A DNA stretch of 64,000 nt from positions 248,001-312,000 of the forward strand of contig NZ_FNPT01000001.1 in the NCBI RefSeq assembly GCF_900107375.1. Reading direction: 5' to 3'. The DNA is from Lysobacter sp. yr284. Its GTDB lineage: Bacteria; Pseudomonadota; Gammaproteobacteria; Xanthomonadales; Xanthomonadaceae. The notes beneath the pieces were generated by a model. The model ran no database searches. It was not told the DNA's origin and saw nothing but the letters and a program-made list of their open reading frames with translations. The stretch's first letter is position 1. Every line of letters begins with the position of its first letter. This document shows, piece by piece, positions 1-64,000 of this stretch. The translations under genes and the position numbers were made by a program.

Positions 1-2172
1 GCTCGGATCGAAATTGAAGCAGTTGCCGTTCGGGGTGATCGTGCAGGTGTGGTTGGGCGAGTTGAACTGGTAGGTGACCTGCTGGAACGCCAGGCGATAG
101 CGTTCGTAGGACAGGTAGTCGAACTGGTTGCGGTTGTAGGAGCGCCCGGCGCCGCCGAAGATCACGTGGCGCTCGTCGCCGTTCAAATCGTAGGAGAAGC
201 CCAGCCGCGGCTGCCAGCCGTCCTTGAACGCCTTGCGGTTGCTGCCGGTGCCGATGTAGTCGTTGTAGTCGTAATCGACGTTGGCGTTGTTGATGTTCGC
301 CCAGCCGCGCAGCGCCGCGACCAGGTTGGCCGGGGTGCGGTAGTCCTCGTAGCTCGGGGTCTGTTCGTAGTCCCAGCGCAGGCCCAGGTTCAAGGTCAGG
401 TGCTCGTTGACCTCCCAGTCGTCCTGCAGGTAGATGCCGAACTGCTTGTTGCGCGACTTCACTTCCGGCGGGAAATCGCCGGCGGTGCCGGAGAACACCA
501 CCTCGTAGGGCGTGGCGAAGTCGCGGATGTCGTAGCGGAACTGCGGCGAGTACGGCTGCTTCTCCATCGCGTTGATGTCGACGACCTTGTACTTGAAGCC
601 GGCCTTGACCGTATGCCCGGCCCAACCGCTCCAGGTGAAGTCGTTCTGCAGCCCGTAGCCCTTCTGGCCCTTGTCCTGGAAGTCGCCGCCGCCGCCGAAG
701 AACAGCACCTCTTCCATGTCGGGGTGGTCGCGCCCCTCCTGGCCCTGCTTGGGCACGCGCAGCTGGAAGCCGTTGGCCACGTTGGCCGGGCGCGGGCCGA
801 AGCTGACGTCCTCGTAGGTGAGGTGGGCGTCGTTGAGCCAGTTCTCCGCGCTGTACTGGTAGCGCAGGTCCAGGCGGGTCTCCTCGCCGGCCTTGAGCGT
901 GCCGTACTCGGGCAGGCGCGCGCCGCCGATGCCGGTCAGCTCGTCTTCCTTGCGGTACTTGGCGGTGAACTCGATCAGGTGGTTGTCGCCCGGAGTCCAG
1001 TCGATCTTGCCGAAGTACAGGTCTTCCTTGAACGGCGCGCTCGGCGACTGCCGGGTCATCTCCTGGAACTGCGCCGGCAACTGGTCGATGCGGAAGTTGC
1101 GGCCGGGGATGATGGTGCGCGGCGAGCTGTACTCCTTGGCCTCGTAGGTCACGAAGAAATGCATCTTGTCCTGGATCAGCGGGCCGCTGAAGGACGCGCC
1201 GTACTGCTCTTCCTTCTGCTGCGCCTTGGGCACCTCGCCCTTTTCCTCGCGCGGGGTCTTCGACGCCCACTGGTCGGAGGTGTAGTCCCAGAAGAAGCTG
1301 CCGTGGAAATCGTTGCCGCCGGACTTGGTCACCGCGGTGATCGCGGCGCTGCTGAGCTGGTCGTACTCGGCCTTGTAGTTGGAGGTGATCACCTTGTACT
1401 CGGCGATGCCCAACTGCGGGAACGGATTGCCGCGGCTGGAATCCTGCCCGGTGATGCCGCCCTTGAGCACGTAGTCCTTCTGGCCGACGCCGTCGACGTA
1501 GACGTTGATGCCGTTGCTGAGCTGGGCGCCGCTGCGCAGCTTGGTCGAGCCTTCGGTGCCGGTGGTGAACTGCACGCCCGGCACGATGTCGGCGAAGGCG
1601 AGGAAGTTGCGCGAGCCCTGCGGCAGCGCGGCGATCTGCTTGCTGCTGACGTAGGTGGCGATTTCCGAGGTCTTGTTCTCGACCAGCGCGGTCGAGGTCA
1701 CCGTGACCTTGTCCAGGTCGGTCGCCTCGCCCGCCGGCGCGGTCTCGGCGACGCCGCCGGTGGACAGGTTCAAGGTCGCCGACTGGCCGACGGCGACGGT
1801 GACGTTGCGGGTGTTGGTCTGGCCGTCGGCGTTGACGTCGATGCGGTAGTTGCCCGGCGGCAGGCCGGCCAGGGCGTAGTTGCCGTCGCTGCCGGTCTGG
1901 ACCTTGCGCACCAGGCCGCTGGCCAGGTTGGTCGCGGTCACGCTGGCGTTGGCCGACGGGCCGGCGTTGCCGCTGATCACGCCGCGGATGGTCGCGGCGG
2001 TGCTTTGCGCCAACGCCGCCGGCGCGGCCATCGCCAGGCACGTGGCGAGCGCGCAGGCGAGCAGGCTGCGGCCGGGGACGAATCGGGATGGAGCAAGCGC
2101 GGTCCGCACGCGTCGGGGCCGGTCGGATCTCGACCGTGGATGTCGGCCTTGCTTGTCGTTGTCGTGGTTCAT
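1..2172 (-). CDS. TonB-dependent outer-membrane receptor with N-terminal carboxypeptidase-like domain (3' end outside window)
   Basis: Reading the minus strand from an ATG at 2172, the frame stays open for 724 codons to the window edge. A basic N-terminus leads into a hydrophobic stretch ending near AALAQS (signal peptide). A carboxypeptidase-regulatory-like beta domain follows at about residues 60-135 (GNYALAGLPPGNYRIDV), then a plug-type region with SNGINVYVDGVGQKDYV and NPFPQLGIAEYKV. This layout matches the large Oar-like receptors of Xanthomonadaceae, which import nutrients across the outer membrane using TonB energy. A LacI regulator lies directly upstream on the same strand and a palindromic operator sits about 60 bases before the ATG, which suggests carbohydrate-responsive control. 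The substrate cannot be read from the sequence. Confidence 0.85.
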   Translation of the reverse strand, partial: MNHDNDKQGRHPRSRSDRPRRVRTALAPSRFVPGRSLLACALATCLAMAAPAALAQSTAATIRGVISGNAGPSANASVTATNLASGLVRKVQTGSDGNYALAGLPPGNYRIDVNADGQTNTRNVTVAVGQSATLNLSTGGVAETAPAGEATDLDKVTVTSTALVENKTSEIATYVSSKQIAALPQGSRNFLAFADIVPGVQFTTGTEGSTKLRSGAQLSNGINVYVDGVGQKDYVLKGGITGQDSSRGNPFPQLGIAEYKVITSNYKAEYDQLSSAAITAVTKSGGNDFHGSFFWDYTSDQWASKTPREEKGEVPKAQQKEEQYGASFSGPLIQDKMHFFVTYEAKEYSSPRTIIPGRNFRIDQLPAQFQEMTRQSPSAPFKEDLYFGKIDWTPGDNHLIEFTAKYRKEDELTGIGGARLPEYGTLKAGEETRLDLRYQYSAENWLNDAHLTYEDVSFGPRPANVANGFQLRVPKQGQEGRDHPDMEEVLFFGGGGDFQDKGQKGYGLQNDFTWSGWAGHTVKAGFKYKVVDINAMEKQPYSPQFRYDIRDFATPYEVVFSGTAGDFPPEVKSRNKQFGIYLQDDWEVNEHLTLNLGLRWDYEQTPSYEDYRTPANLVAALRGWANINNANVDYDYNDYIGTGSNRKAFKDGWQPRLGFSYDLNGDERHVIFGGAGRSYNRNQFDYLSYERYRLAFQQVTYQFNSPNHTCTITPNGNCFNFDPS

Positions 2173-2233
2173 CTGCGTTCCTCCCTCCAAGGAGCACGTG
2201 ACTGCTGTGCAGCGTTGACGAAACGGCATTCGT

Positions 2234-2247
2234 TGTAATCGCTTACA
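2234..2247. promoter_or_regulatory. LacI-type palindromic operator upstream of the receptor gene
   Basis: TGTAATCGCTTACA is a near-perfect palindrome with the central CG typical of LacI/PurR-family operators. It lies between the regulator's stop codon and the receptor's start, 62 bases before the receptor ATG, where a bound repressor could block transcription. A related site stands before the regulator itself. Confidence 0.6.
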
Positions 2248-2274
2248 CGCGCGGCCAAATTTTTTTCGCCCGAA

Positions 2275-3396
2275 TCAGGCGCCGCCCCCCCGGCGAAGTC
2301 CCGATTCGCGCACGATCAATTCAGGCCGCAGCGGCTCGCTTTGCCGCGGTTTTTCCGGGTTGGAATCGTTGTCGTTCGGCGGGTTCCTGTCCGCTGCCTG
2401 GTCGTCTGCCCGAGCCGCTGCGGCCGGGTGGGAATGGACGCCGGACGCCTCCGCGGCGGCCGGTTCGGGATTGAGCCGGGCCAGCAGCATCCGCGCCGCG
2501 CGCGCGCCCAACTCGGCGATATTGACCCGCATGGTCGTTAGCGCCGGGTGCACGTAGCGCGCCAGCGGGATGTCGTCGAAGCCGGTCACGGCGATGTCGC
2601 CGGGCACCCGCAGGCCGCCGTGGACCAGCCCGAACAGGCAGCCCAGCGCCATCATGTCGTTGGCGGCGAACACCGCGTCGGGACGTTCGTGCGCGGCCAG
2701 CAGCGCGCTGCCGGCGGCGTGGCCGGAGGCTTCGTCGAAGCGGCCCGGCAGCACCCACTCGCGCGCGTCCGGCAGCAGCCGCGCCAGCGCTTCGCGGTAG
2801 CCGCGCAGGCGCTCGTTGGCGTCGAAGTTGTCCTCGGGCCCGGCGATGAAGGCGATGCGGCGATGGCCCGCGCCGACCAGGTACTCGACCATCGCCTGGG
2901 CGCCGCCGTAGTTGTCGACGTTGAGCGAAGGCGTGTCGGCGCTGACGTCCTTGGCGTTGATCAGCACCGTCGGCAGGGTCGCGGCGAGCTCCTCGGCGAT
3001 CGACGCCTGCGCGGCGGCATACGGCGACATCACCAGCAGGCCGTCGACGCGGCCGCGCATCGCCCGCAGCGCCGAGACCTGTTCCTCGGGCTGGCCGTGG
3101 TAGCTGGACACCAGCAGGTGCAGGCGATGCTCGCGCGCGACCTGGTCGACGCCGCGCACCAGTTCGGAGAAGAACTCGCCGTGCAGGTCCGGCAGGACCA
3201 CGCCCAGGGTCTGGGTGCGGCGGCTGCTGAGGCTGCGCGCCGCCGCATGCGGCGTGTAGCGCAGGTCGTTGGCCACGGCCAACACGCGCCGGCGTACGTC
3301 CTCGGCGACGTTGCCATGGCCGTTCAAGGTCCGCGATACTGTCGCCACCGACACTTGGGCCGCGCGGGCGACATCTTTGATCGTCACGCTCACCAC
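2275..3396 (-). CDS. LacI family transcriptional regulator
   Basis: This 373-residue protein begins with a LacI helix-turn-helix and hinge (TIKDVARAAQVSVATVSRTL, residues 4-23, then HAAARSLSSRR). A periplasmic-binding-protein-like ligand domain follows (LGVVLPDLHGEFF, then FAANDMMALG and VTGFDDIPLARYV). It probably binds a sugar or sugar derivative and represses the downstream TonB receptor gene. An unusual Ala/Asp/Pro/Asn-rich insertion of about 40 residues comes before the C-terminal ELIVRESG motif. Palindromic sites upstream suggest autoregulation. The ligand is unknown. Confidence 0.9.
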   Translation of the reverse strand: MVSVTIKDVARAAQVSVATVSRTLNGHGNVAEDVRRRVLAVANDLRYTPHAAARSLSSRRTQTLGVVLPDLHGEFFSELVRGVDQVAREHRLHLLVSSYHGQPEEQVSALRAMRGRVDGLLVMSPYAAAQASIAEELAATLPTVLINAKDVSADTPSLNVDNYGGAQAMVEYLVGAGHRRIAFIAGPEDNFDANERLRGYREALARLLPDAREWVLPGRFDEASGHAAGSALLAAHERPDAVFAANDMMALGCLFGLVHGGLRVPGDIAVTGFDDIPLARYVHPALTTMRVNIAELGARAARMLLARLNPEPAAAEASGVHSHPAAAARADDQAADRNPPNDNDSNPEKPRQSEPLRPELIVRESGLRRGGGA

Positions 3397-3435
3397 AGTC
3401 CTCGACCGCTCCTCGCGGTTGGAAACTGCGACGAC

Positions 3436-3470
3436 TGTAAACGTTTTCAGGAACGAGTGTAAAGCGCTTG
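3436..3470. promoter_or_regulatory. Two candidate LacI operators upstream of the regulator
   Basis: TGTAAACGTTTTCA (3436-3449) shares its left half TGTAA and central CG with the site before the receptor gene. About 10 bases further on lies TGTAAAGCGCTTGT (3458-3471) with the perfect core AAGCGCTT. Both lie 40-75 bases upstream of the LacI start, as expected for autoregulation. Confidence 0.5.
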
Positions 3471-3625
3471 TTATGAAAACCGGCTAGCGGCCCGAAAACG
3501 GCCGAATCCGCGGCGAATCGATGCTGCAGCGCAGCGCGATCGAAGGCATCAACCAACGCACCGGAGTGAGCGGCGAGCCAGAACCGTCCGCTGCATCGCG
3601 CTGCTTGCTGGTCTTCGCCGTAGCC

Positions 3626-3907
3626 TCAGGCTTCTTCCGGCGTCCTGGCGCTGATCGCCAGCGCATGGATGTCGGTGGTCATCAACTCGCCCACCGCCGC
3701 ATACACCGCGCGATGGCGCGCGATCGGCGCCAGGCCGGCGAACGCGGCGCTGACCACGGCGACGCGGAAATGGCCGCGCCCGTCCTTCGCACCGGCGTGG
3801 CCGGCGTGGCGGTGGCTCTCGTCTTCGATCTCCAGCGCGGTCGGCGCCAGCGCCGCCTCGATCGCGGCGCGGATCGCCGCGGCCCGCTGCTCGCGCGGCA
3901 GGCTCAC
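3626..3907 (-). CDS. BolA family protein
   Basis: This 93-residue protein starts at a GTG overlapping the stop of the YciI gene (GTGA), so the two are probably translationally coupled. It contains the BolA signature region [16 protein letters not shown], then RHRAVY and [13 protein letters not shown]. BolA proteins work with monothiol glutaredoxins in iron-sulfur trafficking and can affect envelope and stress gene expression. The size and C-terminal motif are typical. The same frame is open upstream of the GTG, but that part overlaps the neighbouring gene and has no homology character. Confidence 0.85.
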
Positions 3908-4203
3908 GGCAGCACCTTGCGGAACGGGCGCACCTCGACCCGCGCATACACGCCGGCCTCGACATAGGGATCCGCGTCGGCCCACGCGCGCGCGGCCTCC
4001 AGTGACTCGAACTCGGCCACGATCACGCTGCCGCTGAAACCGGCCGGACCCGGGTCCTCGGCGTCGATCGCCGGGCACGGCCCCGCCAGCAGCAGGCGGC
4101 CCTGGTCGCGCAGCTCGTGCAGGCGCTGCAGGTGCGCGGGCCGCGCCGGACCGCGCTTGGGCAGCGCATCGGCGACGTCGTAACCTTCGATCAGATACCA
4201 CAT
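3904..4203 (-). CDS. YciI family protein
   Basis: This 99-residue protein starts at ATG 4203 ([14 protein letters not shown]). It has the small ferredoxin-like fold signature of YciI proteins: an N-terminal strand, RPAHLQRL, a GPCPA turn, and a C-terminal strand ending near [18 protein letters not shown]. Family members are poorly defined small putative enzymes. Its stop overlaps the start of the bolA-like gene, so the two form a bicistronic unit, an arrangement known from other gammaproteobacteria. Confidence 0.85.
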
Positions 4204-4365
4204 GGCGAACCTCGGCACAGCGGCGTGGGAGAGCGCGCATTGTAGCCGCCGCCCGCGCCGCGGCGGCGTTGCGCGACGCGGCGGCATGGGCCGCGCCACG
4301 CACGACGGGGCTTCATCGCGAGACGCCGCAAATCCAAAGGACAGTCCGCACCACCGTAAAACGAA

Positions 4366-4393
4366 ACAGCCCGCATCCGAAGATGCGGGCTGT
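4366..4393 (-). terminator. Rho-independent terminator of the M23-like effector gene
   Basis: A perfect 12-bp stem (4366-4377 with 4382-4393) has a CGAA loop and is followed on the minus strand by a T-rich run (TTTCGTTTT). It lies about 30 bases after the effector stop codon. Confidence 0.85.
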
Positions 4394-4424
4394 CGTGGCG
4401 CGAACCGCCGCGGCGATCAGGCGA

Positions 4425-5771
4425 TCAGGCGACCTTGGCCGGAGCCTGCTGGTTGCGCTGCTGCTCCTGCTGCTGGCTCTGCTCCTGCTGCTTGGCCGAC
4501 TGCGGCACGTCCTGCTGCAGGCGCTGGGTCGACTGCTCCACGCTCTGGTTGACCGCCTGGTTGGCGTCGACGTAGGCGCGCTTGTGGCTGGGATCGTTGA
4601 GCTCGCCCTGCACCGCGAACAGGCCGGTGCCGTTGGCATTGCGGGTGACGTGGTTGATCTCGGTCAGGCCGCTGATGCGCGCGTCGTAGGTCAGCGTGGC
4701 CGCGGCGCGCTCGATCTCTTGGTGGTTCTTGAAGCCGCCGAGCTTCTCCAGCCCGGTCACCGCCTGCTGGTACATGGCGTTGTCGCGGTGGGCCGGGTCC
4801 GACAGCAGCGGGCCGGCGTTGGCGTCGTGGCGCGGCTGCGCGGTCTTGAGCTCGCGCAGGGTGTTGGGGCCGGCGATGCCGTCCACGGTCAGGCCCGGGT
4901 GCTCTTTCTGGAACTGCTCCACCGCGTGCTTGGTGCGGTCGCCGAACTTGCCGTCGGCGACCAGCGCCTTGCCCTCGGCGTCGCGGTAGCCCAGCGCGTT
5001 GAGCCGCTCCTGCATCGCCTTCACTTCCGGGCCATGCTCGTCCTTGCGCAGCACGCCGTCGGCCATCGCCGGCGCGTCGTGCTTGTCGCCGGGCTTGTGC
5101 GCGTGGTTGTGGGCGGTGCCCGCGCTGGTGCCGGGGTTGTGGACGAGGCTGCCCTTGCCGGACACGTCGCTGACCTGGGCCTTGCCGGTCAGGTTCTCCG
5201 AGTGCGGCGGGTGCTTGTCGGTGGTGATGGCGCCGCGGTCCATGTCGCGGATGTAGCGGTCCATCTGCGGCAGGTAGCCGGTGTTGATGTCGATGTGGAC
5301 GTGCTTGCCGAAGGCGCTGGGATTGCCCTTGTTGAAGCCGCCCTGGATGCCGACCGACTCGCCGTACTCGATCTTCTGGCCTTCGCGCAGGTTGGTGTTG
5401 CGCAGGTCCAGGTGGCGGTACTGGGCGATCATCTCGCGGCTGGGGTCGTTGCCCGGCTTGTCGTAGATCTGGACGATGCCGTTGGCCGGGTCGATCTTGC
5501 CGATGTAGCCGTTGGCCACCGCCGGCACCTTGACCGAGGCCGAGCCGCCGGCCTGCAGGACGAAGTCCTTGGACACGAAGTGGTCGCCGTCGCGGGTGAC
5601 GGTGGCGCGTCCGTTGTAGTTGCCGAGCAGCTCCTCGCGCTCGCCGTTGACCGTGCCGTAGACGCGGCCCTTCTCATTGCCGCGGCTGGGGTGGTGACGG
5701 TCGAGGTCTTCGAAGTCGTGGACGTTCTGGACCTTGCTGCCGACCGATTCGACGATCTTGTAATTGGGCAT
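4425..5771 (-). CDS. X-T4SS antibacterial effector: M23-like peptidase, peptidoglycan-binding domain and XVIPCD
   Basis: This 448-residue protein starts at ATG 5771, preceded by GGAGAAG. It has three modules. Residues 1-215 are an M23-like metallopeptidase region with YRHLDL (H120) and GKHVHIDI (H157, H159). Residues about 238-308 are a peptidoglycan-binding domain (VKAMQERLNALGYRD, DGIAGPNTL). Residues about 321-420 are the XVIPCD secretion signal (TYDARISGLTEINHV, GLFAVQGELNDP), followed by a Gln-rich tail. XVIPCD proteins are recruited by VirD4 and injected into rival bacteria, where the toxin attacks the wall. The N-terminal metal site is not canonical: H64 and D69 are spaced HxxxxD. A lipoprotein immunity gene lies directly upstream. 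The pair stands about 13 kb from the T4SS locus. Confidence 0.85.
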   Translation of the reverse strand: MPNYKIVESVGSKVQNVHDFEDLDRHHPSRGNEKGRVYGTVNGEREELLGNYNGRATVTRDGDHFVSKDFVLQAGGSASVKVPAVANGYIGKIDPANGIVQIYDKPGNDPSREMIAQYRHLDLRNTNLREGQKIEYGESVGIQGGFNKGNPSAFGKHVHIDINTGYLPQMDRYIRDMDRGAITTDKHPPHSENLTGKAQVSDVSGKGSLVHNPGTSAGTAHNHAHKPGDKHDAPAMADGVLRKDEHGPEVKAMQERLNALGYRDAEGKALVADGKFGDRTKHAVEQFQKEHPGLTVDGIAGPNTLRELKTAQPRHDANAGPLLSDPAHRDNAMYQQAVTGLEKLGGFKNHQEIERAAATLTYDARISGLTEINHVTRNANGTGLFAVQGELNDPSHKRAYVDANQAVNQSVEQSTQRLQQDVPQSAKQQEQSQQQEQQRNQQAPAKVA

Positions 5772-5854
5772 CGCACTTCTCCATGTCGATGTTTCGTTGC
5801 GCTCGCGCGCAGGGTGATGGGGCCGGACCCGCGTCGGTGTCGCGGGCGCGCTGG

Positions 5855-6406
5855 TCAGCGCAGCTGCAGGGTCAGCTGCCAGCACCCTTGTTGGTGTTGG
5901 AACACGTACGCCTCGGGCGGACCCAAGGTCTTGACCACTTCATCGTCGGGCGAGAACTCGGCCTTGACGAAATCCAGGCGCATGCGGTCGCCTTCGAGCT
6001 TGCGGTCGAGCTTGATCCGGGCCAGCTCGCCGTCGGGCTTGCCGGGCTCGAAATAGGACCACTGGTAGTCGACCAGGGCGATCCGGAACGGCTCGGTCGG
6101 CCCGGTCTGGTGCGTGATCGGCTGGTCCGGGGCCTTGATGTCGCGTAGCGCGAAGCCCGGCGAGGTGTACGCGGCGCGCTTGTCCGGCTCGCCGATGAAG
6201 GCCTCCAGGAAGCTGGCGAAGCCGTCCTCGGTCTTGGCGCAGGCGCCTTCGGGCAGGGCCGGACGCGCGGCGACGGGGCTGGCGGCGGGCGCAGGCGCGG
6301 CAACGGCCGCAGCCGCGGGCGCGGACGGTTCCGGCGCGGGCGCCGGCTTGCTGCATGCGGCCAATGCCACGGCCAAGGCGAGGGCCGCGATCCTTGCTGA
6401 GTTCAT
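5855..6406 (-). CDS. X-T4SS immunity lipoprotein for the M23-like effector
   Basis: This 183-residue protein begins with a lipoprotein signal peptide (lipobox LAAC at about residues 15-18) and an Ala/Pro-rich linker to residue 50. A globular part follows with Cys residues near each end (GACAKTEDGF, QQGCWQL). It is encoded 83 bases upstream of the effector on the same strand, the immunity-then-effector order seen in the main array. Its core (FASFLEAF, then AYTSPGF) resembles the lipoprotein at 22648-23148, which accompanies the other M23 effector. Its likely role is to block the toxin in the periplasm and protect kin cells. Function is inferred from context. Confidence 0.75.
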   Translation of the reverse strand: MNSARIAALALAVALAACSKPAPAPEPSAPAAAAVAAPAPAASPVAARPALPEGACAKTEDGFASFLEAFIGEPDKRAAYTSPGFALRDIKAPDQPITHQTGPTEPFRIALVDYQWSYFEPGKPDGELARIKLDRKLEGDRMRLDFVKAEFSPDDEVVKTLGPPEAYVFQHQQGCWQLTLQLR

Positions 6407-7030
6407 CCTGTGATTCCCCAAAACTGCGCGATACGCGCGCGATGGCGCCAGTCTAGCCGCGGGCCGTCCCCCAACGGCTGGCGCATGCGAAGCATAAACC
6501 ACCTGCCCGCCGCGCACCTTTACCGGATCAGCTTGGCGCGGTCGCGTCGATCATTTGCACTAGAACGCGCGCCGCGGCCGCCGCCGGCCGGGCCGCCGCC
6601 GCCCGCGCCCGGCGGCGCGCCGTTCATGCCGGCGCTGGACACCATCGCCCCCAGCCCTTACCCTAAACCCCGATTGCCGTCAGGCCGGATGCAGCAAACC
6701 CCGTCGCGACCGGAACCCCACGCCCGTCGCCACGTTCGCCCTCGTACTCCCCCGCACCTCCGGTGCGCCGGTACGCGTGCATCGCCGCAGTCCTCCGGCC
6801 CGCGCCCGCAAGCCTCCTCAGCCCCCGCCCGCCTGGTTCCGACCGGCGCGCAGGCCGGACTTGTTCGGGCCAGCAGCGCACACCTTTTTGAGTGGTCCGT
6901 AGCACCCGTAGGGACGTTTCGTCCGGCCGCAGGGGTCTTCCCCGCAGCCCGGCGTCGGTCCCGGCGCAGCCCCGTGCCGCGCGCATCGTCGCAACAAGCT
7001 GTGCCCACGGCCCGGAGGGGCCGGTTTCCG
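6407..7030. other. Divergent intergenic region without a supported gene
   Basis: These 624 bases separate the immunity lipoprotein gene (minus) from scpA (plus). Long open frames cross the region in several frames, but they are Pro/Arg/Ala-rich and lack ribosome sites, as expected of random frames at this GC. It presumably holds both promoters, but no clear boxes are visible. Confidence 0.5.
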
Positions 7031-7984
7031 ATGACCAACCAAGCCGCGTCCGCCGACGAATCCGCTGCGGACTCCACCGCCGAATCCGTCGCCGGGCCCA
7101 AACCAGGCCAGGTGCCAGGCCCGAGCGCGCCGCAGCAGCAGGAGATGCCGCTGGCGGTGGTGCACGGCCAGCCGGTGCTGCAGATCCCGCAGGACCTGTA
7201 CATCCCGCCGGACGCGCTGGAAGTCATCCTGGAAGCGTTCGAAGGCCCGCTGGACCTGCTGCTGTACCTGATCCGCCGGCAGAACCTGGACATCCTCGAC
7301 ATCCCGGTGGCGGACATCACCCGCCAGTACGTCGAGTACATCCAGGCCATGCACGAGATGCGCTTCGAGCTGGCCGCCGACTACCTGGTCATGGCCGCGA
7401 TGCTGGCCGAGATCAAGTCGCGCATGCTGCTGCCGCGCGCGGTCAACGAGGAAGGCGAGGAAGAGGACCCGCGCGCCGAGCTGGTCCGCCGGCTGCAGGA
7501 GTACGAGCGTTACAAGAAGGCGGCCGAGGACATCGACGCCCTGCCCCGCCAGGACCGCGACACCGCGCCGGTGCAGGCCTTCGTCCCCGACCGCGCCGCG
7601 GTGCGGCTGCCGCCGCCGGTGGAGCTGAAGGAGTTGCTGCTGGCCCTGCACGACGTGTTCAAGCGCGCCGAGCTGTACACCCAGCACGCGATCAAGCGCG
7701 ACGCGCTGAGCGTGCGCCAGCGCATGGGCGAACTGCTCGCGCGCATGTCCGACGGCGCGTTCTACCGTTTCGAATCGCTGTTCACGGTCGAGGAAGGCCG
7801 GCTCGGCGCGGTGGTGACCTTCCTCGGCCTGCTGACCCTGGCCAAGGAGCAGCTGGTCGAGATCGTCCAGGACGCCCCGCTGGCGCCGATCTACGCCAAG
7901 TCGCTGGCGCTGATGAAGGACCCGGACGAGATCGAGCTCAGCAGCGAGTTCGACTCGGCCGCCAACGACGAAGACCGGGCGTGA
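7031..7984 (+). CDS. scpA: Segregation and condensation protein A
   Basis: This 317-residue protein starts at ATG 7031, with GGAGG a dozen bases upstream. The frame is open further upstream but low in complexity. It contains the ScpA kleisin signature FEGPLDLLLYLIRRQNLDI and the helices YLVMAAMLAEIKSRMLLPR, ending in the winged-helix region VVTFLGLLTLAKEQLVEIVQ. ScpA bridges SMC heads and, with ScpB, forms the condensin that compacts and segregates the chromosome. The first 55 residues are an Ala/Glu/Gln/Pro-rich extension absent from many homologues. It is followed by scpB and rluB, a conserved gene order. Confidence 0.95.
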   Translation: MTNQAASADESAADSTAESVAGPKPGQVPGPSAPQQQEMPLAVVHGQPVLQIPQDLYIPPDALEVILEAFEGPLDLLLYLIRRQNLDILDIPVADITRQYVEYIQAMHEMRFELAADYLVMAAMLAEIKSRMLLPRAVNEEGEEEDPRAELVRRLQEYERYKKAAEDIDALPRQDRDTAPVQAFVPDRAAVRLPPPVELKELLLALHDVFKRAELYTQHAIKRDALSVRQRMGELLARMSDGAFYRFESLFTVEEGRLGAVVTFLGLLTLAKEQLVEIVQDAPLAPIYAKSLALMKDPDEIELSSEFDSAANDEDRA

Positions 7985-8114
7985 ACCGGCGCGCCGGCCC
8001 GTCCGCGCCGCGGACCCGCAACCCGGCGCGCCCGCCCCGACCGCTGCACCCGCCCCACCCGGCCGCCCGCGGCCCCGTCCCTTCCCCGTTCCCGACTTCC
8101 GAATCCCGGCTGTA

Positions 8115-9071
8115 ATGGACCAACCGCTGATCACCCGCATCGTCGAAGCCGCCCTGCTCGCGGCCAACCAGCCGCTGTCGCTGGCGCAGTTGCACGCGCT
8201 GTTCCCCGAGGACCAGCCGCCGCCGCCGGACAGCGTGGAGAGCGCGCTGCAGGCGCTGCGCGAAGGCTGCGCCGAGCGCGGCGTGGAACTGGTCGAGGTC
8301 GCCTCCGGCTTCCGCTTCCAGGTCAAGGCCGACGTCCACGCCTGGGTCGCGCGGCTGTGGACCGAGCGCCAGACCCGCTACACCCGCGCCACCCTGGAAA
8401 CCCTGGCGCTGATCGCCTACCGCCAGCCGATCACCCGCGGCGAGATCGAGCAGGTCCGCGGCGTGGCGGTCAGCAGCAACATCATCAAGGCGCTGGAAGA
8501 GCGCGAGTGGATCCGCGTGGTCGGCCACCGCGACGTACCCGGCAAGCCGGCCCTGTTCGGCACCACCAAGGCCTTCCTCGACTACTTCGGCCTCAAGCGC
8601 CTGGACGACCTGCCGCCGCTGTCGGAGCTCAAGGAGATCGGCGAGCTGGAGCCGCAGCTGCCGCTGGACGGCGCGCCGATCCCGGCCGGCATCGCCGCCG
8701 AGGGCGAGCAAGCCCCCGGCGAAGGCGCGGACGCGCCGGCCGACGCCGGACGCGCCGCCAACGACGAGGCGCCGGCCGAGGGCGAGGACCCCGACGCCGC
8801 CGGCGACGACGCCGAAGCGCAGGCCGACGCGGCGCCGCAGCAAATCCCCGAATCCCAGTCCGCCGATGCGCCCGCCGCGGCGACGGACGAAGACACCGAA
8901 CACACCGTCCTGTCGGACGACCCCGAAGCCGCGCCGGGCGAGCGCGCGGCGGACGCGAACGAACACGAACAAAGCGAACACGCCGTCGAGACGACGACCG
9001 ACGCTCTTAGCGAGCACGTTCCGCAACCAGAGGCCGAGTCCGAAGACGACCGGCCGGAGCAAGACAAATGA
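8115..9071 (+). CDS. scpB: Segregation and condensation protein B with long acidic tail
   Basis: In this 318-residue protein, residues 1-180 form the two winged helices of ScpB (LALIAYRQPITRGEIEQVRG, VVGHRDVPGKPALFGTTKAF). ScpB pairs with ScpA in the SMC complex. Residues 185-318 are a disordered tail dominated by Ala, Glu and Asp (many EDP, ADA and DDDAE blocks), far longer than in typical ScpB proteins of about 200 residues. The stop codon overlaps the rluB start (ATGA), indicating translational coupling. Confidence 0.95.
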   Translation: MDQPLITRIVEAALLAANQPLSLAQLHALFPEDQPPPPDSVESALQALREGCAERGVELVEVASGFRFQVKADVHAWVARLWTERQTRYTRATLETLALIAYRQPITRGEIEQVRGVAVSSNIIKALEEREWIRVVGHRDVPGKPALFGTTKAFLDYFGLKRLDDLPPLSELKEIGELEPQLPLDGAPIPAGIAAEGEQAPGEGADAPADAGRAANDEAPAEGEDPDAAGDDAEAQADAAPQQIPESQSADAPAAATDEDTEHTVLSDDPEAAPGERAADANEHEQSEHAVETTTDALSEHVPQPEAESEDDRPEQDK

Positions 9072-10714
9072 CTGAAGAAACCCGTCGCAAGCTTTCCCTG
9101 AAGCGCGCCAGCGACGCCGCGGCCGAAGCGCCGCGCCTGGAAGAACGCCTGCACAAAGTGCTCGCGCAAGCGGGCCTGGGCTCGCGCCGCGCCCTGGAGC
9201 AGCGCATCGCCGACGGCCTGGTCAAGGTCAACGGCGAGACCGCCCAGGTCGGGGTGAGCATCAAGGGCGGCGACAAGATCGAACTGGACGGCCGCAGCTT
9301 CGTCGCCAGCGCGCTGACCGAACCCTCGCGCGTGCTGATGTACAACAAGCCCGAAGGCGAAGTCACCACCCGCGAAGACCCCGAAGGCCGCCCGACCATC
9401 TTCGATTCGCTGCCCGCGCTCAAGGGCGCGCGCTGGATCGCGATCGGCCGCCTCGACATCAACACCACCGGCCTGCTCCTGCTCACCACCGACGGCGAGC
9501 TGGCCAACGCGCTGATGCACCCCTCCTTCGAAGTCGAGCGCGAATACGTCTGCCGCGTGCGCGCTCCCGAGGGCGAGGAGACCGTGCCGGACAATCTGGT
9601 CGACCGCCTCGCCCGCGGCGTGTCGCTCGAGGACGGCCCGGCCAAGTTCGACGAGATCGAACGCATCGGCGGCACCGACTCGCACGACTGGTTCCGGGTC
9701 GTGGTCAAGGAAGGCCGCAACCGCGAAGTGCGCCGCCTGTGGGAATCGCAGGGCTGCCAGGTCAGCCGGCTCAAGCGCATCCGCTACGGCGGCGTGGCGC
9801 TGCCGCGCGAGCTGCTGCGCGGGCATTCGCAGGAACTGGCCGGCGACAAGGTCGAGACGCTGCGCAAGGAGCTGGGCCTGGAAGAAGGCCAGCCCTCGGC
9901 GCTGACCCTGCAGCCGGTGATCGGCCAGCGCAAGGCGGCCAAGTCGACCGTGCACCTGTCCGGCGAACGCGCGCACGGCTACGTCGGCGGCCACAACACC
10001 GCCGACGAGGGCCGCGAGCTGCGCCGCTTCGACCATGTCCGCGAAGACCGCGGCGGCCGCGGCCGCGGCGGCCCGCGCAAGCACGGCGGGCTCACGGTCA
10101 GCGGCGAAGCCGCGGCCAAGCAGTCCAACAAGCCGTTCAAGACCCGCAAGGAAAAGGGCGTCAAGCCGCTGCCCGAGGGCAATCCGGCAGCGTTCCGCAC
10201 CTGGTACGTGCCCGAGGGCGTCGAGACCGGCCCCAGCGGCCACCGCAATCCCGACGGCCGCGGCAAGAAGGGCGGCGGCGGCGGCGGTAAGCCGGCCGGC
10301 GCCGGTGCCGGTGCGCGCGCCGGCGGCCGCGGCCGCTCCCAAGGCGGCGCCGGTTTCGGCGGCGCGGGCGGCGGCAACAGCCCCTACGGCGGTGGCGGCG
10401 GTGCCGGCAACGGCGGCCGCAGCCAGGGTCAGGGCCAGCGCGCGGCGCGGCCCTACGGCCACCCGGGCAACGCCCCGAGCTTCCCCTCCGACCACGCCAA
10501 TCCGGGCGGCTTCAACCCCTACGGCGGCGAGCGCCCCGCGCGCGGCAACGCCCGCCCGGCCGGCGGCAAGCCGGGCGCCGGTCGCGCCGGCGCTCGTCCG
10601 GGCGGCGGCGGCAACGCCCGTCCGGGCGGCAATGCCCGTCCCGGCGGCGCGCCGCGTCCGGGCGGCCCGCGCGGCGGCGGACGCCCCGGTGGCGGTCGCG
10701 GCCCTCGCGGCTAA
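9068..10714 (+). CDS. rluB: 23S rRNA pseudouridine synthase B with long Gly/Arg/Pro-rich C-terminus
   Basis: This 548-residue protein has an N-terminal S4 RNA-binding domain (LHKVLAQAGLGSRRALEQRI, about residues 26-75). An RsuA-type pseudouridine synthase domain follows with the catalytic Asp in GRLDINTTGLLLL (D130) and the KEGRNREVRRLW motif. It should convert U2605 of 23S rRNA to pseudouridine. After about residue 300 the protein becomes a disordered RGG-like tail with repeats such as GGGGAGN and NARPGG, roughly doubling its length. Such tails often bind RNA. It overlaps scpB and ends just before a strong hairpin. Confidence 0.92.
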   Translation: MTEETRRKLSLKRASDAAAEAPRLEERLHKVLAQAGLGSRRALEQRIADGLVKVNGETAQVGVSIKGGDKIELDGRSFVASALTEPSRVLMYNKPEGEVTTREDPEGRPTIFDSLPALKGARWIAIGRLDINTTGLLLLTTDGELANALMHPSFEVEREYVCRVRAPEGEETVPDNLVDRLARGVSLEDGPAKFDEIERIGGTDSHDWFRVVVKEGRNREVRRLWESQGCQVSRLKRIRYGGVALPRELLRGHSQELAGDKVETLRKELGLEEGQPSALTLQPVIGQRKAAKSTVHLSGERAHGYVGGHNTADEGRELRRFDHVREDRGGRGRGGPRKHGGLTVSGEAAAKQSNKPFKTRKEKGVKPLPEGNPAAFRTWYVPEGVETGPSGHRNPDGRGKKGGGGGGKPAGAGAGARAGGRGRSQGGAGFGGAGGGNSPYGGGGGAGNGGRSQGQGQRAARPYGHPGNAPSFPSDHANPGGFNPYGGERPARGNARPAGGKPGAGRAGARPGGGGNARPGGNARPGGAPRPGGPRGGGRPGGGRGPRG

Positions 10715-10740
10715 ACGCCAGCGGGCCGTACCGAGGTGAC

Positions 10741-10770
10741 CGACGAAGGGCGCGCGAGCGCCCTTCGTCG
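10741..10770 (+). terminator. Hairpin after rluB
   Basis: A perfect 13-bp stem (10741-10753 with 10758-10770) has a GCGA loop and begins 26 bases after the rluB stop. There is no clear T-run, so it may act with Rho or as a 3'-end stabiliser rather than as a classical terminator. Confidence 0.6.
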
Positions 10771-10961
10771 TCTCCGAAGCCGGCGCATATCGGACAACGC
10801 CGGCAAACCAGCCGGCAACATCGGCAAACAACAGCGAATCCCTGCGCCCACGACCGCCCGCGCGCAATCCGTCGGGCGACACCGCAGTGTTTCGCCACGG
10901 TCACTTGTGCAATGCACAATTCCTGCCATTTTCGTAGCGTCCCTGCGCAGGAGTGCCTGTC

Positions 10962-12149
10962 ATGAACCTTCCCGCCTCCGCCGTGCCCGTCGCGGCCCTG
11001 TCCTTGCGCGACCGCGTCGACGACGCCCTGGACCGCGCCCTGGCCGAACGCCGCCTGGTCGGCGCGGTGGTCCTGGTCGCGCGCGACGGCGAACCGGTCT
11101 ACCGCCGCGCCGCCGGCCAGGCCGACCGCGAGTCCGACCGGCTGATGCGCGAGGACACGATCTTCCTGTTGGCCTCGGTGACCAAGCCCATCGTCGCCGC
11201 CGCGGCGCTCAAGCTGGCAGAGCAGGGCCGGATCGACCTGGACGCGCCGGCGACCCGCTGGCTGCCGCAGTTCCGCCCGCAGCTCGCCGACGGCAGCGCG
11301 CCGGAGATTTCGCTGCGCCAGTTGCTCGCCCACCGCTCCGGCCTGAGCTACCGCTTCGGCGAGCCGGCCGGCAGCGACTACGACATCCACGAGGTGTCCG
11401 ACGGCTTCGACCAGCCCGGCCTGGACATCGACGAGAACCTGCGCCGCCTCGGCGCCACCCGGCTGCGCTTCGCGCCCGATACCGGCTTCAAGTATTCGCT
11501 GGGCCTGGACGTGCTCGGCGCAGCGCTGGCGCGCGCCACCGACACGCCGCTGCCGCAGCTGGTGCAGGAGCTGATCGCCGCGCCGCTGGCGATGGCCGAC
11601 ACCGGCTTCCAGGTCGCCGACTACAAGCGCCTGGCCGCGCACTACAGCGACGGCCTCGCCGCCGACGGCTCGCGCCGGCCGCTGCGCATGCACGACGGCA
11701 GCGAAGTGGCGTTCTTCGACGGCGTCCTGCGCTACGCCCCGGGCCGGATCGAAAAGGCCGCCTCCTACCCCTCCGGCGGCGCCGGCATGGCCGGCACCGC
11801 CGGCGACGTGCTCAAGCTGCTGGAAGCGCTGCGCCGCGATGGCGGCGAGGCATTGGCGCCCGAATCGGCGGCCGCGATGATGCGCGCGCACACCCCGGCC
11901 CCGATCGAAGGCCTGGACCCGGGCTGGGGCTACGGCTACGGCGCCGCGGTGCTGCTCGACCCCGTCGCCGCGGCCACCCCGCAATCGCGCGGCACCTTCG
12001 CCTGGGGCGGCGTGTACGGGCATTCCTGGTTCATCGACCCGCAGCGCGGGTTGAGCGTGGTGGCGCTGACCAACACCGCGCTGGAGGGGATGAGCGGGCA
12101 GTTCACCCTCGACCTGCGCGATGCGGTGTACGCCGGGCTGGACGTCTGA
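10962..12149 (+). CDS. Serine hydrolase of the beta-lactamase/penicillin-binding-protein (AmpC-like) superfamily
   Basis: This protein has 395 residues from ATG 10962, chosen because AGGAG sits eight bases upstream; a GTG nine bases earlier lies within that Shine-Dalgarno. It carries the SxxK nucleophile motif (LLASVTKP, Ser about residue 72), the LLAHRSGLSY segment characteristic of class C-type esterases and peptidases, and a glycine-rich C-terminal region (FAWGGVYGHSWFIDP). No signal peptide is obvious, so the enzyme is probably cytoplasmic. The substrate (ester, D-amino acid peptide or similar) cannot be predicted. Confidence 0.85.
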   Translation: MNLPASAVPVAALSLRDRVDDALDRALAERRLVGAVVLVARDGEPVYRRAAGQADRESDRLMREDTIFLLASVTKPIVAAAALKLAEQGRIDLDAPATRWLPQFRPQLADGSAPEISLRQLLAHRSGLSYRFGEPAGSDYDIHEVSDGFDQPGLDIDENLRRLGATRLRFAPDTGFKYSLGLDVLGAALARATDTPLPQLVQELIAAPLAMADTGFQVADYKRLAAHYSDGLAADGSRRPLRMHDGSEVAFFDGVLRYAPGRIEKAASYPSGGAGMAGTAGDVLKLLEALRRDGGEALAPESAAAMMRAHTPAPIEGLDPGWGYGYGAAVLLDPVAAATPQSRGTFAWGGVYGHSWFIDPQRGLSVVALTNTALEGMSGQFTLDLRDAVYAGLDV

Positions 12150-12241
12150 GGCCAGGCCGACCGGCCTACGGACGCGGCCCGCGCCGCGCCTGAAGGGGAG
12201 CGTTTGCGCCCCGATCGTTCGAATACAACGGCCGCTCCGTG

Positions 12242-12374
12242 CAGGAGCGGCGCAAGCCGCGACCGCGCCAACGCAACTGCGACGACAGCCGCCCGCGAGC
12301 GGCCCGGCGGCGAACGCTTGCCCACGGTTGCGGCGCGATCGGCCGCCCTGCGGTCGCGGCTCGCGCCGCTCCTA
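12242..12374. repeat. Inverted pair of a dispersed REP-like repeat (CAGGAGCGGCGCAAGCCGCG)
   Basis: Two 25-base arms (12242-12266 and the reverse complement at 12350-12374) agree at 23 positions and share GGAGCGGCGC-AGCCGCGACC. Each arm is itself partly palindromic (GCGGC-GCCGC). This looks like the short palindromic repeats common in intergenic regions of Lysobacter and Xanthomonas. The pair fills the gap between two convergent genes. Confidence 0.65.
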
Positions 12375-12388
12375 CAGGGGCCAGCCGA

Positions 12389-12856
12389 CTACAGGCCCAG
12401 CTCGCCCAGGCCCGGGTGATCGTCCGGACGCCGCCCTTGCGGCCAGTGGAACTTGCGCTCGCCGGCGGCGATGGGACGGTCGTTGATGCTGGCGATGCGC
12501 AGCGCCATGCGGCCGTCGTCGGCGAATTCCCAGTTCTCGTTGCCGTAGCTGCGGTACCACTGCCCCGAATCGTCGCGCCATTCGTAGGCGAAGCGCACCG
12601 CGATGCGGTGGCCGTCGTGCGCCCACAGTTCCTTGATCAGCCGGTACTCCAGTTCGCGGCTCCACTTGCGCTGCAGGAACGCGGCGACCGCCTCGCGGCC
12701 CTCGACGAACTCGGCGCGATTGCGCCAGCGGGTGTCGGCGGTATAGGCCTGGGCGACGCGCTCGGGATCGCGCGAGTTCCAGGCGTCCTCGGCCAGGCGC
12801 ACCTTGTGCGCGGCGGTGTCGCGGGTGAACGGGGGCAGCGGCGGACGCGGTTCCAT
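12389..12856 (-). CDS. DUF1348 family (SnoaL/NTF2-like fold) protein
   Basis: This 155-residue protein starts at ATG 12856 with AGGAG upstream. It shows the DUF1348 pattern: [55 protein letters not shown] and VRFAYEWRD, ending in [13 protein letters not shown]. Members are small NTF2-like proteins with a hydrophobic pocket, but their reaction is unknown. It is divergently oriented to a TetR gene and shares three operators with it, so it is probably the regulator's main target. Confidence 0.85.
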
Positions 12857-12873
12857 GGGGGCTCCTGGTCGAT

Positions 12874-12956
12874 GTAGACAGATTTGTCTACCTGCACGCT
12901 ACGCCTTGTAGACGAAGCTGTCTACATCGATGGCGCACGTAGACGAACCGGTCTAC
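12874..12956. promoter_or_regulatory. Three palindromic TetR operators (GTAGAC-N6-GTCTAC)
   Basis: Perfect inverted repeats GTAGAC-N6-GTCTAC occur at 12874-12891, 12908-12925 and 12939-12956. Centre-to-centre distances are 34 and 31 bases, about three helical turns, so bound dimers would lie on nearly the same DNA face. They fill the gap between the DUF1348 gene and the TetR gene and should let the regulator repress both promoters. Confidence 0.8.
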
Positions 12957-12965
12957 CATCGGGCC

Positions 12966-13562
12966 ATGCCTGCCCGCACCGCCGACCGCCGTACCGCCCA
13001 ATCCGGCGCCGCCGCGCCCGCAAGCGCGCGCGAGCGCATCCTGCAGACCGCGCACGACCTGTTCTATCTCGAAGGCGTCCGCGCCACCGGCATCGACCGG
13101 GTCATCGCCGAGTCGGGCGTGACCAAGGTGACGCTGTACCGGCACTACCCGAGCAAGAACGAGTTGATCCTGGCGTTCCTGGACTACCGCCACGAGCGCT
13201 GGATGGCCTGGTTCGACGCCGCCCTGCGCCGCTTCGGCGACGACCCGGCGGCCTTGGCGCCGACGCTGGCCGAATGGTTCGCGCATCCGCAGTTCCGCGG
13301 CTGCGCCTTCATCAATACCGTGGCCGAACTCGGGCCGGCGCTGCCGCAGGCGCTCGAGCGCGCGCGCGCGCACAAGCGCGCGATGCAGGCGCGCATCGCC
13401 GCGCTGCTGCCGGCGGGAGCGGCGCGCGAGACCCGCGCGCGCACGCTCGCGGTGGCGGTCGATGGCGCGATCGTGCGCGCGGCCTGCGATGGCGACGCCG
13501 CCGATGCGCTGGACGCCCTGCGCAGCGTGGTGGCGACGACGCTGGCGAAAAAGCCGCGCTGA
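12966..13562 (+). CDS. TetR/AcrR family transcriptional regulator
   Basis: This 198-residue protein starts at ATG 12966. An upstream in-frame ATG at 12930 is rejected because translation from it would run through the third operator. The N-terminal helix-turn-helix reads ARERILQTAHDLFYLEGVRA, then TGIDRVIAESGVTKVTLYRHYPSKNEL. The C-terminal ligand-binding domain contains FINTVAELG. It is predicted to repress itself and the divergent DUF1348 gene through three GTAGAC palindromes. The inducer is unknown. Confidence 0.92.
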   Translation: MPARTADRRTAQSGAAAPASARERILQTAHDLFYLEGVRATGIDRVIAESGVTKVTLYRHYPSKNELILAFLDYRHERWMAWFDAALRRFGDDPAALAPTLAEWFAHPQFRGCAFINTVAELGPALPQALERARAHKRAMQARIAALLPAGAARETRARTLAVAVDGAIVRAACDGDAADALDALRSVVATTLAKKPR

Positions 13563-13809
13563 GCGGCGCGTTCACTACGTTTCCCGCAAGCGCCGGCCGG
13601 CGCCGTCCGCGCCGGAATCCACGCGGGACTGCGCACGCACCCTTGCCGCAGGCGCCGACGCGCTTCCCGAAAAACGCCCTCGCGCGCATTCATCCGACCG
13701 CGTAGGCGCTTTTCGCGTGACCCTCGTTGCCACTTCACACAGGCTCCATACGCGCTTCGCCTTCGGCGGACACACTGCGGCGCAACACCCCCCAGCCGAG
13801 GTCCGCGCC

Positions 13810-14964
13810 ATGCTCACCGATACCGCCCGTTTCGATTGCGACCTGGTCGTGGTCGGCGCCAGTTTCGCCGGCGCCGCCTGCGCGCTGGCGGCGGCGCGCG
13901 CCGGCCTGCGCGTGGTCGTGCTGGAACGCAAGCGCGATCCGGGCGACAAGCTGCGCACCACCGGCATCGTGGTCAAGGAAGCGGCCGAACAGACCTGGCT
14001 CAGCCGCGCCCCGGCCAGTTGCGTGCACCGGGTCGAGCGCGTGCGCCTGTATTCGCCGAACCTGCGCAGCATGGCGCTGAGCGCGCCGGGCTATTACTTC
14101 CTCACCACCGACACGCCGCGGCTGATGCGCTGGCTCGCGCAGGAGCTGCAACGCCACGGCGTCGACCTGCGCCTGGGCGCCTCGTTCACCCAGGCCGAAC
14201 GCGACGAGGAAGGCTGGCGCGTCGAGGGCGTCGGCCGCGCGCGCTTCCTGGTCGGCGCCGACGGCGCCAAGTCGCGCGTGGCCGAACGCACCGGCCTGGG
14301 CCGCACCCACGAGTTCCTGTACGGAATCGAATACGAATTCCCCGGCGCATCGCTGCCCGAGTCCGGCGCCCTGCACTGCTTCGTCAGCAAGCGCTACGCG
14401 CCGGGCTACATCGGCTGGGTCGCGCAGAACCCGACCGGCGTGCAGGCCGGCCTGGCGCTGCGCCACGATCCCGAGCGCGCGCGCGTGCCCGACATCGACG
14501 GCTTCCTGGCGCGGGTGCGCGACGCGGTCGGCCTCGCCCCGGACCTGCAACCGGCCGCCACCCGCGCCGGGCTGATCCCCTGCGGCGGCCCGGTGTTCCC
14601 GCTGGCGCGCAACGGCGCGATGCTGACCGGCGACGCCGCCGGCATCGTCTCGCCGGTCACCGCCGGCGGCATCCATTCGGCCTGGGCGCACGGCGAAACC
14701 CTCGGCCAGGCCATCGCGCTGCACGCGCGCGGCGTCGGCCCCGCGCCGGAGTCCATCGCCGAAGACGCGGCCCCGCGCTTCCGCCGCAAGCGCGCGCTGC
14801 GCTGGGCCTTCGACCGGTTCCAGTTCGACTGGCCGTTCGACCTGCTGCTGAATTCCACGCCGCTGCGCTGGGCGGCCGAGCAGGTGTACTTCCACAAGCG
14901 CGGGATGAGCGAAGAAGAAATCCAGGCCGATGCGGCGCGCTCGCGGGCGTCGGAGCATTACTGA
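13810..14964 (+). CDS. FAD-dependent oxidoreductase, geranylgeranyl-reductase-like family
   Basis: This 384-residue protein starts at ATG 13810 (MLTDTARFDCDLVVVG). It has an N-terminal Rossmann FAD motif (VVGASFAGAACALAAARAGL, residues 13-32, with Ala replacing the second Gly), then a dinucleotide-binding acid after VVVLERK. The middle segment LVGADGAKS and the C-terminal AMLTGDAAGIVSPVTAGGI (GD motif contacting FAD ribityl) are typical of the group that includes geranylgeranyl reductases and aromatic hydroxylases. The upstream extension of the frame is poor in complexity. The substrate is unknown. Confidence 0.8.
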   Translation: MLTDTARFDCDLVVVGASFAGAACALAAARAGLRVVVLERKRDPGDKLRTTGIVVKEAAEQTWLSRAPASCVHRVERVRLYSPNLRSMALSAPGYYFLTTDTPRLMRWLAQELQRHGVDLRLGASFTQAERDEEGWRVEGVGRARFLVGADGAKSRVAERTGLGRTHEFLYGIEYEFPGASLPESGALHCFVSKRYAPGYIGWVAQNPTGVQAGLALRHDPERARVPDIDGFLARVRDAVGLAPDLQPAATRAGLIPCGGPVFPLARNGAMLTGDAAGIVSPVTAGGIHSAWAHGETLGQAIALHARGVGPAPESIAEDAAPRFRRKRALRWAFDRFQFDWPFDLLLNSTPLRWAAEQVYFHKRGMSEEEIQADAARSRASEHY

Positions 14965-14992
14965 GCCACGGCGCGCCGTCGTCGTTCCTGTT

Positions 14993-15026
14993 CACCGTCG
15001 TTCCGGCGAAAGCCGGAATGACGGTG
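14993..15026. repeat. Palindromic dispersed repeat, possible bidirectional terminator
   Basis: A 15-bp stem (14993-15007 with 15012-15026, one G-T pair) has a GAAA-type loop and contains GTTCCGGCGAAAGCCGGAAT. This is the form of a widespread Xanthomonadaceae palindromic repeat. It lies between two convergent genes, where it could end transcription from both sides. Confidence 0.65.
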
Positions 15027-15099
15027 TATAGGCATTGCGGGCGCGCGGTTGCGCGTACGCGCAGGCCTAGACAGCCTGCGCGGCACCGCCGGCACAAGC

Positions 15100-15897
15100 T
15101 CAGGCCAGCTCGAACCGGTCGCCGTCCAGCATCGCCGGGAACCGCTGCCGGTGCGCGGCCAGTTCCGCCGCCTGCAGGGTCGTGGTGACCACCACTTCCT
15201 CGTCGGTGCATTCGCTGATCGGCTGGCCGAGGAAATCGATCACGGCGCTGTCGCCGGAATAATGCAGGCCGTTGCCGTCGGTGCCGACGCGGTTGAGGCC
15301 GGCGACGTAGCACAGGTTCTCGATCGCGCGCGCGCGCAACAGGGTCTTCCACGGATAGGCGCGCGCCGACGGCCAGTTGGCGACGTACAGCAGCAGGTCG
15401 TAGTCGAGCGCGCCGGCGCGCTCGACGTCGTAACGGTTGCGCGAGAACACCGGGAAGCGCAGGTCGTAGCAGACCAGCGGGCAGATCCGCCAGCCCTTCC
15501 ATTCCACGCTGAGCCGGTCGCGGCCGGCGGCGTAGCGCTCGTGCTCCTTGGCGTAGCGGAACAGGTGGCGCTTGTCGTAAGTCTGCAGCGCGCCGTCGGG
15601 CGTGGCGAACAGCAGCCGGTTGAACACGCCTTCGTCGCTGCGCAGTTGCACGCTGCCGCAGACCGCGGCGCCCAGGCGCGCGGCCTGCTCGCGGATCCAG
15701 GCCACGGTCGGGCCGTCCATGGTCTCGGCGTTGCCGATGGCCTCGTTGCTGAAGCCGCTGGTGAAGGTCTCCGGCAGCAGCACCAGGTCGGTGATGCCCT
15801 GGGCCTGGCCGATCAACTCGCCGTAGTATTCGCGGTTGCCGGCGGGGTCGTGCCAGCGGGTGGCGCCTTGGATCAGGGTGATGCGCAGATCGTTCAT
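15100..15897 (-). CDS. Carbon-nitrogen hydrolase, omega-amidase (YafV/Nit2-like)
   Basis: This 265-residue protein starts at ATG 15897 (MNDLRITLIQGATRWHD). It has the nitrilase-superfamily triad: E43 in LLPETFTSGF, K109 in YDKRHLF and C143 in CPLVCYDLRFP. The SGFSNEA and YDLRFPVFSRN segments fit omega-amidases, which hydrolyse 2-oxoglutaramate or 2-oxosuccinamate formed by glutamine or methionine-salvage transaminases. A methionine-type aminotransferase occurs elsewhere in the window (43050-44198), a functional but not positional link. The enzyme is probably cytoplasmic. Confidence 0.85.
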   Translation of the reverse strand: MNDLRITLIQGATRWHDPAGNREYYGELIGQAQGITDLVLLPETFTSGFSNEAIGNAETMDGPTVAWIREQAARLGAAVCGSVQLRSDEGVFNRLLFATPDGALQTYDKRHLFRYAKEHERYAAGRDRLSVEWKGWRICPLVCYDLRFPVFSRNRYDVERAGALDYDLLLYVANWPSARAYPWKTLLRARAIENLCYVAGLNRVGTDGNGLHYSGDSAVIDFLGQPISECTDEEVVVTTTLQAAELAAHRQRFPAMLDGDRFELA

Positions 15898-15990
15898 GAG
15901 GGTCGGCCGGGCATACGTGCTGCCGGCATTATGACCCGCCACCGCGTCGTTGGCGCGCGACCCGCGCCGCGAATGGCGTACGCCGGCGCC

Positions 15991-16578
15991 CTATTCCCAG
16001 AACCGGTAGTCATAAGCGAATGCCCGGCGCCAGGCGTCCGCCGCCGGATCAGCCATGATCCGGCGCGCGTCGCCGAAGCGGCGCTCGCGCTCGCGCAAGG
16101 CCGCGGCGATGTCCGAGCGGTCGACCGCTTCGATCAGGTGGCCGTCGATGAACACCAACTCGCGCAGGCGCATATAGTTCCAGGCCGGTGGCGAGCCGCG
16201 GCCGGGCCGCTCGCAGGCGTCGCCGTCGCCGATCAACAGCCCGCCGCCGAAATCCAAGAGCAGGCCGAGCCCCGAGTAGCAGCTGCTGAAGCCCCGCTCG
16301 CGGTCGCAGCGCGGCGCCACGCCGTTGATCGCCGGCCCGGCGCCCAGACGCGGTTTTTTCGCCGACGGCGCGGACACGGCATGGTCCAGCATCAGCTCGT
16401 CGAGCCACAGCCGCGCGTCGACGCGGTAATGCACCAGCCAGCCGCGATCGAGCGCGGTGTAGTTGCGGACCGGCTCCAGGCCGTGTGCGAACGGATCGAA
16501 CAGCGCGCCGCCGGCCCAGCAGACCAAGTCGCAGGCGGCGCCCTCGAACAGGACTTGGTCGCTCAGCTGCTGGGTCAT
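15991..16578 (-). CDS. Hypothetical protein downstream of the P450 gene
   Basis: This 195-residue protein starts at ATG 16578 (MTQQLSDQVLFEGAAC). It is not recognised. Visible features are a Tyr/Trp/Leu-rich core (NYTALDRGWLVHYRVDARLW), five Cys residues, a Gly-rich strand pair (GLGLLLDFGGGLLIGDGDA), and a helical C-terminus (AALRERERRFGD). There is no signal peptide or membrane segment. It lies 124 bases downstream of the P450 gene on the same strand, so it could belong to the P450/peptide operon, but its weak ribosome site makes this uncertain. Confidence 0.65.
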   Translation of the reverse strand: MTQQLSDQVLFEGAACDLVCWAGGALFDPFAHGLEPVRNYTALDRGWLVHYRVDARLWLDELMLDHAVSAPSAKKPRLGAGPAINGVAPRCDRERGFSSCYSGLGLLLDFGGGLLIGDGDACERPGRGSPPAWNYMRLRELVFIDGHLIEAVDRSDIAAALRERERRFGDARRIMADPAADAWRRAFAYDYRFWE

Positions 16579-16702
16579 GGCCGACGGCCACGCGCGGGAA
16601 GCGCGCGCTGCCGCAGGCCGCGCGGCGCGGACGCCTTCACGGCGGCGCACCACGGCAACGCGGTTGCCCGCCCATCGCGCTTCGGCGCCGTCGCCGCGCG
16701 CG

Positions 16703-17938
16703 TCAAGCCGCAGCCGCGCCGCGAGGCGTCACGATGCCGGTGAAATCGACCGGAATGGCGAACCCTTCCAGTTGCATCCGCGGCGTCGGTTGCTCCTCCA
16801 CCTGGATGTCGAAATCGCGGGTCAGCAGCGCGCAGAACAGCACCAGTTGCGCATGCCCGACGGAACTGCCGATGCAGGCGCGCGAGGAGAAACCGAACGG
16901 CACGAACGCGCCCTTGTTGGACTGCCGGCGCGAGGCCAGCCAGCGGTCCGGATCGAACACATCCGGCGCGTCCCAGTAATGCGGGCAATGGTGCTGGTAG
17001 TACGAGGAAATCTCGTACGCGCCGCCTTTCTTGACCCGGATGCCGTCCACTTCGATGTCGTGGAACGCCGGGCGGCGCAGCGCGAACAACCCGGGCCACA
17101 CGCGGATGGTTTCCTTGATGAAGCGCGCCGTGCACGGCAGCTCCTTCATCGGCAGCGCGCACAGCGCGTCCACGCTCAGCGCGGTGGTCTCCGCGCGGAT
17201 GCGTTCGCGCCACTCGGGAAAGCGGTACATCGCGTACGCCAGACTGGCCGCGGTGATCCCGGGCAGGCCCGACATGCCCGCCAGCACCACCGACACCAGG
17301 TAGGCGACCCGGTCGGTGCCGATACGCTCGGCCAACGGCAACAGCGACTGCAGGAAATCCTCGCGGCTGCCGCCGTCGCGCAGCCGCTGCCGGATCTGCC
17401 GGCTCACTGCGCGCGCGGCCCTGCGCGAGCGGCCGAAGTCCACGATCCGCTGCCAGGGCGAGAAGTCCTGCAGGACGATGCCGTTGTAGCGGGCCTTCTG
17501 CTCGCCGATCAGCGCGGCGGTGTCGGCCTCGCCCAGGCCGTCGATCAGCATCGGCAGCAGCGATTGCGAGATGGTCCACCAGCTCAGTTCGCTGAGGTTG
17601 CGCACCGAGCCGGCGCGCTGCGCCAGGAATGCCTGCATGCGCGAGTAGAGGCCGCGCAGGTGCTCGGGTTCCGAGAGCCGCCCGGACTGTTCGATCAGCA
17701 CGGTGCGCACCACGCTCCAGGCGAGCGGATCCTTGGATTTGCGCAGCCCCAGGAAATCGATCAGCGAGTCCGGCACGCTGAGCCGGTCGGTATTGGCCTT
17801 GTCGACCTTGACCGCCAACACCGGGTCGAAGATGCCGACCACATCGTCCTGGAACTCGAGCACCGGTCCTTCCTGGCCGACGCGCCCGAGCAGATGGTCG
17901 ATGGAAATCGTTTCCGCGTTCGTCGTGCGTTGCGTCAT
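16703..17938 (-). CDS. Cytochrome P450, candidate peptide-modifying enzyme
   Basis: This 411-residue protein starts at ATG 17938 with GGAGG four bases upstream. The heme-thiolate loop is FGFSSRACIG with C355; Ser replaces the usual fourth-position Gly. The K-helix ExxR is E276-T-I-R279 and the DPDRW segment (residues 329-333) is present. The I-helix reads AGMSG (220-224), so the acid-alcohol pair normally used for oxygen protonation is missing, as in several P450s that make radical cross-links rather than simple hydroxylations. The gene follows a 33-residue peptide gene by 72 bases with a hairpin between them. By analogy with P450-modified ribosomal peptides, it probably cross-links aromatic side chains of that peptide. 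Redox partners are not encoded nearby. Confidence 0.9.
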   Translation of the reverse strand: MTQRTTNAETISIDHLLGRVGQEGPVLEFQDDVVGIFDPVLAVKVDKANTDRLSVPDSLIDFLGLRKSKDPLAWSVVRTVLIEQSGRLSEPEHLRGLYSRMQAFLAQRAGSVRNLSELSWWTISQSLLPMLIDGLGEADTAALIGEQKARYNGIVLQDFSPWQRIVDFGRSRRAARAVSRQIRQRLRDGGSREDFLQSLLPLAERIGTDRVAYLVSVVLAGMSGLPGITAASLAYAMYRFPEWRERIRAETTALSVDALCALPMKELPCTARFIKETIRVWPGLFALRRPAFHDIEVDGIRVKKGGAYEISSYYQHHCPHYWDAPDVFDPDRWLASRRQSNKGAFVPFGFSSRACIGSSVGHAQLVLFCALLTRDFDIQVEEQPTPRMQLEGFAIPVDFTGIVTPRGAAAA

Positions 17939-17952
17939 CGAGCCTCCAAAGA

Positions 17953-17979
17953 CCAGGGATGGTCTGCGACCATCCCTGG
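17953..17979 (-). promoter_or_regulatory. Perfect hairpin between the peptide gene and the P450 gene
   Basis: An 11-bp stem (17953-17963 with 17969-17979) has a CTGCG loop. It lies after the peptide stop and ends 14 bases before the P450 ATG. There is only a short T-run (TTT), so partial termination or mRNA protection is more likely than full termination. Either would give more peptide than enzyme, as is common in peptide precursor operons. Confidence 0.65.
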
Positions 17980-18010
17980 CGCTACTACGAAGTACGCGGA
18001 GCTTTGTCGC

Positions 18011-18112
18011 TTAGAACAAGATCCAGTAGATGTACTTGGAGCGGATGCTCTGGGTCGAATTGTTGGCACGCATGTTCAGCGACACCTGCACGGCACGGAT
18101 CAGATTGCTCAC
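18011..18112 (-). CDS. 33-residue peptide with aromatic C-terminus, candidate RiPP precursor
   Basis: The frame runs from GTG 18112 to TAA 18011. AAGGAG stands seven bases upstream of the GTG, one of the best ribosome sites in the window. The peptide starts MSNLIRAVQVSLNMRANN and ends STQSIRSKYIYWILF. The N-terminal part is a plausible leader helix. The last eight residues pack two Tyr, one Trp and one Phe among Ile and Leu, resembling cores cross-linked by P450s in atropopeptides and related compounds. The P450 gene is immediately downstream. No protease or exporter is evident nearby. It is too short for routine gene callers. That it is translated is well supported; its role as a precursor is inferred. 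Confidence 0.75.
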   Translation of the reverse strand: MSNLIRAVQVSLNMRANNSTQSIRSKYIYWILF

Positions 18113-18366
18113 GTTACGACTCCTTTTCGTTTCGTGGTTGTTCCGATGAAGCCAAGCCTCAAGGCCTGGCGCTTGAGTTCTAGCATGCGGCCTTTCCGGC
18201 GATTGCTAATAAATCGTTAATGCCGCCAGACGCCAAACAAGATCAAGTCCGCGGCCGCGTCTGCGTGTTTCGCCGTCCGCGGCGCCGACGAAAACCGGAC
18301 CGACGGCCGCAATGCTCCGCGGCCGATCGCCGCCACCCTCGCCCGCTTCGCCACCCCACAAACGAA
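18113..18366. promoter_or_regulatory. Upstream region of the peptide/P450 unit
   Basis: Between the virD4 terminator and the peptide gene is an AT-rich block around 18205-18222 (TTAACGATTTATTAG on the minus strand), rare in this GC-rich window and about 95-105 bases before the peptide start. It is the likeliest promoter location. No gene is supported here. Confidence 0.4.
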
Positions 18367-18391
18367 AACGCCGCCGGAGTCCGGCGGCGTT
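18367..18391 (-). terminator. Rho-independent terminator after virD4
   Basis: An 11-bp stem (18367-18377 with 18381-18391) is followed on the minus strand by a T-rich run (TTCGTTTG). It lies 25 bases after the virD4 stop and marks the end of the T4SS locus. Confidence 0.85.
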
Positions 18392-18416
18392 CGCGCATGC
18401 GCTGCAGGGCGGCCGG

Positions 18417-20093
18417 TCAGCCGACCCGGATGTCCAGCATCGGCACGTTGACCTTCGGCAGCAGCCGCTGGGTGAACAGCTTGTCCTGGTAGTACTTGAT
18501 CTTGTCGCACTTCACCGGGTGCGGGATGCCTTCGTACAGGAACACCTCGGCGTCGAAGCCCATCGCCTTGAGTTCCTGCGGCAGCATCAGCGCGCGGCGC
18601 TCTTCGGACTCGCTGCGCGAGACCTCCTTGCCGCGGGTGACGTTGGTCTTGCGCACCGTGGTGTAGCCGAGCATCTCGGAGTAGTCGTTGGCGTCCTGCT
18701 GCTCGCGCGGGGCGTAGATGATCTGCAGCGCGTGGTTGGTGATGATGGTGCGCGAGACGTCCTTGCCGTAGGTCGCATCGAGCTGCGACATGCTCTGGAT
18801 GATCGGCAGCAGGCGGATGTTGTAGCCGGCCATGTACGACACCGCCGCGGCGATGATGTCGACCTTGCCGATGGAGGTGAACTCGTCCATCAGCAACAGG
18901 CACTGGTGCTTCAGTTCCTTGTTGTTCTGCGGCAGCTCGCGGGTGTTGAGGTTGATGATCTGGCTGAAGAACAGGTTCACGATCAGCCGGCTCTCGGCCA
19001 GCTTGTTCGGCTGGATGCCGACGTAGATCGTCATCTTCTTCTTGCGCACGTCGGTCAGCAGGAAGTCGTCGGCCGAGGTGGCCGCGTCCAGCACCGGGTT
19101 GATCCAGGGGTTCAGCGGTTCCTTGAACGTGCCCAGGATCGAGGCGAAGGTCTCGTCGGCCTGCGACAGCATGTTGGCGAACGCGGACTTGGCGTTGGCG
19201 CTCAGGAACGGACGCTCCGACAGGCCCTTGAGGAACGGCTTGAGCTCGCTCTTGCCGTCGCCGGAGGACAGCCGGTAGACCGCGCCGATGGTCGGCTGGG
19301 TCGCGAACGGGAAGCCGACCTTCTGCGCGTCGTCGTAGGCCTCGAACAGGTACAGGGTGAAGGCCATGAACGCGTTGCGCGCCTGGCTGATCCAGAACTT
19401 CTGGTCGTCGGAACCGTCCGGATAGAGCATCGCGGCGATGCTCATGAGGTCGGAGACGCGGAACGCCGGGTCGCTGGACACGTAGGTCAGCGGGTTCCAG
19501 CGATGGGTGCGGCGGTCTTCGGCGAAGGGGTTGAACAGGAAGATCTCCTGGCCCTGCTGCGCGCGCCAGCCGCTGGTCAGGTCGAAGTTCTCCTGCTTGA
19601 TGTCCAGCACCACCATCGAACCCTGGTAGTTGAGCAGGTTCGGGATGACGATGCCCACGCCCTTGCCCGAACGGGTCGGCGCGGCCAGGATCACGAACTG
19701 CTGGCCGCTGAGCTGGACCAGCTTGCCGTTGTACTTGCCGACCACGACCGAGGTCGGAGTCGACTTGAACATGTCCTTCTTGTCGAGGTCGCCGGCGGTG
19801 GCGAAGCGCGCGTCGCCGTGCATGGACTGCTTCTTGGGCATGAACAGCAGGTACAGCAGGCCCAGGTACAACAGCACGGGGAAGCCGAAGCCGAGCAGGC
19901 CGCCGGCCTTGATCTTGCCGGCGTAGGGCTTGACCTGCGGCAGGTCGAGCGCCTTGAGGTACTGCAGATAGGTGTCCCAGGCCAGCGGCGCCTGCAGCTT
20001 GAGCAGCATCAGCGTCAGATAGCCCGACAGGTACAGTCCCGCGACTGCGGTCGCCAGCAGCGCCACGATGGCGCCAATCGCCTTCCCTTTCAC
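18417..20093 (-). CDS. virD4: VirD4 coupling protein of the X-T4SS
   Basis: This 558-residue protein has two N-terminal membrane segments (about residues 7-32 and 64-85). A cytoplasmic P-loop ATPase follows with Walker A APTRSGKGVG (138-147) and Walker B CLLLMDEF. In X-T4SSs the all-alpha domain of VirD4 binds the XVIPCD of effectors and feeds them to the channel. Here the gene ends the locus after the effector array, separated from virB7-virB6 by about 10 kb of effector and immunity genes. It has its own terminator. No relaxase accompanies it. Confidence 0.95.
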   Translation of the reverse strand: MKGKAIGAIVALLATAVAGLYLSGYLTLMLLKLQAPLAWDTYLQYLKALDLPQVKPYAGKIKAGGLLGFGFPVLLYLGLLYLLFMPKKQSMHGDARFATAGDLDKKDMFKSTPTSVVVGKYNGKLVQLSGQQFVILAAPTRSGKGVGIVIPNLLNYQGSMVVLDIKQENFDLTSGWRAQQGQEIFLFNPFAEDRRTHRWNPLTYVSSDPAFRVSDLMSIAAMLYPDGSDDQKFWISQARNAFMAFTLYLFEAYDDAQKVGFPFATQPTIGAVYRLSSGDGKSELKPFLKGLSERPFLSANAKSAFANMLSQADETFASILGTFKEPLNPWINPVLDAATSADDFLLTDVRKKKMTIYVGIQPNKLAESRLIVNLFFSQIINLNTRELPQNNKELKHQCLLLMDEFTSIGKVDIIAAAVSYMAGYNIRLLPIIQSMSQLDATYGKDVSRTIITNHALQIIYAPREQQDANDYSEMLGYTTVRKTNVTRGKEVSRSESEERRALMLPQELKAMGFDAEVFLYEGIPHPVKCDKIKYYQDKLFTQRLLPKVNVPMLDIRVG

Positions 20094-20130
20094 GTTTTAC
20101 TTCCTGCTTGATCCCCGAACCCGCTGTCGG

Positions 20131-20421
20131 TCAGCGTCGCTTCCGGCCTGTCCGGAGCCCGGAACGCTCCGCCGGGCGCGATTGCGCCATCATATCCGGC
20201 GAAAGGCTGCCGTTGGACAACAATTCCTTGAGGATCTCGTCGTCCATCCACTTCTGGGCGTCGCCCAGGGTCAGTTCCTGGCGCAGCTTGACCCCGGCCG
20301 AGGACATCACCGCATAGGCGTAGACGTCCTGCTGGTCGAACTCGGACTCGCGGGTCAGGGCGACGATCTGGAACTTGCCCTTGGTCTGGACGGTGTGGCG
20401 GTATTCGCTGGTGTTGCTCAT
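20131..20421 (-). CDS. Hypothetical protein encoded between the toxin-less XVIPCD gene and virD4
   Basis: This 96-residue hydrophilic protein (MSNTSEYRHTVQTKGKFQIV) has no signal peptide. The central segment DVYAYAVMSSAGVKLRQELTLGDAQKWMDDEILKEL looks like two strands and two helices, and the C-terminus is Arg-rich. It is 37 bases upstream of virD4 and 34 bases downstream of the XVIPCD protein, so the three are probably co-transcribed. An adaptor or chaperone-like role in substrate loading is possible from position only. The family is not recognised. Confidence 0.75.
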   Translation of the reverse strand: MSNTSEYRHTVQTKGKFQIVALTRESEFDQQDVYAYAVMSSAGVKLRQELTLGDAQKWMDDEILKELLSNGSLSPDMMAQSRPAERSGLRTGRKRR

Positions 20422-20455
20422 CGGTCCTCCTGGGCCTGCGCGCCGGGCGGCGCGC

Positions 20456-20995
20456 TCAGTCGCGCTCGCGCGTCAATGCGCGCGCGGCCGCGGACTGCTG
20501 CGGTTGCTGCTCGTCGTTGTTGCGTTCCGGGTTCTGGCGCTGGCGCTCGTTGTCGCGCTCGCGCTCGGTCTGGCGCTGCTGGTCGCGCACGTCCTGCTCG
20601 CGCGCCAGTTGCGCGAACTGCTCGCTGCTGCGCTGCAGCGACTGCTGCGCGGCCTGCTCGGTGTCGACATAGCTGATCCGCCGGGTCGGCGAATCGGCGT
20701 CGCCCTCGATCGCGAACGCGCGCTTGCCGTCCTGGCTGAAGGCGACGCCGTCCACGCGCTGGCGCTCGCGGGTGGCCTCCAGCAGCAGCGCGCCGGCGAG
20801 GTTGTCGCGTTCGCCGGGGCTGAACTGGCGCGCCGCGTCCTGGCGGTCCAGGCACACGCGCACCTGCGAGAACAGGTCGTGCTGGGGGTGGCTGGGGCTG
20901 CTGAGCAGATTGCGCTGCTGCGCCCGGCGCACCTCGTCGAGGGTCTGCGAGGAGGCATCGATGCCGACCCGCAATTGTTGGTCCTGCGAATTCAT
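20456..20995 (-). CDS. Short XVIPCD-type protein without a toxin domain
   Basis: This 179-residue protein starts at ATG 20995 after GGGAG. Residues about 30-130 match the XVIPCD plan: SPSHPQHDLFSQVR, DNLAGALLLEATRERQRVDG, KRAFAIEGD, then YVDTEQAAQQSLQRSSEQF. The C-terminal 50 residues are a Gln/Arg/Glu-rich tail, as in secreted effectors. Only about 30 residues precede the domain, so there is no enzymatic module. It may be a reduced effector, a decoy or regulator of VirD4, or a toxin of unknown mode. Genes for the 96-residue protein and virD4 follow. Confidence 0.75.
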   Translation of the reverse strand: MNSQDQQLRVGIDASSQTLDEVRRAQQRNLLSSPSHPQHDLFSQVRVCLDRQDAARQFSPGERDNLAGALLLEATRERQRVDGVAFSQDGKRAFAIEGDADSPTRRISYVDTEQAAQQSLQRSSEQFAQLAREQDVRDQQRQTERERDNERQRQNPERNNDEQQPQQSAAARALTRERD

Positions 20996-21415
20996 CGTCG
21001 TCTCCCTGCCGGAGCGGCTCCGGTCGCGATACACGGCCGCCGCGGGCCCATCGAAGGCCCGCCTGCAGCCTACCCCTTTGCCGTGGCCATGGTCGAACCG
21101 GGGCGTCCGGCCATGCGCTTGGCGCTGTCGAGTCCGGGCAAGCGGCAGCGGCAGGCTCGATCTCCCTAGCGATCGAGCCTGCCGTGCCTACCCCGCCCTC
21201 GCGGACGAAGCCGGGACGTCCTTGTCGCGAACCCCGCAGAGACTTCGATGCCGTCCCTGGCCTGCGGGATCCTCTCGACCGATGCCGGCGCTCCACCTCC
21301 ACCGAAGACGCGGTGCCGGTACCGGTCGAACTGCTGCGCCGCCGCGACGTCCGTGCCGGGCGATGCCTGCTTGCTGTCGCCGCGGCGGCGCATCCGCCGC
21401 CGCGGCCGAGCCGCC
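20996..21415. other. Intergenic region with a 13-bp hairpin (21150-21183)
   Basis: No gene is supported in these 420 bases. A perfect 13-bp stem (21150-21162 with 21171-21183, loop TCCCTAGC) lies about 230 bases after the M23 effector stop. It lacks a T-run on either strand; it may mark an mRNA end or a processing site between the effector array and the virD4 unit. Confidence 0.5.
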
Positions 21416-22552
21416 TCAGCCCAGCGTCATGCGCGGCGGCTGGTGCTGCTGGGTCTGCTGTTTTTCCTGTGCCGGCTGGTCGGCCTGGCGCGCCGGCGCG
21501 TCCTGGGCCAGGCGCTGGCTGGTCTGCTCCACGCTCTGGCTCATGGCCTGCTGCTTGTCGGCGTACACGCGGTGGTGGGCCGGGTCGTTCAAGCCGCCCT
21601 CCACCGCGAACACGCCGTTGCCGTTGACGTTCTGCACGACGTGGTTGATGTCCTTGAGCCCGCTCATGCGCGCCTCGTAGGTCAGCGTCGCGGCGGCGCG
21701 CTCGCGGTCCTGCGGCGTGCGGAAACCGGCGTCCGGGCCGAGCCGCTCCAGGCCTTCCAGCGCCTGCCGGTACATGCGGTTGTCGGGGTGGTTCGGATTG
21801 GAGATCAGCGAAGCCTCGTCGCCGCCGCGGCGCGGGCCGGCCTCGCGCAGCGCGTCCAGGGTGCGCGGGCCGGCGACGCCGTCCTCGCGCAGGCCGTTCT
21901 CGCGCTGGAAGCGCGCCACCGCCTGGCGGCTGCGTTCGCCGAAATCGCCGTCCGCCGCCAGCGGCCGGCCCTGGTCGTCGCGATAGCCCAGGCGGTTGAG
22001 GGTTTCCTGCATCGCGCGCACTTCGGCGCCGCGCTCGCCCTGGCGCAGCACGCCGTCGGCGCCGGCCGCGGCCGGCGGCGCGGCGCTGTGCCCGCCGTTG
22101 TTCTGCCCGCCGACGTGCTGGCGGCGGTTCCAGAAGTCTTCCGGATTGAGGTTGTTCCCCTGCGCGTCCTTCATCTGGTAATGGACGTGCTGGGCGTACT
22201 GCGCCTCGCCGTTCGGCCCGCGCCCGCCCATGGTGCCGATCGCGGTGCCCGGCTCGACCCGCTGGCCGACCACCACCGACTGGCTCTGGGTGTGCAGCAA
22301 CTGGTGGCGGTTGCCTTCGCCGTCGACGATGGTGACGGTGCCGTAACGGCCGCCGACGAACTCCACCGTGCCCGCCACCGGCGAATGGATGGTCGGATGG
22401 GTCAGGTTGACCCCGGCCTGGCCGCCGACGTAGTTGAAGTCCGAGCCGCCGTGCGGCCCGTTGCCGCGATGCTCGCCGTAGTGGCCGGTGATGTGCGGCG
22501 CGCGTCCCTGCTGCGGCGGCAGGATGGTGTTCATGACGTCTTGGTAGGACAT
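21416..22552 (-). CDS. X-T4SS effector: M23 metallopeptidase, peptidoglycan-binding domain and XVIPCD
   Basis: This 378-residue protein has AGGAG upstream of its ATG. Residues 20-140 form an M23 endopeptidase with a complete metal site: H34 and D38 (HGGSD), H87 (LLHTQ), H122 and H124 (QHVHYQM). It should cut peptide cross-links in target peptidoglycan. Residues 166-236 are a peptidoglycan-binding domain (VRAMQETLNRLGYRD, DGVAGPRTLDAL). Residues 248-350 are the XVIPCD (MSGLKDINHV, VFAVEGGLNDPAH), followed by a Gln-rich tail. No signal peptide is present, consistent with T4SS delivery. Its immunity lipoprotein is encoded just upstream. Confidence 0.9.
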   Translation of the reverse strand: MSYQDVMNTILPPQQGRAPHITGHYGEHRGNGPHGGSDFNYVGGQAGVNLTHPTIHSPVAGTVEFVGGRYGTVTIVDGEGNRHQLLHTQSQSVVVGQRVEPGTAIGTMGGRGPNGEAQYAQHVHYQMKDAQGNNLNPEDFWNRRQHVGGQNNGGHSAAPPAAAGADGVLRQGERGAEVRAMQETLNRLGYRDDQGRPLAADGDFGERSRQAVARFQRENGLREDGVAGPRTLDALREAGPRRGGDEASLISNPNHPDNRMYRQALEGLERLGPDAGFRTPQDRERAAATLTYEARMSGLKDINHVVQNVNGNGVFAVEGGLNDPAHHRVYADKQQAMSQSVEQTSQRLAQDAPARQADQPAQEKQQTQQHQPPRMTLG

Positions 22553-22647
22553 GTCGGCTCCTGGATTGCTGGAATGAGTGGCCGGTCGCGCCGGACGGGC
22601 TGTTCGAAGCGTTGCTGACCGAAGCGGGGTTCGTCAGCGCCGCCCGG

Positions 22648-23148
22648 TCACAGCGAGTCGTCGCGCATGCGGTACAAGGTCCAGCACTCGCCCTTGCGGA
22701 AGAAGAACGAGAGTTGGTAATCGGTATCGGGCTTGGCCAGCATCACTTGCTTGTCGCCGTTGAGCTCGGTCTGGCTCAGCACCAGCCCGTCGGCCTGCTG
22801 CTTCTCGCGGCTGGGCATCAACGGGAACGACAACGCGTCGCCGTCGAGCATCGCCACCACCGGCTTGGGCTCGGGATCGGCGTTGGCGTCGACGCTCTCG
22901 CTGCGCAGCGGCCGCTGGGTGAACGCGCGCTGCACATCGGCGCTGTCGGCGAACGCGGCCAGGAACGCGGCGAAGTCTTGCGACGGGCACGCCGTCGTCG
23001 CCGCGGCGGGCGCGGGCGCAGCGGACGCGGACGGTTTTTCCTGCGCGGCCGCCGCCGGCGGGCTGTTGGAGGCCATGTCGCAGCCGGCCAGCGCCAGCAA
23101 CGCGGCCAGCGCCAGGATCCGGGACGAACGCGTAGTGGTGAATGTCAT
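22648..23148 (-). CDS. X-T4SS immunity lipoprotein for the M23 effector
   Basis: This 166-residue protein starts at ATG 23148 (MTFTTTRSSRILAL). It has a lipobox (LAGC) near residue 23 and an Ala/Pro-rich linker. The domain begins ACPSQDFAAFLAAF and contains a second Cys in RKGECWTLYRM. It lies 95 bases upstream of the M23 effector. Its core resembles the lipoprotein at 5855-6406, which pairs with the other M23-like effector, so the pairing is supported twice. It presumably sits in the periplasm and blocks the peptidase. Confidence 0.8.
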   Translation of the reverse strand: MTFTTTRSSRILALAALLALAGCDMASNSPPAAAAQEKPSASAAPAPAAATTACPSQDFAAFLAAFADSADVQRAFTQRPLRSESVDANADPEPKPVVAMLDGDALSFPLMPSREKQQADGLVLSQTELNGDKQVMLAKPDTDYQLSFFFRKGECWTLYRMRDDSL

Positions 23149-23726
23149 GCCTTGCTTCCTCGTTGGAACACTTCGATCACTGTCGCAGCCGAGCCGTCGA
23201 CGTTCTGCGCACGACGGCACGTCGCCCGCATCGGCCGCCTGCCGCCCCGATCGCCGGGCCCTCCATGGCCACGACGTCCGGATCGCGCCATTGCCCGGCG
23301 CCCGCTGCTGCCTGTGCGGCGATCCCTCGCCCGGCCGTCCCTGGCCTGCCTTGCTTTGTTGGCCATCCATCGCCGGTCCCGATCCTGCCCGCCGTCCATG
23401 GCGGTCCTGCCTCGCCCAGCGTCCTTGTCGCGCGTGCTTGCCGCCTTCGTCCTTGTGGCGCCGTCCTGGCTGCCGTCTTCCTTAGTGGCGTCGTCCGTGT
23501 CGCCTCGTCCTTGTTGCCTCATCCATGTCGCGTCGTCCTTGATGCGTCGTCCCTGAGCGGTCGTCCTCGACCTGGCGTCCTGGCCCGCGATCCCTCGCCA
23601 CGTCCTGCCTGGCGGCGCATCCTGCGCCGGCGCCGCGGCCTGGCCGGTCGGCGCCTTCGTCCTTGTTCCGGCCTGCGCCGCGTCCTCGCAGCGCAGGCCT
23701 CAACGCGAATCCGCGTTGTCCGCGAA
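23149..23726 (-). promoter_or_regulatory. Spacer rich in GGA motifs, candidate CsrA/RsmA-binding leader
   Basis: This 578-base stretch lies between the GH73-like effector and the next immunity gene. On the transcribed minus strand it carries four identical ACAAGGACG motifs (23658-23666, 23506-23514, 23448-23456, 23420-23428) and many degenerate copies such as GAGGACG, CAAGGACG and ATGGATG. ACAAGGA matches the core of the CsrA consensus ACARGGA. An open frame at 23145-23522 on the same strand has no ribosome site and only low-complexity Arg/Gly/Asp content, so no protein is called. Confidence 0.5.
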
Positions 23727-24899
23727 TCAGGCGGTCATCGTCTTGGTCGCGCGTTCCTGCGTCTGCTCCGGCGCGACCTTCGGCTGCTCCGGCACGTCCT
23801 GCTTGAGCTGCTGGCTGGAACGCTCCAGCGGCGTGTTCACCGCCTGCTCCTTGTCGGCGTGGACGCGGCGCGCGGCCGGGTCGTTCAACTCGCCCTGCAC
23901 CGCGAACAAGCCGGTGCCGTTGGCGTTGGCGACGACGGCGTTGATGTTGGTCAGGCCGCTCACGCGCGCTTCGTAGGTCAAGGTGCCGGCGGCGCGCTCG
24001 AGTTCGGCGCGATCCTTGAACGCACCGGGGCCGAGCTTCTCCAGCCCTTCCACCGCCTGCTTGTACATGCCGTTGTCGCGGTTGGCCGGATCCGACAGCA
24101 GCGCGCCCTTCTCCGGCGGCGCCTTCTTCAGCGCGTCCAGGGTCTTGGGGCCGGCGACGCCGTCGTCGTCCAGGCCGTAGGCGCGCTGCGCCTGCTGCAG
24201 GGCGTGCTTGGTCGCGGCGCCGAAATCGCCGTCGGGCTTGAGCGGCTGGCCCTTGGCGTCGCGGAAGCCGAGTTCGTTCAAGCGCTCCTGCATCGCCTTG
24301 ACCGCCGGGCCTTCCTCGCCCTGGCGCAGACGGCCGTCGGCCATCGCGTCGGCCGGCTTGGCCGGCGTCGCGGGCTTGTGCTCGCCGGGCTTGTGCTCGG
24401 GCAGCTCCGGCGCGCCGCGGCCTTCGGCCAGGGCGATGCCGCGACGCATGGTCGGGCCGTTGAACACCTTCGCCAGCTGCTCGGCGTAGTGCGGATCGGT
24501 GGCGTAGCCGGCCTTCTGCAGGGCCTTGGCTTCCTTCTCCAGGTTGCCCAGGGTGCCTTCCTCGAACAGGCCCGCGCGGGTGTAGCGGCCGTTCTCCTTG
24601 AGGAACTTCACCCGGTCGGTCAGGGCTTCGTCCATCGAGCCGTAGACGCGGAAGTCCTGGTCCTTCCAGACCTTCTTGCCGCCCTCGATCTCCCACACGT
24701 TGAAGGACTTGGTCGGGCCGTCCCAACCCTTGCTGTCCTTGATGTTGAAGATGTTGTTGGTGCCCGGCAGGACCTTCTCGCCCCAGCCGGTTTCCAACGC
24801 GGCCTGCGCCAGGATCAGTTCGGCCGACATGCCGGTCTGCTTGGATACGCGCACCGCGGCCGGGTACAGGTCGGCGATGAATTCTTCCTTATTGCCCAT
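23727..24899 (-). CDS. X-T4SS effector: GH73-like glucosaminidase, peptidoglycan-binding domain and XVIPCD
   Basis: This 390-residue protein starts at ATG 24899 after AAGGAG. Residues 1-150 match FlgJ-type glucosaminidases (GH73): ILAQAALETGWGEKVLPG with catalytic E36, NIFNIK, and FRVYGSMDEALTD. It should cleave N-acetylglucosaminyl bonds in the target wall. Residues 190-256 are a peptidoglycan-binding domain. Residues about 266-370 are the XVIPCD (VSGLTNINAV, GLFAVQGELNDP), where the usual NHV is NAV. A short Gln-containing tail follows. The immunity lipoprotein gene is 71 bases upstream. Confidence 0.9.
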   Translation of the reverse strand: MGNKEEFIADLYPAAVRVSKQTGMSAELILAQAALETGWGEKVLPGTNNIFNIKDSKGWDGPTKSFNVWEIEGGKKVWKDQDFRVYGSMDEALTDRVKFLKENGRYTRAGLFEEGTLGNLEKEAKALQKAGYATDPHYAEQLAKVFNGPTMRRGIALAEGRGAPELPEHKPGEHKPATPAKPADAMADGRLRQGEEGPAVKAMQERLNELGFRDAKGQPLKPDGDFGAATKHALQQAQRAYGLDDDGVAGPKTLDALKKAPPEKGALLSDPANRDNGMYKQAVEGLEKLGPGAFKDRAELERAAGTLTYEARVSGLTNINAVVANANGTGLFAVQGELNDPAARRVHADKEQAVNTPLERSSQQLKQDVPEQPKVAPEQTQERATKTMTA

Positions 24900-24970
24900 G
24901 GTCTAGCTCCTTGTCTGAAAGTGCGGGCGCGGCCTGCGGCCGGCGCCGTCGGAAATCGAAGGGAATGCGC

Positions 24971-25681
24971 TCAGCGGCTCAGGTCGGGCTTGAGCGTGGC
25001 GGTGAAATCGCTGCGCTGGTCGGGCGCGTCGAGTTGGAAATACTGGCCGGACACCACGAGGTTGCCGTTGTCCCAGCGCAGGTGCTTGCCGCCCTCGTCC
25101 ACCCGCGCCGAATACGCGCCCTTGGCGCCCGGCACGACGACGTCGGCGCCGGCCTGCACCGCTCCGTCGGCGAGGTTGAGCTTGACCACGCGCAGCAGCG
25201 TCTGCGAAAGCGACTGCTCGGGCTGGGTGTCGGACTGCAGCAGTACGTACAGCGCATCGCCCTGGCGCAGGCAGTGGGTGGCGCGGCTCTGATAGGTGTC
25301 GCTGGGCAGGTCCAGCACGCGGGTCCAGATCGGCTTGCCCGAGGCCTGCGCCAGGTAGGCGACCGGACGCTGGTTCATGCCGTCCTCGTCGGTGGCGGTG
25401 CCGGCCACGCATTGCTTGTTGTCGCCGATCGACTCGGAGGCGTAGGAGGAAAAGCCTTGCGGAATTTCGGTGCTCATCGGTGCAGTGCTCGCAGGGGCGG
25501 TCGCGGTGGGCGCCGGGGGCGCGGGGGTCGACGCGGCGGGGGCCGCGGGTTCGGAACCGGCCGCGCCGTCGGCCTGCGCCATCGGCGAGGCGGGCGCGCC
25601 CGCCGGTTGGCGATCGCAGGCGGACAACCCCAGCGACAGCACGGTGGCGACGATCAGCGGGAAGGTGCGGTGGGTATTCAT
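24971..25681 (-). CDS. X-T4SS immunity lipoprotein for the GH73-like effector
   Basis: This 236-residue protein starts at ATG 25681 (MNTHRTFPLIVATVL). The lipobox is LSAC at about residue 22, followed by a long Ala/Pro/Thr linker. The mature domain is strand-rich (PVAYLAQASGKPIWTRVLDL, ALYVLLQSD, GGKHLRWDNGNLVVSG) and differs from the two lipoproteins that accompany M23 effectors, as expected for a different toxin. It contains two Cys after the linker (KQCVAG, THCLRQ). It is encoded just upstream of the effector on the same strand. Confidence 0.75.
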   Translation of the reverse strand: MNTHRTFPLIVATVLSLGLSACDRQPAGAPASPMAQADGAAGSEPAAPAASTPAPPAPTATAPASTAPMSTEIPQGFSSYASESIGDNKQCVAGTATDEDGMNQRPVAYLAQASGKPIWTRVLDLPSDTYQSRATHCLRQGDALYVLLQSDTQPEQSLSQTLLRVVKLNLADGAVQAGADVVVPGAKGAYSARVDEGGKHLRWDNGNLVVSGQYFQLDAPDQRSDFTATLKPDLSR

Positions 25682-26078
25682 CGGCCGGTTCCAGACTTCG
25701 GTTGAAAGGCGAAACGACTTCGGTGTCGCGGTGGATCGGGGCGGGATGGTGCGCCCGCCGGGCAAGCCGGCGGACGCACCATCCCCTACGCGGGCACGAC
25801 GCGCCGCAGCGGCGCGACATGCGGGGAAACCGTCGCGCGGCGCGTGCCGCGGCGGCCGGTTCGCGGTGCCTGCGCCGACAGGCGCCGCACCGATGTGTTC
25901 GAAGAGTTCATGGAATTCGCGATCGACAAGTGGGACCCAAACGCCAGCGAAGAAAGCGCGACCGCCGCGAGCTGCGCACGCGCGGACCGAAGCCGCGCGC
26001 GCCGTCGGGCAGCCGAGTCCGTCGCGACGCGCCGGCGTGCGGATCCGCGGATCCGCGACGCACGCGCGCCGCAGCGGC
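25682..26078. other. Intergenic region with a long hairpin (25743-25785)
   Basis: No gene is supported in these 397 bases. The arms at 25743-25753 and 25775-25785 pair perfectly (GGGATGGTGCG) and enclose a second 7-bp stem (25755-25761 with 25767-25773). There is no T-run. The outer arm shares GGGATGGT with the hairpin before the P450 gene, suggesting a dispersed element that may limit read-through or protect mRNA ends. Confidence 0.5.
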
Positions 26079-27389
26079 TCAGAGGCCCTGGCTTCGGTTT
26101 CTTTGCGGGTCCTGGGTGGGTTCGGCCGACTGCGGAGCGTCCAGCTTCACCTGGTACGTCGACTGCTCGAGCGGCTGGTTCGCCGCCTGTTGCCTGTCGA
26201 CGTGGATGCGCTGGTGGCCCGGATCGTTCAGGCCGCCCTGCACTGCGAACAGGCCGGAGCCGTCGCCGGTGGCCACGATGTGATCGATGCGGTTGATGCC
26301 GCTGATCTTGGCTTCGTAGGTCAGCGTACCGGCCGCGCGTTCGAGATCCTCGCGGTTCTTGAACGCATTCGGGCCGAGCTTTTCCAGCCCCTCGACTGCG
26401 CTCTTGTACAGGGCGTTGTCGGGATTGGCCGGATTGGACAGCAGCGGCGATTGCGCCGCCTGCTTGAGCGCGTCCAGGGTCTTGGGGCCGGCGACGCCGT
26501 CCTCCTTGAGCCCATGCGCGCGCTGGAACGTGCGCAGCGATTCGCCGGTGCGATCGCCGTAGTCGCCGTCGGCGCGCAGCGCATTGCCCTGCGCGTCGCG
26601 ATAGCCGAGCTTGTTGAGCGTCTCCTGCATCGCGCGCACTTCCGCGCCGCGCTCGCCGTGCTTGAGCAGGCCGTCGGCCATCGCCGGCGCGTTCGCCGCA
26701 GCGCGTGCCGGATGCGCCGGCTGCGCATCGTCGCCGCGCGACAGCGTCTTCGGATCGCGCGCCATGTAGGCGTTCAAGCCGTCGCGGTTGCGGGTGATGT
26801 CGTGCAGGTAGTCGTAGTTGCTGGTGCCGTTGGCGTCGCGGATCGCGCGGCCGCCGGTGACCGCGGCCTTGGCCCCGCCGTAGCCGGCGATGTGGCGCGC
26901 CTTGAGGAAGCCGGCGATCAGTTCGGGCTTGGAATCCTCGTCGAGCACGCCGTCTTTCACGGCTTGCCGATAGGCCTTGTCGCTGTTGATCTTGAAGGCC
27001 TTGTCCTGCAACTCGGCCGAGCCCTTGTACTGGTCCAGGCTCATGCCCTGGTTCCAGTTGGACTTGTCGTCGAGGAAGCGGGTCATGCCGCCGGCGCTCG
27101 CCCACTTCCATTCCGCGCCGCGCACGGTGGCAGGGTCGTAGCCGTCGCGTTTCATCGCGGCGTCGAGCTTGTCTTTATTGAGATAGCCGGCATCGGCGAG
27201 CCAACCGGCTCCCGCCTGGTAGCGACCGACATAGCCTTGCTTGTTGGTGATGGCCAGATCACCGCCGTTGCTCTCGGTCATGACCGTAGAAGCAACCAAT
27301 CGCCGGGTCATCGCGTCGTCCAAGCTCGCGATAGTACCCTGGTGGTACTCGTGGGCAGTGGCCGCTGCCTTCTCACGTCTATCAGCCAT
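26079..27389 (-). CDS. X-T4SS effector: lysozyme-like domain, peptidoglycan-binding domain and XVIPCD
   Basis: In this 436-residue protein, residues 25-210 resemble lysozyme-fold muramidases or lytic transglycosylases: STVMTESNGGD with a likely catalytic E39, then QGYVGRYQAGAGWLADAGYL. Residues 240-309 are the peptidoglycan-binding domain (VRAMQETLNKLGYRD, DGVAGPKTLDAL). Residues 315-420 are the XVIPCD (KISGINRIDHIV, GLFAVQGGLNDPGH), followed by a short Pro/Gln-rich tail. No export signal is present. It is the first effector after the structural genes, and its candidate immunity lipoprotein is 87 bases upstream. Confidence 0.85.
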   Translation of the reverse strand: MADRREKAAATAHEYHQGTIASLDDAMTRRLVASTVMTESNGGDLAITNKQGYVGRYQAGAGWLADAGYLNKDKLDAAMKRDGYDPATVRGAEWKWASAGGMTRFLDDKSNWNQGMSLDQYKGSAELQDKAFKINSDKAYRQAVKDGVLDEDSKPELIAGFLKARHIAGYGGAKAAVTGGRAIRDANGTSNYDYLHDITRNRDGLNAYMARDPKTLSRGDDAQPAHPARAAANAPAMADGLLKHGERGAEVRAMQETLNKLGYRDAQGNALRADGDYGDRTGESLRTFQRAHGLKEDGVAGPKTLDALKQAAQSPLLSNPANPDNALYKSAVEGLEKLGPNAFKNREDLERAAGTLTYEAKISGINRIDHIVATGDGSGLFAVQGGLNDPGHQRIHVDRQQAANQPLEQSTYQVKLDAPQSAEPTQDPQRNRSQGL

Positions 27390-27476
27390 GATGCTGTTCC
27401 TATATGGATAGACTGGATCAATAAGTTGTGTGTGGTCCTTTCCGGGACCGGGTGCCGCAAGCCTCCGTCAGAGGCT

Positions 27477-28223
27477 TCAGAACTCCTTGCAACGCATCGA
27501 CGCGATCTTCTGCGCCGGCTTGGTTAGGGTGAACTGATAAGTCGTGGTGCCGGGACCTTGATTGCCGCCGTCGTCCACGTAGCCCTCAGCATACACGATT
27601 TTCGTGTCTGTCAAGCGCACTTCGAAAAATTGATTGGCCTGGGTGTTCTCGGCCGTGGTGCCGAAGTCGAGCTGACACTGCCCAGCGATCGGCTTCACCG
27701 TCGCGCCGGCGCCGAACTGACGCTGCAGCACCTGCAGGTAGTCCTCGCTGGCTTCGAACTTGACCAGCACCAGCGAATGCACCCGCTGCGCGTCGCCGTT
27801 GAGCGTCGCCCCGACCTCGCCCTCGTTGGCCTGGCGCGTACCCGCCTCGGCGCCGATCTTGCCGTCGGGTACCTCGATCGTGCCGCTGTACCCGCCCAGC
27901 AGCAGAGTGCCGGCGCGGTAGCGCGCGTTGTCGGGGGCATCGGAATCGGGATTGTCCTGCGGCGCCGGATCGCGCCACTGCACGCCGGGAACGCGCTCGA
28001 ACGCCGACCACGCAGCCCCGCCCTCGGCGAGCAACACATCCAGCAGACCTTGCAGCGGACTCATTTCCTGCTTTCCTTGCTCAGCTTGCGCGTTCGCGGC
28101 GGCCGCCGGAGCCGCCGGCGCGGCGGCCGGCGAGGTCTGGGCGGACGACGGGGCCGAAGCAGGCTTACAGCCTACCATCAAGGCCACGGCGACCATCAAT
28201 GCGCAATGGGGCGAATACTTCAT
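27477..28223 (-). CDS. X-T4SS immunity lipoprotein for the lysozyme-like effector
   Basis: This 248-residue protein starts at ATG 28223 (MKYSPHCALMVAV); an upstream in-frame start lacks a signal sequence. The lipobox is MVGC, followed by an Ala-rich linker to about residue 50. The mature part has two Cys residues (GQCQLDF, SMRCKEF) and strand-rich segments (GTLLLGGYSGTIEVPDG, HSLVLVKFEASEDYLQVL). It stands directly upstream of the lysozyme-like effector and is not visibly related to the other immunity proteins, in line with toxin-specific protection. Confidence 0.75.
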   Translation of the reverse strand: MKYSPHCALMVAVALMVGCKPASAPSSAQTSPAAAPAAPAAAANAQAEQGKQEMSPLQGLLDVLLAEGGAAWSAFERVPGVQWRDPAPQDNPDSDAPDNARYRAGTLLLGGYSGTIEVPDGKIGAEAGTRQANEGEVGATLNGDAQRVHSLVLVKFEASEDYLQVLQRQFGAGATVKPIAGQCQLDFGTTAENTQANQFFEVRLTDTKIVYAEGYVDDGGNQGPGTTTYQFTLTKPAQKIASMRCKEF

Positions 28224-28561
28224 GCGGACCTCGCCGGCGAGCGGCGCGTGAGGTGGGGGTGTTGTATCACACTTGCGTGCAACGGCTGCGGCGAATGCGA
28301 CGTGCCGATATGCGGACATGGAGCGCCCGATGGACGCGCGCCTTCGCTGTCAGGCGGTCCATCGCCAACGGCATGAATGCGGCGAATGCCGCACGCCGCC
28401 CCATGGACGCAGGGCGCCCGAAGCAAGCGCTTCCACCCTGCCCGGCCGCTATCGCCAACGACAACAACGATCGGCCTCGACACACGGGTTGCGGCGCAAG
28501 CGGCAACGCCGTGGCGCTCATCGCGAGCGCCGCCAACGCACTCCCTACCCGCGCTCCCGAT
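28224..28561. other. Intergenic region without a supported gene
   Basis: These 338 bases between a DUF4189 gene and an immunity gene contain open frames in both directions, but none with a ribosome site or protein-like composition. It probably holds a promoter for the effector array. Confidence 0.4.
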
Positions 28562-29089
28562 TCACAGGCGCCCGGAAAAAGGCACCGGCTCGCTGCAGCC
28601 CGAGTAGAACACCTCGCACTCGCCCGAGGCCGAGTTCGGCGCGCAAGCCTGCTTGGCCGCGGCGACGGCCGCGCCCACGGTCGCCTGGCTGCGCACCTCC
28701 ATCGTGAAGCCCTGCCCAGCCTTGCCAGGACCCCACGCCACCGCCGCGCACCCGTTCGAGTACCACAGCACTTCCTTGCAGTCCGTGCCGCCCTTGGACC
28801 GGCAATGCTGCAATGCCTGCTTGCGCGCGCCGCGCCGGTTCTTCTGCGCCTCGCCGATACCGACCAGCCCCTTGCCGGAGTCGAAGTAAATCGCGCCGTA
28901 GCTGTTGTTCCAACCGGAGTAGTCCAGGCTTCCGCCGAAGCTGCCGACAGGAATGCACTGGTTCGTGCCCGGCGTACCGGTCGGCGCCGGATTCGGAGTG
29001 AAGCCGTCCGGGCAGCCCTGCTCGGCCCTGGCCTGGGTCCACACACCGGCCAGGAGGATGCCGGCAAGCGCCAAATGTCGAAACTGCAT
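28562..29089 (-). CDS. Secreted DUF4189 protein (first of three)
   Basis: This 175-residue protein starts at ATG 29089 (MQFRHLALAGILLAG). Its signal peptide ends near ARA-EQGC. The N-terminal motif EQGCPDGFTPNPAPTGTPG-NQCIP is shared with the two neighbouring proteins. The DUF4189 domain follows (NNSYGAIYFDSGKGLVGIG, ALQHCRSKGGTDC, then two further Cys pairs ending in FYSGCSEP). DUF4189 proteins are periplasmic or secreted Cys-rich proteins of unknown function. The location inside the T4SS locus suggests a role in envelope protection or secretion. Confidence 0.8.
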   Translation of the reverse strand: MQFRHLALAGILLAGVWTQARAEQGCPDGFTPNPAPTGTPGTNQCIPVGSFGGSLDYSGWNNSYGAIYFDSGKGLVGIGEAQKNRRGARKQALQHCRSKGGTDCKEVLWYSNGCAAVAWGPGKAGQGFTMEVRSQATVGAAVAAAKQACAPNSASGECEVFYSGCSEPVPFSGRL

Positions 29090-29388
29090 GATCGAAACCT
29101 CGTTCCTTGATGAGAATCGGAGAAGGCGAGCGTTATCCATGCCTGCCCAGCGTCTTGCGCCGCACCAATCAGTCGCAACGCGCCGGGGTATCGCCGCAGA
29201 GGCCGCGCCTGAAGAACCACGACCCGAGCCGGCGGCTCCGCAGCGCACTCTACGTCAGCGAGACGAAGATCTGCGGCAGTTTACGTCGCTCGGCCCAAGG
29301 ACCGGCAGTTCAGCGACGAGCGCACCCACCAGGCGCAGTGCCTCAGGCAGATCAAAAGTCCACGGCTTCTACGCAAACGCCCAAAACA

Positions 29389-29414
29389 CAATCGGCGCCC
29401 TAAGGCGCCGATTG
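29389..29414 (-). terminator. Rho-independent terminator after the second DUF4189 gene
   Basis: A perfect 11-bp stem (29389-29399 with 29404-29414) has a CTAA loop and is followed on the minus strand by TGTTTTGGG. It lies 23 bases after the stop codon. Confidence 0.8.
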
Positions 29415-29436
29415 CGGCAGAACATTCCGACCGAGC

Positions 29437-29946
29437 TTATTGAACCTGCTCGGCATAGCTGCATTCCGACAGGAATATCTCGCAAGCACCGGCCTTCTGC
29501 CCGCACCGCTCCAACGCCGAACTCTTCGCTGCGGCCGCATTCACACCGCCGGCGGCAGAAATCTCAAAGCCGCCATTGACGTCCTTGCCCGAAGCGATGG
29601 CACCGCATTGGTTGGTGAAGGCGAGCATCACCTTGCAGCCCGAACCGCCGCGCGCCTGGCAATCCCGCAGCGCTTCTTTCTCGGCCTTGGGTTTGCTGCC
29701 CATCGCCGTCGCCACGCCGATCTTCCCGGTGGGCTGGTCGAGCGCGAACGCTCCCCAGCGGCGCTCCCATTTGACTGCCGACTCCGACGAGCCGCTGTAT
29801 CCCAGGCCGCCCGCAGGGATGCACTGGGCGTTGGGCGTACCCGCGGCGTTGGGGACGAAGCCGGTTGGGCAACCGTCTTCCGCCCCGGCCAGGCGAGGAA
29901 GCGCCAAAGCCGAAACCAACATCAGAAAGCCAGCGAAATTCTTCAT
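29437..29946 (-). CDS. Secreted DUF4189 protein (second of three)
   Basis: This protein has 169 residues from ATG 29946 (MKNFAGFLMLVSALALP); an in-frame ATG two codons earlier is an equally possible start. The signal peptide ends near AGA-EDGC. DGCPTGFVPNAAGTPNAQCIP matches the N-terminal block of its two neighbours, and the DUF4189 core follows (KWERRWGAFALDQPTGKIGV, ALRDCQARGGSGCKVML, and C-terminal Cys in FLSECSY). It has its own terminator, so the three paralogues need not be one transcript. Confidence 0.8.
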   Translation of the reverse strand: MKNFAGFLMLVSALALPRLAGAEDGCPTGFVPNAAGTPNAQCIPAGGLGYSGSSESAVKWERRWGAFALDQPTGKIGVATAMGSKPKAEKEALRDCQARGGSGCKVMLAFTNQCGAIASGKDVNGGFEISAAGGVNAAAAKSSALERCGQKAGACEIFLSECSYAEQVQ

Positions 29947-30114
29947 TTCCATCGACCTCGACCGAACCCTGACGCAGCCAGACACCCAAGACAGGAGCCG
30001 AACGCGTACGCCCCAAAGACTACTGCACTCGCTGCGCGGTGCTACATCCGGAATAAGAGATCCCGCAGGCGGCACCAGAGTCTTTGGAACACTGACCTAC
30101 TGACATCATTGCCA

Positions 30115-30138
30115 CAAAAAAGCGCCCCGAAGGGCGCT
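30115..30138 (-). terminator. Rho-independent terminator after the third DUF4189 gene
   Basis: A 7-bp AGCGCCC stem (30121-30127 with 30132-30138) has a CGAA loop and is followed on the minus strand by six T. It is a textbook terminator 25 bases after the stop codon of the gene at 30164. Confidence 0.9.
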
Positions 30139-30163
30139 GATTTGTAAGGGATATCCGGCTGAA

Positions 30164-30685
30164 TCAGTCGCCCCGAACCGGGTAACTGCATCCGGTATAG
30201 AACGTCGTGCACTTCGCCTGAGTATCCTTCACGCAGGTCTCGGTCGAGAGCTTCTCCGCCTCTTGCTTGGTCACAGCACTCGCGGAATTCATCAACACCC
30301 CGCTTCCTGCAGGCGAAGGACCGGAAACTACAGCAACGCATTGATTGTAGTAGGCGATGTTCAGCGCACACGCAACGCCACCCTTGGACTTGCAGTGCGC
30401 CAGCGCTCCCTTCACCGCTTTGCGCCTGCTGGTCTGCTCGCTGGAAATACCAACCGAGCCATGCTCAGGGTCGTAAGCGATCGCTCCCCACCTCGTCTCC
30501 CAATTGGGTTCGGCTTGCGCGCCGACATCCATACCGGGACGAGTTTGACCAGGAATCTGGATGCACTGAAGCCCGGGAGTACCTGCGGCATTCGGCATGA
30601 AACCGTCCGGGCAACCCTGCTCGGCAAAAGCGAAGGCGCTGTTGAAGAGCAGTCCAATTCCGATCGTGGCAATCGTGAGCTTCAT
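30164..30685 (-). CDS. Secreted DUF4189 protein (third, next to virB6)
   Basis: This 173-residue protein starts at ATG 30685 (MKLTIATIGIGLLFN). Its signal peptide ends near AFA-EQGC. It shares EQGCPDGFMPNAAGTPGLQC with the other two copies and shows the DUF4189 domain with ETRWGAIAYDPEHGSVGIS, HCKSKGGVAC and a terminal CTTFYTGCSY. It lies 177 bases downstream of virB6, probably in the same transcript, with a strong terminator behind it. Local GC is lower than in the flanking effector genes. Confidence 0.8.
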   Translation of the reverse strand: MKLTIATIGIGLLFNSAFAFAEQGCPDGFMPNAAGTPGLQCIQIPGQTRPGMDVGAQAEPNWETRWGAIAYDPEHGSVGISSEQTSRRKAVKGALAHCKSKGGVACALNIAYYNQCVAVVSGPSPAGSGVLMNSASAVTKQEAEKLSTETCVKDTQAKCTTFYTGCSYPVRGD

Positions 30686-30862
30686 AAGGTACCTGTTGGC
30701 AGCAGAAGATCCTGAGTGGAACATCCGGGCAATTCGCCAGACGCGCCCTAGAGTGATGCAGGGCACAAGCTAAGGGATGAACATCCGATCAGGCGAAAAG
30801 CTAGGCGCTAGCTAAGCCTGGATCGTCTGAACCATCCCCGAAGGGAATTGCCCAGACGTTCC

Positions 30863-31948
30863 TCAGTTCATTCCCGCACCCTGCCTCGACGGATTGCGAT
30901 TGGCATTGGTGTTGGTCGGACCGCCGGAGTAGTTGCTGCCGACATTGCCGGCATGCCCGGGCGGATACGCGCCGCCGCCACCGCCGCTGCTCTGCGGCCT
31001 GAAGGCTTCGCCGCCGAACGAGTTGGCGCCGTAGAACGAACCCATCACACCGTTGAAGAACGCACCCGCCATCGGCGGTGCGGCGAGGATCAGGGCCGAC
31101 AGGATCGTGCCCAGACCGCCCTGCTGCAACGCCATGCTCATCAAGCTTTCTTTGTTCGTACCCAGGCCCGGAATCATGCTCGGGACCCAGAACGCCGCGC
31201 CTACTGCCAGGATCAGGTCGATCGCGATGGTGGTCATGGTGATCAGCACCGCCATCGACATCATCGTGGCTATGCCATAGAACAACCATTTCTGGAACAA
31301 CGCCTTCGTCTGGTCGAACAGCAAACACAGGATGAAGAATGGTCCAAGTCCTATGAACAGGGCCATAGCGATCTTGTTGAGCATCATCGCGATCATGGCC
31401 ATGATCACCGGGCCGCCGAGGCCGACGCCGATCATGGTCATGGATTTCTGCTTGGTGTCGTTGGTCATCACGTCGCCGCCGACGTCGATGGAGTTCACCA
31501 ACTCGATACCGACCTGCAGCACGCCCAGCACCTTGTCCATGTCGGCGTACGGGCCGTCGTCGGTGCGGCCGGTCATGACCTCGCGGACCACCTTCGACAG
31601 GCCGTCGGTCAACGCTTCGTAGCTCTTGTCCGCGGTGACCGCGGCCGACAGGGCGATGCCGACGATCAACACCGACTTCAGCGAGTTGACCACCAGCGCC
31701 ATCATCGGCTCGCGCGACTGGCCGGTGGCGATGCGGAAGCCCTGGACCAGGATCCACAGCGTGACCACGGTCGCAGCGAACGCGCCGATGATCTTGCCGA
31801 CCCGGTTCAACAACCTGCCCTGGAACTGCAGGATCATGGTGTCCAGATGATCCTTGATGAGGGCGAAGAAGGCCATGTTCGGCAGATCCGCCGCCTGCAT
31901 CCAGTCCATCAAGGAACTGGCCCCGAACGACACCATGTGGCTGTCCAT
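30863..31948 (-). CDS. virB6: VirB6 inner-membrane channel component
   Basis: This 361-residue polytopic protein has several hydrophobic segments (IIGAFAATVVTLWILVQGF, SVLIVGIALSAAV, VIMAMIAMMLNKIAMALFIG, LGPFFILCLLF, MAVLITMTTIAIDLIL). The W-L-V pattern and the large loop containing IDVGGDVM fit VirB6/TrbL proteins, which form part of the inner-membrane pore. The C-terminal 45 residues are Gly/Asn/Ser-rich. It is the last structural gene of the virB7-to-virB6 run. A second in-frame ATG four codons in is a possible start. Confidence 0.9.
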   Translation of the reverse strand: MDSHMVSFGASSLMDWMQAADLPNMAFFALIKDHLDTMILQFQGRLLNRVGKIIGAFAATVVTLWILVQGFRIATGQSREPMMALVVNSLKSVLIVGIALSAAVTADKSYEALTDGLSKVVREVMTGRTDDGPYADMDKVLGVLQVGIELVNSIDVGGDVMTNDTKQKSMTMIGVGLGGPVIMAMIAMMLNKIAMALFIGLGPFFILCLLFDQTKALFQKWLFYGIATMMSMAVLITMTTIAIDLILAVGAAFWVPSMIPGLGTNKESLMSMALQQGGLGTILSALILAAPPMAGAFFNGVMGSFYGANSFGGEAFRPQSSGGGGGAYPPGHAGNVGSNYSGGPTNTNANRNPSRQGAGMN

Positions 31949-32053
31949 ACGTGTGTTTCCGTCTCCGTCGGCGGGCGCTGCGCCCGGCCGGTCCTATGCG
32001 ATTGCTTCGTTAGCCGGACGCCGCGCCCCCTAGGCAGCGGCGCCCGGAGCGGA

Positions 32054-32824
32054 TCAGAGGTCGCGGCTCTCGGCCGCCTTCAGGCCCGCCTTGAGCGCAA
32101 TGCCCTGCACCGCGGCGCCGGCCATGCTGCTCAGCCAGCCCTTGCCGCCGGGCTTGTTGGTCAGCGCGCGCTGGGCCAGCGCGACCATGTCGTCGTCGAG
32201 GGTCTGCAGGATGGTGGTGTACGTATCCAGGGTGGTCTTGCCGTTCTGGATGTCGTTCTCCATCTGCGCCTGCAACTGCATGACCTGGTTGGTGTTGGCG
32301 TCCAGCTTGCCCTTGTTCTCCGGGCCGGTCAGGGTCTTGCGGTCGTTCATGAGCTTTTCGATCTGCTCGTCGCGCTTCTTCACTTCCTTGAGCATCTTGA
32401 CCATCGCGTTGAAGCGCAGGTTGCTGATCTCGACGCGCTTGGCGCAGACCTTGTACTGGTCGTCGGCGACGCTGCTCTTGCCCTTCTGGCAGGATTCGTC
32501 CAGGCCGTAGCTCGCGGCCGGCAGGCGCTCGCTGAGCTCCTGGCTTTCCTTGTCGCGGAAGCCGGTCAGGCTGCCGAGCTGGAAGTTGCCCGGGTTGAGC
32601 TGGTCGAACTGGGCCTTGAGCTGGGTGACCTGGTTGCGCAGCTCGGTCAGCTGCTGCACCAGCTTCATGTTCTGCGCCTGCAGCTGGACCTTGTTGAGGA
32701 CCTGGGTGATTTCCGAGGCGTAGAACGCCTGCGCCGGAACCGGCGCCAGCGCGGCCGCGCCGGCCACCACAACGGCCAGGGCCAGGGGCAGGATCGAAAG
32801 ACGCTGAGTGGTCGTCTGGTTCAT
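32054..32824 (-). CDS. virB5: VirB5-like minor pilus protein (copy 1)
   Basis: This 256-residue protein has an N-terminal signal peptide ending near AQA-FYASEI. A long helical body follows (LQAQNMKLVQQLTELRNQV, VKMLKEVKKRDEQIEKL). Two Cys flank the segment ESCQKGKSSVADDQYKVC. VirB5 proteins cap the T4SS pilus and contact target cells. Its C-terminus (ALKAGLKAAESRDL) and Cys segment are nearly the same as in the adjacent gene, showing a tandem duplication. The spacing of 38 bases implies co-transcription. Confidence 0.85.
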   Translation of the reverse strand: MNQTTTQRLSILPLALAVVVAGAAALAPVPAQAFYASEITQVLNKVQLQAQNMKLVQQLTELRNQVTQLKAQFDQLNPGNFQLGSLTGFRDKESQELSERLPAASYGLDESCQKGKSSVADDQYKVCAKRVEISNLRFNAMVKMLKEVKKRDEQIEKLMNDRKTLTGPENKGKLDANTNQVMQLQAQMENDIQNGKTTLDTYTTILQTLDDDMVALAQRALTNKPGGKGWLSSMAGAAVQGIALKAGLKAAESRDL

Positions 32825-32862
32825 GATCGGATGTCCTTAATCGTCGATATGGAAGGGGGGCG

Positions 32863-33630
32863 TCACAGGTCGCGGCTTTCGGCCGCCGCGAGGCCCGCCT
32901 TCAGCGCGGCCCCCTGCACCACCCCGCCCAGAACACTGCCCTTGTTGGCCAAGGCCTTGTTGGCGAGCAAGGCCATTTGATCGTCCAAGGTCTTCAGCAT
33001 CGTCGTGTACAGCTCCATCGTCGCGACGTAGCTCTGCATGTCGTTCATCATGGCCGCGTCGATGGTCTTGCTGGCGTTGTCGTTGCCGGCCAGCCTGCCG
33101 TTGTCCTTGGGACCGGAGATGCCGGCGCGATCGCTGCGGATCTTCTGGATCTTGCGGTCGCGCTCGTCGATGTCCTTGAACATCTGCACCATCACGTTGA
33201 AACGCTTGTTGCGCAGCTGCACCGCGTTCACGCACACCTTGTACTGCTCTTCGGCGACGCTGCTTTTGCCTTTATGGCAGGTCTCGTCGCGCCCCTCGTT
33301 GACGTCGCGCGGCTTGAGGTCGCCGAACTCGCGGTTGCCGGCGATGGAGCCGATGTTCAGGCTGCCGGGGTTGAGCTGCTCGAAGCGGGCCTTTTCCTGC
33401 TCCAGCTGCTGCTTCATCCGGTTGATCTTGTTCAACTCGGAGCCGACGTTCTTGATCATCTGCGCCTTGTTGAAAATCTGGCTGCCCTCGGTGTTGCAGA
33501 TGCCGACCAGCTTTCCGTAGTACATGTAGCAGGTGAACGCCTGCGCCTGGGCCGGACGCGGCGCGAACACCGCGAGCAGGCCGAGCAACAACGGCGCCAA
33601 CGTCGACCAAACATACGATTTGATTTTCAT
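32863..33630 (-). CDS. virB5: VirB5-like minor pilus protein (copy 2)
   Basis: This 255-residue protein has GGAGGAG upstream and a signal peptide ending near AQA-QAF. It shares with its neighbour the motifs RFEQLNPGSLNIGS, ETCHKGKSSVAEEQYKVC, and the end AALKAGLAAAESRDL. It differs in the N-terminal mature part, which has an extra Cys pair (FTCYMYYGKLVGIC). It lies between virB4 and the other copy. The divergence at the mature N-terminus could give different tip or target specificity; this is inference. Confidence 0.85.
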   Translation of the reverse strand: MKIKSYVWSTLAPLLLGLLAVFAPRPAQAQAFTCYMYYGKLVGICNTEGSQIFNKAQMIKNVGSELNKINRMKQQLEQEKARFEQLNPGSLNIGSIAGNREFGDLKPRDVNEGRDETCHKGKSSVAEEQYKVCVNAVQLRNKRFNVMVQMFKDIDERDRKIQKIRSDRAGISGPKDNGRLAGNDNASKTIDAAMMNDMQSYVATMELYTTMLKTLDDQMALLANKALANKGSVLGGVVQGAALKAGLAAAESRDL

Positions 33631-33718
33631 CGGTCGATTCTCCTCCCGGTATCCCTATCCCAAAGGCTGAACAACGCCAGAACGCTCGTACTATTGTAGA
33701 ACGGAACAGCCGCGGCGC

Positions 33719-36214
33719 TCAGGCCCTGGCCTTCCGCTCCTCCGCCACTGCCTTGCCCTTGCCCGAGCCCTTGCGGTTGGCGTAGAAATCGGCCAGCCAC
33801 TGCTCGGGGGTCAGATCGTCCGGGCTGACGCCGGCCTTGTCGGCGGCGTTCTGCAGGACGCGGTGCATGATTTCGATGTTGTCGGTCGAGGCCGAGATGA
33901 CCGCCAGGGCGTCGTCCATGCCGCGCAGGTTGAGCTGGCACACGGTCGCCGCATGACCCTGCTTGACCAGGAAGCAGCGCGAGCGCTCGTCCAGGTTCTT
34001 CACCACTTCGTACTCCGCGTCGGTCAGCTTGAGGCCTTCCATGTAGTCCTCGCGGCTGGCGTTCGGGTTCGGCAGCAGGATCAGCGTCGCGGTCTGTTCG
34101 ATCAGCGAGGCGGAGATGTCGCTGGCCAGCGCATCTTCCGGGCTCTGCGTGGCGAAAATGCCCAGGCCGTTCTGCTTACGGATGGTCTTTTGCTTGTTCT
34201 TGGCGAAATCCTTGAGGGCGCCGCCGCCGTCGAGGATCTTCCAGAACTCGTCCATGACGTAGATTAGCGGGCGTCCGTCGATCAATTGCTCCAGACGGTG
34301 CAGCAAATAGTTGATGACCGGGACGCGGACCTCGACGTTGTCGATGACATCGGTGTAGTCGAAGCCGATGATGTTCGCCTTCTCCAGGTTGATCGTGTCC
34401 ACCGGGTTGTCGAACACCCACCCCAGCGAGTTGCCGGCGGTCCACTTGCGCAGGCGCGCATACAGGCCGTCGTCGCCCATGTTGGGCAGGCTCTTCTGGA
34501 AGTTGGTCATGCTGCGCAGGTGCATCGGCGTGTCGAGGATGTTCTCGACCGCGCGGAAGATGTCCTCGTCCTCGCGCGCCGAATACTGCGACTTGTTGGC
34601 CAGCACCTTGATCAGATCGGCGAGGAACTGGACGTTGGTCTCGTTGTTCTCGCACTGGAACGGGTTGAAGCCGGTCGGCTGGCCGTTGTCCAGCGCCAGG
34701 TAGTTGCCGCCGCAGGCGCGCACGAAGATCTCCGCGCCGCGGTCCTTGTCGAAGAAGAAGATCGTCGGCGTCGGCTTGAGCTTCTGCACCTGGCTGAGCA
34801 GGAAGTTGATCAGCGCGGTCTTGCCGGTACCGGACTTGCCGATCACCATGGTGTTGGCGATCGCCTTCTCGCCCAGCGAATTCTCGGCCGGATGGGTGGC
34901 GTGGAAGTTGAAGTAGTACGGCTGGCCGTTGGTGGTCTGCAGCGTGGTCACGCTGTCGCCCCACGGGTTGTTGTGCTGCTTGCCGGTGGCGAAGTTGTGC
35001 AGCGGCGACAGGCCGAGGAAGTTCAGCGAGCTGACGTTGGCCACCCGCGTGCGGTACTTCCAGTTGGCCGGGAACTGCGAATAGAAGGACGCGGCGATCG
35101 CCATGTCCTCCTTGGCCGAGACGAAGCCGGCGTTGGACAGCTCGGCGCGCGCGGCGGCGACCTGGGCCGCCAGCTTTTCCTGGCTTTCGGCGTAGATGGC
35201 GAAGGTGAAGTGATACTCGCCGAGCACGAAGTTGCCCGAGGCGAGCTGGTCCATCGCGTAGTCGAGCTCGACGATCTGGCTGACCGCCTTGTCGCCGGAG
35301 GACACCATCATGCCCTTGGTGCGGTCGAGCACCTTGAGCGCGTCCTGGCGCCCCATCGGGCTGAACGAATGGGTGATGACGTACTCGAAGTCGAGGTACT
35401 TCAAGCCGTTGAGGATGCCGGGATAGGTGCCCTCGGCGTACTCCTTGACGTTGAGGATCGCGCCGAAGTTGTTGACGCCGGTCGGCGTGGTGACGACGAA
35501 GTCGCCGGTCTTGGCCGACAGGGTCAGGCGGCTCACCGGCAGGTAGTTGTAGACCGGCGCGTTGAGCACCGGCACCGGCTCGTCCAGGCGGTTGAGCAGG
35601 TAGCCGAAGAACTCCAGCGCCTCGGAGAACACGACGCCGTTCTTGGCCTCGTACATGCCCAGGCGGTACGGCGCGTAGTCCTTGATCACCGCCTCGACGT
35701 TGCCGGCCAGCTCCAGCACCTTGGCCACCGACTGATCCTGCTGTTCCTGCAGCATCTGCACGCTGGTGGACTTCTCCACGAAGCGTTTGCTGCCGACGAT
35801 CGGCCGGTACAGCATGGTCATGTACAGCTCGTTCTGCATCAGCTTCTGCGCCGACAGCGAGGCGTAGTAGCCGTCGGACATGTTCTGGTTGAACAGCTGG
35901 TCGAACTTGTTCTCGGTGCTGATGCGGCGGCGGCGGCGCACGTCGTGCACCCAGAACGCCACGTTGGTGAAGTCCGGCGCGCGCAGGGTCTGCAGCAGCC
36001 GGTTGAAGGTGTTGTGGCGGTGCTCGAGCTCCCATTCCTCGCGGCCCACGAACGGCAAGCCGCCCAGGCGCCATACCAACATGAAGTCGCCTCCCGTGGT
36101 CTTGATCACGGTGGGCGCCACATGCGTGGACAGCGGAATGAATTCGCTGATGGGAGTATCGGGCGTGAACATGAAGGGCGGGTGCTTTCCGTGATTGGGT
36201 AACAGGGACGACAC
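33719..36214 (-). CDS. virB4: VirB4 ATPase
   Basis: This 831-residue protein starts at GTG 36214; an ATG 14 codons later is an alternative. It has an N-terminal CagE/TrbE-type domain and a C-terminal RecA-like ATPase with Walker A VIGKSGTGKTALINF (about residue 460) and Walker B PLIYVMDEFWKILD. VirB4 forms hexamers at the channel base and powers pilus assembly and secretion. Length and motifs are complete. It lies 78 bases after virB3. Confidence 0.95.
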   Translation of the reverse strand: MSSLLPNHGKHPPFMFTPDTPISEFIPLSTHVAPTVIKTTGGDFMLVWRLGGLPFVGREEWELEHRHNTFNRLLQTLRAPDFTNVAFWVHDVRRRRRISTENKFDQLFNQNMSDGYYASLSAQKLMQNELYMTMLYRPIVGSKRFVEKSTSVQMLQEQQDQSVAKVLELAGNVEAVIKDYAPYRLGMYEAKNGVVFSEALEFFGYLLNRLDEPVPVLNAPVYNYLPVSRLTLSAKTGDFVVTTPTGVNNFGAILNVKEYAEGTYPGILNGLKYLDFEYVITHSFSPMGRQDALKVLDRTKGMMVSSGDKAVSQIVELDYAMDQLASGNFVLGEYHFTFAIYAESQEKLAAQVAAARAELSNAGFVSAKEDMAIAASFYSQFPANWKYRTRVANVSSLNFLGLSPLHNFATGKQHNNPWGDSVTTLQTTNGQPYYFNFHATHPAENSLGEKAIANTMVIGKSGTGKTALINFLLSQVQKLKPTPTIFFFDKDRGAEIFVRACGGNYLALDNGQPTGFNPFQCENNETNVQFLADLIKVLANKSQYSAREDEDIFRAVENILDTPMHLRSMTNFQKSLPNMGDDGLYARLRKWTAGNSLGWVFDNPVDTINLEKANIIGFDYTDVIDNVEVRVPVINYLLHRLEQLIDGRPLIYVMDEFWKILDGGGALKDFAKNKQKTIRKQNGLGIFATQSPEDALASDISASLIEQTATLILLPNPNASREDYMEGLKLTDAEYEVVKNLDERSRCFLVKQGHAATVCQLNLRGMDDALAVISASTDNIEIMHRVLQNAADKAGVSPDDLTPEQWLADFYANRKGSGKGKAVAEERKARA

Positions 36215-36292
36215 AACCGATCCGGGGCTAGGGTTCCCGAACCGGTGCAGCCGCCATGCGCGATGCGCACGGCGGCTGCGGTACGGTCATTT

Positions 36293-36601
36293 TCAGTGTT
36301 TCTTGTCGCCCGGACCGCGATAGTAATTGGGCGTGAACACCCACATGCCCTGATGCTGCTGCAGGTTCCGCATCCGCATGCGGAACTGCATGCGCAGCCC
36401 CAGCAAGCGGAAGATCATTTCATCGCGGCGCGCCATCTGGCGCATGATGAAGATGACGATCGGCAACAGCAGGATGCAGAACATGTCGACGTAGAACGTC
36501 AGGAGCAGGCAGGCGCCCGCTCCGAACGTAAAGGGGATGTACGGCACGCCCAGGAACATGGCCGGACGCGTACAACCCCTGAACAGCACGTTCTTATGCA
36601 T
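36293..36601 (-). CDS. virB3: VirB3 inner-membrane protein
   Basis: This 102-residue protein (MHKNVLFRGCTRPAMFLGVP) has one long hydrophobic hairpin region (FGAGACLLLTFYVDMFCILLLPIVIFIM, split here as two segments) and a cytoplasmic Arg-rich tail. It fits VirB3, which associates with VirB4 at the inner membrane. Its start overlaps the end of virB2 by eight bases. Confidence 0.9.
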   Translation of the reverse strand: MHKNVLFRGCTRPAMFLGVPYIPFTFGAGACLLLTFYVDMFCILLLPIVIFIMRQMARRDEMIFRLLGLRMQFRMRMRNLQQHQGMWVFTPNYYRGPGDKKH

Positions 36602-36959
36602 AGTTCTGCAGAACGGCCATCACCATCGTGGTGGTGTCGGAGCCGACGTTTTCCGGGATGACCATCTTGGCCAGCTGGGCGGCGGCGCCGATCAGGAAGC
36701 CGCCGATCAGGACCGGGGCGACGTCCGACAGACGCTTGTGGGCGAAGGCGATGCCGTAGCCGGCGAAGATCACCGCGATCGTCACGATCGCCACCGAAGC
36801 GATGTTCAGCAGCGAGTTCAGGTTGTTCATGAAGTTGGACACGCGCGCCTTCGCGTCGGTCTGGGCGAAGCTGACTTCCGGCAGCATCAGCAGAGCGACG
36901 AACACGGTGGCCATCAGGAACGCGGACAGGAAGTTCTTGAGGTAGAGGTTGGAGTTCAT
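36594..36959 (-). CDS. virB2: VirB2 major pilin
   Basis: In this 121-residue protein, residues 1-32 form a long signal peptide (FLMATVFVALLMLP, cleavage likely after VSFA). The mature pilin has two hydrophobic helices (IASVAIVTIAVIFAGYGIAFA and VLIGGFLIGAAAQLAKMVI) joined by the short polar loop HKRLSD, the standard VirB2 layout. It forms the pilus or channel lumen. It overlaps virB3. Confidence 0.92.
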   Translation of the reverse strand: MNSNLYLKNFLSAFLMATVFVALLMLPEVSFAQTDAKARVSNFMNNLNSLLNIASVAIVTIAVIFAGYGIAFAHKRLSDVAPVLIGGFLIGAAAQLAKMVIPENVGSDTTTMVMAVLQNYA

Positions 36960-37139
36960 GAGATATCCCTTCTGTTCGTTGTGGGCGAAATCGAGATCGA
37001 GCTTGGAACGTAGGTGACGCGGTCGGTGGAGGAAAAACGGTACTGGCAGTGCGGTTTCGGTTCGATGCGGGTTACGGATTCAACGATGGAATCGACTGCA
37101 AGCGGATCGAAATAAGGCAGGCGTGCTGAAAGCTTACGA

Positions 37140-37943
37140 CTAGAAAACGAAGGCCTGGTCGCCTTGCGAAGGCGGCTGGGCGGGAGGACGGGCCGGCGCG
37201 GCGGCGCCCGGGCGCGCCATCGACACGGTCACCGGCTGCTGCAGTTGCGGCAGCGCGGCCGCCGGCATCGGCTGGGCGACGGCCATCGGCGCGACGCGGG
37301 CCACGCCCATCGCCGCGGCGGAAGCGGCGGCCTGGGTCGCGGCGGTATCGGGCTCGCGCACCTGCGCGGGGGCGACCGAATCCAGGCGCGAATTGCCGCT
37401 GCGGCGGGCCGGCGCGTAAGCGCTCGCGGCCGGCGCGGCCGCGGCGCGGGCGGCGCCCGGCGCGGGATTGTCGACCACCGCGATGGCGCCGGCGTCGGCC
37501 GCAGCGACCTGGCCCTTGCGCATCGAGGCGTAGATCTTCTGTACGTAGCCGTGGCGGAACCCGGTAACGAAGTTGCCCGAGTAGTAGCAGCTGAACGACT
37601 TGCCCCAGTCCTGCGAGCGCGTGTAGCACTCGGCCAGGATGCGCGAGCCGGCCTGCAGGTTCGGGCAGACGTCGAAGGCTTTCTCGTAGGAATCCAGGCC
37701 GTACTTGCCGAGGTTGTAGCGATTGACCTGGGCGACGCCGAGAGAAAAGTTGTAACCGCGACGCTCGAGCATGCGCACGGTCGCGACCGCCTCGGACAGG
37801 GTCTTGGGCTGGCGCACCAAGCGCCCGCCGACCACGCCGATGGCGTAGGGGTTGAAAGACGATTCCACGCGCACGACGTGGTGCATCACCTCGTGCGGAA
37901 CCGCCAAGCCCGTGCAATTTGTAAGTTCTATCCCGGGCAACAT
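37140..37943 (-). CDS. virB1: VirB1 lytic transglycosylase
   Basis: This 267-residue protein has an SLT domain occupying residues 10-150: MHHVVRVESSFNPYAIGVVG with catalytic E27, NFSLGVAQVNRYNLGKYGL, and a CYYSGNF motif. It opens peptidoglycan for assembly of the secretion apparatus. The domain begins almost at residue 1 and no signal peptide is visible from this start or in the upstream frame. The C-terminal 100 residues are Ala/Pro-rich. Confidence 0.88.
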   Translation of the reverse strand: MLPGIELTNCTGLAVPHEVMHHVVRVESSFNPYAIGVVGGRLVRQPKTLSEAVATVRMLERRGYNFSLGVAQVNRYNLGKYGLDSYEKAFDVCPNLQAGSRILAECYTRSQDWGKSFSCYYSGNFVTGFRHGYVQKIYASMRKGQVAAADAGAIAVVDNPAPGAARAAAAPAASAYAPARRSGNSRLDSVAPAQVREPDTAATQAAASAAAMGVARVAPMAVAQPMPAAALPQLQQPVTVSMARPGAAAPARPPAQPPSQGDQAFVF

Positions 37944-38087
37944 TCCCTAGCTCCCCCCGTCCGCCAACCCTGGCGTCACTCCCCGTCCATTATTGAGATG
38001 GATAGCGACAGGGCTGCGAACCCAAATCGCCAACGCTATCATTCACGTTTCAGCCAGCTTTGTCAACGCCGCCCTGCCCCATCGCCG

Positions 38088-39128
38088 TCAGTTCGCGGCG
38101 AGCTGGCGCTCCGGGTTGAAGTCGATGCCGGTGATGTGGCGCTGCCCCGCATGGGCCTTGATGTGGACGACGATGTCGATCGTCAGCATCAACAGGCGCT
38201 TGATCACCGCGAACTCCAGACCCGACCCCTCGTTCGACGCCTTCACCATCAGTGCCAGCTGGTCCCAGGTTTGCGCCGTACTGCCAGCATGGCAGCTGGT
38301 GATGGAACCTGGATGACCGGATGCGCAGTTTCGGATGAAGTAGAACGATTCGTCGCCGCGCAACTCGGCCAGGATGATGCGGTCTGGCTTCATGCGCAGG
38401 CAGGCTTCCATGCAACTCTTCGCCGTCACGTTGCTCGTACTTTGTCCACCTTTCGAGTAGAGCAAGTGCACGACATTGGGCTGGGTGATGAAAAGCTCGC
38501 GGGCGTCCTCGATGGTGACCAGGCGCTCGTAGTCCGGAATGTGACCAACCAGCGATTTCATGAAGGTCGTCTTGCCGCTGCCGGTGGCGCCGGCGACGAC
38601 GATGTTCTTCTTGTACTGCACCGCTTTCTTGAAGAACTCGGCGTAGTTGCGCTGGCCGCGGATCTCCAGCAGCTCGCGGTCCTGCTCGCTGACCGCCGCG
38701 GTGCTTTCCAGGATCTGCTGGAAGAACCCGTCGTCCTGGTACTGCTGCAGGGTCTTGTTGTGCTTGGACGGCAGGCGGATCGTGATCGACACCTTGCCGG
38801 CGTCGCAGGCCGGCGGAATCACGAACTGGGCACGCTGGCCGGTCGGGAAGGTCAACGAGACCACCGGATCGGCATCGGTGATGCGCTGGCCGGTATTGCT
38901 CTCGTTGACCACCGCGGTGCAGAACTGCCGGGCCCGATCGAACGTCAGGCTCGGCACCTCCAGGCGTTGCCAACCGGCGCGGGTTTCCAGGTACAGCTCG
39001 CCCGGGCGGTTGATGCAGATTTCCGTGACGTCCGGCGAACTCATGTACTCGAGGATGCCGAGCACCTGGTACTGGTAGTCCAGGAAGTCGTTGGAAACCT
39101 GCGCGATCGGTGAATTATCCGAATCCAT
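38088..39128 (-). CDS. virB11: VirB11 ATPase
   Basis: This 346-residue hexameric traffic ATPase has Walker A AGATGSGKTTFMKSLVGHI, an Asp box (TIEDARELF), and Walker B/His box regions (RPDRIILAELRGDESFYF, SGHPGSITSCHAG). The N-terminal domain contains SPDVTEICINRPGELYLE. It switches the T4SS between pilus building and secretion with VirB4 and VirD4. It follows virB10 by 36 bases. Confidence 0.95.
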   Translation of the reverse strand: MDSDNSPIAQVSNDFLDYQYQVLGILEYMSSPDVTEICINRPGELYLETRAGWQRLEVPSLTFDRARQFCTAVVNESNTGQRITDADPVVSLTFPTGQRAQFVIPPACDAGKVSITIRLPSKHNKTLQQYQDDGFFQQILESTAAVSEQDRELLEIRGQRNYAEFFKKAVQYKKNIVVAGATGSGKTTFMKSLVGHIPDYERLVTIEDARELFITQPNVVHLLYSKGGQSTSNVTAKSCMEACLRMKPDRIILAELRGDESFYFIRNCASGHPGSITSCHAGSTAQTWDQLALMVKASNEGSGLEFAVIKRLLMLTIDIVVHIKAHAGQRHITGIDFNPERQLAAN

Positions 39129-39164
39129 TGCCTGTGTTCGTTCTGCTGTGCGTCGCGCTGCGGA

Positions 39165-40394
39165 TCAACGCAGGACCGAGGAGAAGTCCACGTCCTTGGC
39201 GACGTAGATGTTCACGATGGTGCCCTGGTTGATGGTGATCGTCGCCGGACGGTTGACGCTCTTGTCCAGGGCCTGGTTGGCGAGACGCTCCATGGCCTTG
39301 GCGGTGTTGCTCTCGTACGGCTGGGTGATCACGGTGCCGCCCGGGGTCGCGGTGGTGCTTTCCGGACCGTTCTTCGCGCCGGCGTACTTGAACGCGTCGC
39401 TGATCAGGCTGATCAGCAGCGCCGAGGCGATGCGGCTGCCCCAGTGTGCGTCGTACTGGCCGGGGATGCCGGCGCCGCCGAGGTTGTCCACGCCCGGGCT
39501 GGCCATGTTGACGTCCAGGCCGGTCGGGGTGGTGATGCGATCCCAGACCACCGCCACGCGCTTGATGTCGCCGTTGTTGTTCTGGTAACGACCGGAGACC
39601 TTCGAGCCCTTCGGCAGCAGCAGGCGGCGGCCGTTGACCGAGTAGATCGGCTCGGTGACCACGCAGGAGGTGAAGCCCGGCACGTCGGTGACGATGCGGG
39701 TCTCCATCACGCAGCGGATGTAGGTGCCGCGCAGCAACAGGGTGTCGGGGTTGTACAGCGGCTGGGCCGAGGTCGCCTGCTCGCGTTCGGGACGGGCCGG
39801 AGCCTGGCCGCCGTTCTGCTGCTGGGTCAGCGCCTGCAGGTACTGCTGGTCGGCCGGGGTCATGCCGTCGGAGGCGCCATTGCCGCCGCCGGACGAACCG
39901 TCGCCCGCCATCCGGCGCTCGATCAGGCTCGGGCCGCGATCGCGCATGTCGGCTTCGCCTTCGGCGCGCTGCTGCTGTTGCGGCTGCTGCGGCGCGACCG
40001 GGATCGGCTCGACCGGCACCGGCTCCTGCGGCAGCGGCGGCAACGGCGCCGGCGGCTGCTGGGTGGTGACCGGCGCGTCCGGCACGCTGATGACTTCCTC
40101 GTCGACCTTCTTCGGCTTGTCGTCGCTGCCGGTGGCGCTCTTGAGCAGGAAGAACGCGACCACCAGCAACAGCAGCACGATGCCGCCGAGGAACAGCAGC
40201 GCCTTGCGGTTCAGCCGCTGCACGTCGGTGCTCTTGAGCAGCGGCGCGTTGGCGTCGAGGTTCGGCGCGGCGGCTTCGCCGCCCTGCTGCTGGCCGTAGT
40301 AGGGGTTGGCGCCGGCGTAGCCGTAGCTGCCGCCATCCTGGGGATTGCCGTTGTCGGGCTGGCCTGGCTGATTGGGAGGCATGTTCTGGCTCAT
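39165..40394 (-). CDS. virB10: VirB10 outer-to-inner membrane scaffold
   Basis: This 409-residue protein has a short cytoplasmic N-terminus rich in Gln/Gly/Asn and one membrane helix (ALLFLGGIVLLLLVVAFFLL). A Pro-rich periplasmic spacer follows (PPAPLPPLPQEPVPVEP). The C-terminal beta-barrel domain starts around LLRGTYIRCVMETRI and has GSKVSGRYQN and YDAHWGSRI. VirB10 spans the envelope and forms the outer-membrane pore with VirB7 and VirB9. Its start overlaps the virB9 stop (ATGA). Confidence 0.95.
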   Translation of the reverse strand: MSQNMPPNQPGQPDNGNPQDGGSYGYAGANPYYGQQQGGEAAAPNLDANAPLLKSTDVQRLNRKALLFLGGIVLLLLVVAFFLLKSATGSDDKPKKVDEEVISVPDAPVTTQQPPAPLPPLPQEPVPVEPIPVAPQQPQQQQRAEGEADMRDRGPSLIERRMAGDGSSGGGNGASDGMTPADQQYLQALTQQQNGGQAPARPEREQATSAQPLYNPDTLLLRGTYIRCVMETRIVTDVPGFTSCVVTEPIYSVNGRRLLLPKGSKVSGRYQNNNGDIKRVAVVWDRITTPTGLDVNMASPGVDNLGGAGIPGQYDAHWGSRIASALLISLISDAFKYAGAKNGPESTTATPGGTVITQPYESNTAKAMERLANQALDKSVNRPATITINQGTIVNIYVAKDVDFSSVLR

Positions 40395-41158
40395 TTCTGC
40401 TTCTTCCTGCGCAGACCGACGACGTTGTTGCCGTGACGGATGATCAAATAGGGATACGTGCCGTGCACGATGATGGTATTGCCCTCGACCGTGGTGTTGA
40501 CCACGAAGTCCTCGCTGCCTTCGCGCTCGCGCCCGAACACTGCGGGGAAATTGCCGGTCGGCAGATCCTTCAACGCGTTGATCTTGATATAGGTGAACTG
40601 ACCGTCGTCGTAGACGTTGGTCGGCACCAGCCAGGACTGCTTCTTGCGGCTGGAGAACTGGTAGTCGAAGTTGTACAGCCGGTTCTTGTCCAGCGTGGTG
40701 TTCAGCTCGGTCGCCGTCTGCTCGGCGCTTTCCTTGGCGGCGGAGAACTCGGTGCCGTTGGGATACACGAACTTGATCTTGTACTGCACGCCGGCCTGCT
40801 TGGCCTGCTCGAGCACGCGCCAGTCGGTCGCGACCACCTTCAGTTCCAGGATGTACGAGTGCGTCGTCGTCCGGATCATCATGTTGGTGTCGACGTCGAC
40901 GTTCTTCGGCTTCAGATAGAAGATGTTGTCGCGACGGCTGAGATCCCAGCCGCTGCTGAAGCCGGTGCTGTAGTCGAGGATGTTCTCGCTCGGGCTCAAC
41001 TCGATCTGGGTGGTGATGCCCAGGCCGGTGCGCACCTGGTAGATGCGATTGGCTTCGTATTCGTATTCCTGCACCACCTGCGCCGAGGCAGGCAGGGCCA
41101 GACCGGAGATCGCCAGCAGCAACAGGGCGATCAGGCTTTGTTTACGCAAGCAGTTCAT
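40391..41158 (-). CDS. virB9: VirB9 outer-membrane core component
   Basis: This 255-residue protein starts at ATG 41158, overlapping the virB8 stop (ATGA). The same frame is open much further upstream, but that part is the shadow of virB8. Its signal peptide ends near SAQ-VVQEYEY. The N-terminal domain includes NIFYLKPKNVDVDTNMMI and the C-terminal domain includes YDDGQFTYIKI and FVVNTTVEGNTIIVHG. VirB9 packs with VirB7 and VirB10 in the outer-membrane ring. Confidence 0.93.
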   Translation of the reverse strand: MNCLRKQSLIALLLLAISGLALPASAQVVQEYEYEANRIYQVRTGLGITTQIELSPSENILDYSTGFSSGWDLSRRDNIFYLKPKNVDVDTNMMIRTTTHSYILELKVVATDWRVLEQAKQAGVQYKIKFVYPNGTEFSAAKESAEQTATELNTTLDKNRLYNFDYQFSSRKKQSWLVPTNVYDDGQFTYIKINALKDLPTGNFPAVFGREREGSEDFVVNTTVEGNTIIVHGTYPYLIIRHGNNVVGLRRKKQK

Positions 41159-42171
41159 CGGGTGCTGACTCCATTCGCAGTACCGGTCGGTGCAGGTGCA
41201 GGTGCCGCCGGCGCGCCGGCCGGATAGGCGGGATTCGGGACGCCGGGCTGCGGCGCGACGCCAGGCTGTTGCTGCGGCACCGTTCCCGGCTGCGGCGGCA
41301 CGGTACCGGGCGGATAGGCGGCCGGCGCCGGAACGGGCTGGCCGGTGGCCGGGTCGATCACCATCGGCGCGGGCGCGGGCGCGGCGGCGGGCGCTGCGGC
41401 GTTGGTGCTGGTGGCGCCGACCGGGTAGTCCGGCGGCGGCGGCGGCGCCGGCGCGTAGTCGTTGTCGACGCGGTAGCCGCTGACCTGGAAGCCCAACGGA
41501 TTGAGGACGCGGCTGGCGTCGTCCATCTTCAGGTTGGACTTGTAGGTGTATTCGATGGCCGCGATCTTGCTGTCCATCAGCTGCTGGCCGCCGTTTTCCT
41601 TGTTGAACAGCGAGCGCTGGAAGCGCACGGTCGCGTTCTTGACCTTGGAATCCGGATCGCTGTGCAGCTGGATGCTGAGGATGCGCACGCGGATCGTCTT
41701 GGTCTTGCCGAACAAGGTGATCGGGTTCTGCGGGTTGGTCTGCGAGTAGATCGCCTCGTAGGCCTTGTTGACCCCTTCGGCGCCCATCGCGTGCACCGTC
41801 GCCCAGTCGCGGTCGCCGATCTGCGAATAGTCGTAGGACTCGCGCGCCATCACGAAGTGCGAGAGGTTGCTCTTGTTGATGGCTTCGTTGGCCGTGATGC
41901 TGTTCTTGCTGAAGTCGTCGCGCAGGCGCGCGATGGTCGCCTGGCCGGTGTAGGCGTCGGCCATCACCAGATACGGCACCTTCTCTTTCAACGGCAGGAA
42001 GTAGAAGTAACCGCCGGCGAGGATCAGCGCCATGACGATGGACGCGAAGGCGACCATCCACGCGCGTTTCTCGCTGCGGCGCGCGAGGTCGGCGACGGTG
42101 ACCTCGTAGTTGACCGCCTTGGCGACCGCGTTCTCCACTTGCGGAGTAACGTTCTTGTTCTTTCCGAACAT
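41155..42171 (-). CDS. virB8: VirB8 inner-membrane assembly factor with Pro-rich tail
   Basis: This 338-residue protein starts at ATG 42171 (MFGKNKNVTPQVENAV). It has a cytoplasmic N-terminus, one membrane helix (about residues 37-58), and the periplasmic NTF2-like VirB8 domain (YDYSQIGDRDW, TIRVRILSIQLHSD, AAIEYTYKSNLKM). Beyond about residue 230 it carries a roughly 100-residue Pro/Ala-rich tail (DYAPAPPPPPDYP) of the kind seen in X-T4SS VirB8 proteins. It is translationally coupled to virB9. Confidence 0.93.
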   Translation of the reverse strand: MFGKNKNVTPQVENAVAKAVNYEVTVADLARRSEKRAWMVAFASIVMALILAGGYFYFLPLKEKVPYLVMADAYTGQATIARLRDDFSKNSITANEAINKSNLSHFVMARESYDYSQIGDRDWATVHAMGAEGVNKAYEAIYSQTNPQNPITLFGKTKTIRVRILSIQLHSDPDSKVKNATVRFQRSLFNKENGGQQLMDSKIAAIEYTYKSNLKMDDASRVLNPLGFQVSGYRVDNDYAPAPPPPPDYPVGATSTNAAAPAAAPAPAPMVIDPATGQPVPAPAAYPPGTVPPQPGTVPQQQPGVAPQPGVPNPAYPAGAPAAPAPAPTGTANGVSTR

Positions 42172-42249
42172 CTGTGCTGCATCCCCTGGGTTTGCGCTAT
42201 GCGGGAGCCGGAGCGACGCTCCGTCTCCCGCCATGGCCACGATGCGCGG

Positions 42250-42675
42250 TTACGGCGAGGCCGGAGCCGGCGCGCCCGACGAGCGCACCACGATCTGCTC
42301 GCCTTCGCGGCTGATCGACACACCATGGCCCGAGTACGCGCTGTTGAGCTGCGAAATCGCGTCCGGCAGGCTGGTGGTGTTGATCTGGGACACGCCCTGG
42401 AACAGGGTGAAATCCGAATAGTGCTGGTAATCCAGCTTCAGATTCGCGTCCTTGGACCAGCGGGTGAGCATGTTCTTCAGCGTACCGTCCATCGGCGACG
42501 GGTAGTACACGTAGGACTTGTGCAGCGGAATCTCGTCGGGGACTTCCGCATAGCGGTTCACCGGCTTCCAGCGGCCGCCGAAGTCGGGCGCCGGACGAGT
42601 GGCGCAGCCCGCCAGGGCGACCGTCAAGGCGATCGCAGTCCACAGACGCGGGCTGGTTGCAATTGAATTTCTCAC
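42250..42675 (-). CDS. virB7: VirB7 lipoprotein with C-terminal N0-type domain
   Basis: This protein has 141 residues from GTG 42675, chosen because AGGGGA sits just upstream; an ATG five codons earlier has no ribosome site. The lipobox is LAGC (signal WTAIALTVALAGC). After the VirB9-binding segment it has a globular domain (GTLKNMLTRWSKDANLKLDY, VSQINTTSLPDAISQLN) like the N0 domain that distinguishes X-T4SS VirB7 from the short VirB7 of Agrobacterium. It is the first gene of the virB operon. Confidence 0.9.
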   Translation of the reverse strand: MRNSIATSPRLWTAIALTVALAGCATRPAPDFGGRWKPVNRYAEVPDEIPLHKSYVYYPSPMDGTLKNMLTRWSKDANLKLDYQHYSDFTLFQGVSQINTTSLPDAISQLNSAYSGHGVSISREGEQIVVRSSGAPAPASP

Positions 42676-43049
42676 GCTATCCCCTGCCATAGGTTGATCT
42701 TGTACGCGCACTCGTCCGGTCGGAGCCGCGCCGCTGGCCATTCGGCCATACGCGCGTGGCACCCTCGTTGCGGTTAACGCAATTGCGGCGGCCAGGCCAA
42801 GGCCGACCAAACTGAGACATAGGACACACCCTGCAAACAAGGGCGCGCAAGTCGCGCCCCCTTATCGCAAGGCAGCGACTGCATGACCGCGCCGGACGCG
42901 CAGCTCACGTAGATCGTTCTGTCCATGAACTCCCCGATAGAAACGAACGGCACTCTTCCGAACACCCTTAACGGCGCTCGTCCTCAAAGAGTAGACCGAA
43001 CCTGAAGCTTACGACAAGAGCGGGTGAGATATCCATCTCAAGAATGCAA
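42676..43049 (-). promoter_or_regulatory. Leader/promoter region of the virB operon, with hairpin (42841-42859)
   Basis: These 374 bases separate the aminotransferase stop from virB7. A 7-bp GC stem (42841-42847 with 42853-42859) is followed on the minus strand by TTGTTTGC, so it could terminate the upstream gene or attenuate the operon. A possible 50-codon leader frame (start 42926, GGGGAG three bases before it) crosses the hairpin. GGA motifs occur in this leader (ATGGACAG, ACCGGACG) and at the virB7 ribosome site (GGGGATAG). Confidence 0.45.
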
Positions 43050-44198
43050 TTAAAGTGAGACAAGGCGCTTGATTGCCGCATCCAGAGTGGCCTGGTTCTT
43101 GGCGAAGCACAGCCGGGCCAGACGCTGCCCGGCCGGCGGCGACTCGTAGAACGGCGACAGCGGGATCGCCGCGACGCCCTTCTCGACGGTCAGCCAGCGG
43201 CAGAACGCGGCATCGTCGAGGTCGCTGACCGCCGAGTAGTCCACCAGCTGGAAGTAGCCGCCCGGCACCGGCAGCGGCTTGAGCTTGGTGGTCGACAGTT
43301 GCTCGCGGAAACCATCGCGCTTGTCCTGGTAGAACGCGCCGAGCTGGCGGTAGTGCTCCGGCTCGGCCTGGATCATCTCGGCGAACGCCCACTGGGCCGG
43401 GGCGAAGCTGCAGAAGCTGTTGTACTGGTGGACCTTGCGCAATTCGGCCGACAGCGCCGGCGGCGCGATGCAGTAGCCGATCTTCCAGCCGGTGCAGTGG
43501 TAGGTCTTGCCGAAGCTCGACACCACGAAGGCGCGCTCGCGCAGCTGCGGGTAGCGCAGCACCGATTCGTGGCGGCGGCCGTCGAAGACGATGTGCTCGT
43601 AGACCTCGTCCGACAGCAGCCACACCCCGGTGGACTCGACGATTTCGCTGAGCCGGGCGATGTCGTCGGCGTCGAACATGGCGCCGGACGGGTTGTGCGG
43701 CGAGTTGACCATCAGCAGGCGGGTGTTGGGGCCGATCGCCGCGCGCACGCGGTCCCAGTCGACGGCGAAGGTGGCCGGATCCAGCGGCACGTGCACGGCG
43801 CGGCCGCCGGCCAGGTCGATCGCCGGCTCGTAGCTGTCGTAGCACGGGTCGAGCACCACCACTTCCTCGCCCGGCCGCACCACCGCCTGGACCGCGTCGA
43901 AGATCGCCTCGCTGGCGCCGGAGACCACGGTGATTTCGGCGTCGGCGTCGGGACGGTAGCCGTAGCAGGCTTCGGTCTTGTCGGCGATGGCCTGGCGCAG
44001 CGCCGGCACGCCGGTCATCGGCGCGTACTGGTTCTTGCCTTCGGCCATGGCCCGGGCCAGCGCGTCGACCAGGCGCTGGGGCACGTCGAAGTCGGGGAAG
44101 CCCTGGCCGAGGTTGACCGCCTGGTGCTCGAGCGCGAGCTGCGACATCACGGTGAAGATGGTGGTGCCGACTTTCGGCAGCTTGGTGGCGAGCGTCAT
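43050..44198 (-). CDS. PLP-dependent class I aminotransferase, methionine aminotransferase (YbdL)-like
   Basis: This 382-residue protein shows NLGQGFPDFDVP, QYAPMTGVPALRQAI, NSPHNPSGAM and the PLP lysine in SSFGKTYHCTGWKIGY (about residue 230). The TGWK and CFAKNQ elements and the overall pattern fit the YbdL/kynurenine aminotransferase branch, which transaminates methionine and aromatic residues. It may act in methionine salvage together with the omega-amidase at 15100-15897. It is cytoplasmic. It lies upstream of virB7 on the same strand but is not part of the T4SS. Confidence 0.88.
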   Translation of the reverse strand: MTLATKLPKVGTTIFTVMSQLALEHQAVNLGQGFPDFDVPQRLVDALARAMAEGKNQYAPMTGVPALRQAIADKTEACYGYRPDADAEITVVSGASEAIFDAVQAVVRPGEEVVVLDPCYDSYEPAIDLAGGRAVHVPLDPATFAVDWDRVRAAIGPNTRLLMVNSPHNPSGAMFDADDIARLSEIVESTGVWLLSDEVYEHIVFDGRRHESVLRYPQLRERAFVVSSFGKTYHCTGWKIGYCIAPPALSAELRKVHQYNSFCSFAPAQWAFAEMIQAEPEHYRQLGAFYQDKRDGFREQLSTTKLKPLPVPGGYFQLVDYSAVSDLDDAAFCRWLTVEKGVAAIPLSPFYESPPAGQRLARLCFAKNQATLDAAIKRLVSL

Positions 44199-44422
44199 GG
44201 GCGCGGCGGGATGGCGTGGAAAGCGCCGAGTGTACGGAAACCGCGTTGCGCTCGGTGAGACAGGGTGAGGCGAAGGCGATGACGCGCCGGCATATGGCTA
44301 TCGCCGCGCACGACTGGACAGGTCTGCCGCCCAGGCCGCAGGGCCGCGCCGGCGCGGACCGCGGCGGCCTCCGCCCGTCGGTTGGATTTGCGCGCCGCGC
44401 GGCGCCCCGCGACACTGCCGGC

Positions 44423-44896
44423 ATGCGCGAACTGCAGGTCGTCAACGCCGCCGAACTGGCGCTCGCCTATGCCGCCGCCGAATACGCGGTGGCGCTGGAC
44501 GGCGACGCCCTGCCCTTGCGCGTGGGCCGGCCCGCGGACGACCTGGAAGCGTACTGGCCGGCCGCGCGCTATCTGTTCGTGAGCGCGTGGAACCCGGCCT
44601 CGCAGCCGCATTCCGACAGCGCCAACCAGGCCGCCGACGAGCGCCTGGTCGCGCGGATCCAGGCCGCCGGGGTGCAGCGCCATGCGGCCTGGGCCCAGGA
44701 CAGCGCCGGCCAATGGCGCGAGCCGGGCTGGCTGCTGGCCGACCTCGACGACGGAGCCGCCGACGCCCTGGCCCGCGAGTTCGGCCAGGCCGGCGTGCTG
44801 GTCTGGCGCCGCGGCGAGCCGGTGCGGCTGCGGATGCTGATCGCGCGGCCGCAGGATGCCGTGGCCAGCGAGCACACCGACTGGGCGGACGGCTGA
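44423..44896 (+). CDS. DUF3293 domain protein
   Basis: This 157-residue protein starts at ATG 44423 (MRELQVVNAAELALAY). It carries the DUF3293 pattern: FVSAWNPASQPHSDSANQAAD, PGWLLADLDDGAADALAREFGQ and VLVWRRGEPVRL, where the last two blocks form a strand-helix-strand motif. Function is unknown. It has no membrane segment. It is divergent from the aminotransferase and lies 135 bases before the ccm operon. Confidence 0.85.
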   Translation: MRELQVVNAAELALAYAAAEYAVALDGDALPLRVGRPADDLEAYWPAARYLFVSAWNPASQPHSDSANQAADERLVARIQAAGVQRHAAWAQDSAGQWREPGWLLADLDDGAADALAREFGQAGVLVWRRGEPVRLRMLIARPQDAVASEHTDWADG

Positions 44897-45031
44897 TCGC
44901 AGCGGCCGATCGCGGCGCAGCGCCCCGGGCGGGGGCGCGCGCCCATGCTCACTGAACGGGGCGACTCGCATAAACTCCCGGATCCGCGGCCGACCGGCCG
45001 TCGGGCCTCCGCCTCCGCCCCGAACCGCCCG

Positions 45032-45676
45032 GTGACCGCCCTGCCCTCCGCCGCCCCACCGCTACTGCAAGCCCGCGGCCTGCGCTTCGCCCGCAACGAC
45101 GAGCCCGTGTTCGGGCCGCTGGCGTTCGCGGTCGAGGCCGGCGAGGCCCTGTTGGTGCAGGGCGACAACGGCGCCGGCAAGACCACCTTATTAAGAGTGC
45201 TGGCCGGGCTGCTGCGCGCCGACCACGGCGAAGTGGAACTGCAAGGGCAGCCGGCCGACCCGGCCCGGCGCGCCCGCGCGATCGCCTACCTGGGCCACCT
45301 GCCCGGGCTCAAGGCCGACCTCAGCGCGCTGGAGAACCTCGATTTCCTGTGCGGCCTGCACGGCCGCCGGCCGAGCCAGGACGCCGCCGGCGCCCTGGCG
45401 ACCGTCGGCCTGGCCGGGTACGAGGACGCGCTCGCCCGCCAGCTCTCGGCCGGGCAGAAGAAACGCCTGTCGCTGGCGCGGCTGTGGATGTCGCCGGCGC
45501 CGCTGTGGCTGCTCGACGAGCCCTACGCCAACCTCGACCTGGAAGGCATCGAATTGGTCAACCGCATGGTCCAGGCGCACCTGCGCGAAGGCGGCGCGGC
45601 GCTGGTGACCACCCACGGCGCCTATGCCGCGCCGCCGGTGCGGACCCGCTTGCTGGTCATGGAGAAAGCCGCGTGA
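45032..45676 (+). CDS. ccmA: CcmA, ATPase of the heme exporter-like complex
   Basis: This protein has 214 residues from GTG 45032; an in-frame ATG at 44945 would add a Pro/Arg-rich stretch with no counterpart. It has ABC ATPase motifs: Walker [10 protein letters not shown], signature [15 protein letters not shown], Walker [13 protein letters not shown], and a switch His in VTTHGAY. With CcmB, C and D it releases heme-loaded CcmE for cytochrome c maturation. It is the first gene of a complete ccm operon. Confidence 0.92.
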
Positions 45677-45846
45677 CCGCCCGCGCCCGCCCGTGGACCG
45701 GGGCGCGCAACGCCCGCGCCGCCGCCCGCCTGCGCGCGCGCGCGGCAACCCGCTGCCCGGGCGCAGGCCCGTCGGCCGCGACCCGCGCCGACGAGGCCGC
45801 CGCGCCCGCCCGCGCCCGCCGGCCCGCCGCGGAGACGGCCGCATGA
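45673..45846 (+). CDS. Possible coupled 57-residue Arg/Ala-rich ORF between ccmA and ccmB
   Basis: The frame begins at a GTG overlapping the ccmA stop (GTGA) and ends with a TGA overlapping the ccmB start (ATGA), covering the gap exactly. The product ([20 protein letters not shown]) is basic and low in complexity, and there is no separate ribosome site. At this GC such frames arise by chance, so it may only be a passage for re-initiating ribosomes. Confidence 0.25.
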
Positions 45847-46547
45847 GCGGCGCCGCCGACACCGCCGTCGCCCCCGGCCTGCTCGGCGCGGCCCGCGCCC
45901 TGGTCGCGCGCGACCTGCGCCTGCTCTGGCGCCGCCGCGGCGACGCGCTGCAGCCGGCGCTGTTCGCCCTGTTGACTGTGATGCTGTTCGCACTGGCGCT
46001 GGGCGGCGAGCGCGCGGCGCTGGCCAAGGTCGCCGCCGGGGTGCTGTGGCTGGCCTGCCTGCTGGCCGGGCTGCTGGCGCTGGACAGCCTGTTCCGCGGC
46101 GATGCCGAGGACGGCTCGCTGGAGCAATGGATGCTGGCGCCGGTGCCACTGGGCTGGCTGGTCGCGGTGCGCACCCTGGTGCACTGGGCCACCACCTCGC
46201 TGCCGCTGCTGCTGGCCGCGCCGGTGCTGGGCGAACTGCTGTACCTGCCGCGCGAACAATTGCCGGTGCTGCTGGCCTCGCTGGCGCTGGGCACGCCGGT
46301 GCTGAGCCTGCTCGGCGCGGTGGTCGCCGCGCTGACGGTCGGGATGCGGCGCTCTGGTATCCTCGTGGCCTTGCTGGCCTTGCCGCTGTACGTGCCGGTG
46401 CTGGTGTTCGGCGCCGGCAGCGTCGCGCGGGCGTCCCAGGGACTGGACCCGGTCGGCGGCTTGCTGCTGCTGGCCGCGATGCTGGCGGTGGCCCTGCTGT
46501 TGGCGCCGCTGGCGGCCGCTGCGGCAATCCGCATCGCGTTGAACTGA
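45843..46547 (+). CDS. ccmB: CcmB, membrane subunit of the CcmABCD complex
   Basis: This 234-residue protein starts at ATG 45843 ([16 protein letters not shown]). It has six hydrophobic helices and the CcmB motifs ALVARDLRLLWRRRGD, DAEDGSLEQWMLAPVPL and RRSGILVALLALPLYVPVLVFG. It forms the ABC permease with CcmA. A 166-base gap, covered by a possible small coupled frame, separates it from ccmA. Confidence 0.95.
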   Translation: MSGAADTAVAPGLLGAARALVARDLRLLWRRRGDALQPALFALLTVMLFALALGGERAALAKVAAGVLWLACLLAGLLALDSLFRGDAEDGSLEQWMLAPVPLGWLVAVRTLVHWATTSLPLLLAAPVLGELLYLPREQLPVLLASLALGTPVLSLLGAVVAALTVGMRRSGILVALLALPLYVPVLVFGAGSVARASQGLDPVGGLLLLAAMLAVALLLAPLAAAAAIRIALN

Positions 46548-46660
46548 CGGCGCGGCGGCATAGTCGGAACTCTCGTCCTTAGCCGGCGCGCCGCCCAGCG
46601 CGCTCCAACCGTCCAGGCCGCCCCCGCGACCCAGACGCCAGATCGCGAACGAACCGCCGC

Positions 46661-47428
46661 ATGAATCCGCTCGTCCTGTGGTTCCACAAACTCGGCTCGC
46701 CGCCCACCTTCGACCGCTTCGCCGCGCGCTGGGCGCGCTGGGGCTACGGATTGGGCCTGCTGGTCATGGCCTGGGGCATCTATGCCGCGCTGTTCGTGGC
46801 GCCGCCGCACCGCGAGCAGCTCGACGGCTTCCGCATCTTCTACATCCACGTGCCCAGCGCCTGGATGAGCCTGGCGGTGTTCGCGCTGATGGCGGTCTAT
46901 GCGGCCATCGCCCTGGTCTGGCGGATCAAGCTGTGCGAGATCCTGGCCATGGCCTGCGCGCCGATCGGCGCCGGCTTCACCCTGATCACCCTGGCCACCG
47001 GCTCGATCTGGGGCAAGCCGATGTGGGGCACGTGGTGGGAATGGGACCCGCGCCTGACCACCGAGCTGATCCTGCTGTTCCTGTACCTGGGCGTGATCGG
47101 GCTGTACCACGCCATCGACGACCGCCGCGCCGCGGCGCGCGCCGCCGGCCTGCTGGCCATCGTCGGCGTGGCCCTGCTGCCGGTGATCCGCTACTCGGTG
47201 GTGTGGTGGAACTCGCTGCACCAGGGCTCGACCATCAACATGTTCGGCCCGTCGCACATGGACCCGAGCATGCTGCCGCCGCTGATCTGGATGCTGGTCG
47301 GCACCAAGCTGTGGTTCGTCGGCGCGCTGCTCTCCCGCGCGCGCGCCGACAACCTTCGCCGCGAATCGGGCAAGGCCTGGGTGAGCGAACTCGCGCAAGG
47401 CGCGCCGTCCGCGGGAGAACGCGCATGA
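46661..47428 (+). CDS. ccmC: CcmC, heme-handling membrane protein
   Basis: This 255-residue protein has six membrane helices and the tryptophan-rich WWD domain [17 protein letters not shown], flanked by conserved His (FYIHVPSAW before it; a second His in [14 protein letters not shown]). CcmC loads heme onto CcmE in the periplasm. Its end overlaps ccmD (ATGA). Confidence 0.96.
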
Positions 47429-47601
47429 CCCACGTGCCCTACCTGATCGGCGCCTACGCTGTGTTCGTTGTCGTGCTGGGCTGGGACTACGTCTCCAGCG
47501 CGCTGCAGATCCGCCGCGAACTGCGCCTGGCCCGCCAGCGCGCCGCGCGCGCGGCCGCCCGCCCCGCCCCTCGCGAGGCCTCCTCCGAGTTGAGCCGATG
47601 A
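47425..47601 (+). CDS. ccmD: CcmD, small membrane subunit
   Basis: This 58-residue protein ([20 protein letters not shown]) has one membrane helix followed by an Arg-rich cytoplasmic tail ([17 protein letters not shown]), the usual CcmD plan. CcmD helps release heme-loaded CcmE from CcmC. It overlaps both ccmC and ccmE by four bases. Confidence 0.9.
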
Positions 47602-48065
47602 ATCCGACCCGCCGCCGCCGTCTGTTGTGGGTGCTGGGCCTGGTCGCCGCCGCCGGCGTGGCCACCGCCCTGGTCGCCACCGCCCTGCAGCGCAACATCG
47701 CCTACCTGTACACCCCCAGCGAAGTGCTGCGCGGCGAGGCCGGCGGGCACGCCCGCTTCCGCCTCGGCGGCATGGTCGCCGGCGGTTCGTTCCAGCGCGC
47801 GCCCGGCTCGCTCGACGCCCATTTCCAGGTCACCGACGGCGACGCGCTGATGCCGGTCAAGTACACCGGGATCCTGCCGGACCTGTTCCGCGAGAAGCAG
47901 GCGGTGGTCGCCACCGGCCGGATGCAGGGCGACACCTTCGTGGCCGAGGAGATCCTGGCCAAGCACGACGAGAGCTACATGCCCAAGGAAGTCGCCGACA
48001 AGATGGGCCAGGCGCACAAGAAACACGATGTGGCGGCGCCGGGCGGCACGGAGCCGGCGCGTTGA
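47598..48065 (+). CDS. ccmE: CcmE heme chaperone
   Basis: This 155-residue protein has an N-terminal signal anchor ([18 protein letters not shown]) and then an OB-fold domain. The heme-binding motif is AKHDESYMP with the covalent His in HxxxY. It carries heme from CcmC to CcmF. The C-terminus is disordered. It starts within the end of ccmD (ATGA). Confidence 0.96.
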
Positions 48066-48251
48066 TCGCGACGCACGCAGCGACGCACCGCCGCCCCTGC
48101 CGCACGCCCCGCCTCCGCGGCGGCGACGGCGCGAATCCGATGGCCCGCACCGCGGCGCGGCTTCGCGCCCGCCATGCGCACCGCGGCTGCGCGCCGTGCC
48201 GGCGGCGCGCGTTCGCCGGCCACCCTCCGCATCCCACCAAGGCGCCGTCCC

Positions 48252-50270
48252 ATGCTGCCTGAACTCGGCCAGATCGCCCTCATCCTCGCCCTGCTGATCT
48301 CGGCGCTGCAGGCGAGCCTGCCGCTGATCGGCGCGCAGCGCGGCATCGATGCGTGGATGGCGCTGGCGCGGCCGGCCGCGTACTCGCAACTGGTGCTGGT
48401 CGCGTTCGCCTTCGCGATCCTCACCGAGGCCTTCGTCACCCAGGACTTCTCGCTGCGCTACGTCGCCGAGAACAGCAACACCCTGCTGCCGATGGCCTAC
48501 CGCTATTCGGCCGTGTGGGGCGCACACGAAGGCTCGCTGCTGCTGTGGGCGCTGGTGCTGGCGCTGTGGACCGGCGCGGTGGCGCGCTTCTCGCAGGCGC
48601 TGCCGGCGCCGGTGATCGCGCGCGTGCTGGCGGTGATGGGCATCGTCAGCGTCGGCTTCCTGGCGTTTTTGATCTTCACCAGCAATCCGTTCGCGCGCCT
48701 GCTGCCGGCGGTGGAACAGGGCCGCGACCTCAATCCGCTGCTGCAGGACCCGGGCCTGATCATCCACCCGCCGATGCTGTACATCGGCTACGTCGGCTTC
48801 AGCGTGCCGTTCGCCTTCGCCATCGCCGCGCTGCTGGACGGCAAGATCGACGCGCGCTGGCTGCGCTGGACCCGGCCGTGGACCAACGTCGCCTGGGCCT
48901 TCCTGACGCTCGGCATCGCCTTGGGCTCGTGGTGGGCGTACTACGAACTGGGCTGGGGCGGCTGGTGGTTCTGGGACCCGGTCGAGAACGCCAGCTTCAT
49001 GCCGTGGCTGGCCGGCGCGGCGCTGCTGCACTCGCAGGCGGCGACCGAGAAGCGCGGCAGCTTCCGCGGCTGGACCCTGCTGCTGGCGATCGCCGCGTTC
49101 TCGCTGTCGCTGCTGGGCACCTTCCTGGTCCGCTCCGGCGTGCTGACCAGCGTGCACGCCTTCGCCGCCGATCCTTCGCGCGGCCTGTTCGTGCTGATCT
49201 TCCTCGGCATCGTGATCGGCGGCTCGCTGCTGCTGTACGCGCTGCGCGCGCCGTCGGCGCAGGACGACCCGGGCAAGCCGTTCGAACTGTCCTCGCGCGA
49301 AACCCTGCTGCTGGCCAACAACCTGCTGCTGACCACCGCCTGCGCGATGGTGCTGCTGGGCACGCTGTACCCGCTGCTCGCCGATTCGCTGAACCTGGGC
49401 AAGATCTCGGTCGGGCCGCCGTACTTCGCGCTGATGTTCGTGCTGCTGATGACGCCGCTGGTGCTGCTGCTGCCGTTCGGCCCGCTGTTCCGCTGGCAGC
49501 GCGAGCAGGCCTCGCGGCCGCTGGCGATGCTGGTGCCGTGGGCCGGCGTGGCGGCCGGCGCGGCGATCGCCGCGTTCTTCCTGGCGCCGCAGGGCCCGCT
49601 CAAGGTCGCCGCCGGCGTCGGCGGCGCGCTGTGGGTCGCGGGCGGCACCGCGCGCTTCGTGTGGACGCGCCTGCGCGGCGACGGCGCGCGGCCGGGCGCC
49701 AAGCGCTTCACCGCCGAGATGCTCGGCATGACCCTGGCCCACTTCGGCGTCGCCGTGTTCCTGGTCGGCGCGCTGCTGGTCGAAGGCCTGAGCGTGCAGC
49801 GCGAAGTCGCGCTGGCGCCGGGCAAGAGCCTGGACCTGGGCCGTTATTCGTTCCGCTTCGACAGCGTCCAGCACAGCGTCGGGCCGAACTACGAAGCCGA
49901 CTACGGCACCGTCACCGTGTTCGACGGCGACAAACAGCTGACCGTGCTGCATCCGGAAAAGCGCGCCTACGTCAGCGGCGGCCAGGTCATGACCGAAGCG
50001 GCGATTTCGCGCGGGGCGACCCGCGATCTTTACGTCGCCCTCGGCGAGCCGCTCGGCGACGGCGCCTGGGCGGTGCGCGTGCACATCAAGCCGTTCGTGC
50101 GCTGGGTCTGGGCCGGGGCGCTGCTGATGATGCTCGGCGGCTTCATCGCCGCGGCCGACCGGCGCTTCCGGGTTAAGGCCGACGCGCGCGCCGGCGCCGC
50201 GCCGCCGCCGCGCGCCGCCGCCGAGCCGCTGCCCGCCGTACGCACCATCGCAGGAGAGCCACAGGCATGA
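48252..50270 (+). CDS. ccmF: CcmF, cytochrome c heme lyase core
   Basis: This protein has 672 residues from ATG 48252 (MLPELGQIALILALL), with many membrane helices, the WWD motif GWGGWWFWDPVENASFMPW, and conserved His residues (WGAHEGS, IHPPMLYIGY, ATLAHFG-type region LAHFGVAVF). It joins heme from CcmE to apocytochrome cysteines. The 186-base gap after ccmE has no supported gene. It overlaps dsbE by four bases. Confidence 0.96.
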   Translation: MLPELGQIALILALLISALQASLPLIGAQRGIDAWMALARPAAYSQLVLVAFAFAILTEAFVTQDFSLRYVAENSNTLLPMAYRYSAVWGAHEGSLLLWALVLALWTGAVARFSQALPAPVIARVLAVMGIVSVGFLAFLIFTSNPFARLLPAVEQGRDLNPLLQDPGLIIHPPMLYIGYVGFSVPFAFAIAALLDGKIDARWLRWTRPWTNVAWAFLTLGIALGSWWAYYELGWGGWWFWDPVENASFMPWLAGAALLHSQAATEKRGSFRGWTLLLAIAAFSLSLLGTFLVRSGVLTSVHAFAADPSRGLFVLIFLGIVIGGSLLLYALRAPSAQDDPGKPFELSSRETLLLANNLLLTTACAMVLLGTLYPLLADSLNLGKISVGPPYFALMFVLLMTPLVLLLPFGPLFRWQREQASRPLAMLVPWAGVAAGAAIAAFFLAPQGPLKVAAGVGGALWVAGGTARFVWTRLRGDGARPGAKRFTAEMLGMTLAHFGVAVFLVGALLVEGLSVQREVALAPGKSLDLGRYSFRFDSVQHSVGPNYEADYGTVTVFDGDKQLTVLHPEKRAYVSGGQVMTEAAISRGATRDLYVALGEPLGDGAWAVRVHIKPFVRWVWAGALLMMLGGFIAAADRRFRVKADARAGAAPPPRAAAEPLPAVRTIAGEPQA

Positions 50271-50902
50271 ACACCCCCGATTCGCGCTCCGGGTCCGCGC
50301 CCGGCGCCAGGCGCGGCGCCACCCGCTGGCTGCCGCTGGCGGTGTTCGCCGCGCTCGCGGTGCTGCTCGCCGCCGGCGTCTGGCTCAGCCGCAATCCCGA
50401 CCGCGAGAAGCTGCCCTCGCCGCTGATCGGCAAGCCGGCGCCGCAGTTCTCGCTGCCGGTGCTGCACGAAGCCGGGCACCTGATCTCGACCCAGGACCTG
50501 CGCGGCGCGCCGTACCTGCTCAACGTCTGGGGCAGCTGGTGCCCGGCCTGCCGCGACGAGCACCCGGTGCTGACCCGCTTCGCCGAGACCAAGCGCGTGC
50601 GCGTGGTCGGCTTCAACTGGAAGGACGAACACGCCGACGCCCTGCGCTGGCTGGAGCAGTACGGCAATCCGTACTTCGTCGTCGCCGTCGACTACGAAGG
50701 CAAGGCGGCGATCGACTGGGGCATCTACGGCGCGCCGGAAACCTTTCTGGTCGACGCCCAGGGCATCGTGCGCTGGAAGTTCGTCGGCCCGCTGACCGAC
50801 GCGGTGATCCGCGACCAGTTGATTCCCGAGCTCGACCGGATCGGCGCCAAGGCCGGCGCGCCCGCCGCGGGCGCCTCGCTCGCAGGCGCAGGCGCGCGAT
50901 GA
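50267..50902 (+). CDS. dsbE: DsbE/CcmG thiol-disulfide oxidoreductase
   Basis: This 211-residue protein has an N-terminal signal anchor (WLPLAVFAALAVLLAAGVWL) and a periplasmic thioredoxin domain. The active site is WGSWCPACRDEHPV. The GIYGAPETFLVDAQG loop holds the cis-Pro region. It keeps apocytochrome CxxCH cysteines reduced for heme attachment. The C-terminal tail is Ala/Gly-rich. Starts and stops overlap both neighbours. Confidence 0.95.
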   Translation: MNTPDSRSGSAPGARRGATRWLPLAVFAALAVLLAAGVWLSRNPDREKLPSPLIGKPAPQFSLPVLHEAGHLISTQDLRGAPYLLNVWGSWCPACRDEHPVLTRFAETKRVRVVGFNWKDEHADALRWLEQYGNPYFVVAVDYEGKAAIDWGIYGAPETFLVDAQGIVRWKFVGPLTDAVIRDQLIPELDRIGAKAGAPAAGASLAGAGAR

Positions 50903-51450
50903 GCGGCGCCGGCCCGCGCGCCGCCGCGCCCGGCGGCGCCCGCCGCATCGCCGCCGCGCTGCGCACCGCGGCCTGCGCCGCGCTGCTGGCGGCGAGCGCG
51001 TGCGCGATCCTGTCGGCGCCGCTGTCGGCGCAGCCGGCCAGCGATCCCGAACCGCTGCGCTACCGCGACCCGGCCGAGGAACGCCGCTTCCACGACCTGG
51101 TCGCCGAACTGCGCTGCGTGATGTGCCAGAACCAGTCGCTGGCCGATTCCAACGCCCAGATCGCCCACGACCTGCGCCGCGAAGTGCTGGAGCTGATGCG
51201 CCAGGGCAAAAGCGATACCCAGATCAAGGATTTCCTGGTCGCGCGCTATGGCGAGTTCGTGCTCTACCGTCCTCGTGTTGAATCCACCACCTGGCTGCTG
51301 TGGTTCGGCCCGGCGCTGGTGCTGTTGGCCGGCGGCTACCTGGTGGCGCGGGTGATCCGCGCGCGCGCCGACGGTACCGGCGCGAACGACGGCACGGCCA
51401 CCGACCTCGGGCGCGCATCGCGCAGCGGCGAAGACGAACAGGAGTGGTGA
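50899..51450 (+). CDS. ccmH: CcmH, apocytochrome thiol reductase subunit
   Basis: This 183-residue protein starts at ATG 50899, overlapping the dsbE stop. It has a signal peptide (AACAALLAASACAILSAPLSAQ), then the CcmH domain with the redox motif LRCVMCQNQSLADSNA and FLVARYGEFVLYRP. A C-terminal membrane helix follows (STTWLLWFGPALVLLAGGYLV). It corresponds to the N-terminal part of E. coli CcmH; the TPR part is the separate next gene. Confidence 0.95.
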   Translation: MSGAGPRAAAPGGARRIAAALRTAACAALLAASACAILSAPLSAQPASDPEPLRYRDPAEERRFHDLVAELRCVMCQNQSLADSNAQIAHDLRREVLELMRQGKSDTQIKDFLVARYGEFVLYRPRVESTTWLLWFGPALVLLAGGYLVARVIRARADGTGANDGTATDLGRASRSGEDEQEW

Positions 51451-52493
51451 TGGCGGTGACGATGGGCTCGGGTTCCACCCTCGCGTTCGCCGCGGCGGGC
51501 GCGGTACTGGTGCTGTTGGTGCTGGGCTACGCCCTGCATCCGCTGTGGCGCGCGCGGCCGCGCCTGGGCATCGGCCTGGCCGCCTCGCTGGCGCTGGCGA
51601 CGGCGGCGCTGTATCTGGGCCTGGGCACGCCGCGCGCGCTCAAGCCCGAGCAACGCCGCGCGCCGCAGACCCTGGCCGAGGCGGTGACCCAACTGGAAGC
51701 CGAACTCCAGCGCGATCCGAACCAGATCGAAGGCTGGCGCCTGCTGGCCAGCGCCTACACCGCGCAGGGCATGGCGGTGCAGGCGCGCGACGCCTACGCG
51801 CGCGCGCTGAAGCTCGCGCCGGACAACCCCGACCTGCTCGCCGAAGCCGCCGAAGCGCGCGCGCTGGCCACGCGCGAACGCCGCTTCGACGAGGAAGCGA
51901 TGCGGATGCTCGAGCACGCCCTGGAACAACAGCCGATGCACCAGCGCGCGCGCTGGTTCCTCGGCATCGCCCAGCGCCAGGGCGAGCGCCCGGCCGACGC
52001 GGCCAAGACTTGGGAGCCGCTGCTGGCCGTGGTCCAGCCCGGCACCGCGGCGGGTTTGCTCGAACAGATCAACGGTGCGCGCAAGGACGCCGGGCTGGAA
52101 CCGCTGTCGCCGCCGGCGCCTGCCGCCACCGATGCCTCCGCCGCCGGTCCCGGCCTGAAGGTACGGGTCGAACTCGCGCCCGCGCTCAAGGCCAAGTTGC
52201 CGGCCGGCGCCAGCGTGTTCGTGCTCGCGCGCCAGGACGGCGGCCCGCCGATGCCGGTGGCGGTGGAGAAACACCCGGCCGGGAGCTTCCCCCTGGAGGT
52301 CACCCTGGACGACGGCGACAGCCCGATGCCGACGATGAAGCTCTCGCAACTGCCCAAGGTGCAGGTGCTGGCGCGGGTCTCGGCCTCCGGCAACGCGATC
52401 CCGCAAAAGGGCGACCTCGCCTCGGCGCCGCAGACGGTGGCCACCGGCGGCGCAGACACGGTGGTGGTGACGATCGACCGCGTGGTCGAATGA
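51450..52493 (+). CDS. ccmI: CcmI, TPR-containing cytochrome c maturation protein
   Basis: This 347-residue protein starts at ATG 51450, sharing one base with the ccmH stop. Two N-terminal membrane helices are followed by TPR repeats (EAELQRDPNQIEGWRLLASA, AYARALKLAPDNPDLLAEAA, MLEHALEQQPMHQRARWFLG). The C-terminal beta domain begins near LKVRVELAPALKAKL. It presents apocytochromes to the heme lyase. It ends the ccm operon. Confidence 0.92.
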   Translation: MAVTMGSGSTLAFAAAGAVLVLLVLGYALHPLWRARPRLGIGLAASLALATAALYLGLGTPRALKPEQRRAPQTLAEAVTQLEAELQRDPNQIEGWRLLASAYTAQGMAVQARDAYARALKLAPDNPDLLAEAAEARALATRERRFDEEAMRMLEHALEQQPMHQRARWFLGIAQRQGERPADAAKTWEPLLAVVQPGTAAGLLEQINGARKDAGLEPLSPPAPAATDASAAGPGLKVRVELAPALKAKLPAGASVFVLARQDGGPPMPVAVEKHPAGSFPLEVTLDDGDSPMPTMKLSQLPKVQVLARVSASGNAIPQKGDLASAPQTVATGGADTVVVTIDRVVE

Positions 52494-52544
52494 TCCGCTG
52501 AAGCCGTCGTTGCCGGACGGCGTCGATGCTCGCTCCCAACGCCT

Positions 52545-52639
52545 GCTCTTGCGGGAGCGACTTCAGCCCCGACGCGTTCCGCTCGGATCGCCCCTACCTG
52601 CAACAAGAGCGTCGGGACTGAAGTCCCTCCCACAAGAGC
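52545..52639. repeat. Inverted pair of a second dispersed repeat (GGGAG-GACTTCAGTCCCGACGC type)
   Basis: Two 31-base arms (52545-52575 and the reverse complement at 52609-52639) share GCTCTTG-GGGAG-GACTTCAG-CCCGACGC. The element resembles a very common intergenic repeat of Lysobacter genomes. The surrounding interval 52494-52824 separates ccmI from the acyltransferase gene and has no other gene. Confidence 0.7.
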
Positions 52640-52824
52640 AAGCTCGGCGCTGTCCGGTGCCATATCGCAATAACGCAATCGCCGTTGCCGTCGCACCCGC
52701 GCATCGTGGCGATGGTTTAGGCTGCAACGCGACCGCCGCGCCCGCGACGCGCGGCCCGAACACGCCCAGGCGCGTCCACCCCGTTCGCACGAACGCCGGC
52801 CCGCGCCGGCCACACGAGCAAGGC

Positions 52825-53985
52825 ATGACCGAATTCATTCCGCCCGGCACCCGCCACATCGACCTGCCCTCGCCGTTCCCGATGAAGCGCGGCGGCGCCC
52901 TGACCGGCGCGCGCATCGCCTACGAGACCTGGGGCGCGCTCAACCCGCAGCGCGACAACGCCCTCCTGATCGTCACCGGCCTATCGCCCGACGCGCACGC
53001 CGCCGCCAACCCCGGCAATCCCGAGCCGGGCTGGTGGGAGGCCATGCTCGGCCCCGGCAAGCCGATCGACAGCGACCGCTGGTTCGTGATCTGCGTGAAT
53101 TCGCTGGGCAGTTGCAAGGGCTCGACCGGCCCGGCCTCGCTCGACGCCGCGCGCGGCGAGCCGTACCGCCTGGAGTTCCCCGAACTGTCGGTCGAAGACG
53201 GCGCCGACGCCGCCGCGCACGTGGTGCGCGCGCTCGGCATCGAGCGGCTGGCCTGCGTGATCGGCAACTCGATGGGCGGGATGACCGCGCTGGCGCTGTT
53301 GATCCGCCACCCCGGCCTGGCCCGCGCCCACATCAACATCTCCGGCGCGGCGCGCGCGCTGCCGTTCTCGATCGCGATCCGCTCGCTGCAGCGCGAGGCG
53401 ATCCGGCTCGACCCGAAGTGGAACCAGGGCGGCTACGACGAAACCGACTACCCCGAATCGGGCATGCGCATGGCGCGCAAGCTCGGCGTGATCACCTACC
53501 GCTCGGCGCTGGAATGGGACGGCCGCTTCGGCCGCGTGCGCCTGGATTCCGACCGCCTCGACGAAGAACCCTTCGGCCTGGAGTTCGAAGTCGAAAGCTA
53601 CCTGGAAGGCCACGCCCGCCGCTTCGTGCGGCGCTTCGATCCGAACTGCTATCTGTATCTCAGCCGCTCGATGGACTGGTTCGACATCGGCGACTACTGC
53701 GACGACGGCGACGGCCTCGACAATGATGAACAGGTGCTGCGCGGCCTGGCCTCGATCCGGATCGAAAAGGCCCTGGCCATCGGCGTGCATACCGACATCC
53801 TGTTCCCGTTGCAGCAGCAGCGCGAGATCGCCGACGGCCTGCGCGCCGGCGGCGCCGACGCGCGCTTCCTGCCGCTGGAATCGCCGCAGGGCCACGACGC
53901 GTTCCTGGTCGACATCGGCCGCTTCGGCCCGGCCGTGGCCGGATTTCTCGCCGAGCTGCCCACGGGCGTAGAATCGGTGGCATGA
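52825..53985 (+). CDS. metX: MetX-family O-acyltransferase (homoserine or serine O-succinyltransferase)
   Basis: This protein has 386 residues from ATG 52825 (MTEFIPPGTRHIDLP); the longer frame crosses a repeat. It has the alpha/beta-hydrolase MetX fold with nucleophile S149 in CVIGNSMGGMTAL, GSCKGSTGP near residue 100, an Asp in GVHTDILFPL and a His in GHDAFLVD. In several Xanthomonadaceae, MetX-like enzymes of this kind act as serine O-succinyltransferases in cysteine synthesis. The direct overlap with a cysteine dioxygenase-like gene favours a cysteine-related role, but sequence reading alone cannot settle the acceptor. Confidence 0.85.
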   Translation: MTEFIPPGTRHIDLPSPFPMKRGGALTGARIAYETWGALNPQRDNALLIVTGLSPDAHAAANPGNPEPGWWEAMLGPGKPIDSDRWFVICVNSLGSCKGSTGPASLDAARGEPYRLEFPELSVEDGADAAAHVVRALGIERLACVIGNSMGGMTALALLIRHPGLARAHINISGAARALPFSIAIRSLQREAIRLDPKWNQGGYDETDYPESGMRMARKLGVITYRSALEWDGRFGRVRLDSDRLDEEPFGLEFEVESYLEGHARRFVRRFDPNCYLYLSRSMDWFDIGDYCDDGDGLDNDEQVLRGLASIRIEKALAIGVHTDILFPLQQQREIADGLRAGGADARFLPLESPQGHDAFLVDIGRFGPAVAGFLAELPTGVESVA

Positions 53986-54578
53986 ACGCCACCGACGCCC
54001 TGCCCGACCTGGACTTCCCCGGCCACGACAAGCTGGTCGCCGCCATCGACGCCGCGGTCGCCGCCGGCGACGAGCACGCGGTCACCGCAGCCTTGCGCAA
54101 CACCCTGTGCAAGATGATCCGCGACCGCGACGTGAACCTGCCCGATTGCGTGTTCGACCCCATCCAAGACCACTACGCCCGGCGCGAGTTGTACCGCAGC
54201 CCCGAACTGGGCTACAGCGTGGTGGCGATGACCTGGGGCCCCGGTCAGGGCACGCCGATGCACGACCACAGCGGCCTGTGGTGCGTGGAAGGCGTGTGGG
54301 ACGGCGAGCTGGAGATCACCCAGTTCGAACTGCTCGAACGCAACGGCGAGAACTTCCGCTTCCGCGCCGCCGGCGGCATGCACGCCGGCCCCGGCAGCGC
54401 CGGCAGCCTGATCCCGCCGCACGAGTACCACACCATCCGCAACGCCAGCCAGGACGCGGTGGCGGTGTCGCTGCACATCTACAAGGCGCCGATGGAATGC
54501 TGCTCAATGTTCGTCCCGCGCGAGGGCGAGTGGTTCCGGCGCGTGGACAAGGCGCTGGAAACCGACCAAGCGGCCTGA
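53982..54578 (+). CDS. Cysteine dioxygenase family protein
   Basis: This 198-residue cupin has metal ligands H94 and H96 in PMHDHSGLWC, a third His in the PPHEYHT region, and the WCVEGVWDGEL turn. Such thiol dioxygenases oxidise cysteine or related thiols to sulfinates. It overlaps the acyltransferase gene by four bases (ATGA), so the two are translationally coupled. It could equally act on 3-mercaptopropionate or another thiol. Confidence 0.85.
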   Translation: MNATDALPDLDFPGHDKLVAAIDAAVAAGDEHAVTAALRNTLCKMIRDRDVNLPDCVFDPIQDHYARRELYRSPELGYSVVAMTWGPGQGTPMHDHSGLWCVEGVWDGELEITQFELLERNGENFRFRAAGGMHAGPGSAGSLIPPHEYHTIRNASQDAVAVSLHIYKAPMECCSMFVPREGEWFRRVDKALETDQAA

Positions 54579-54718
54579 TCCGCCCGCGCCGCCGGCCCGC
54601 AACCGGCGCGCGCCGCGGTGCGCGGCCCCTCGCTTCGACGCCCGTACCCGGGTTGCCGCTACGCGCGACGCAGCGTTTACGATAGCCGCCGATCGCCGCC
54701 CGCCGCACAGGCCAGCCC

Positions 54719-55171
54719 ATGCTCACCGACCTGCTCCTCGCCATCGTCCACCACCTGCTGGTGTTCGCGCTGATCGCGATGCTGGTGGCCGAATCGGTGC
54801 TGTTGCGCGGCCCCATCGACGCCGCCGCGCTGCGCCGCCTCGCCGGCCTCGACGCCGGCTACGGCATGAGCGCGGTGTTGCTGCTGATCGCCGGCGCGCT
54901 GCGCGTGGCTTACGGGATCAAGGGCCACGCGTTCTACCAACACAACCCGTGGTTCCACGCCAAGCTCGGCCTGTTCGTGCTGGTCGCGCTGCTGTCGATC
55001 CTGCCGACCGTGCGTTTCCTGCGCTGGCGGCGCGCGCTCAAGGCCGATCCGGGTTTCCTGCCGGATCCGCGCCAGGTCGGCGCGCTGCGCCTGCTGATCC
55101 GGCTGGAACTGGTCGCCGTCGCCGCGATCCTGGTCTGCGCCGCGGCGATGGCGCGCTACGGCGGCTTCTGA
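54719..55171 (+). CDS. DUF2214 family membrane protein
   Basis: This 150-residue protein has four hydrophobic helices (LLLAIVHHLLVFALIAMLVAE, MSAVLLLIAGALRVAYG, LGLFVLVALLSILPTV, LELVAVAAILVCAAAM) and the DUF2214 features HHLLVF and GHAFYQHNPWFHAKLGLF. The conserved His residues within or near helices hint at heme or metal binding, but function is unknown. Confidence 0.85.
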   Translation: MLTDLLLAIVHHLLVFALIAMLVAESVLLRGPIDAAALRRLAGLDAGYGMSAVLLLIAGALRVAYGIKGHAFYQHNPWFHAKLGLFVLVALLSILPTVRFLRWRRALKADPGFLPDPRQVGALRLLIRLELVAVAAILVCAAAMARYGGF

Positions 55172-55185
55172 GCCGCCGCGCCGCG

Positions 55186-55746
<561 letters not shown>

Positions 55747-55771
55747 GCGCGGCCGGCACGCGCCGACCGGA

Positions 55772-56038
55772 TCAGAACACTTCCTGGACCTGGGTCACCT
55801 TGCCGTCGCGCAGCGTGATCAGCACGGTCTTGTTGCCGAGGAAGTACTCCAGGCGCTCGCCTTCGTGCGCGCCGAACTTGTTCTCGATCGGCACGGTGCG
55901 GCTGGGCTGGCCGGCGACTTCGAACACCCGCCCGACCGGGTCGCCGACGCTGACCAGCTTGTTGCCGAACGCGACCGCCTGGGCGAACGCCGCGGTCGAC
56001 AGCGCAGCGAAAAACAAGAACGCGAAGATCTGGCGCAT
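55772..56038 (-). CDS. Secreted DUF2845-like protein
   Basis: This 88-residue protein starts at ATG 56038 after GGAG. Its signal peptide is MRQIFAFLFFAALSTAAFAQ. The mature part (FGNKLVSVGDPVGRVFEVAG, EYFLGNKTVLITLRDGKVTQV) has the small SmpA/DUF2845-like pattern of a GD-x-x-x-V helix followed by beta strands. Function is unknown; it is probably periplasmic. Confidence 0.7.
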   Translation of the reverse strand: MRQIFAFLFFAALSTAAFAQAVAFGNKLVSVGDPVGRVFEVAGQPSRTVPIENKFGAHEGERLEYFLGNKTVLITLRDGKVTQVQEVF

Positions 56039-56190
56039 AACGGCTCCTCGTGGGGGCGTTGGGGGGATGCGGCGACTTGCGTGCGGATCGTACCCATTAA
56101 TCGCCGCGGCGCCTGCGCAGGAATCGACATTGTGAAAACGACCGCACGTTCGCCGCAGGCCGGGCAGCTGCGGTTCAATCCGGCGCCGCC

Positions 56191-56919
56191 TCAACCGCCG
56201 CCGAGGTAACCGCTGAGGTGGAAGGCCAGGTTCGCCGCCGAGTGGATCAGCAGCGGGAACAGCAGGCTGCCGCTGCGAAAGCGCAGCCAGCCGCCGGCCA
56301 GGCTGCCGACGAAGGGGAACAGCGCCGACATCGGGTCGAACGAATACGCGCCGCGCGAATAGCCGAGCCCGTGCCAGAGCCCGAACGCCACCGCGGTGGC
56401 GACGATCGCCGCCCACGGCGTGCGCTCCTGCGCCGCCGGTTCGCGGCCGCCGATCCAGCCCAGCAACAAGGCCGGCGCGATGCCGCGGTAGGCCAGCTCC
56501 TCGGCCAGGCCGGGCATGCTGACCTGGAACGCCAGCGTTTCCGCATCCGCCACGCCCGGCTTGAACAACAGCCCCAAGCCCAGCCCCCACAGCACGAAGA
56601 ACGCCAGCGTCGCCAGGCACGTGCCCAGGTGCCGCTGGCGCAGCGTCAGGCCGAGCGCGGCCGGCTTGATCCCCAACGCCAGCGCGACCAGTGCCGCCAG
56701 CGCCAGGCTGTAGAGCTTGCCCGACCAGTTCCAGCCGCCGCCGACCACGGCCAGCGCCGGCACGCTCGACGCCAGGCCGGTGACCAGGTCGTCGAGCCCG
56801 AGGTAGAGCGCGAACAGCGCGCCGGCGGCGAACGTCAGCCGGCGATCGAAGGGCTTGCACAACGCGAACACCACGAACGCGGCGGCGGCGAAGCTGAGCG
56901 AGAAAACCACCGCATCCAT
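56191..56919 (-). CDS. CPBP-family intramembrane metalloprotease (Abi-like)
   Basis: This 242-residue protein has about six membrane helices. Motif 1 is GLAEELAYRG (EE..R), motif 2 is AFGLWHGLGYSRG and motif 3 is LLIHSAANLAFHL. These are the metal-binding and catalytic motifs of CPBP (Rce1-like) proteins. Bacterial members act in peptide processing or self-immunity; its substrate is unknown. Confidence 0.88.
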   Translation of the reverse strand: MDAVVFSLSFAAAAFVVFALCKPFDRRLTFAAGALFALYLGLDDLVTGLASSVPALAVVGGGWNWSGKLYSLALAALVALALGIKPAALGLTLRQRHLGTCLATLAFFVLWGLGLGLLFKPGVADAETLAFQVSMPGLAEELAYRGIAPALLLGWIGGREPAAQERTPWAAIVATAVAFGLWHGLGYSRGAYSFDPMSALFPFVGSLAGGWLRFRSGSLLFPLLIHSAANLAFHLSGYLGGG

Positions 56920-57043
56920 CCGACGGCGCTCCTGAGGCGTGGCACGCCGGCCGCGGCGCGATCGCCGGATGGTCGGAAGAAATCGCGACGACGGTCAACC
57001 GAAGAAAGTCAGGGTGCCCAATGGCGGCCTGCGCCGCGAGGCC

Positions 57044-57502
57044 TCAGCGCGGCAGCCATCGCTCGATCTGTTCGCGCTCCTCCAGCGGACGCTGGAAGCC
57101 GGCCGGGTACACCGGCTGGTAACCCTCGCCTTTCGGCGGCGCGCCCTTGAGCAGGAAGATGCCGCGCGAGCCGGCGACCTCGTCCTGCATCGTTCCCAGC
57201 CGGTAGTGCCACATCGGCCACAGCGGCACGCGGATGCGCGGCGGCAGCGCGACGGCGCGGGTGAACAGCACCGCTTCGATCTTCAGTTCCAAACTCATGC
57301 GGTTGGCCAGCCCCGGGCCGGTGCGCGCCGCGCGGTCGGTCAGCGCGCGGCCGCGGCCGTCGACCATGCCGACGCTGGCGACGGTGGCGACGACGACGTG
57401 GTCGGCCTCGCGCACCAGTTCCTCCAGCGGCTTGGGCGCCACCGACGTGGCCCAGACCGGGGCGGCGAACAAGGCGGCCGCGAAAGCGAGAACGTATTTC
57501 AT
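57044..57502 (-). CDS. Hypothetical secreted protein
   Basis: This protein has 152 residues from ATG 57502 after GGAG. It has a signal peptide (YVLAFAAALFAAPVWA). The mature region has a strand-rich start (EELVREADHVVVATVASVGM) and SLELKIEAVLF, reminiscent of small bacterial beta-sandwich or OB-like domains, ending in a helix rich in Glu/Arg. It is not recognised. Confidence 0.7.
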   Translation of the reverse strand: MKYVLAFAAALFAAPVWATSVAPKPLEELVREADHVVVATVASVGMVDGRGRALTDRAARTGPGLANRMSLELKIEAVLFTRAVALPPRIRVPLWPMWHYRLGTMQDEVAGSRGIFLLKGAPPKGEGYQPVYPAGFQRPLEEREQIERWLPR

Positions 57503-57760
57503 CGTGGACTCCGTGACCGGGCGGGTCGGCAAAGCGCGTTGCGCGCGCTCGCAATGCGGCGGCGCGCATGTAGGAACGCAGGCGGGTCCGCTTCGGGGTC
57601 GCCCCCGGCACGGCGCCCGCGCGGAGGCAGGCGCAGCCGGGAGTATGCTGCGTCGACCTGGCCGCGCGCCGCAACATCGCCGGCGCGCTCGCAACCAGCG
57701 ACCCGCCTCGCCCCGACCGGCGCGGCCCTTCCACCCTGCCGACGCCCGCGCCCGCCCCGC

Positions 57761-58312
57761 ATGATCCTGAAAAAATTCGAAATCCCGGCCGGACGGCCGA
57801 TCCCCGAGGACCAGCGCGGCTATTTCGGCCCCTCGGCCGAACTGGTCCGGTTCAAGCCTGCGCCGGTGCAGGCGACCGACGTCGTCGGCCGCCGGATCGA
57901 CGAAGTCTGCTCGAACCTGGGCAGCTACGGCATGGGCGGCGCCGGCATGTTCGGCCTGCGCCTGGACGCGCAGTGGCTGGTGTTCGCGCTGTGGAGCGCG
58001 GCCGACTGGATGATCGCCGAGGGGCGCCGGGTCGAAGACGCCCACTACCTGCGAAACGGCGCGCCGCAGCCGTGGCGCTCTGACCTGGGCGACGAACTCT
58101 CGGCCCGGGTGCTGGGCCGCGCCATCGCCTCACTGGAGGTGCGGCGCCGCGCCATGGACCTGTCGCTCGACGACGGCTTCGCGATCCGCATCGACGAGGA
58201 CCCGGCGACGCGCCCGCTCTGGGAAGGCAACCGCAAACCGCGCAAGTTCGGCTGGCGCGACGACCTGCGCCGGGCGGTGTTCCTGTGCCCGACCGACCAG
58301 ATCTGGATCTGA
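57761..58312 (+). CDS. Hypothetical protein
   Basis: This protein has 183 residues from ATG 57761 (MILKKFEIPAGRPIPEDQRG). No signal peptide or membrane segment is present. A Gly-rich segment (NLGSYGMGGAGMFGLRLD) precedes WLVFALWSAADWM; the C-terminus contains a charged strand (DDGFAIRIDEDP) and GWRDDLRRAVFLCP. The family is not recognised. It has no obvious operon partner. Confidence 0.65.
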   Translation: MILKKFEIPAGRPIPEDQRGYFGPSAELVRFKPAPVQATDVVGRRIDEVCSNLGSYGMGGAGMFGLRLDAQWLVFALWSAADWMIAEGRRVEDAHYLRNGAPQPWRSDLGDELSARVLGRAIASLEVRRRAMDLSLDDGFAIRIDEDPATRPLWEGNRKPRKFGWRDDLRRAVFLCPTDQIWI

Positions 58313-58361
58313 CCGCGCCTGGCCCGTTCGCGGCCGGATCGGCGATGGCCGGCGCCGGCGC

Positions 58362-58664
58362 CTAGATCGGCGTCTGCTGCCCCACCGCATGCGCCAGGTG
58401 CGCGATCGCCTGGCTCATGCCTTCGCGGAACAGCAGGTCCGGCGCGTTGGCCAACTGGCGCGGATCGCGCACCAGGCCCAGCGCGTTGGACGAATCCGCG
58501 GCCGGCGCGCGCGCGATCAACTGCATCGAGAATTCGCGGTAGGCCGCGCACTCGCCCTTCATCCGGGCCAGGTCCTCGGCCATGAACTGCAGCTGCTGCT
58601 GCATGTACTGCATCCCCTCTTTGAGCTCCTGCAGCGCGGCGTGTTCGGTCACGTCGTTCCCCAT
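58362..58664 (-). CDS. Hypothetical coiled-coil protein
   Basis: This protein has 100 residues from ATG 58664 (MGNDVTEHAALQELKEGMQY). The N-terminal half is a probable coiled coil (YMQQQLQFMAEDLARMKG). The C-terminal half is helical (NAPDLLFREGMSQAIAHLAH). No membrane segment or known motif is visible. It is small and cytoplasmic. Confidence 0.65.
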   Translation of the reverse strand: MGNDVTEHAALQELKEGMQYMQQQLQFMAEDLARMKGECAAYREFSMQLIARAPAADSSNALGLVRDPRQLANAPDLLFREGMSQAIAHLAHAVGQQTPI

Positions 58665-58936
58665 GTGGCAGGTAGGTTGGCGGCGACAGCCTAACCCAGC
58701 CGCGGCCGCGGAACTGGGCCGCATTGCCGCTACGTCAAGCGATCGGGCAACCGGCCAGAGGCGGCGGGCGCTCCGTCGCGGATCGCGCGCGCCGCTGCGC
58801 CGCGTGGCCGCGGCGGCGGCAGGCCGGCATCGCCCCGCGTTCCCGGTCCGCCGGCCGCTCGCGCGCGTCCGGACACGGCAGAATGATGCCGTCGCCAGCC
58901 CCGTGCCGGCGTTCCCGCCTGCGAGCGCACAGCCCC

Positions 58937-59371
58937 ATGCCTCTCCCGCCTGCCTGCCTGAGCGCCCAGCGCTGCATCGACGAGTTCGTGCGCAGCGGCG
59001 GCGATGCCGACCTGATCGCCGCGACCCTGGACGGCCTGCTCGAACTCGACGAAACCCAACTCGGCCCAGCCGAAGCCGCCGCCGAGCTCGCCGCCCGCCA
59101 CATCGCCGACTGCGCGCATTGCCAGGCCTGGCGCGACGCCCGCGACCCAGCCCGCGCCGCATGGCGCGCGCGCACCGCCCGCTATTGCTGCGCGGCGATG
59201 TTCGAAGCGGTCAACGAGCCGCGGGCGCGGCCGACGTTCTCGTTCGCGCTGTTCCGCAACGAAGATCCGTGCTGGCGCATCGACGGGCAATGGAGCTTCG
59301 CGCGGTACTGCCCGTGGTGCGGCAAGCCGCTGCCGGAGCAGGCGTTCGAGCCCGGCGCCGTCCGCGATTGA
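58937..59371 (+). CDS. Hypothetical protein with Cys-pair (zinc-ribbon-like) C-terminus
   Basis: This protein has 144 residues from ATG 58937 (MPLPPACLSAQRCIDEFV). The middle has HIADCAHCQAW and ARYCCAAMFEAV; the C-terminus has YCPWCGKPLPEQ. The CAHC and CPWCG pairs could bind one zinc. The N-terminal half is helical and acidic. Function is unknown. Confidence 0.65.
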   Translation: MPLPPACLSAQRCIDEFVRSGGDADLIAATLDGLLELDETQLGPAEAAAELAARHIADCAHCQAWRDARDPARAAWRARTARYCCAAMFEAVNEPRARPTFSFALFRNEDPCWRIDGQWSFARYCPWCGKPLPEQAFEPGAVRD

Positions 59372-59496
59372 TCGCCCGATTCCGTCGGCGACGTCCGACG
59401 CCGCGCACGCCCGAGGCCTCTTCGGCGTCGAGAAGCACTGCGGCGAATCGCTCGCTCAAGCGCCGCGGGCAAAGCCCCAGCGCCGTGCGCGGGCGA

Positions 59497-59871
59497 TCAG
59501 CCGCGATGCGACCTGGTCACCCGGCGTTCGGCCCAGTTCAACTTCGGCGCCGGCTCCAGCATCTCGGGTTCCGTGTTGGCCGCCAGCGCCTTCAAGCGCA
59601 CGGCGATGAACTGCCCGTCGCCGAGCAGGTCGAAGCGGCCGGAAGGATTCTTCAAGATCGCGTCGCGGTTGAGGAAGGTCTCGCAACCGGGCTGCGGCGG
59701 ACGCTGCGCGCTGCACAGCTCGATCGCCAGCTTGAGCTTGCTGGTTCCGCTCCTGTGCCACGGATGACCCGGCACCAGGCGGCTGACCATCGCCGTATCC
59801 AGCTCGACGACGACTTCTTTCTCGGTGAGCGACTGGCAGCGCCCAATGGCAATATCGAAGCTCTTGTGCAT
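59497..59871 (-). CDS. Hypothetical protein
   Basis: This protein has 124 residues from ATG 59871 (MHKSFDIAIGRCQSLTEKEV), with GAGG five bases upstream. The C-terminus is basic and polar. A strand-rich middle (VVVELDTAMVSRLV, SKLKLAIELCSAQ) is visible but not recognised. It directly follows another small gene and the two are probably co-transcribed. Confidence 0.55.
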   Translation of the reverse strand: MHKSFDIAIGRCQSLTEKEVVVELDTAMVSRLVPGHPWHRSGTSKLKLAIELCSAQRPPQPGCETFLNRDAILKNPSGRFDLLGDGQFIAVRLKALAANTEPEMLEPAPKLNWAERRVTRSHRG

Positions 59872-59878
59872 GCGCGCC

Positions 59879-60148
59879 TCAGCGGACAACGGCGGTGAGC
59901 TTGCTGTTCAGGCGCGCCTCTTGCATCAAACCCCGCAAGCGGGCCTCGATGACCGCAAGCCCGCCAAGACGCGCGGACGCGCGCAGCGAGTACACGGGGG
60001 TCCTGCGTCCCAGGATCGTTCGGCTATTGCGCTGGACAGAAACGTTGGTCGATCCGCAGGCGCGCATCCACAATGCGCGCAAGGCCTCCGGACCTATCGT
60101 CTGATCGATCGGGAGAGTGAACTGGAACCACTCGACATGATGTTCCAC
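59879..60148 (-). CDS. Hypothetical small protein
   Basis: This protein has 89 residues from GTG 60148, with GGAG four bases upstream (MEHHVEWFQFTLPIDQTIGP). The middle is Arg-rich (SRTILGRRTPVYSLRASARL) and the C-terminus is helical. It is not recognised. It sits seven bases before the next gene on the same strand. Confidence 0.5.
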   Translation of the reverse strand: MEHHVEWFQFTLPIDQTIGPEALRALWMRACGSTNVSVQRNSRTILGRRTPVYSLRASARLGGLAVIEARLRGLMQEARLNSKLTAVVR

Positions 60149-60550
60149 GGCGCTCCACTCTTTGCGATTGAGCGCCAGTATGCGCGCCCCGGTGCGAAAT
60201 CGCCTGAAAAACCGCTAAAAATAAAAAAGCTGGTACGGCGCGGATATTGAGCGTAGGGTGAGCGAGCAAACCTGTGTTTTGCGCCGCGGCGCCCGCGAAC
60301 AGCGCACCCGCTCCGCCTTTTCCATAATGCGCCGCGCAGCGCTTCGACATTAATCGCCGCGAATGTCCCGCTCGATCTGAACGATTTAGCCCTGAACCGG
60401 GATCGATCAGACGTTACGCCCGAATTGTTGCGGTGTTGTTCTCGAACAGTGATCGCCCGCGTGCGAAAACGCGATGCCTCGTTAACCGCTCCACGCGCAG
60501 CTTCGACTGATCCGAGTCGCTTCGACCCGGATCAAACGTGAGGTGAGCGA
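60149..60550. other. Intergenic region with an AT-rich block
   Basis: No gene is supported in these 402 bases. The stretch 60205-60230 (GCTAAAAATAAAAAAGC) is strongly AT-rich compared with the surroundings and lies about 60-80 bases upstream of the minus-strand gene at 60148, so it may be its promoter. The rest probably includes the promoter of the 57-residue gene. Confidence 0.45.
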
Positions 60551-60724
60551 ATGAGCAACCACCAGCAAGGCCAACCCGGTCAGCCGGGCCAGCAGGGCGA
60601 TCCCGGCAAGCGCGACCAGCAGGGCCAACCGGGGCAGGAGAAGGATCGCGAACGTCCCGGCCAGAATCAGGGCGAGGACGACCAGGACAAGCAGCAGCGC
60701 GGCGGACAAAACCCGCAGCGTTGA
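60551..60724 (+). CDS. 57-residue collagen-like Gln/Gly-rich protein
   Basis: The frame runs from ATG 60551 (AGGTGAG just upstream) to TGA 60722, followed by a textbook terminator. The product is entirely hydrophilic with Gly-x-x triplets (GQPGQPGQQGDPG, then GQPGQEKD and GQNQGEDDQDK). It contains no hydrophobic core, so it is likely disordered. Such small hydrophilic proteins are often stress-induced, but the family is not identified. The opposite strand is open with a hydrophobic frame but has neither ribosome site nor terminator. Confidence 0.65.
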   Translation: MSNHQQGQPGQPGQQGDPGKRDQQGQPGQEKDRERPGQNQGEDDQDKQQRGGQNPQR

Positions 60725-60740
60725 TCCGCGTCTGATCGGA

Positions 60741-60770
60741 AGAAGGCCCCGTTCGGGGCCTTCTTTCTTT
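60741..60770 (+). terminator. Rho-independent terminator after the 57-residue gene
   Basis: A perfect 10-bp stem (60741-60750 with 60755-60764, loop GTTC) is followed by TTCTTT. It starts 16 bases after the stop. Confidence 0.9.
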
Positions 60771-61326
60771 GCAGCGCCGTGACGAAGACGCGCCGAAACG
60801 CTGCGGATGCGGCCGTTTTGGCGAAGCGTCGCACCAAGTCGGTCGCGACGAATCGATTGGCGCACAACCGCCGAATTCATCCGCCGGGTTTGAATCTGCG
60901 GCGTCGCGGTTGTGGCCCGAAAGTATCGCTCGGTGCGGATCGCTCTTCGGCCATCGAACATCGGCCGGATTCGAGCGCAAGCCGACTCATCCGAAACTGG
61001 ACTGGCGATCGCGCCTGGTTGCGTGGCCGGCCGATACGACGCGAACATCGCGGACGAGTAAATCCAAAGTTTGCAGACGCCCACGGACAGGGTCGCACGT
61101 GCACTACTGCCCGCTCCATGCGCCAAGGCAGGCAATGACGAGGGCAACGTCGGCGGACGCCATCGGGCATATGCGGATGCCAGCGGCGACCCGAAGGCAG
61201 CTACGGCAGAGGGCTTGGAGGATGCGGCGCCGGCGCGGCGCCGAGATCGCGACGATGGAGCGCGTCGCGCAGCGGGGGCTGAAAATTACGCCGGATCCGC
61301 TGAAACCGCTGAGCCACGAGGGGCTT
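60771..61326. other. Intergenic region before the tRNA gene, no supported gene
   Basis: These 556 bases contain several open frames, all Arg/Ala/Pro-rich and lacking ribosome sites. GC is slightly below that of the neighbours. No repeat, attachment site or RNA gene was recognised besides the adjacent tRNA. Confidence 0.4.
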
Positions 61327-61413
61327 TGGTGCCGGAGGTGGGACTCGAACCCACACGCTTTTAAGGGCGGCGGATTTTGAGTCCGCTGCGTCTACCGATT
61401 CCGCCACTCCGGC
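61327..61413 (-). tRNA. tRNA-Leu (anticodon CAA)
   Basis: On the minus strand the gene starts GCCGGAG and ends CTCCGGC-A-CCA, with CCA encoded. The D arm has GGTAGACGC, the anticodon loop is CTCAAAA (anticodon CAA, reads UUG), a long variable arm follows as expected for leucine, and the T arm contains GTTCGAGTC. Length is 87 bases including CCA. Confidence 0.97.
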
Positions 61414-61465
61414 AGCGGGTCGCGCATCATAGCAAGGCCGGGGGCCGGCGTCTGCCCCGGCCCGC

Positions 61466-61630
61466 TCAGCTGGGGCGGCGCGGTTCGAGCGGCTCGGCCG
61501 CGGCCGCGGCCTCGTCCTGGGGGTCGCGCTGCGGCGGCGCCTCGCCGTCGCCGCAGTCGCCCACCGTCGCGGCCGCGGCTGCGCCCGGCCACAGCGCGAC
61601 GGTGCAACGGATGGCGGCGGCGGTGAGCAT
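61466..61630 (-). CDS. Small hypothetical protein
   Basis: This protein has 54 residues from ATG 61630, with GGAG eight bases upstream (MLTAAAIRCTVALWPGAAAA). The rest is Ala/Pro/Glu-rich. It lies two bases after the neighbouring membrane-protein gene and may be coupled to it. High GC makes chance frames common, so support is modest. Confidence 0.4.
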   Translation of the reverse strand: MLTAAAIRCTVALWPGAAAAATVGDCGDGEAPPQRDPQDEAAAAAEPLEPRRPS

Positions 61631-61632
61631 GG

Positions 61633-61962
61633 TCAGGTCTCCGGTTGGGGGCGTCGGCATCCCAGGCAGTGGCGTCGGCGGCCGTGGCGGCTGTGCTGCG
61701 GCCGCGACAACAGGCCGCCGCAGGGACATTGCGGCTCCCTGCCGCGCTCCCAGCGCCACAGGCGCCAGAACGAATGGACGAGCATCGCCGCGGCGGTGCC
61801 GAGGCCGCCGAACTGCAGGCACTGCGCCAGCCGCGCGTAAGAACCCGCCGTCGAGGCGGCCTGGGCGGCGTCCGCCAGCAGGCCTCCGGCGGCGAACGCA
61901 CCCGCCGCGACCACCGCGGCCGGCGCGAACAATTGCAACAACATCCTGGCGCCACGATTCAT
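61633..61962 (-). CDS. Hypothetical membrane protein with Cys-rich tail
   Basis: This protein has 109 residues from ATG 61962 after GGGGAGG. A hydrophobic N-terminus (MLLQLFAPAAVVAAGAFAAGG) and a second weak segment (LGTAAAMLVHSFWRLW) are followed by a basic tail with CPCG and HCLGC, which may bind zinc. Its function is unknown. The strong ribosome site supports the start. Confidence 0.6.
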   Translation of the reverse strand: MNRGARMLLQLFAPAAVVAAGAFAAGGLLADAAQAASTAGSYARLAQCLQFGGLGTAAAMLVHSFWRLWRWERGREPQCPCGGLLSRPQHSRHGRRRHCLGCRRPQPET

Positions 61963-62169
61963 CGATTGCCCTCCCCTTCGAGCCGGCCGAACTGCGAGCC
62001 GGATAGCAAAGCGGGGCGCGATCTCAATCGATGCGACGGTGGCCAGAATATGGCCAGCGCGCCGGCGCGGCATCTGCCATAGGTCCCGCCCGCACTGCGC
62101 CTGCGGTCGGTTGCCGCACGCGCGCGGCTGTGAGCAACTATGCGGCGATGGCGGGACTAGAATGCGGCC

Positions 62170-63000
62170 ATGTGCCTGATCGCCCTCGCCTGGCAACACC
62201 ATCCCCGCTATCGCCTGGCGTTGATCGCCAACCGCGATGAAGCCCACGCCCGCCCGACCTCGCCGGCCGGACCCGATCCCGACGATGCGCACGTCTTCGG
62301 CGGCCGCGATCTCTCCGCCGGCGGCAGTTGGCTGATGGTCTGCGCGCGCGGCCGCCTGGCCGCCGTCACCAACGTGCGCGACGGCCGCCAGCCCGAGACC
62401 GCGGCGCGCTCGCGCGGCGCGCTGGTGCGCGACTTCGCGCGCGGCGCGATGAGCGCGCAGCAGTACCTGGACGCATTGCGCGCGGACGCCGCGCAGTTCG
62501 GCCGCTTCAACCTGCTGCTGTGGGACGGCGAAGCGCTGCGCTTCGGCAGCAACCACCCGCCCGCCGGCGCCGGCGGCTATCAGACCTTCGCCGTCGCTCC
62601 CGGCGTGCACGCGATGACCAACGGCGCCTTCGACGCCGCCTGGCCCAAGAGCGGCCTGGCCACGCGCGCGTTGTCGGCATGGCTGGATTCGCCGGCCTCG
62701 CTGCAGGCGCCGCTGCGCCGCGACGGCGACGCGCCGTCGAGCGCCGATCCGGGCCTGGCGATGCTGTTGGCGGCGATGGCCGACACCACCCTCGCGCCCG
62801 ACGAGGCGCTGCCCGATACCGGCGTCGGCCTGGAACTCGAACGCCTGCTGTCGCCGCCGTTCGTGCTCGGCGAACGCTACGGCACGCGTTGCAGCACCAT
62901 CGTGCTGGTCGGCGCCGACGGCATCGACTTCATCGAGCGGCGCTACGGCCCGAACGGCGCCGACGCCGGCGAAAGCGCGGCGCGGCTGCCGCTGCGCTGA
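62170..63000 (+). CDS. NRDE family protein (TANGO2-like)
   Basis: This 276-residue protein starts MCLIALAW, with Cys2 and the family-defining NRDE at residues 21-24 in ANRDEAHAR. GGRDLSAGGSWLMVCARGRLAAVTNVR is divided here as GGRDLSAGGSWL and AAVTNVRDG; LLLWDGEALRFGSNH and RCSTIVLVGADG follow. The exposed N-terminal Cys resembles N-terminal nucleophile hydrolases. TANGO2 relatives are linked to heme or lipid handling, but the bacterial function is uncertain. Confidence 0.9.
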   Translation: MCLIALAWQHHPRYRLALIANRDEAHARPTSPAGPDPDDAHVFGGRDLSAGGSWLMVCARGRLAAVTNVRDGRQPETAARSRGALVRDFARGAMSAQQYLDALRADAAQFGRFNLLLWDGEALRFGSNHPPAGAGGYQTFAVAPGVHAMTNGAFDAAWPKSGLATRALSAWLDSPASLQAPLRRDGDAPSSADPGLAMLLAAMADTTLAPDEALPDTGVGLELERLLSPPFVLGERYGTRCSTIVLVGADGIDFIERRYGPNGADAGESAARLPLR

Positions 63001-63023
63001 GGCGCGCGAGCGCGCGCGGGAAA

Positions 63024-63052
63024 ACGCCGCGGGGATGCGATCCCCGCGGCGT
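63024..63052. terminator. Bidirectional terminator hairpin between convergent genes
   Basis: A perfect 13-bp stem (63024-63036 with 63040-63052) has a GCG loop. On the minus strand it is followed by TTTTCCC, so it ends the gene at 63073; it also lies 23 bases after the NRDE gene. Confidence 0.8.
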
Positions 63053-63072
63053 CGCAACCGCGCTCGATCAGA

Positions 63073-63609
63073 TCAGAAGAAGCACTTGCCGACGTACGGC
63101 GGGCTGAAGTCCGGCGAATAGCCGCGCACGACGAAGTAGCCGATGCCGCCCGGCTCGCGGTAGCTGGGCTCGCCCTTGCAGCCGATCAGGCCGTAGGTCG
63201 CGCGCCGCGACGGCGTGGTGTAGGCGCGATAGAGCTGGTTGTCCAGGTAGATGTCGCTGTCGGCCAGGGCCGGGCGGGTGCCGTTGAGGGTGTCGATCTG
63301 GTCGATCAGCCAGTCCTCGCGCGAGAACGCATCGAGGTGGTGGCCGCAGCGGGTGCGCACGTCCTGGGTCTGCTTGCAGCGGTAGTACTTGACGATCAGC
63401 GCCGGGCCGAAGCCGGTCGGACGCTGGTAGACCTTGCGGCCGTTGTAGAAGACCTGGGTGATCGCGCCGCTGGTGTTGTTGGCGTTCCACCAGTTCACCA
63501 CCGCCTGCTCGTCGGCGAACGGGCCGTTGGGGATGGTGAACTGGGCATGCGCGGGTTGCAGCGCGGCCAGCCCGAGCAGGCCGGCCAGCGCGATTGCGAC
63601 GATTTTCAT
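63073..63609 (-). CDS. Hypothetical secreted protein
   Basis: This protein has 178 residues from ATG 63609 after AAAGGAG. Its signal peptide is MKIVAIALAGLLGLAALQPA, cleaved near HAQ. The mature protein contains YYRCKQTQDVRTRCGHHLDA, IGCKGEPSY and a terminal GKCFF, so four Cys probably form two disulfides. Repeated aromatic residues and DSDIYLDNQL suggest a compact beta domain. The family is not recognised. Confidence 0.7.
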   Translation of the reverse strand: MKIVAIALAGLLGLAALQPAHAQFTIPNGPFADEQAVVNWWNANNTSGAITQVFYNGRKVYQRPTGFGPALIVKYYRCKQTQDVRTRCGHHLDAFSREDWLIDQIDTLNGTRPALADSDIYLDNQLYRAYTTPSRRATYGLIGCKGEPSYREPGGIGYFVVRGYSPDFSPPYVGKCFF

Positions 63610-63933
63610 GAAAGCTCCTTTTCGATGGAAGAGCGGCGGCTTCGGTGGAAGCGCGGCGATCGCGCATCGGCCGCTGCGCGAATCCGGGAGCGCGCGCACG
63701 CCGACGGCGCGGCGCATCCTGCGCTCGCGCGGTCGTCGTGTTGAAGGGGCGTCCCGAACGCGCTTATTAGAGCGCAGCGGCGTTGCGCCGACTGCGACGG
63801 CGTGCCGCGCGGCGTGCGCGAATGAATAGGCTGGAAGCGCCATTTTTCCGCGCCAGCGTGCGATTCGCGCGGCCGGCGGGGCAACACGCGCACGACGCCG
63901 CGCCAAGCGCGCGCCGAACCGACGCGCAAATGA

Positions 63934-63977
63934 GAAGGCCCAGGCCTCGAGGAGATTCCTCGGGTGTCCGGGCCTTC
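63934..63977. terminator. Long hairpin near the right edge
   Basis: The outer 8-bp arms (63934-63941 with 63970-63977, GAAGGCCC) enclose a second stem CGAGGA/TCCTCG. It could end a gene beyond the window. The interval 63610-64000 has no supported gene. Confidence 0.45.
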
Positions 63978-64000
63978 CGTTGTCGGAGCGGTTCCAACGG

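Follow-up and report, generated by a model that had tools for sequence, protein, structure and literature searches.

Gene content and limits of the module

The window, a stretch of 64,000 nucleotides from Lysobacter sp. yr284, contains on its minus strand a precursor peptide gene of 33 residues, running from a GTG start to a TAA stop (18011–18112; product MSNLIRAVQVSLNMRANNSTQSIRSKYIYWILF), followed on the same strand by a gene for a candidate peptide-crosslinking cytochrome P450 of 411 aa (16703–17938). A 12-bp hairpin with a 3-nt loop lies between the two genes (17953–17979, minus strand). The Shine-Dalgarno sequence AAGGAG (18120–18125, minus strand) stands 7 nt ahead of the GTG, as it also does in G008, a genome of the same genus whose P450 is the nearest relative of the window P450 (95% identity). 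Translation of the frame gives the C-terminus SKYIYWILF, and the start codon, the well-spaced AAGGAG and the aromatic ending YIYWILF described in the first-pass annotation were all confirmed in the sequence. The peptide would divide into a leader of about residues 1–26 and the core YIYWILF.

The next gene on the strand had been called an atypical P450. Its frame is open and matches PF00067 (6.7e-30), and the product retains the ExxR motif and the Cys haem loop but carries SGLPG at the site of the usual I-helix acid–alcohol pair. Structure prediction gives a P450 fold (mean pLDDT 85.4), for which the 50 matches listed in a fold comparison are general P450s only, for example CYP184A1, CYP170A1 and CYP120A1. 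It is the sole P450 found in the 6.25-Mb source genome (PF00067, E ≤ 1e-8).

Modules of this kind, here called A-type, have the core K-Y-[IR]-Y-W-x-[IL]-F (RSK-Y-x-Y-W-x-x-F) and a single P450, and are found in the window, G008 and Stenotrophomonas. The B type, whose P450s form the sister branch of A, has the core W-x-x-W-x-x-W-[VI]-E-F and is found in Lysobacter-like bacteria and Stenotrophomonas.

On one side the module is flanked by genes for a VirD4-type coupling protein and four XVIPCD-domain proteins (18420–20093, 20459–21034, 21419–22552, 23730–24899 and 26082–27389, minus strand), which probably belong to a bacteria-killing type IV secretion system encoded on the chromosome. Two of the four XVIPCD proteins carry M23 peptidase or glucosaminidase domains. 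The VirD4 gene was matched in all 20 genomes of the genus, and the 330 bases downstream of it were examined in ten. The module follows in two of these ten; three reach an ORF of 195 residues directly and three the start of a nitrilase gene (identified by eye), the module being absent between the flanking genes in all six. The next gene was not identified in the remaining two.

The 195-residue protein had been suggested as a possible partner. Its ORF was matched in five of the 20 genus genomes (the window's own, G001, G002, G014 and G008). G001, G002 and G014 hold it without an A-type module (G001 carries a B-type P450 at another site). The G008 match covers just the final 20 residues of the protein and lies beside an intact module; the candidate was accordingly rejected. 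Because relatives lack the module between the same flanks, and because the 195-residue ORF occurs separately, the unit is taken to consist of the peptide gene, the hairpin and the P450 gene. The A modules of Stenotrophomonas have neighbouring frames different from those of the window. A Pfam scan of 13 neighbouring frames, five of which gave no match and one of which was an off-frame stretch (13836–14961, plus strand), returned no protease or exporter among the neighbours scanned, in agreement with the earlier statement that no dedicated protease or exporter is nearby.

Peptide conservation and pairing with the P450

The peptide genes of the window and G008 differ at 3 of 102 bases, all synonymous and in three codons. 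Upstream of the peptide 19 of 126 bases differ, the stretch adjoining the start being identical, and 3 of 72 differ between the peptide and P450 genes. Since the intergenic and start-adjoining bases are equally conserved, the local conservation between these two genomes extends beyond the peptide. Compared with seven Stenotrophomonas copies, the window peptide gene shows dN of 0.165–0.24 and dS of 0.50–1.01; three near-identical Stenotrophomonas pairs in the comparison have a dS of 0. Twenty positions are invariant among the five distinct A-type peptides, including L4, R6, A7, Q9, V10, S11, L12, N13 and R15 in the leader (consensus M-x-x-L-x-R-A-x-Q-V-S-L-N) and R24, S25, K26, Y27, Y29, W30 and F33 at the C-terminal end.

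Relatives of the P450 were collected from 395 genomes of the family at E ≤ 1e-40, independently of any peptide, giving 22 genes in 20 genomes. A qualifying peptide was defined as a frame of 25–45 residues led by a Shine-Dalgarno sequence, no more than 400 bases upstream, carrying W or Y at positions −7 and −4 as well as three or more W or Y among the last ten residues; this aromatic criterion was fixed after peptides had been seen. Such a peptide precedes all 22 related P450 genes. Among 6600 shuffled upstream regions one had a qualifying peptide, and the remaining DNA of the 20 large loci (508,298 nt, both strands counted) had none. The check proposed in the first-pass annotation therefore has an answer: the aromatic-ended peptide is kept upstream of related P450s, and the loss that was to count against the reading was not seen.

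An A-type peptide profile run against the 395 genomes gave full-length matches (residues 1–33 or 2–33) in five, all beside A-type P450s, and these are the same five genomes that hold an A-type P450; the peptide copies adjoin the P450 in all five. Two short, stop-containing matches in a sixth genome were taken as chance. A precursor also lies beside the P450 in 12 of 12 named A and B loci from Stenotrophomonas and a Lysobacterales MAG, a set that overlaps the family set (at least three are identical genomes). The same holds for 10 of 10 distant loci, from Myxococcus, an Acidobacteria MAG, a Thermoanaerobaculia MAG, Shewanella, Rheinheimera, Virgisporangium, Amycolatopsis (two) and Lentzea (two), where the precursors of L065, L069, L072, L073 and L074 were found only without the Shine-Dalgarno filter and the starts in L072 and L073 were picked by eye within a longer frame. 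A scan of genome contigs with a single protein as query gave 51 stretches, none of which was confirmed. One relative, at 40% identity, occurs on a 10.5-kb IMG/VR contig (L132:31–1194), where it begins at the contig edge; the contig may be a misassigned chromosomal piece.

The hairpin is paired in all 108 cells of an alignment of nine A-type sequences, and two of its pairs are changed on both sides. Of 500 shuffle controls, none matched the alignment in paired cells, in cells altered on both sides or in covariation score, but 205 reached its count of both-side-changed pairs and 356 its number of pair types. In slid controls 30–56% of cells pair. Strong stems are predicted in B-type intergenic regions as well (RNAfold, without shuffle control), and an Rfam scan of positions 15000–20500 gave no match. 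The hairpin may set the ratio of precursor to enzyme.

The position of the peptide directly upstream of the P450 gene, with a hairpin between, is also what would be expected if the frame arose by chance or encoded an unmodified leader or signal peptide attenuating expression of the P450. We consider this highly improbable in view of the few amino-acid and many synonymous changes separating the window peptide from the Stenotrophomonas copies, the varied precursor cassettes, up to three per locus, found in relatives with two P450s, and the fact that kin peptides pass a RiPP precursor model. A functional precursor is the preferred reading in what follows.

P450 lineages and the hyalucidin family

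A P450 tree of 66 rows was built by a quick method from a selection of frames: 25 P450_2 (of 46 available), 13 separate P450_1 (of 18), 3 CitB (of 7) and 25 others (of 66). The 25 P450_2 rows, the window P450 included, form one clade (SH-aLRT 100), within which A groups with B (99) and each of the core types A, B, C and H occupies its own branch. The 13 P450_1 rows form another clade (99), and CitB falls among the other P450s. Any sister placement of P450_1 and P450_2 in this tree is tentative, the program having warned that their long branches meet.

The C and H types have cores with W-x-W or Y-x-W, ending in Y-[HRN]-x-[IVL], and a second P450, P450_1. The latter was found in 19 of 19 two-P450 loci (one being the query's own), while in all 23 A and B loci the best match to it was weak and fell on P450_2 itself. 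By sequence, the window represents a single-P450 branch with B as its sister branch and the two-P450 loci as relatives. The nine C loci, all in the window's family, also contain homologues of a MATE exporter and of two M16 peptidases. Within the stretches examined, none of these turned up in the 10 H loci or the 23 A and B loci.

Several arrangements among the relatives deserve mention. In L036 and L037 some 2 kb separate the A from the B P450 gene, and each has a precursor of its own; an A-type and a B-type P450 lie about 2–4 kb apart in the Stenotrophomonas loci L036, L037, L053 and L054. In nine genomes of the window's family (L044–L052; e.g. L048:8141–14864) the two-P450 cluster holds between one and three precursors of the type W-[RH]-W-x-x-Y-H-[NT]-I, together with genes for two M16 peptidases and a MATE exporter; two peptides of this type that were tested score under the hyalucidin cut-off. 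The P450 gene order is reversed, with P450_2 first, in L067 and L068 (Shewanella and Rheinheimera).

The link to hyalucidin is provided by NCBIfam model NF053510 (hyalucidin A precursor, cut-off 35 bits), which is passed by two 29-residue precursors from the same P450 clade (Virgisporangium and Amycolatopsis; 47.8 and 65.1 bits). The window precursor scores 15.3 bits over residues 1–20, far under the cut-off, which is also missed by the Acidobacteria peptide (27.6) and by those A, B and C peptides that were scored (14–20, with no score for one B peptide); the Shewanella peptide has no score. Across genomes at E ≤ 1 the model gives weak matches in 47 of 99 family genomes, none over the cut-off, and also in the E. 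coli and B. subtilis controls; such matches were not counted as evidence alone. In a test of leader kinship, three A-type scores were reached by 2, 1 and 0 of 1000 shuffles, that of the window leader by 2 of 1000. The hhalign probability of A is 94.8 with B and 69.0 with the hyalucidin-type peptides. The window P450 is orthologous to the P450_2 of the loci with model-passing precursors (one clade of 25 rows in the quick tree, SH-aLRT 100). Of the systems compared, the hyalucidin family comes closest: the window P450 is an orthologue of one of the two P450s of hyalucidin-type clusters, and the leaders are related.

The I-helix acid–alcohol pair is absent in all 38 P450_1 and P450_2 rows of the alignment and is kept in 3 of 3 CitB and 24 of 25 other P450 rows. 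Its absence hints at an unusual oxygen activation. As CitB, the P450 linked to CitA, keeps the pair, its loss is no proof of side-chain coupling, and coupling does not need the loss.

Proposed product and comparison with known systems

We propose that the locus is probably a minimal RiPP module in which a 33-residue precursor is paired with one P450 coupling aromatic side chains; a conserved precursor beside an intact P450 is the general trait of P450-crosslinked RiPPs, and the window has it. The precursor would be made beside its single P450, and the intergenic hairpin may hold it in excess. By analogy with published models (PMC11450843, PMC12299652), the leader would bind to the P450 while R-S-K-Y-x-Y-W-x-x-F, at the C-terminal end, would enter the haem pocket. 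The enzyme would then couple side chains in Y27-x-Y29-W30, most likely by one or two Tyr–Trp or Tyr–Tyr bonds, each with a predicted shift of −2 Da; for YIYWILF the calculated [M+H]+ of 1017.544 would fall to 1015.529 with one cross-link and to 1013.513 with two. R24 and K26 may serve as an anchor and K26 as a possible cleavage site, by analogy with ApyO (PMC13192836). A host protease could cut near the invariant Lys26, releasing a heptapeptide of the YIYWILF type in cyclised form, or a trimmed version of it.

RiPP P450s are also reported to carry out other chemistries (PMC13192836), and the peptide could be a P450 substrate that undergoes hydroxylation, dehydrogenation or decarboxylation rather than side-chain cross-linking. 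This is unlikely, because every branch conserves several aromatic residues in its core, some precursors of the same P450 clade pass the hyalucidin model, and the acid–alcohol pair is missing in all P450_1 and P450_2 rows.

A wider reading may be put forward tentatively: the window might belong to an undescribed superfamily of RiPP cyclases, made up of two P450 lineages that lack the acid–alcohol pair and modify precursors sharing a related leader. One of these lineages would act alone in Xanthomonadaceae, split into a YxYW and a WxxWxxW branch that lie side by side in some Stenotrophomonas, yielding two new kinds of Tyr/Trp-bridged peptide, possibly through an oxygen activation unlike the ordinary one. 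The A-type branch may already be listed in the P450-RiPP surveys of He 2023 and Liu 2024, the latter with 1057 clusters in 11 categories, as cited in PMC12299652. Among titles and the starts of abstracts in the open-access papers searched we found nothing on P450 RiPPs of Lysobacter or Stenotrophomonas, and among titles nothing related to the core strings of these peptides. The module places such systems in Lysobacter-like bacteria and Stenotrophomonas, connects a lone P450 with a pathway in which two are said to act, and provides a pair of genes with which to examine how a single P450 selects bonds in a Tyr-x-Tyr-Trp core; with the residues that most P450s use for oxygen activation replaced in every sampled enzyme of the two clades, the family is a natural test of what a peptide-coupling P450 needs.

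The first-pass annotation had described a minimal RiPP locus with a YIYW-type core akin to the cittilin, atropopeptide and biarylitide pathways. The precursor/P450 pairing and the conserved aromatic end bear out the first part of that description; the kinship finds no support in the comparisons made, which covered the cittilin system by P450 tree and leader, and atropopeptides and biarylitides by features of the precursor.

Cittilins share with the window a short precursor with a Y-I-Y-aromatic end adjoining one P450. In a sample of the genus Myxococcus, peptides ending in YIYY occur in 8 of 27 genomes (L134–L141), with a P450 frame downstream in seven of the eight. The cittilin core is YIYY. 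Because the reported length of CitA is 27 residues, the 27-residue YIYY peptides were taken as CitA and L134–L141 as cittilin-type loci. The likeness of the cores, and of a peptide preceding a P450 frame, would fit a cittilin-family member in which YIYW is a variant of YIYY made by a CitB-type P450, a reading whose probability we regard as close to negligible. The three CitB rows fall outside the P450_2 clade (SH-aLRT 100), so that the window P450 is no CitB orthologue; the CitA-like leader is not related to the A-type leader by the shuffle test (203 of 1000 shuffles reach the score); the window peptide does not end in YIYY but has three residues after YIYW; and none of the 13 neighbouring frames matched a methyltransferase (Pfam; five without any match, one off-frame), an enzyme that the myxobacterial cittilin pathway is reported to have (PMC8708641). 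Cittilin kinship was therefore rejected.

Atropopeptides such as tryptorubin, reported also from Xanthomonas, likewise combine a short precursor with a P450, but are defined by a KSLK-type motif in the leader and by Trp as the second core residue (PMC11450843); the window peptide has neither. Biarylitides have a five-residue precursor (PMC13417212), unlike the 33 residues of the window. The proteobacterial aminopyruvatide enzyme ApyO is reported to couple the two Tyr of Y-L-Y, to need Arg or Lys before the motif, and to give C–C, N–C or C–O bonds depending on the residues (PMC13192836). The RSK of the window peptide might serve likewise. However, ApyA has 66 residues and its cluster contains further enzymes, and the window P450 scores 58.4 bits with the ApyO model NF050147, under the cut-off of 525.

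The closest resemblance is to the hyalucidin A family, in the related leader (residues 1–18 to 1–20), the P450_2 clade membership and the aromatic C-terminal core, which reads KYIYWILF in the window and Y-x-W-Y-x-Y-H-x-I in the two peptides that pass the hyalucidin model. Hyalucidin needs two P450s according to the title of doi 10.1002/anie.202522698 (cited in PMC13417212), whereas the window has one, with no tandem P450_1, and a precursor scoring under the model cut-off. In function the module may resemble hyalucidin- or cittilin-type P450 RiPPs, yet it belongs to neither family as these are defined.
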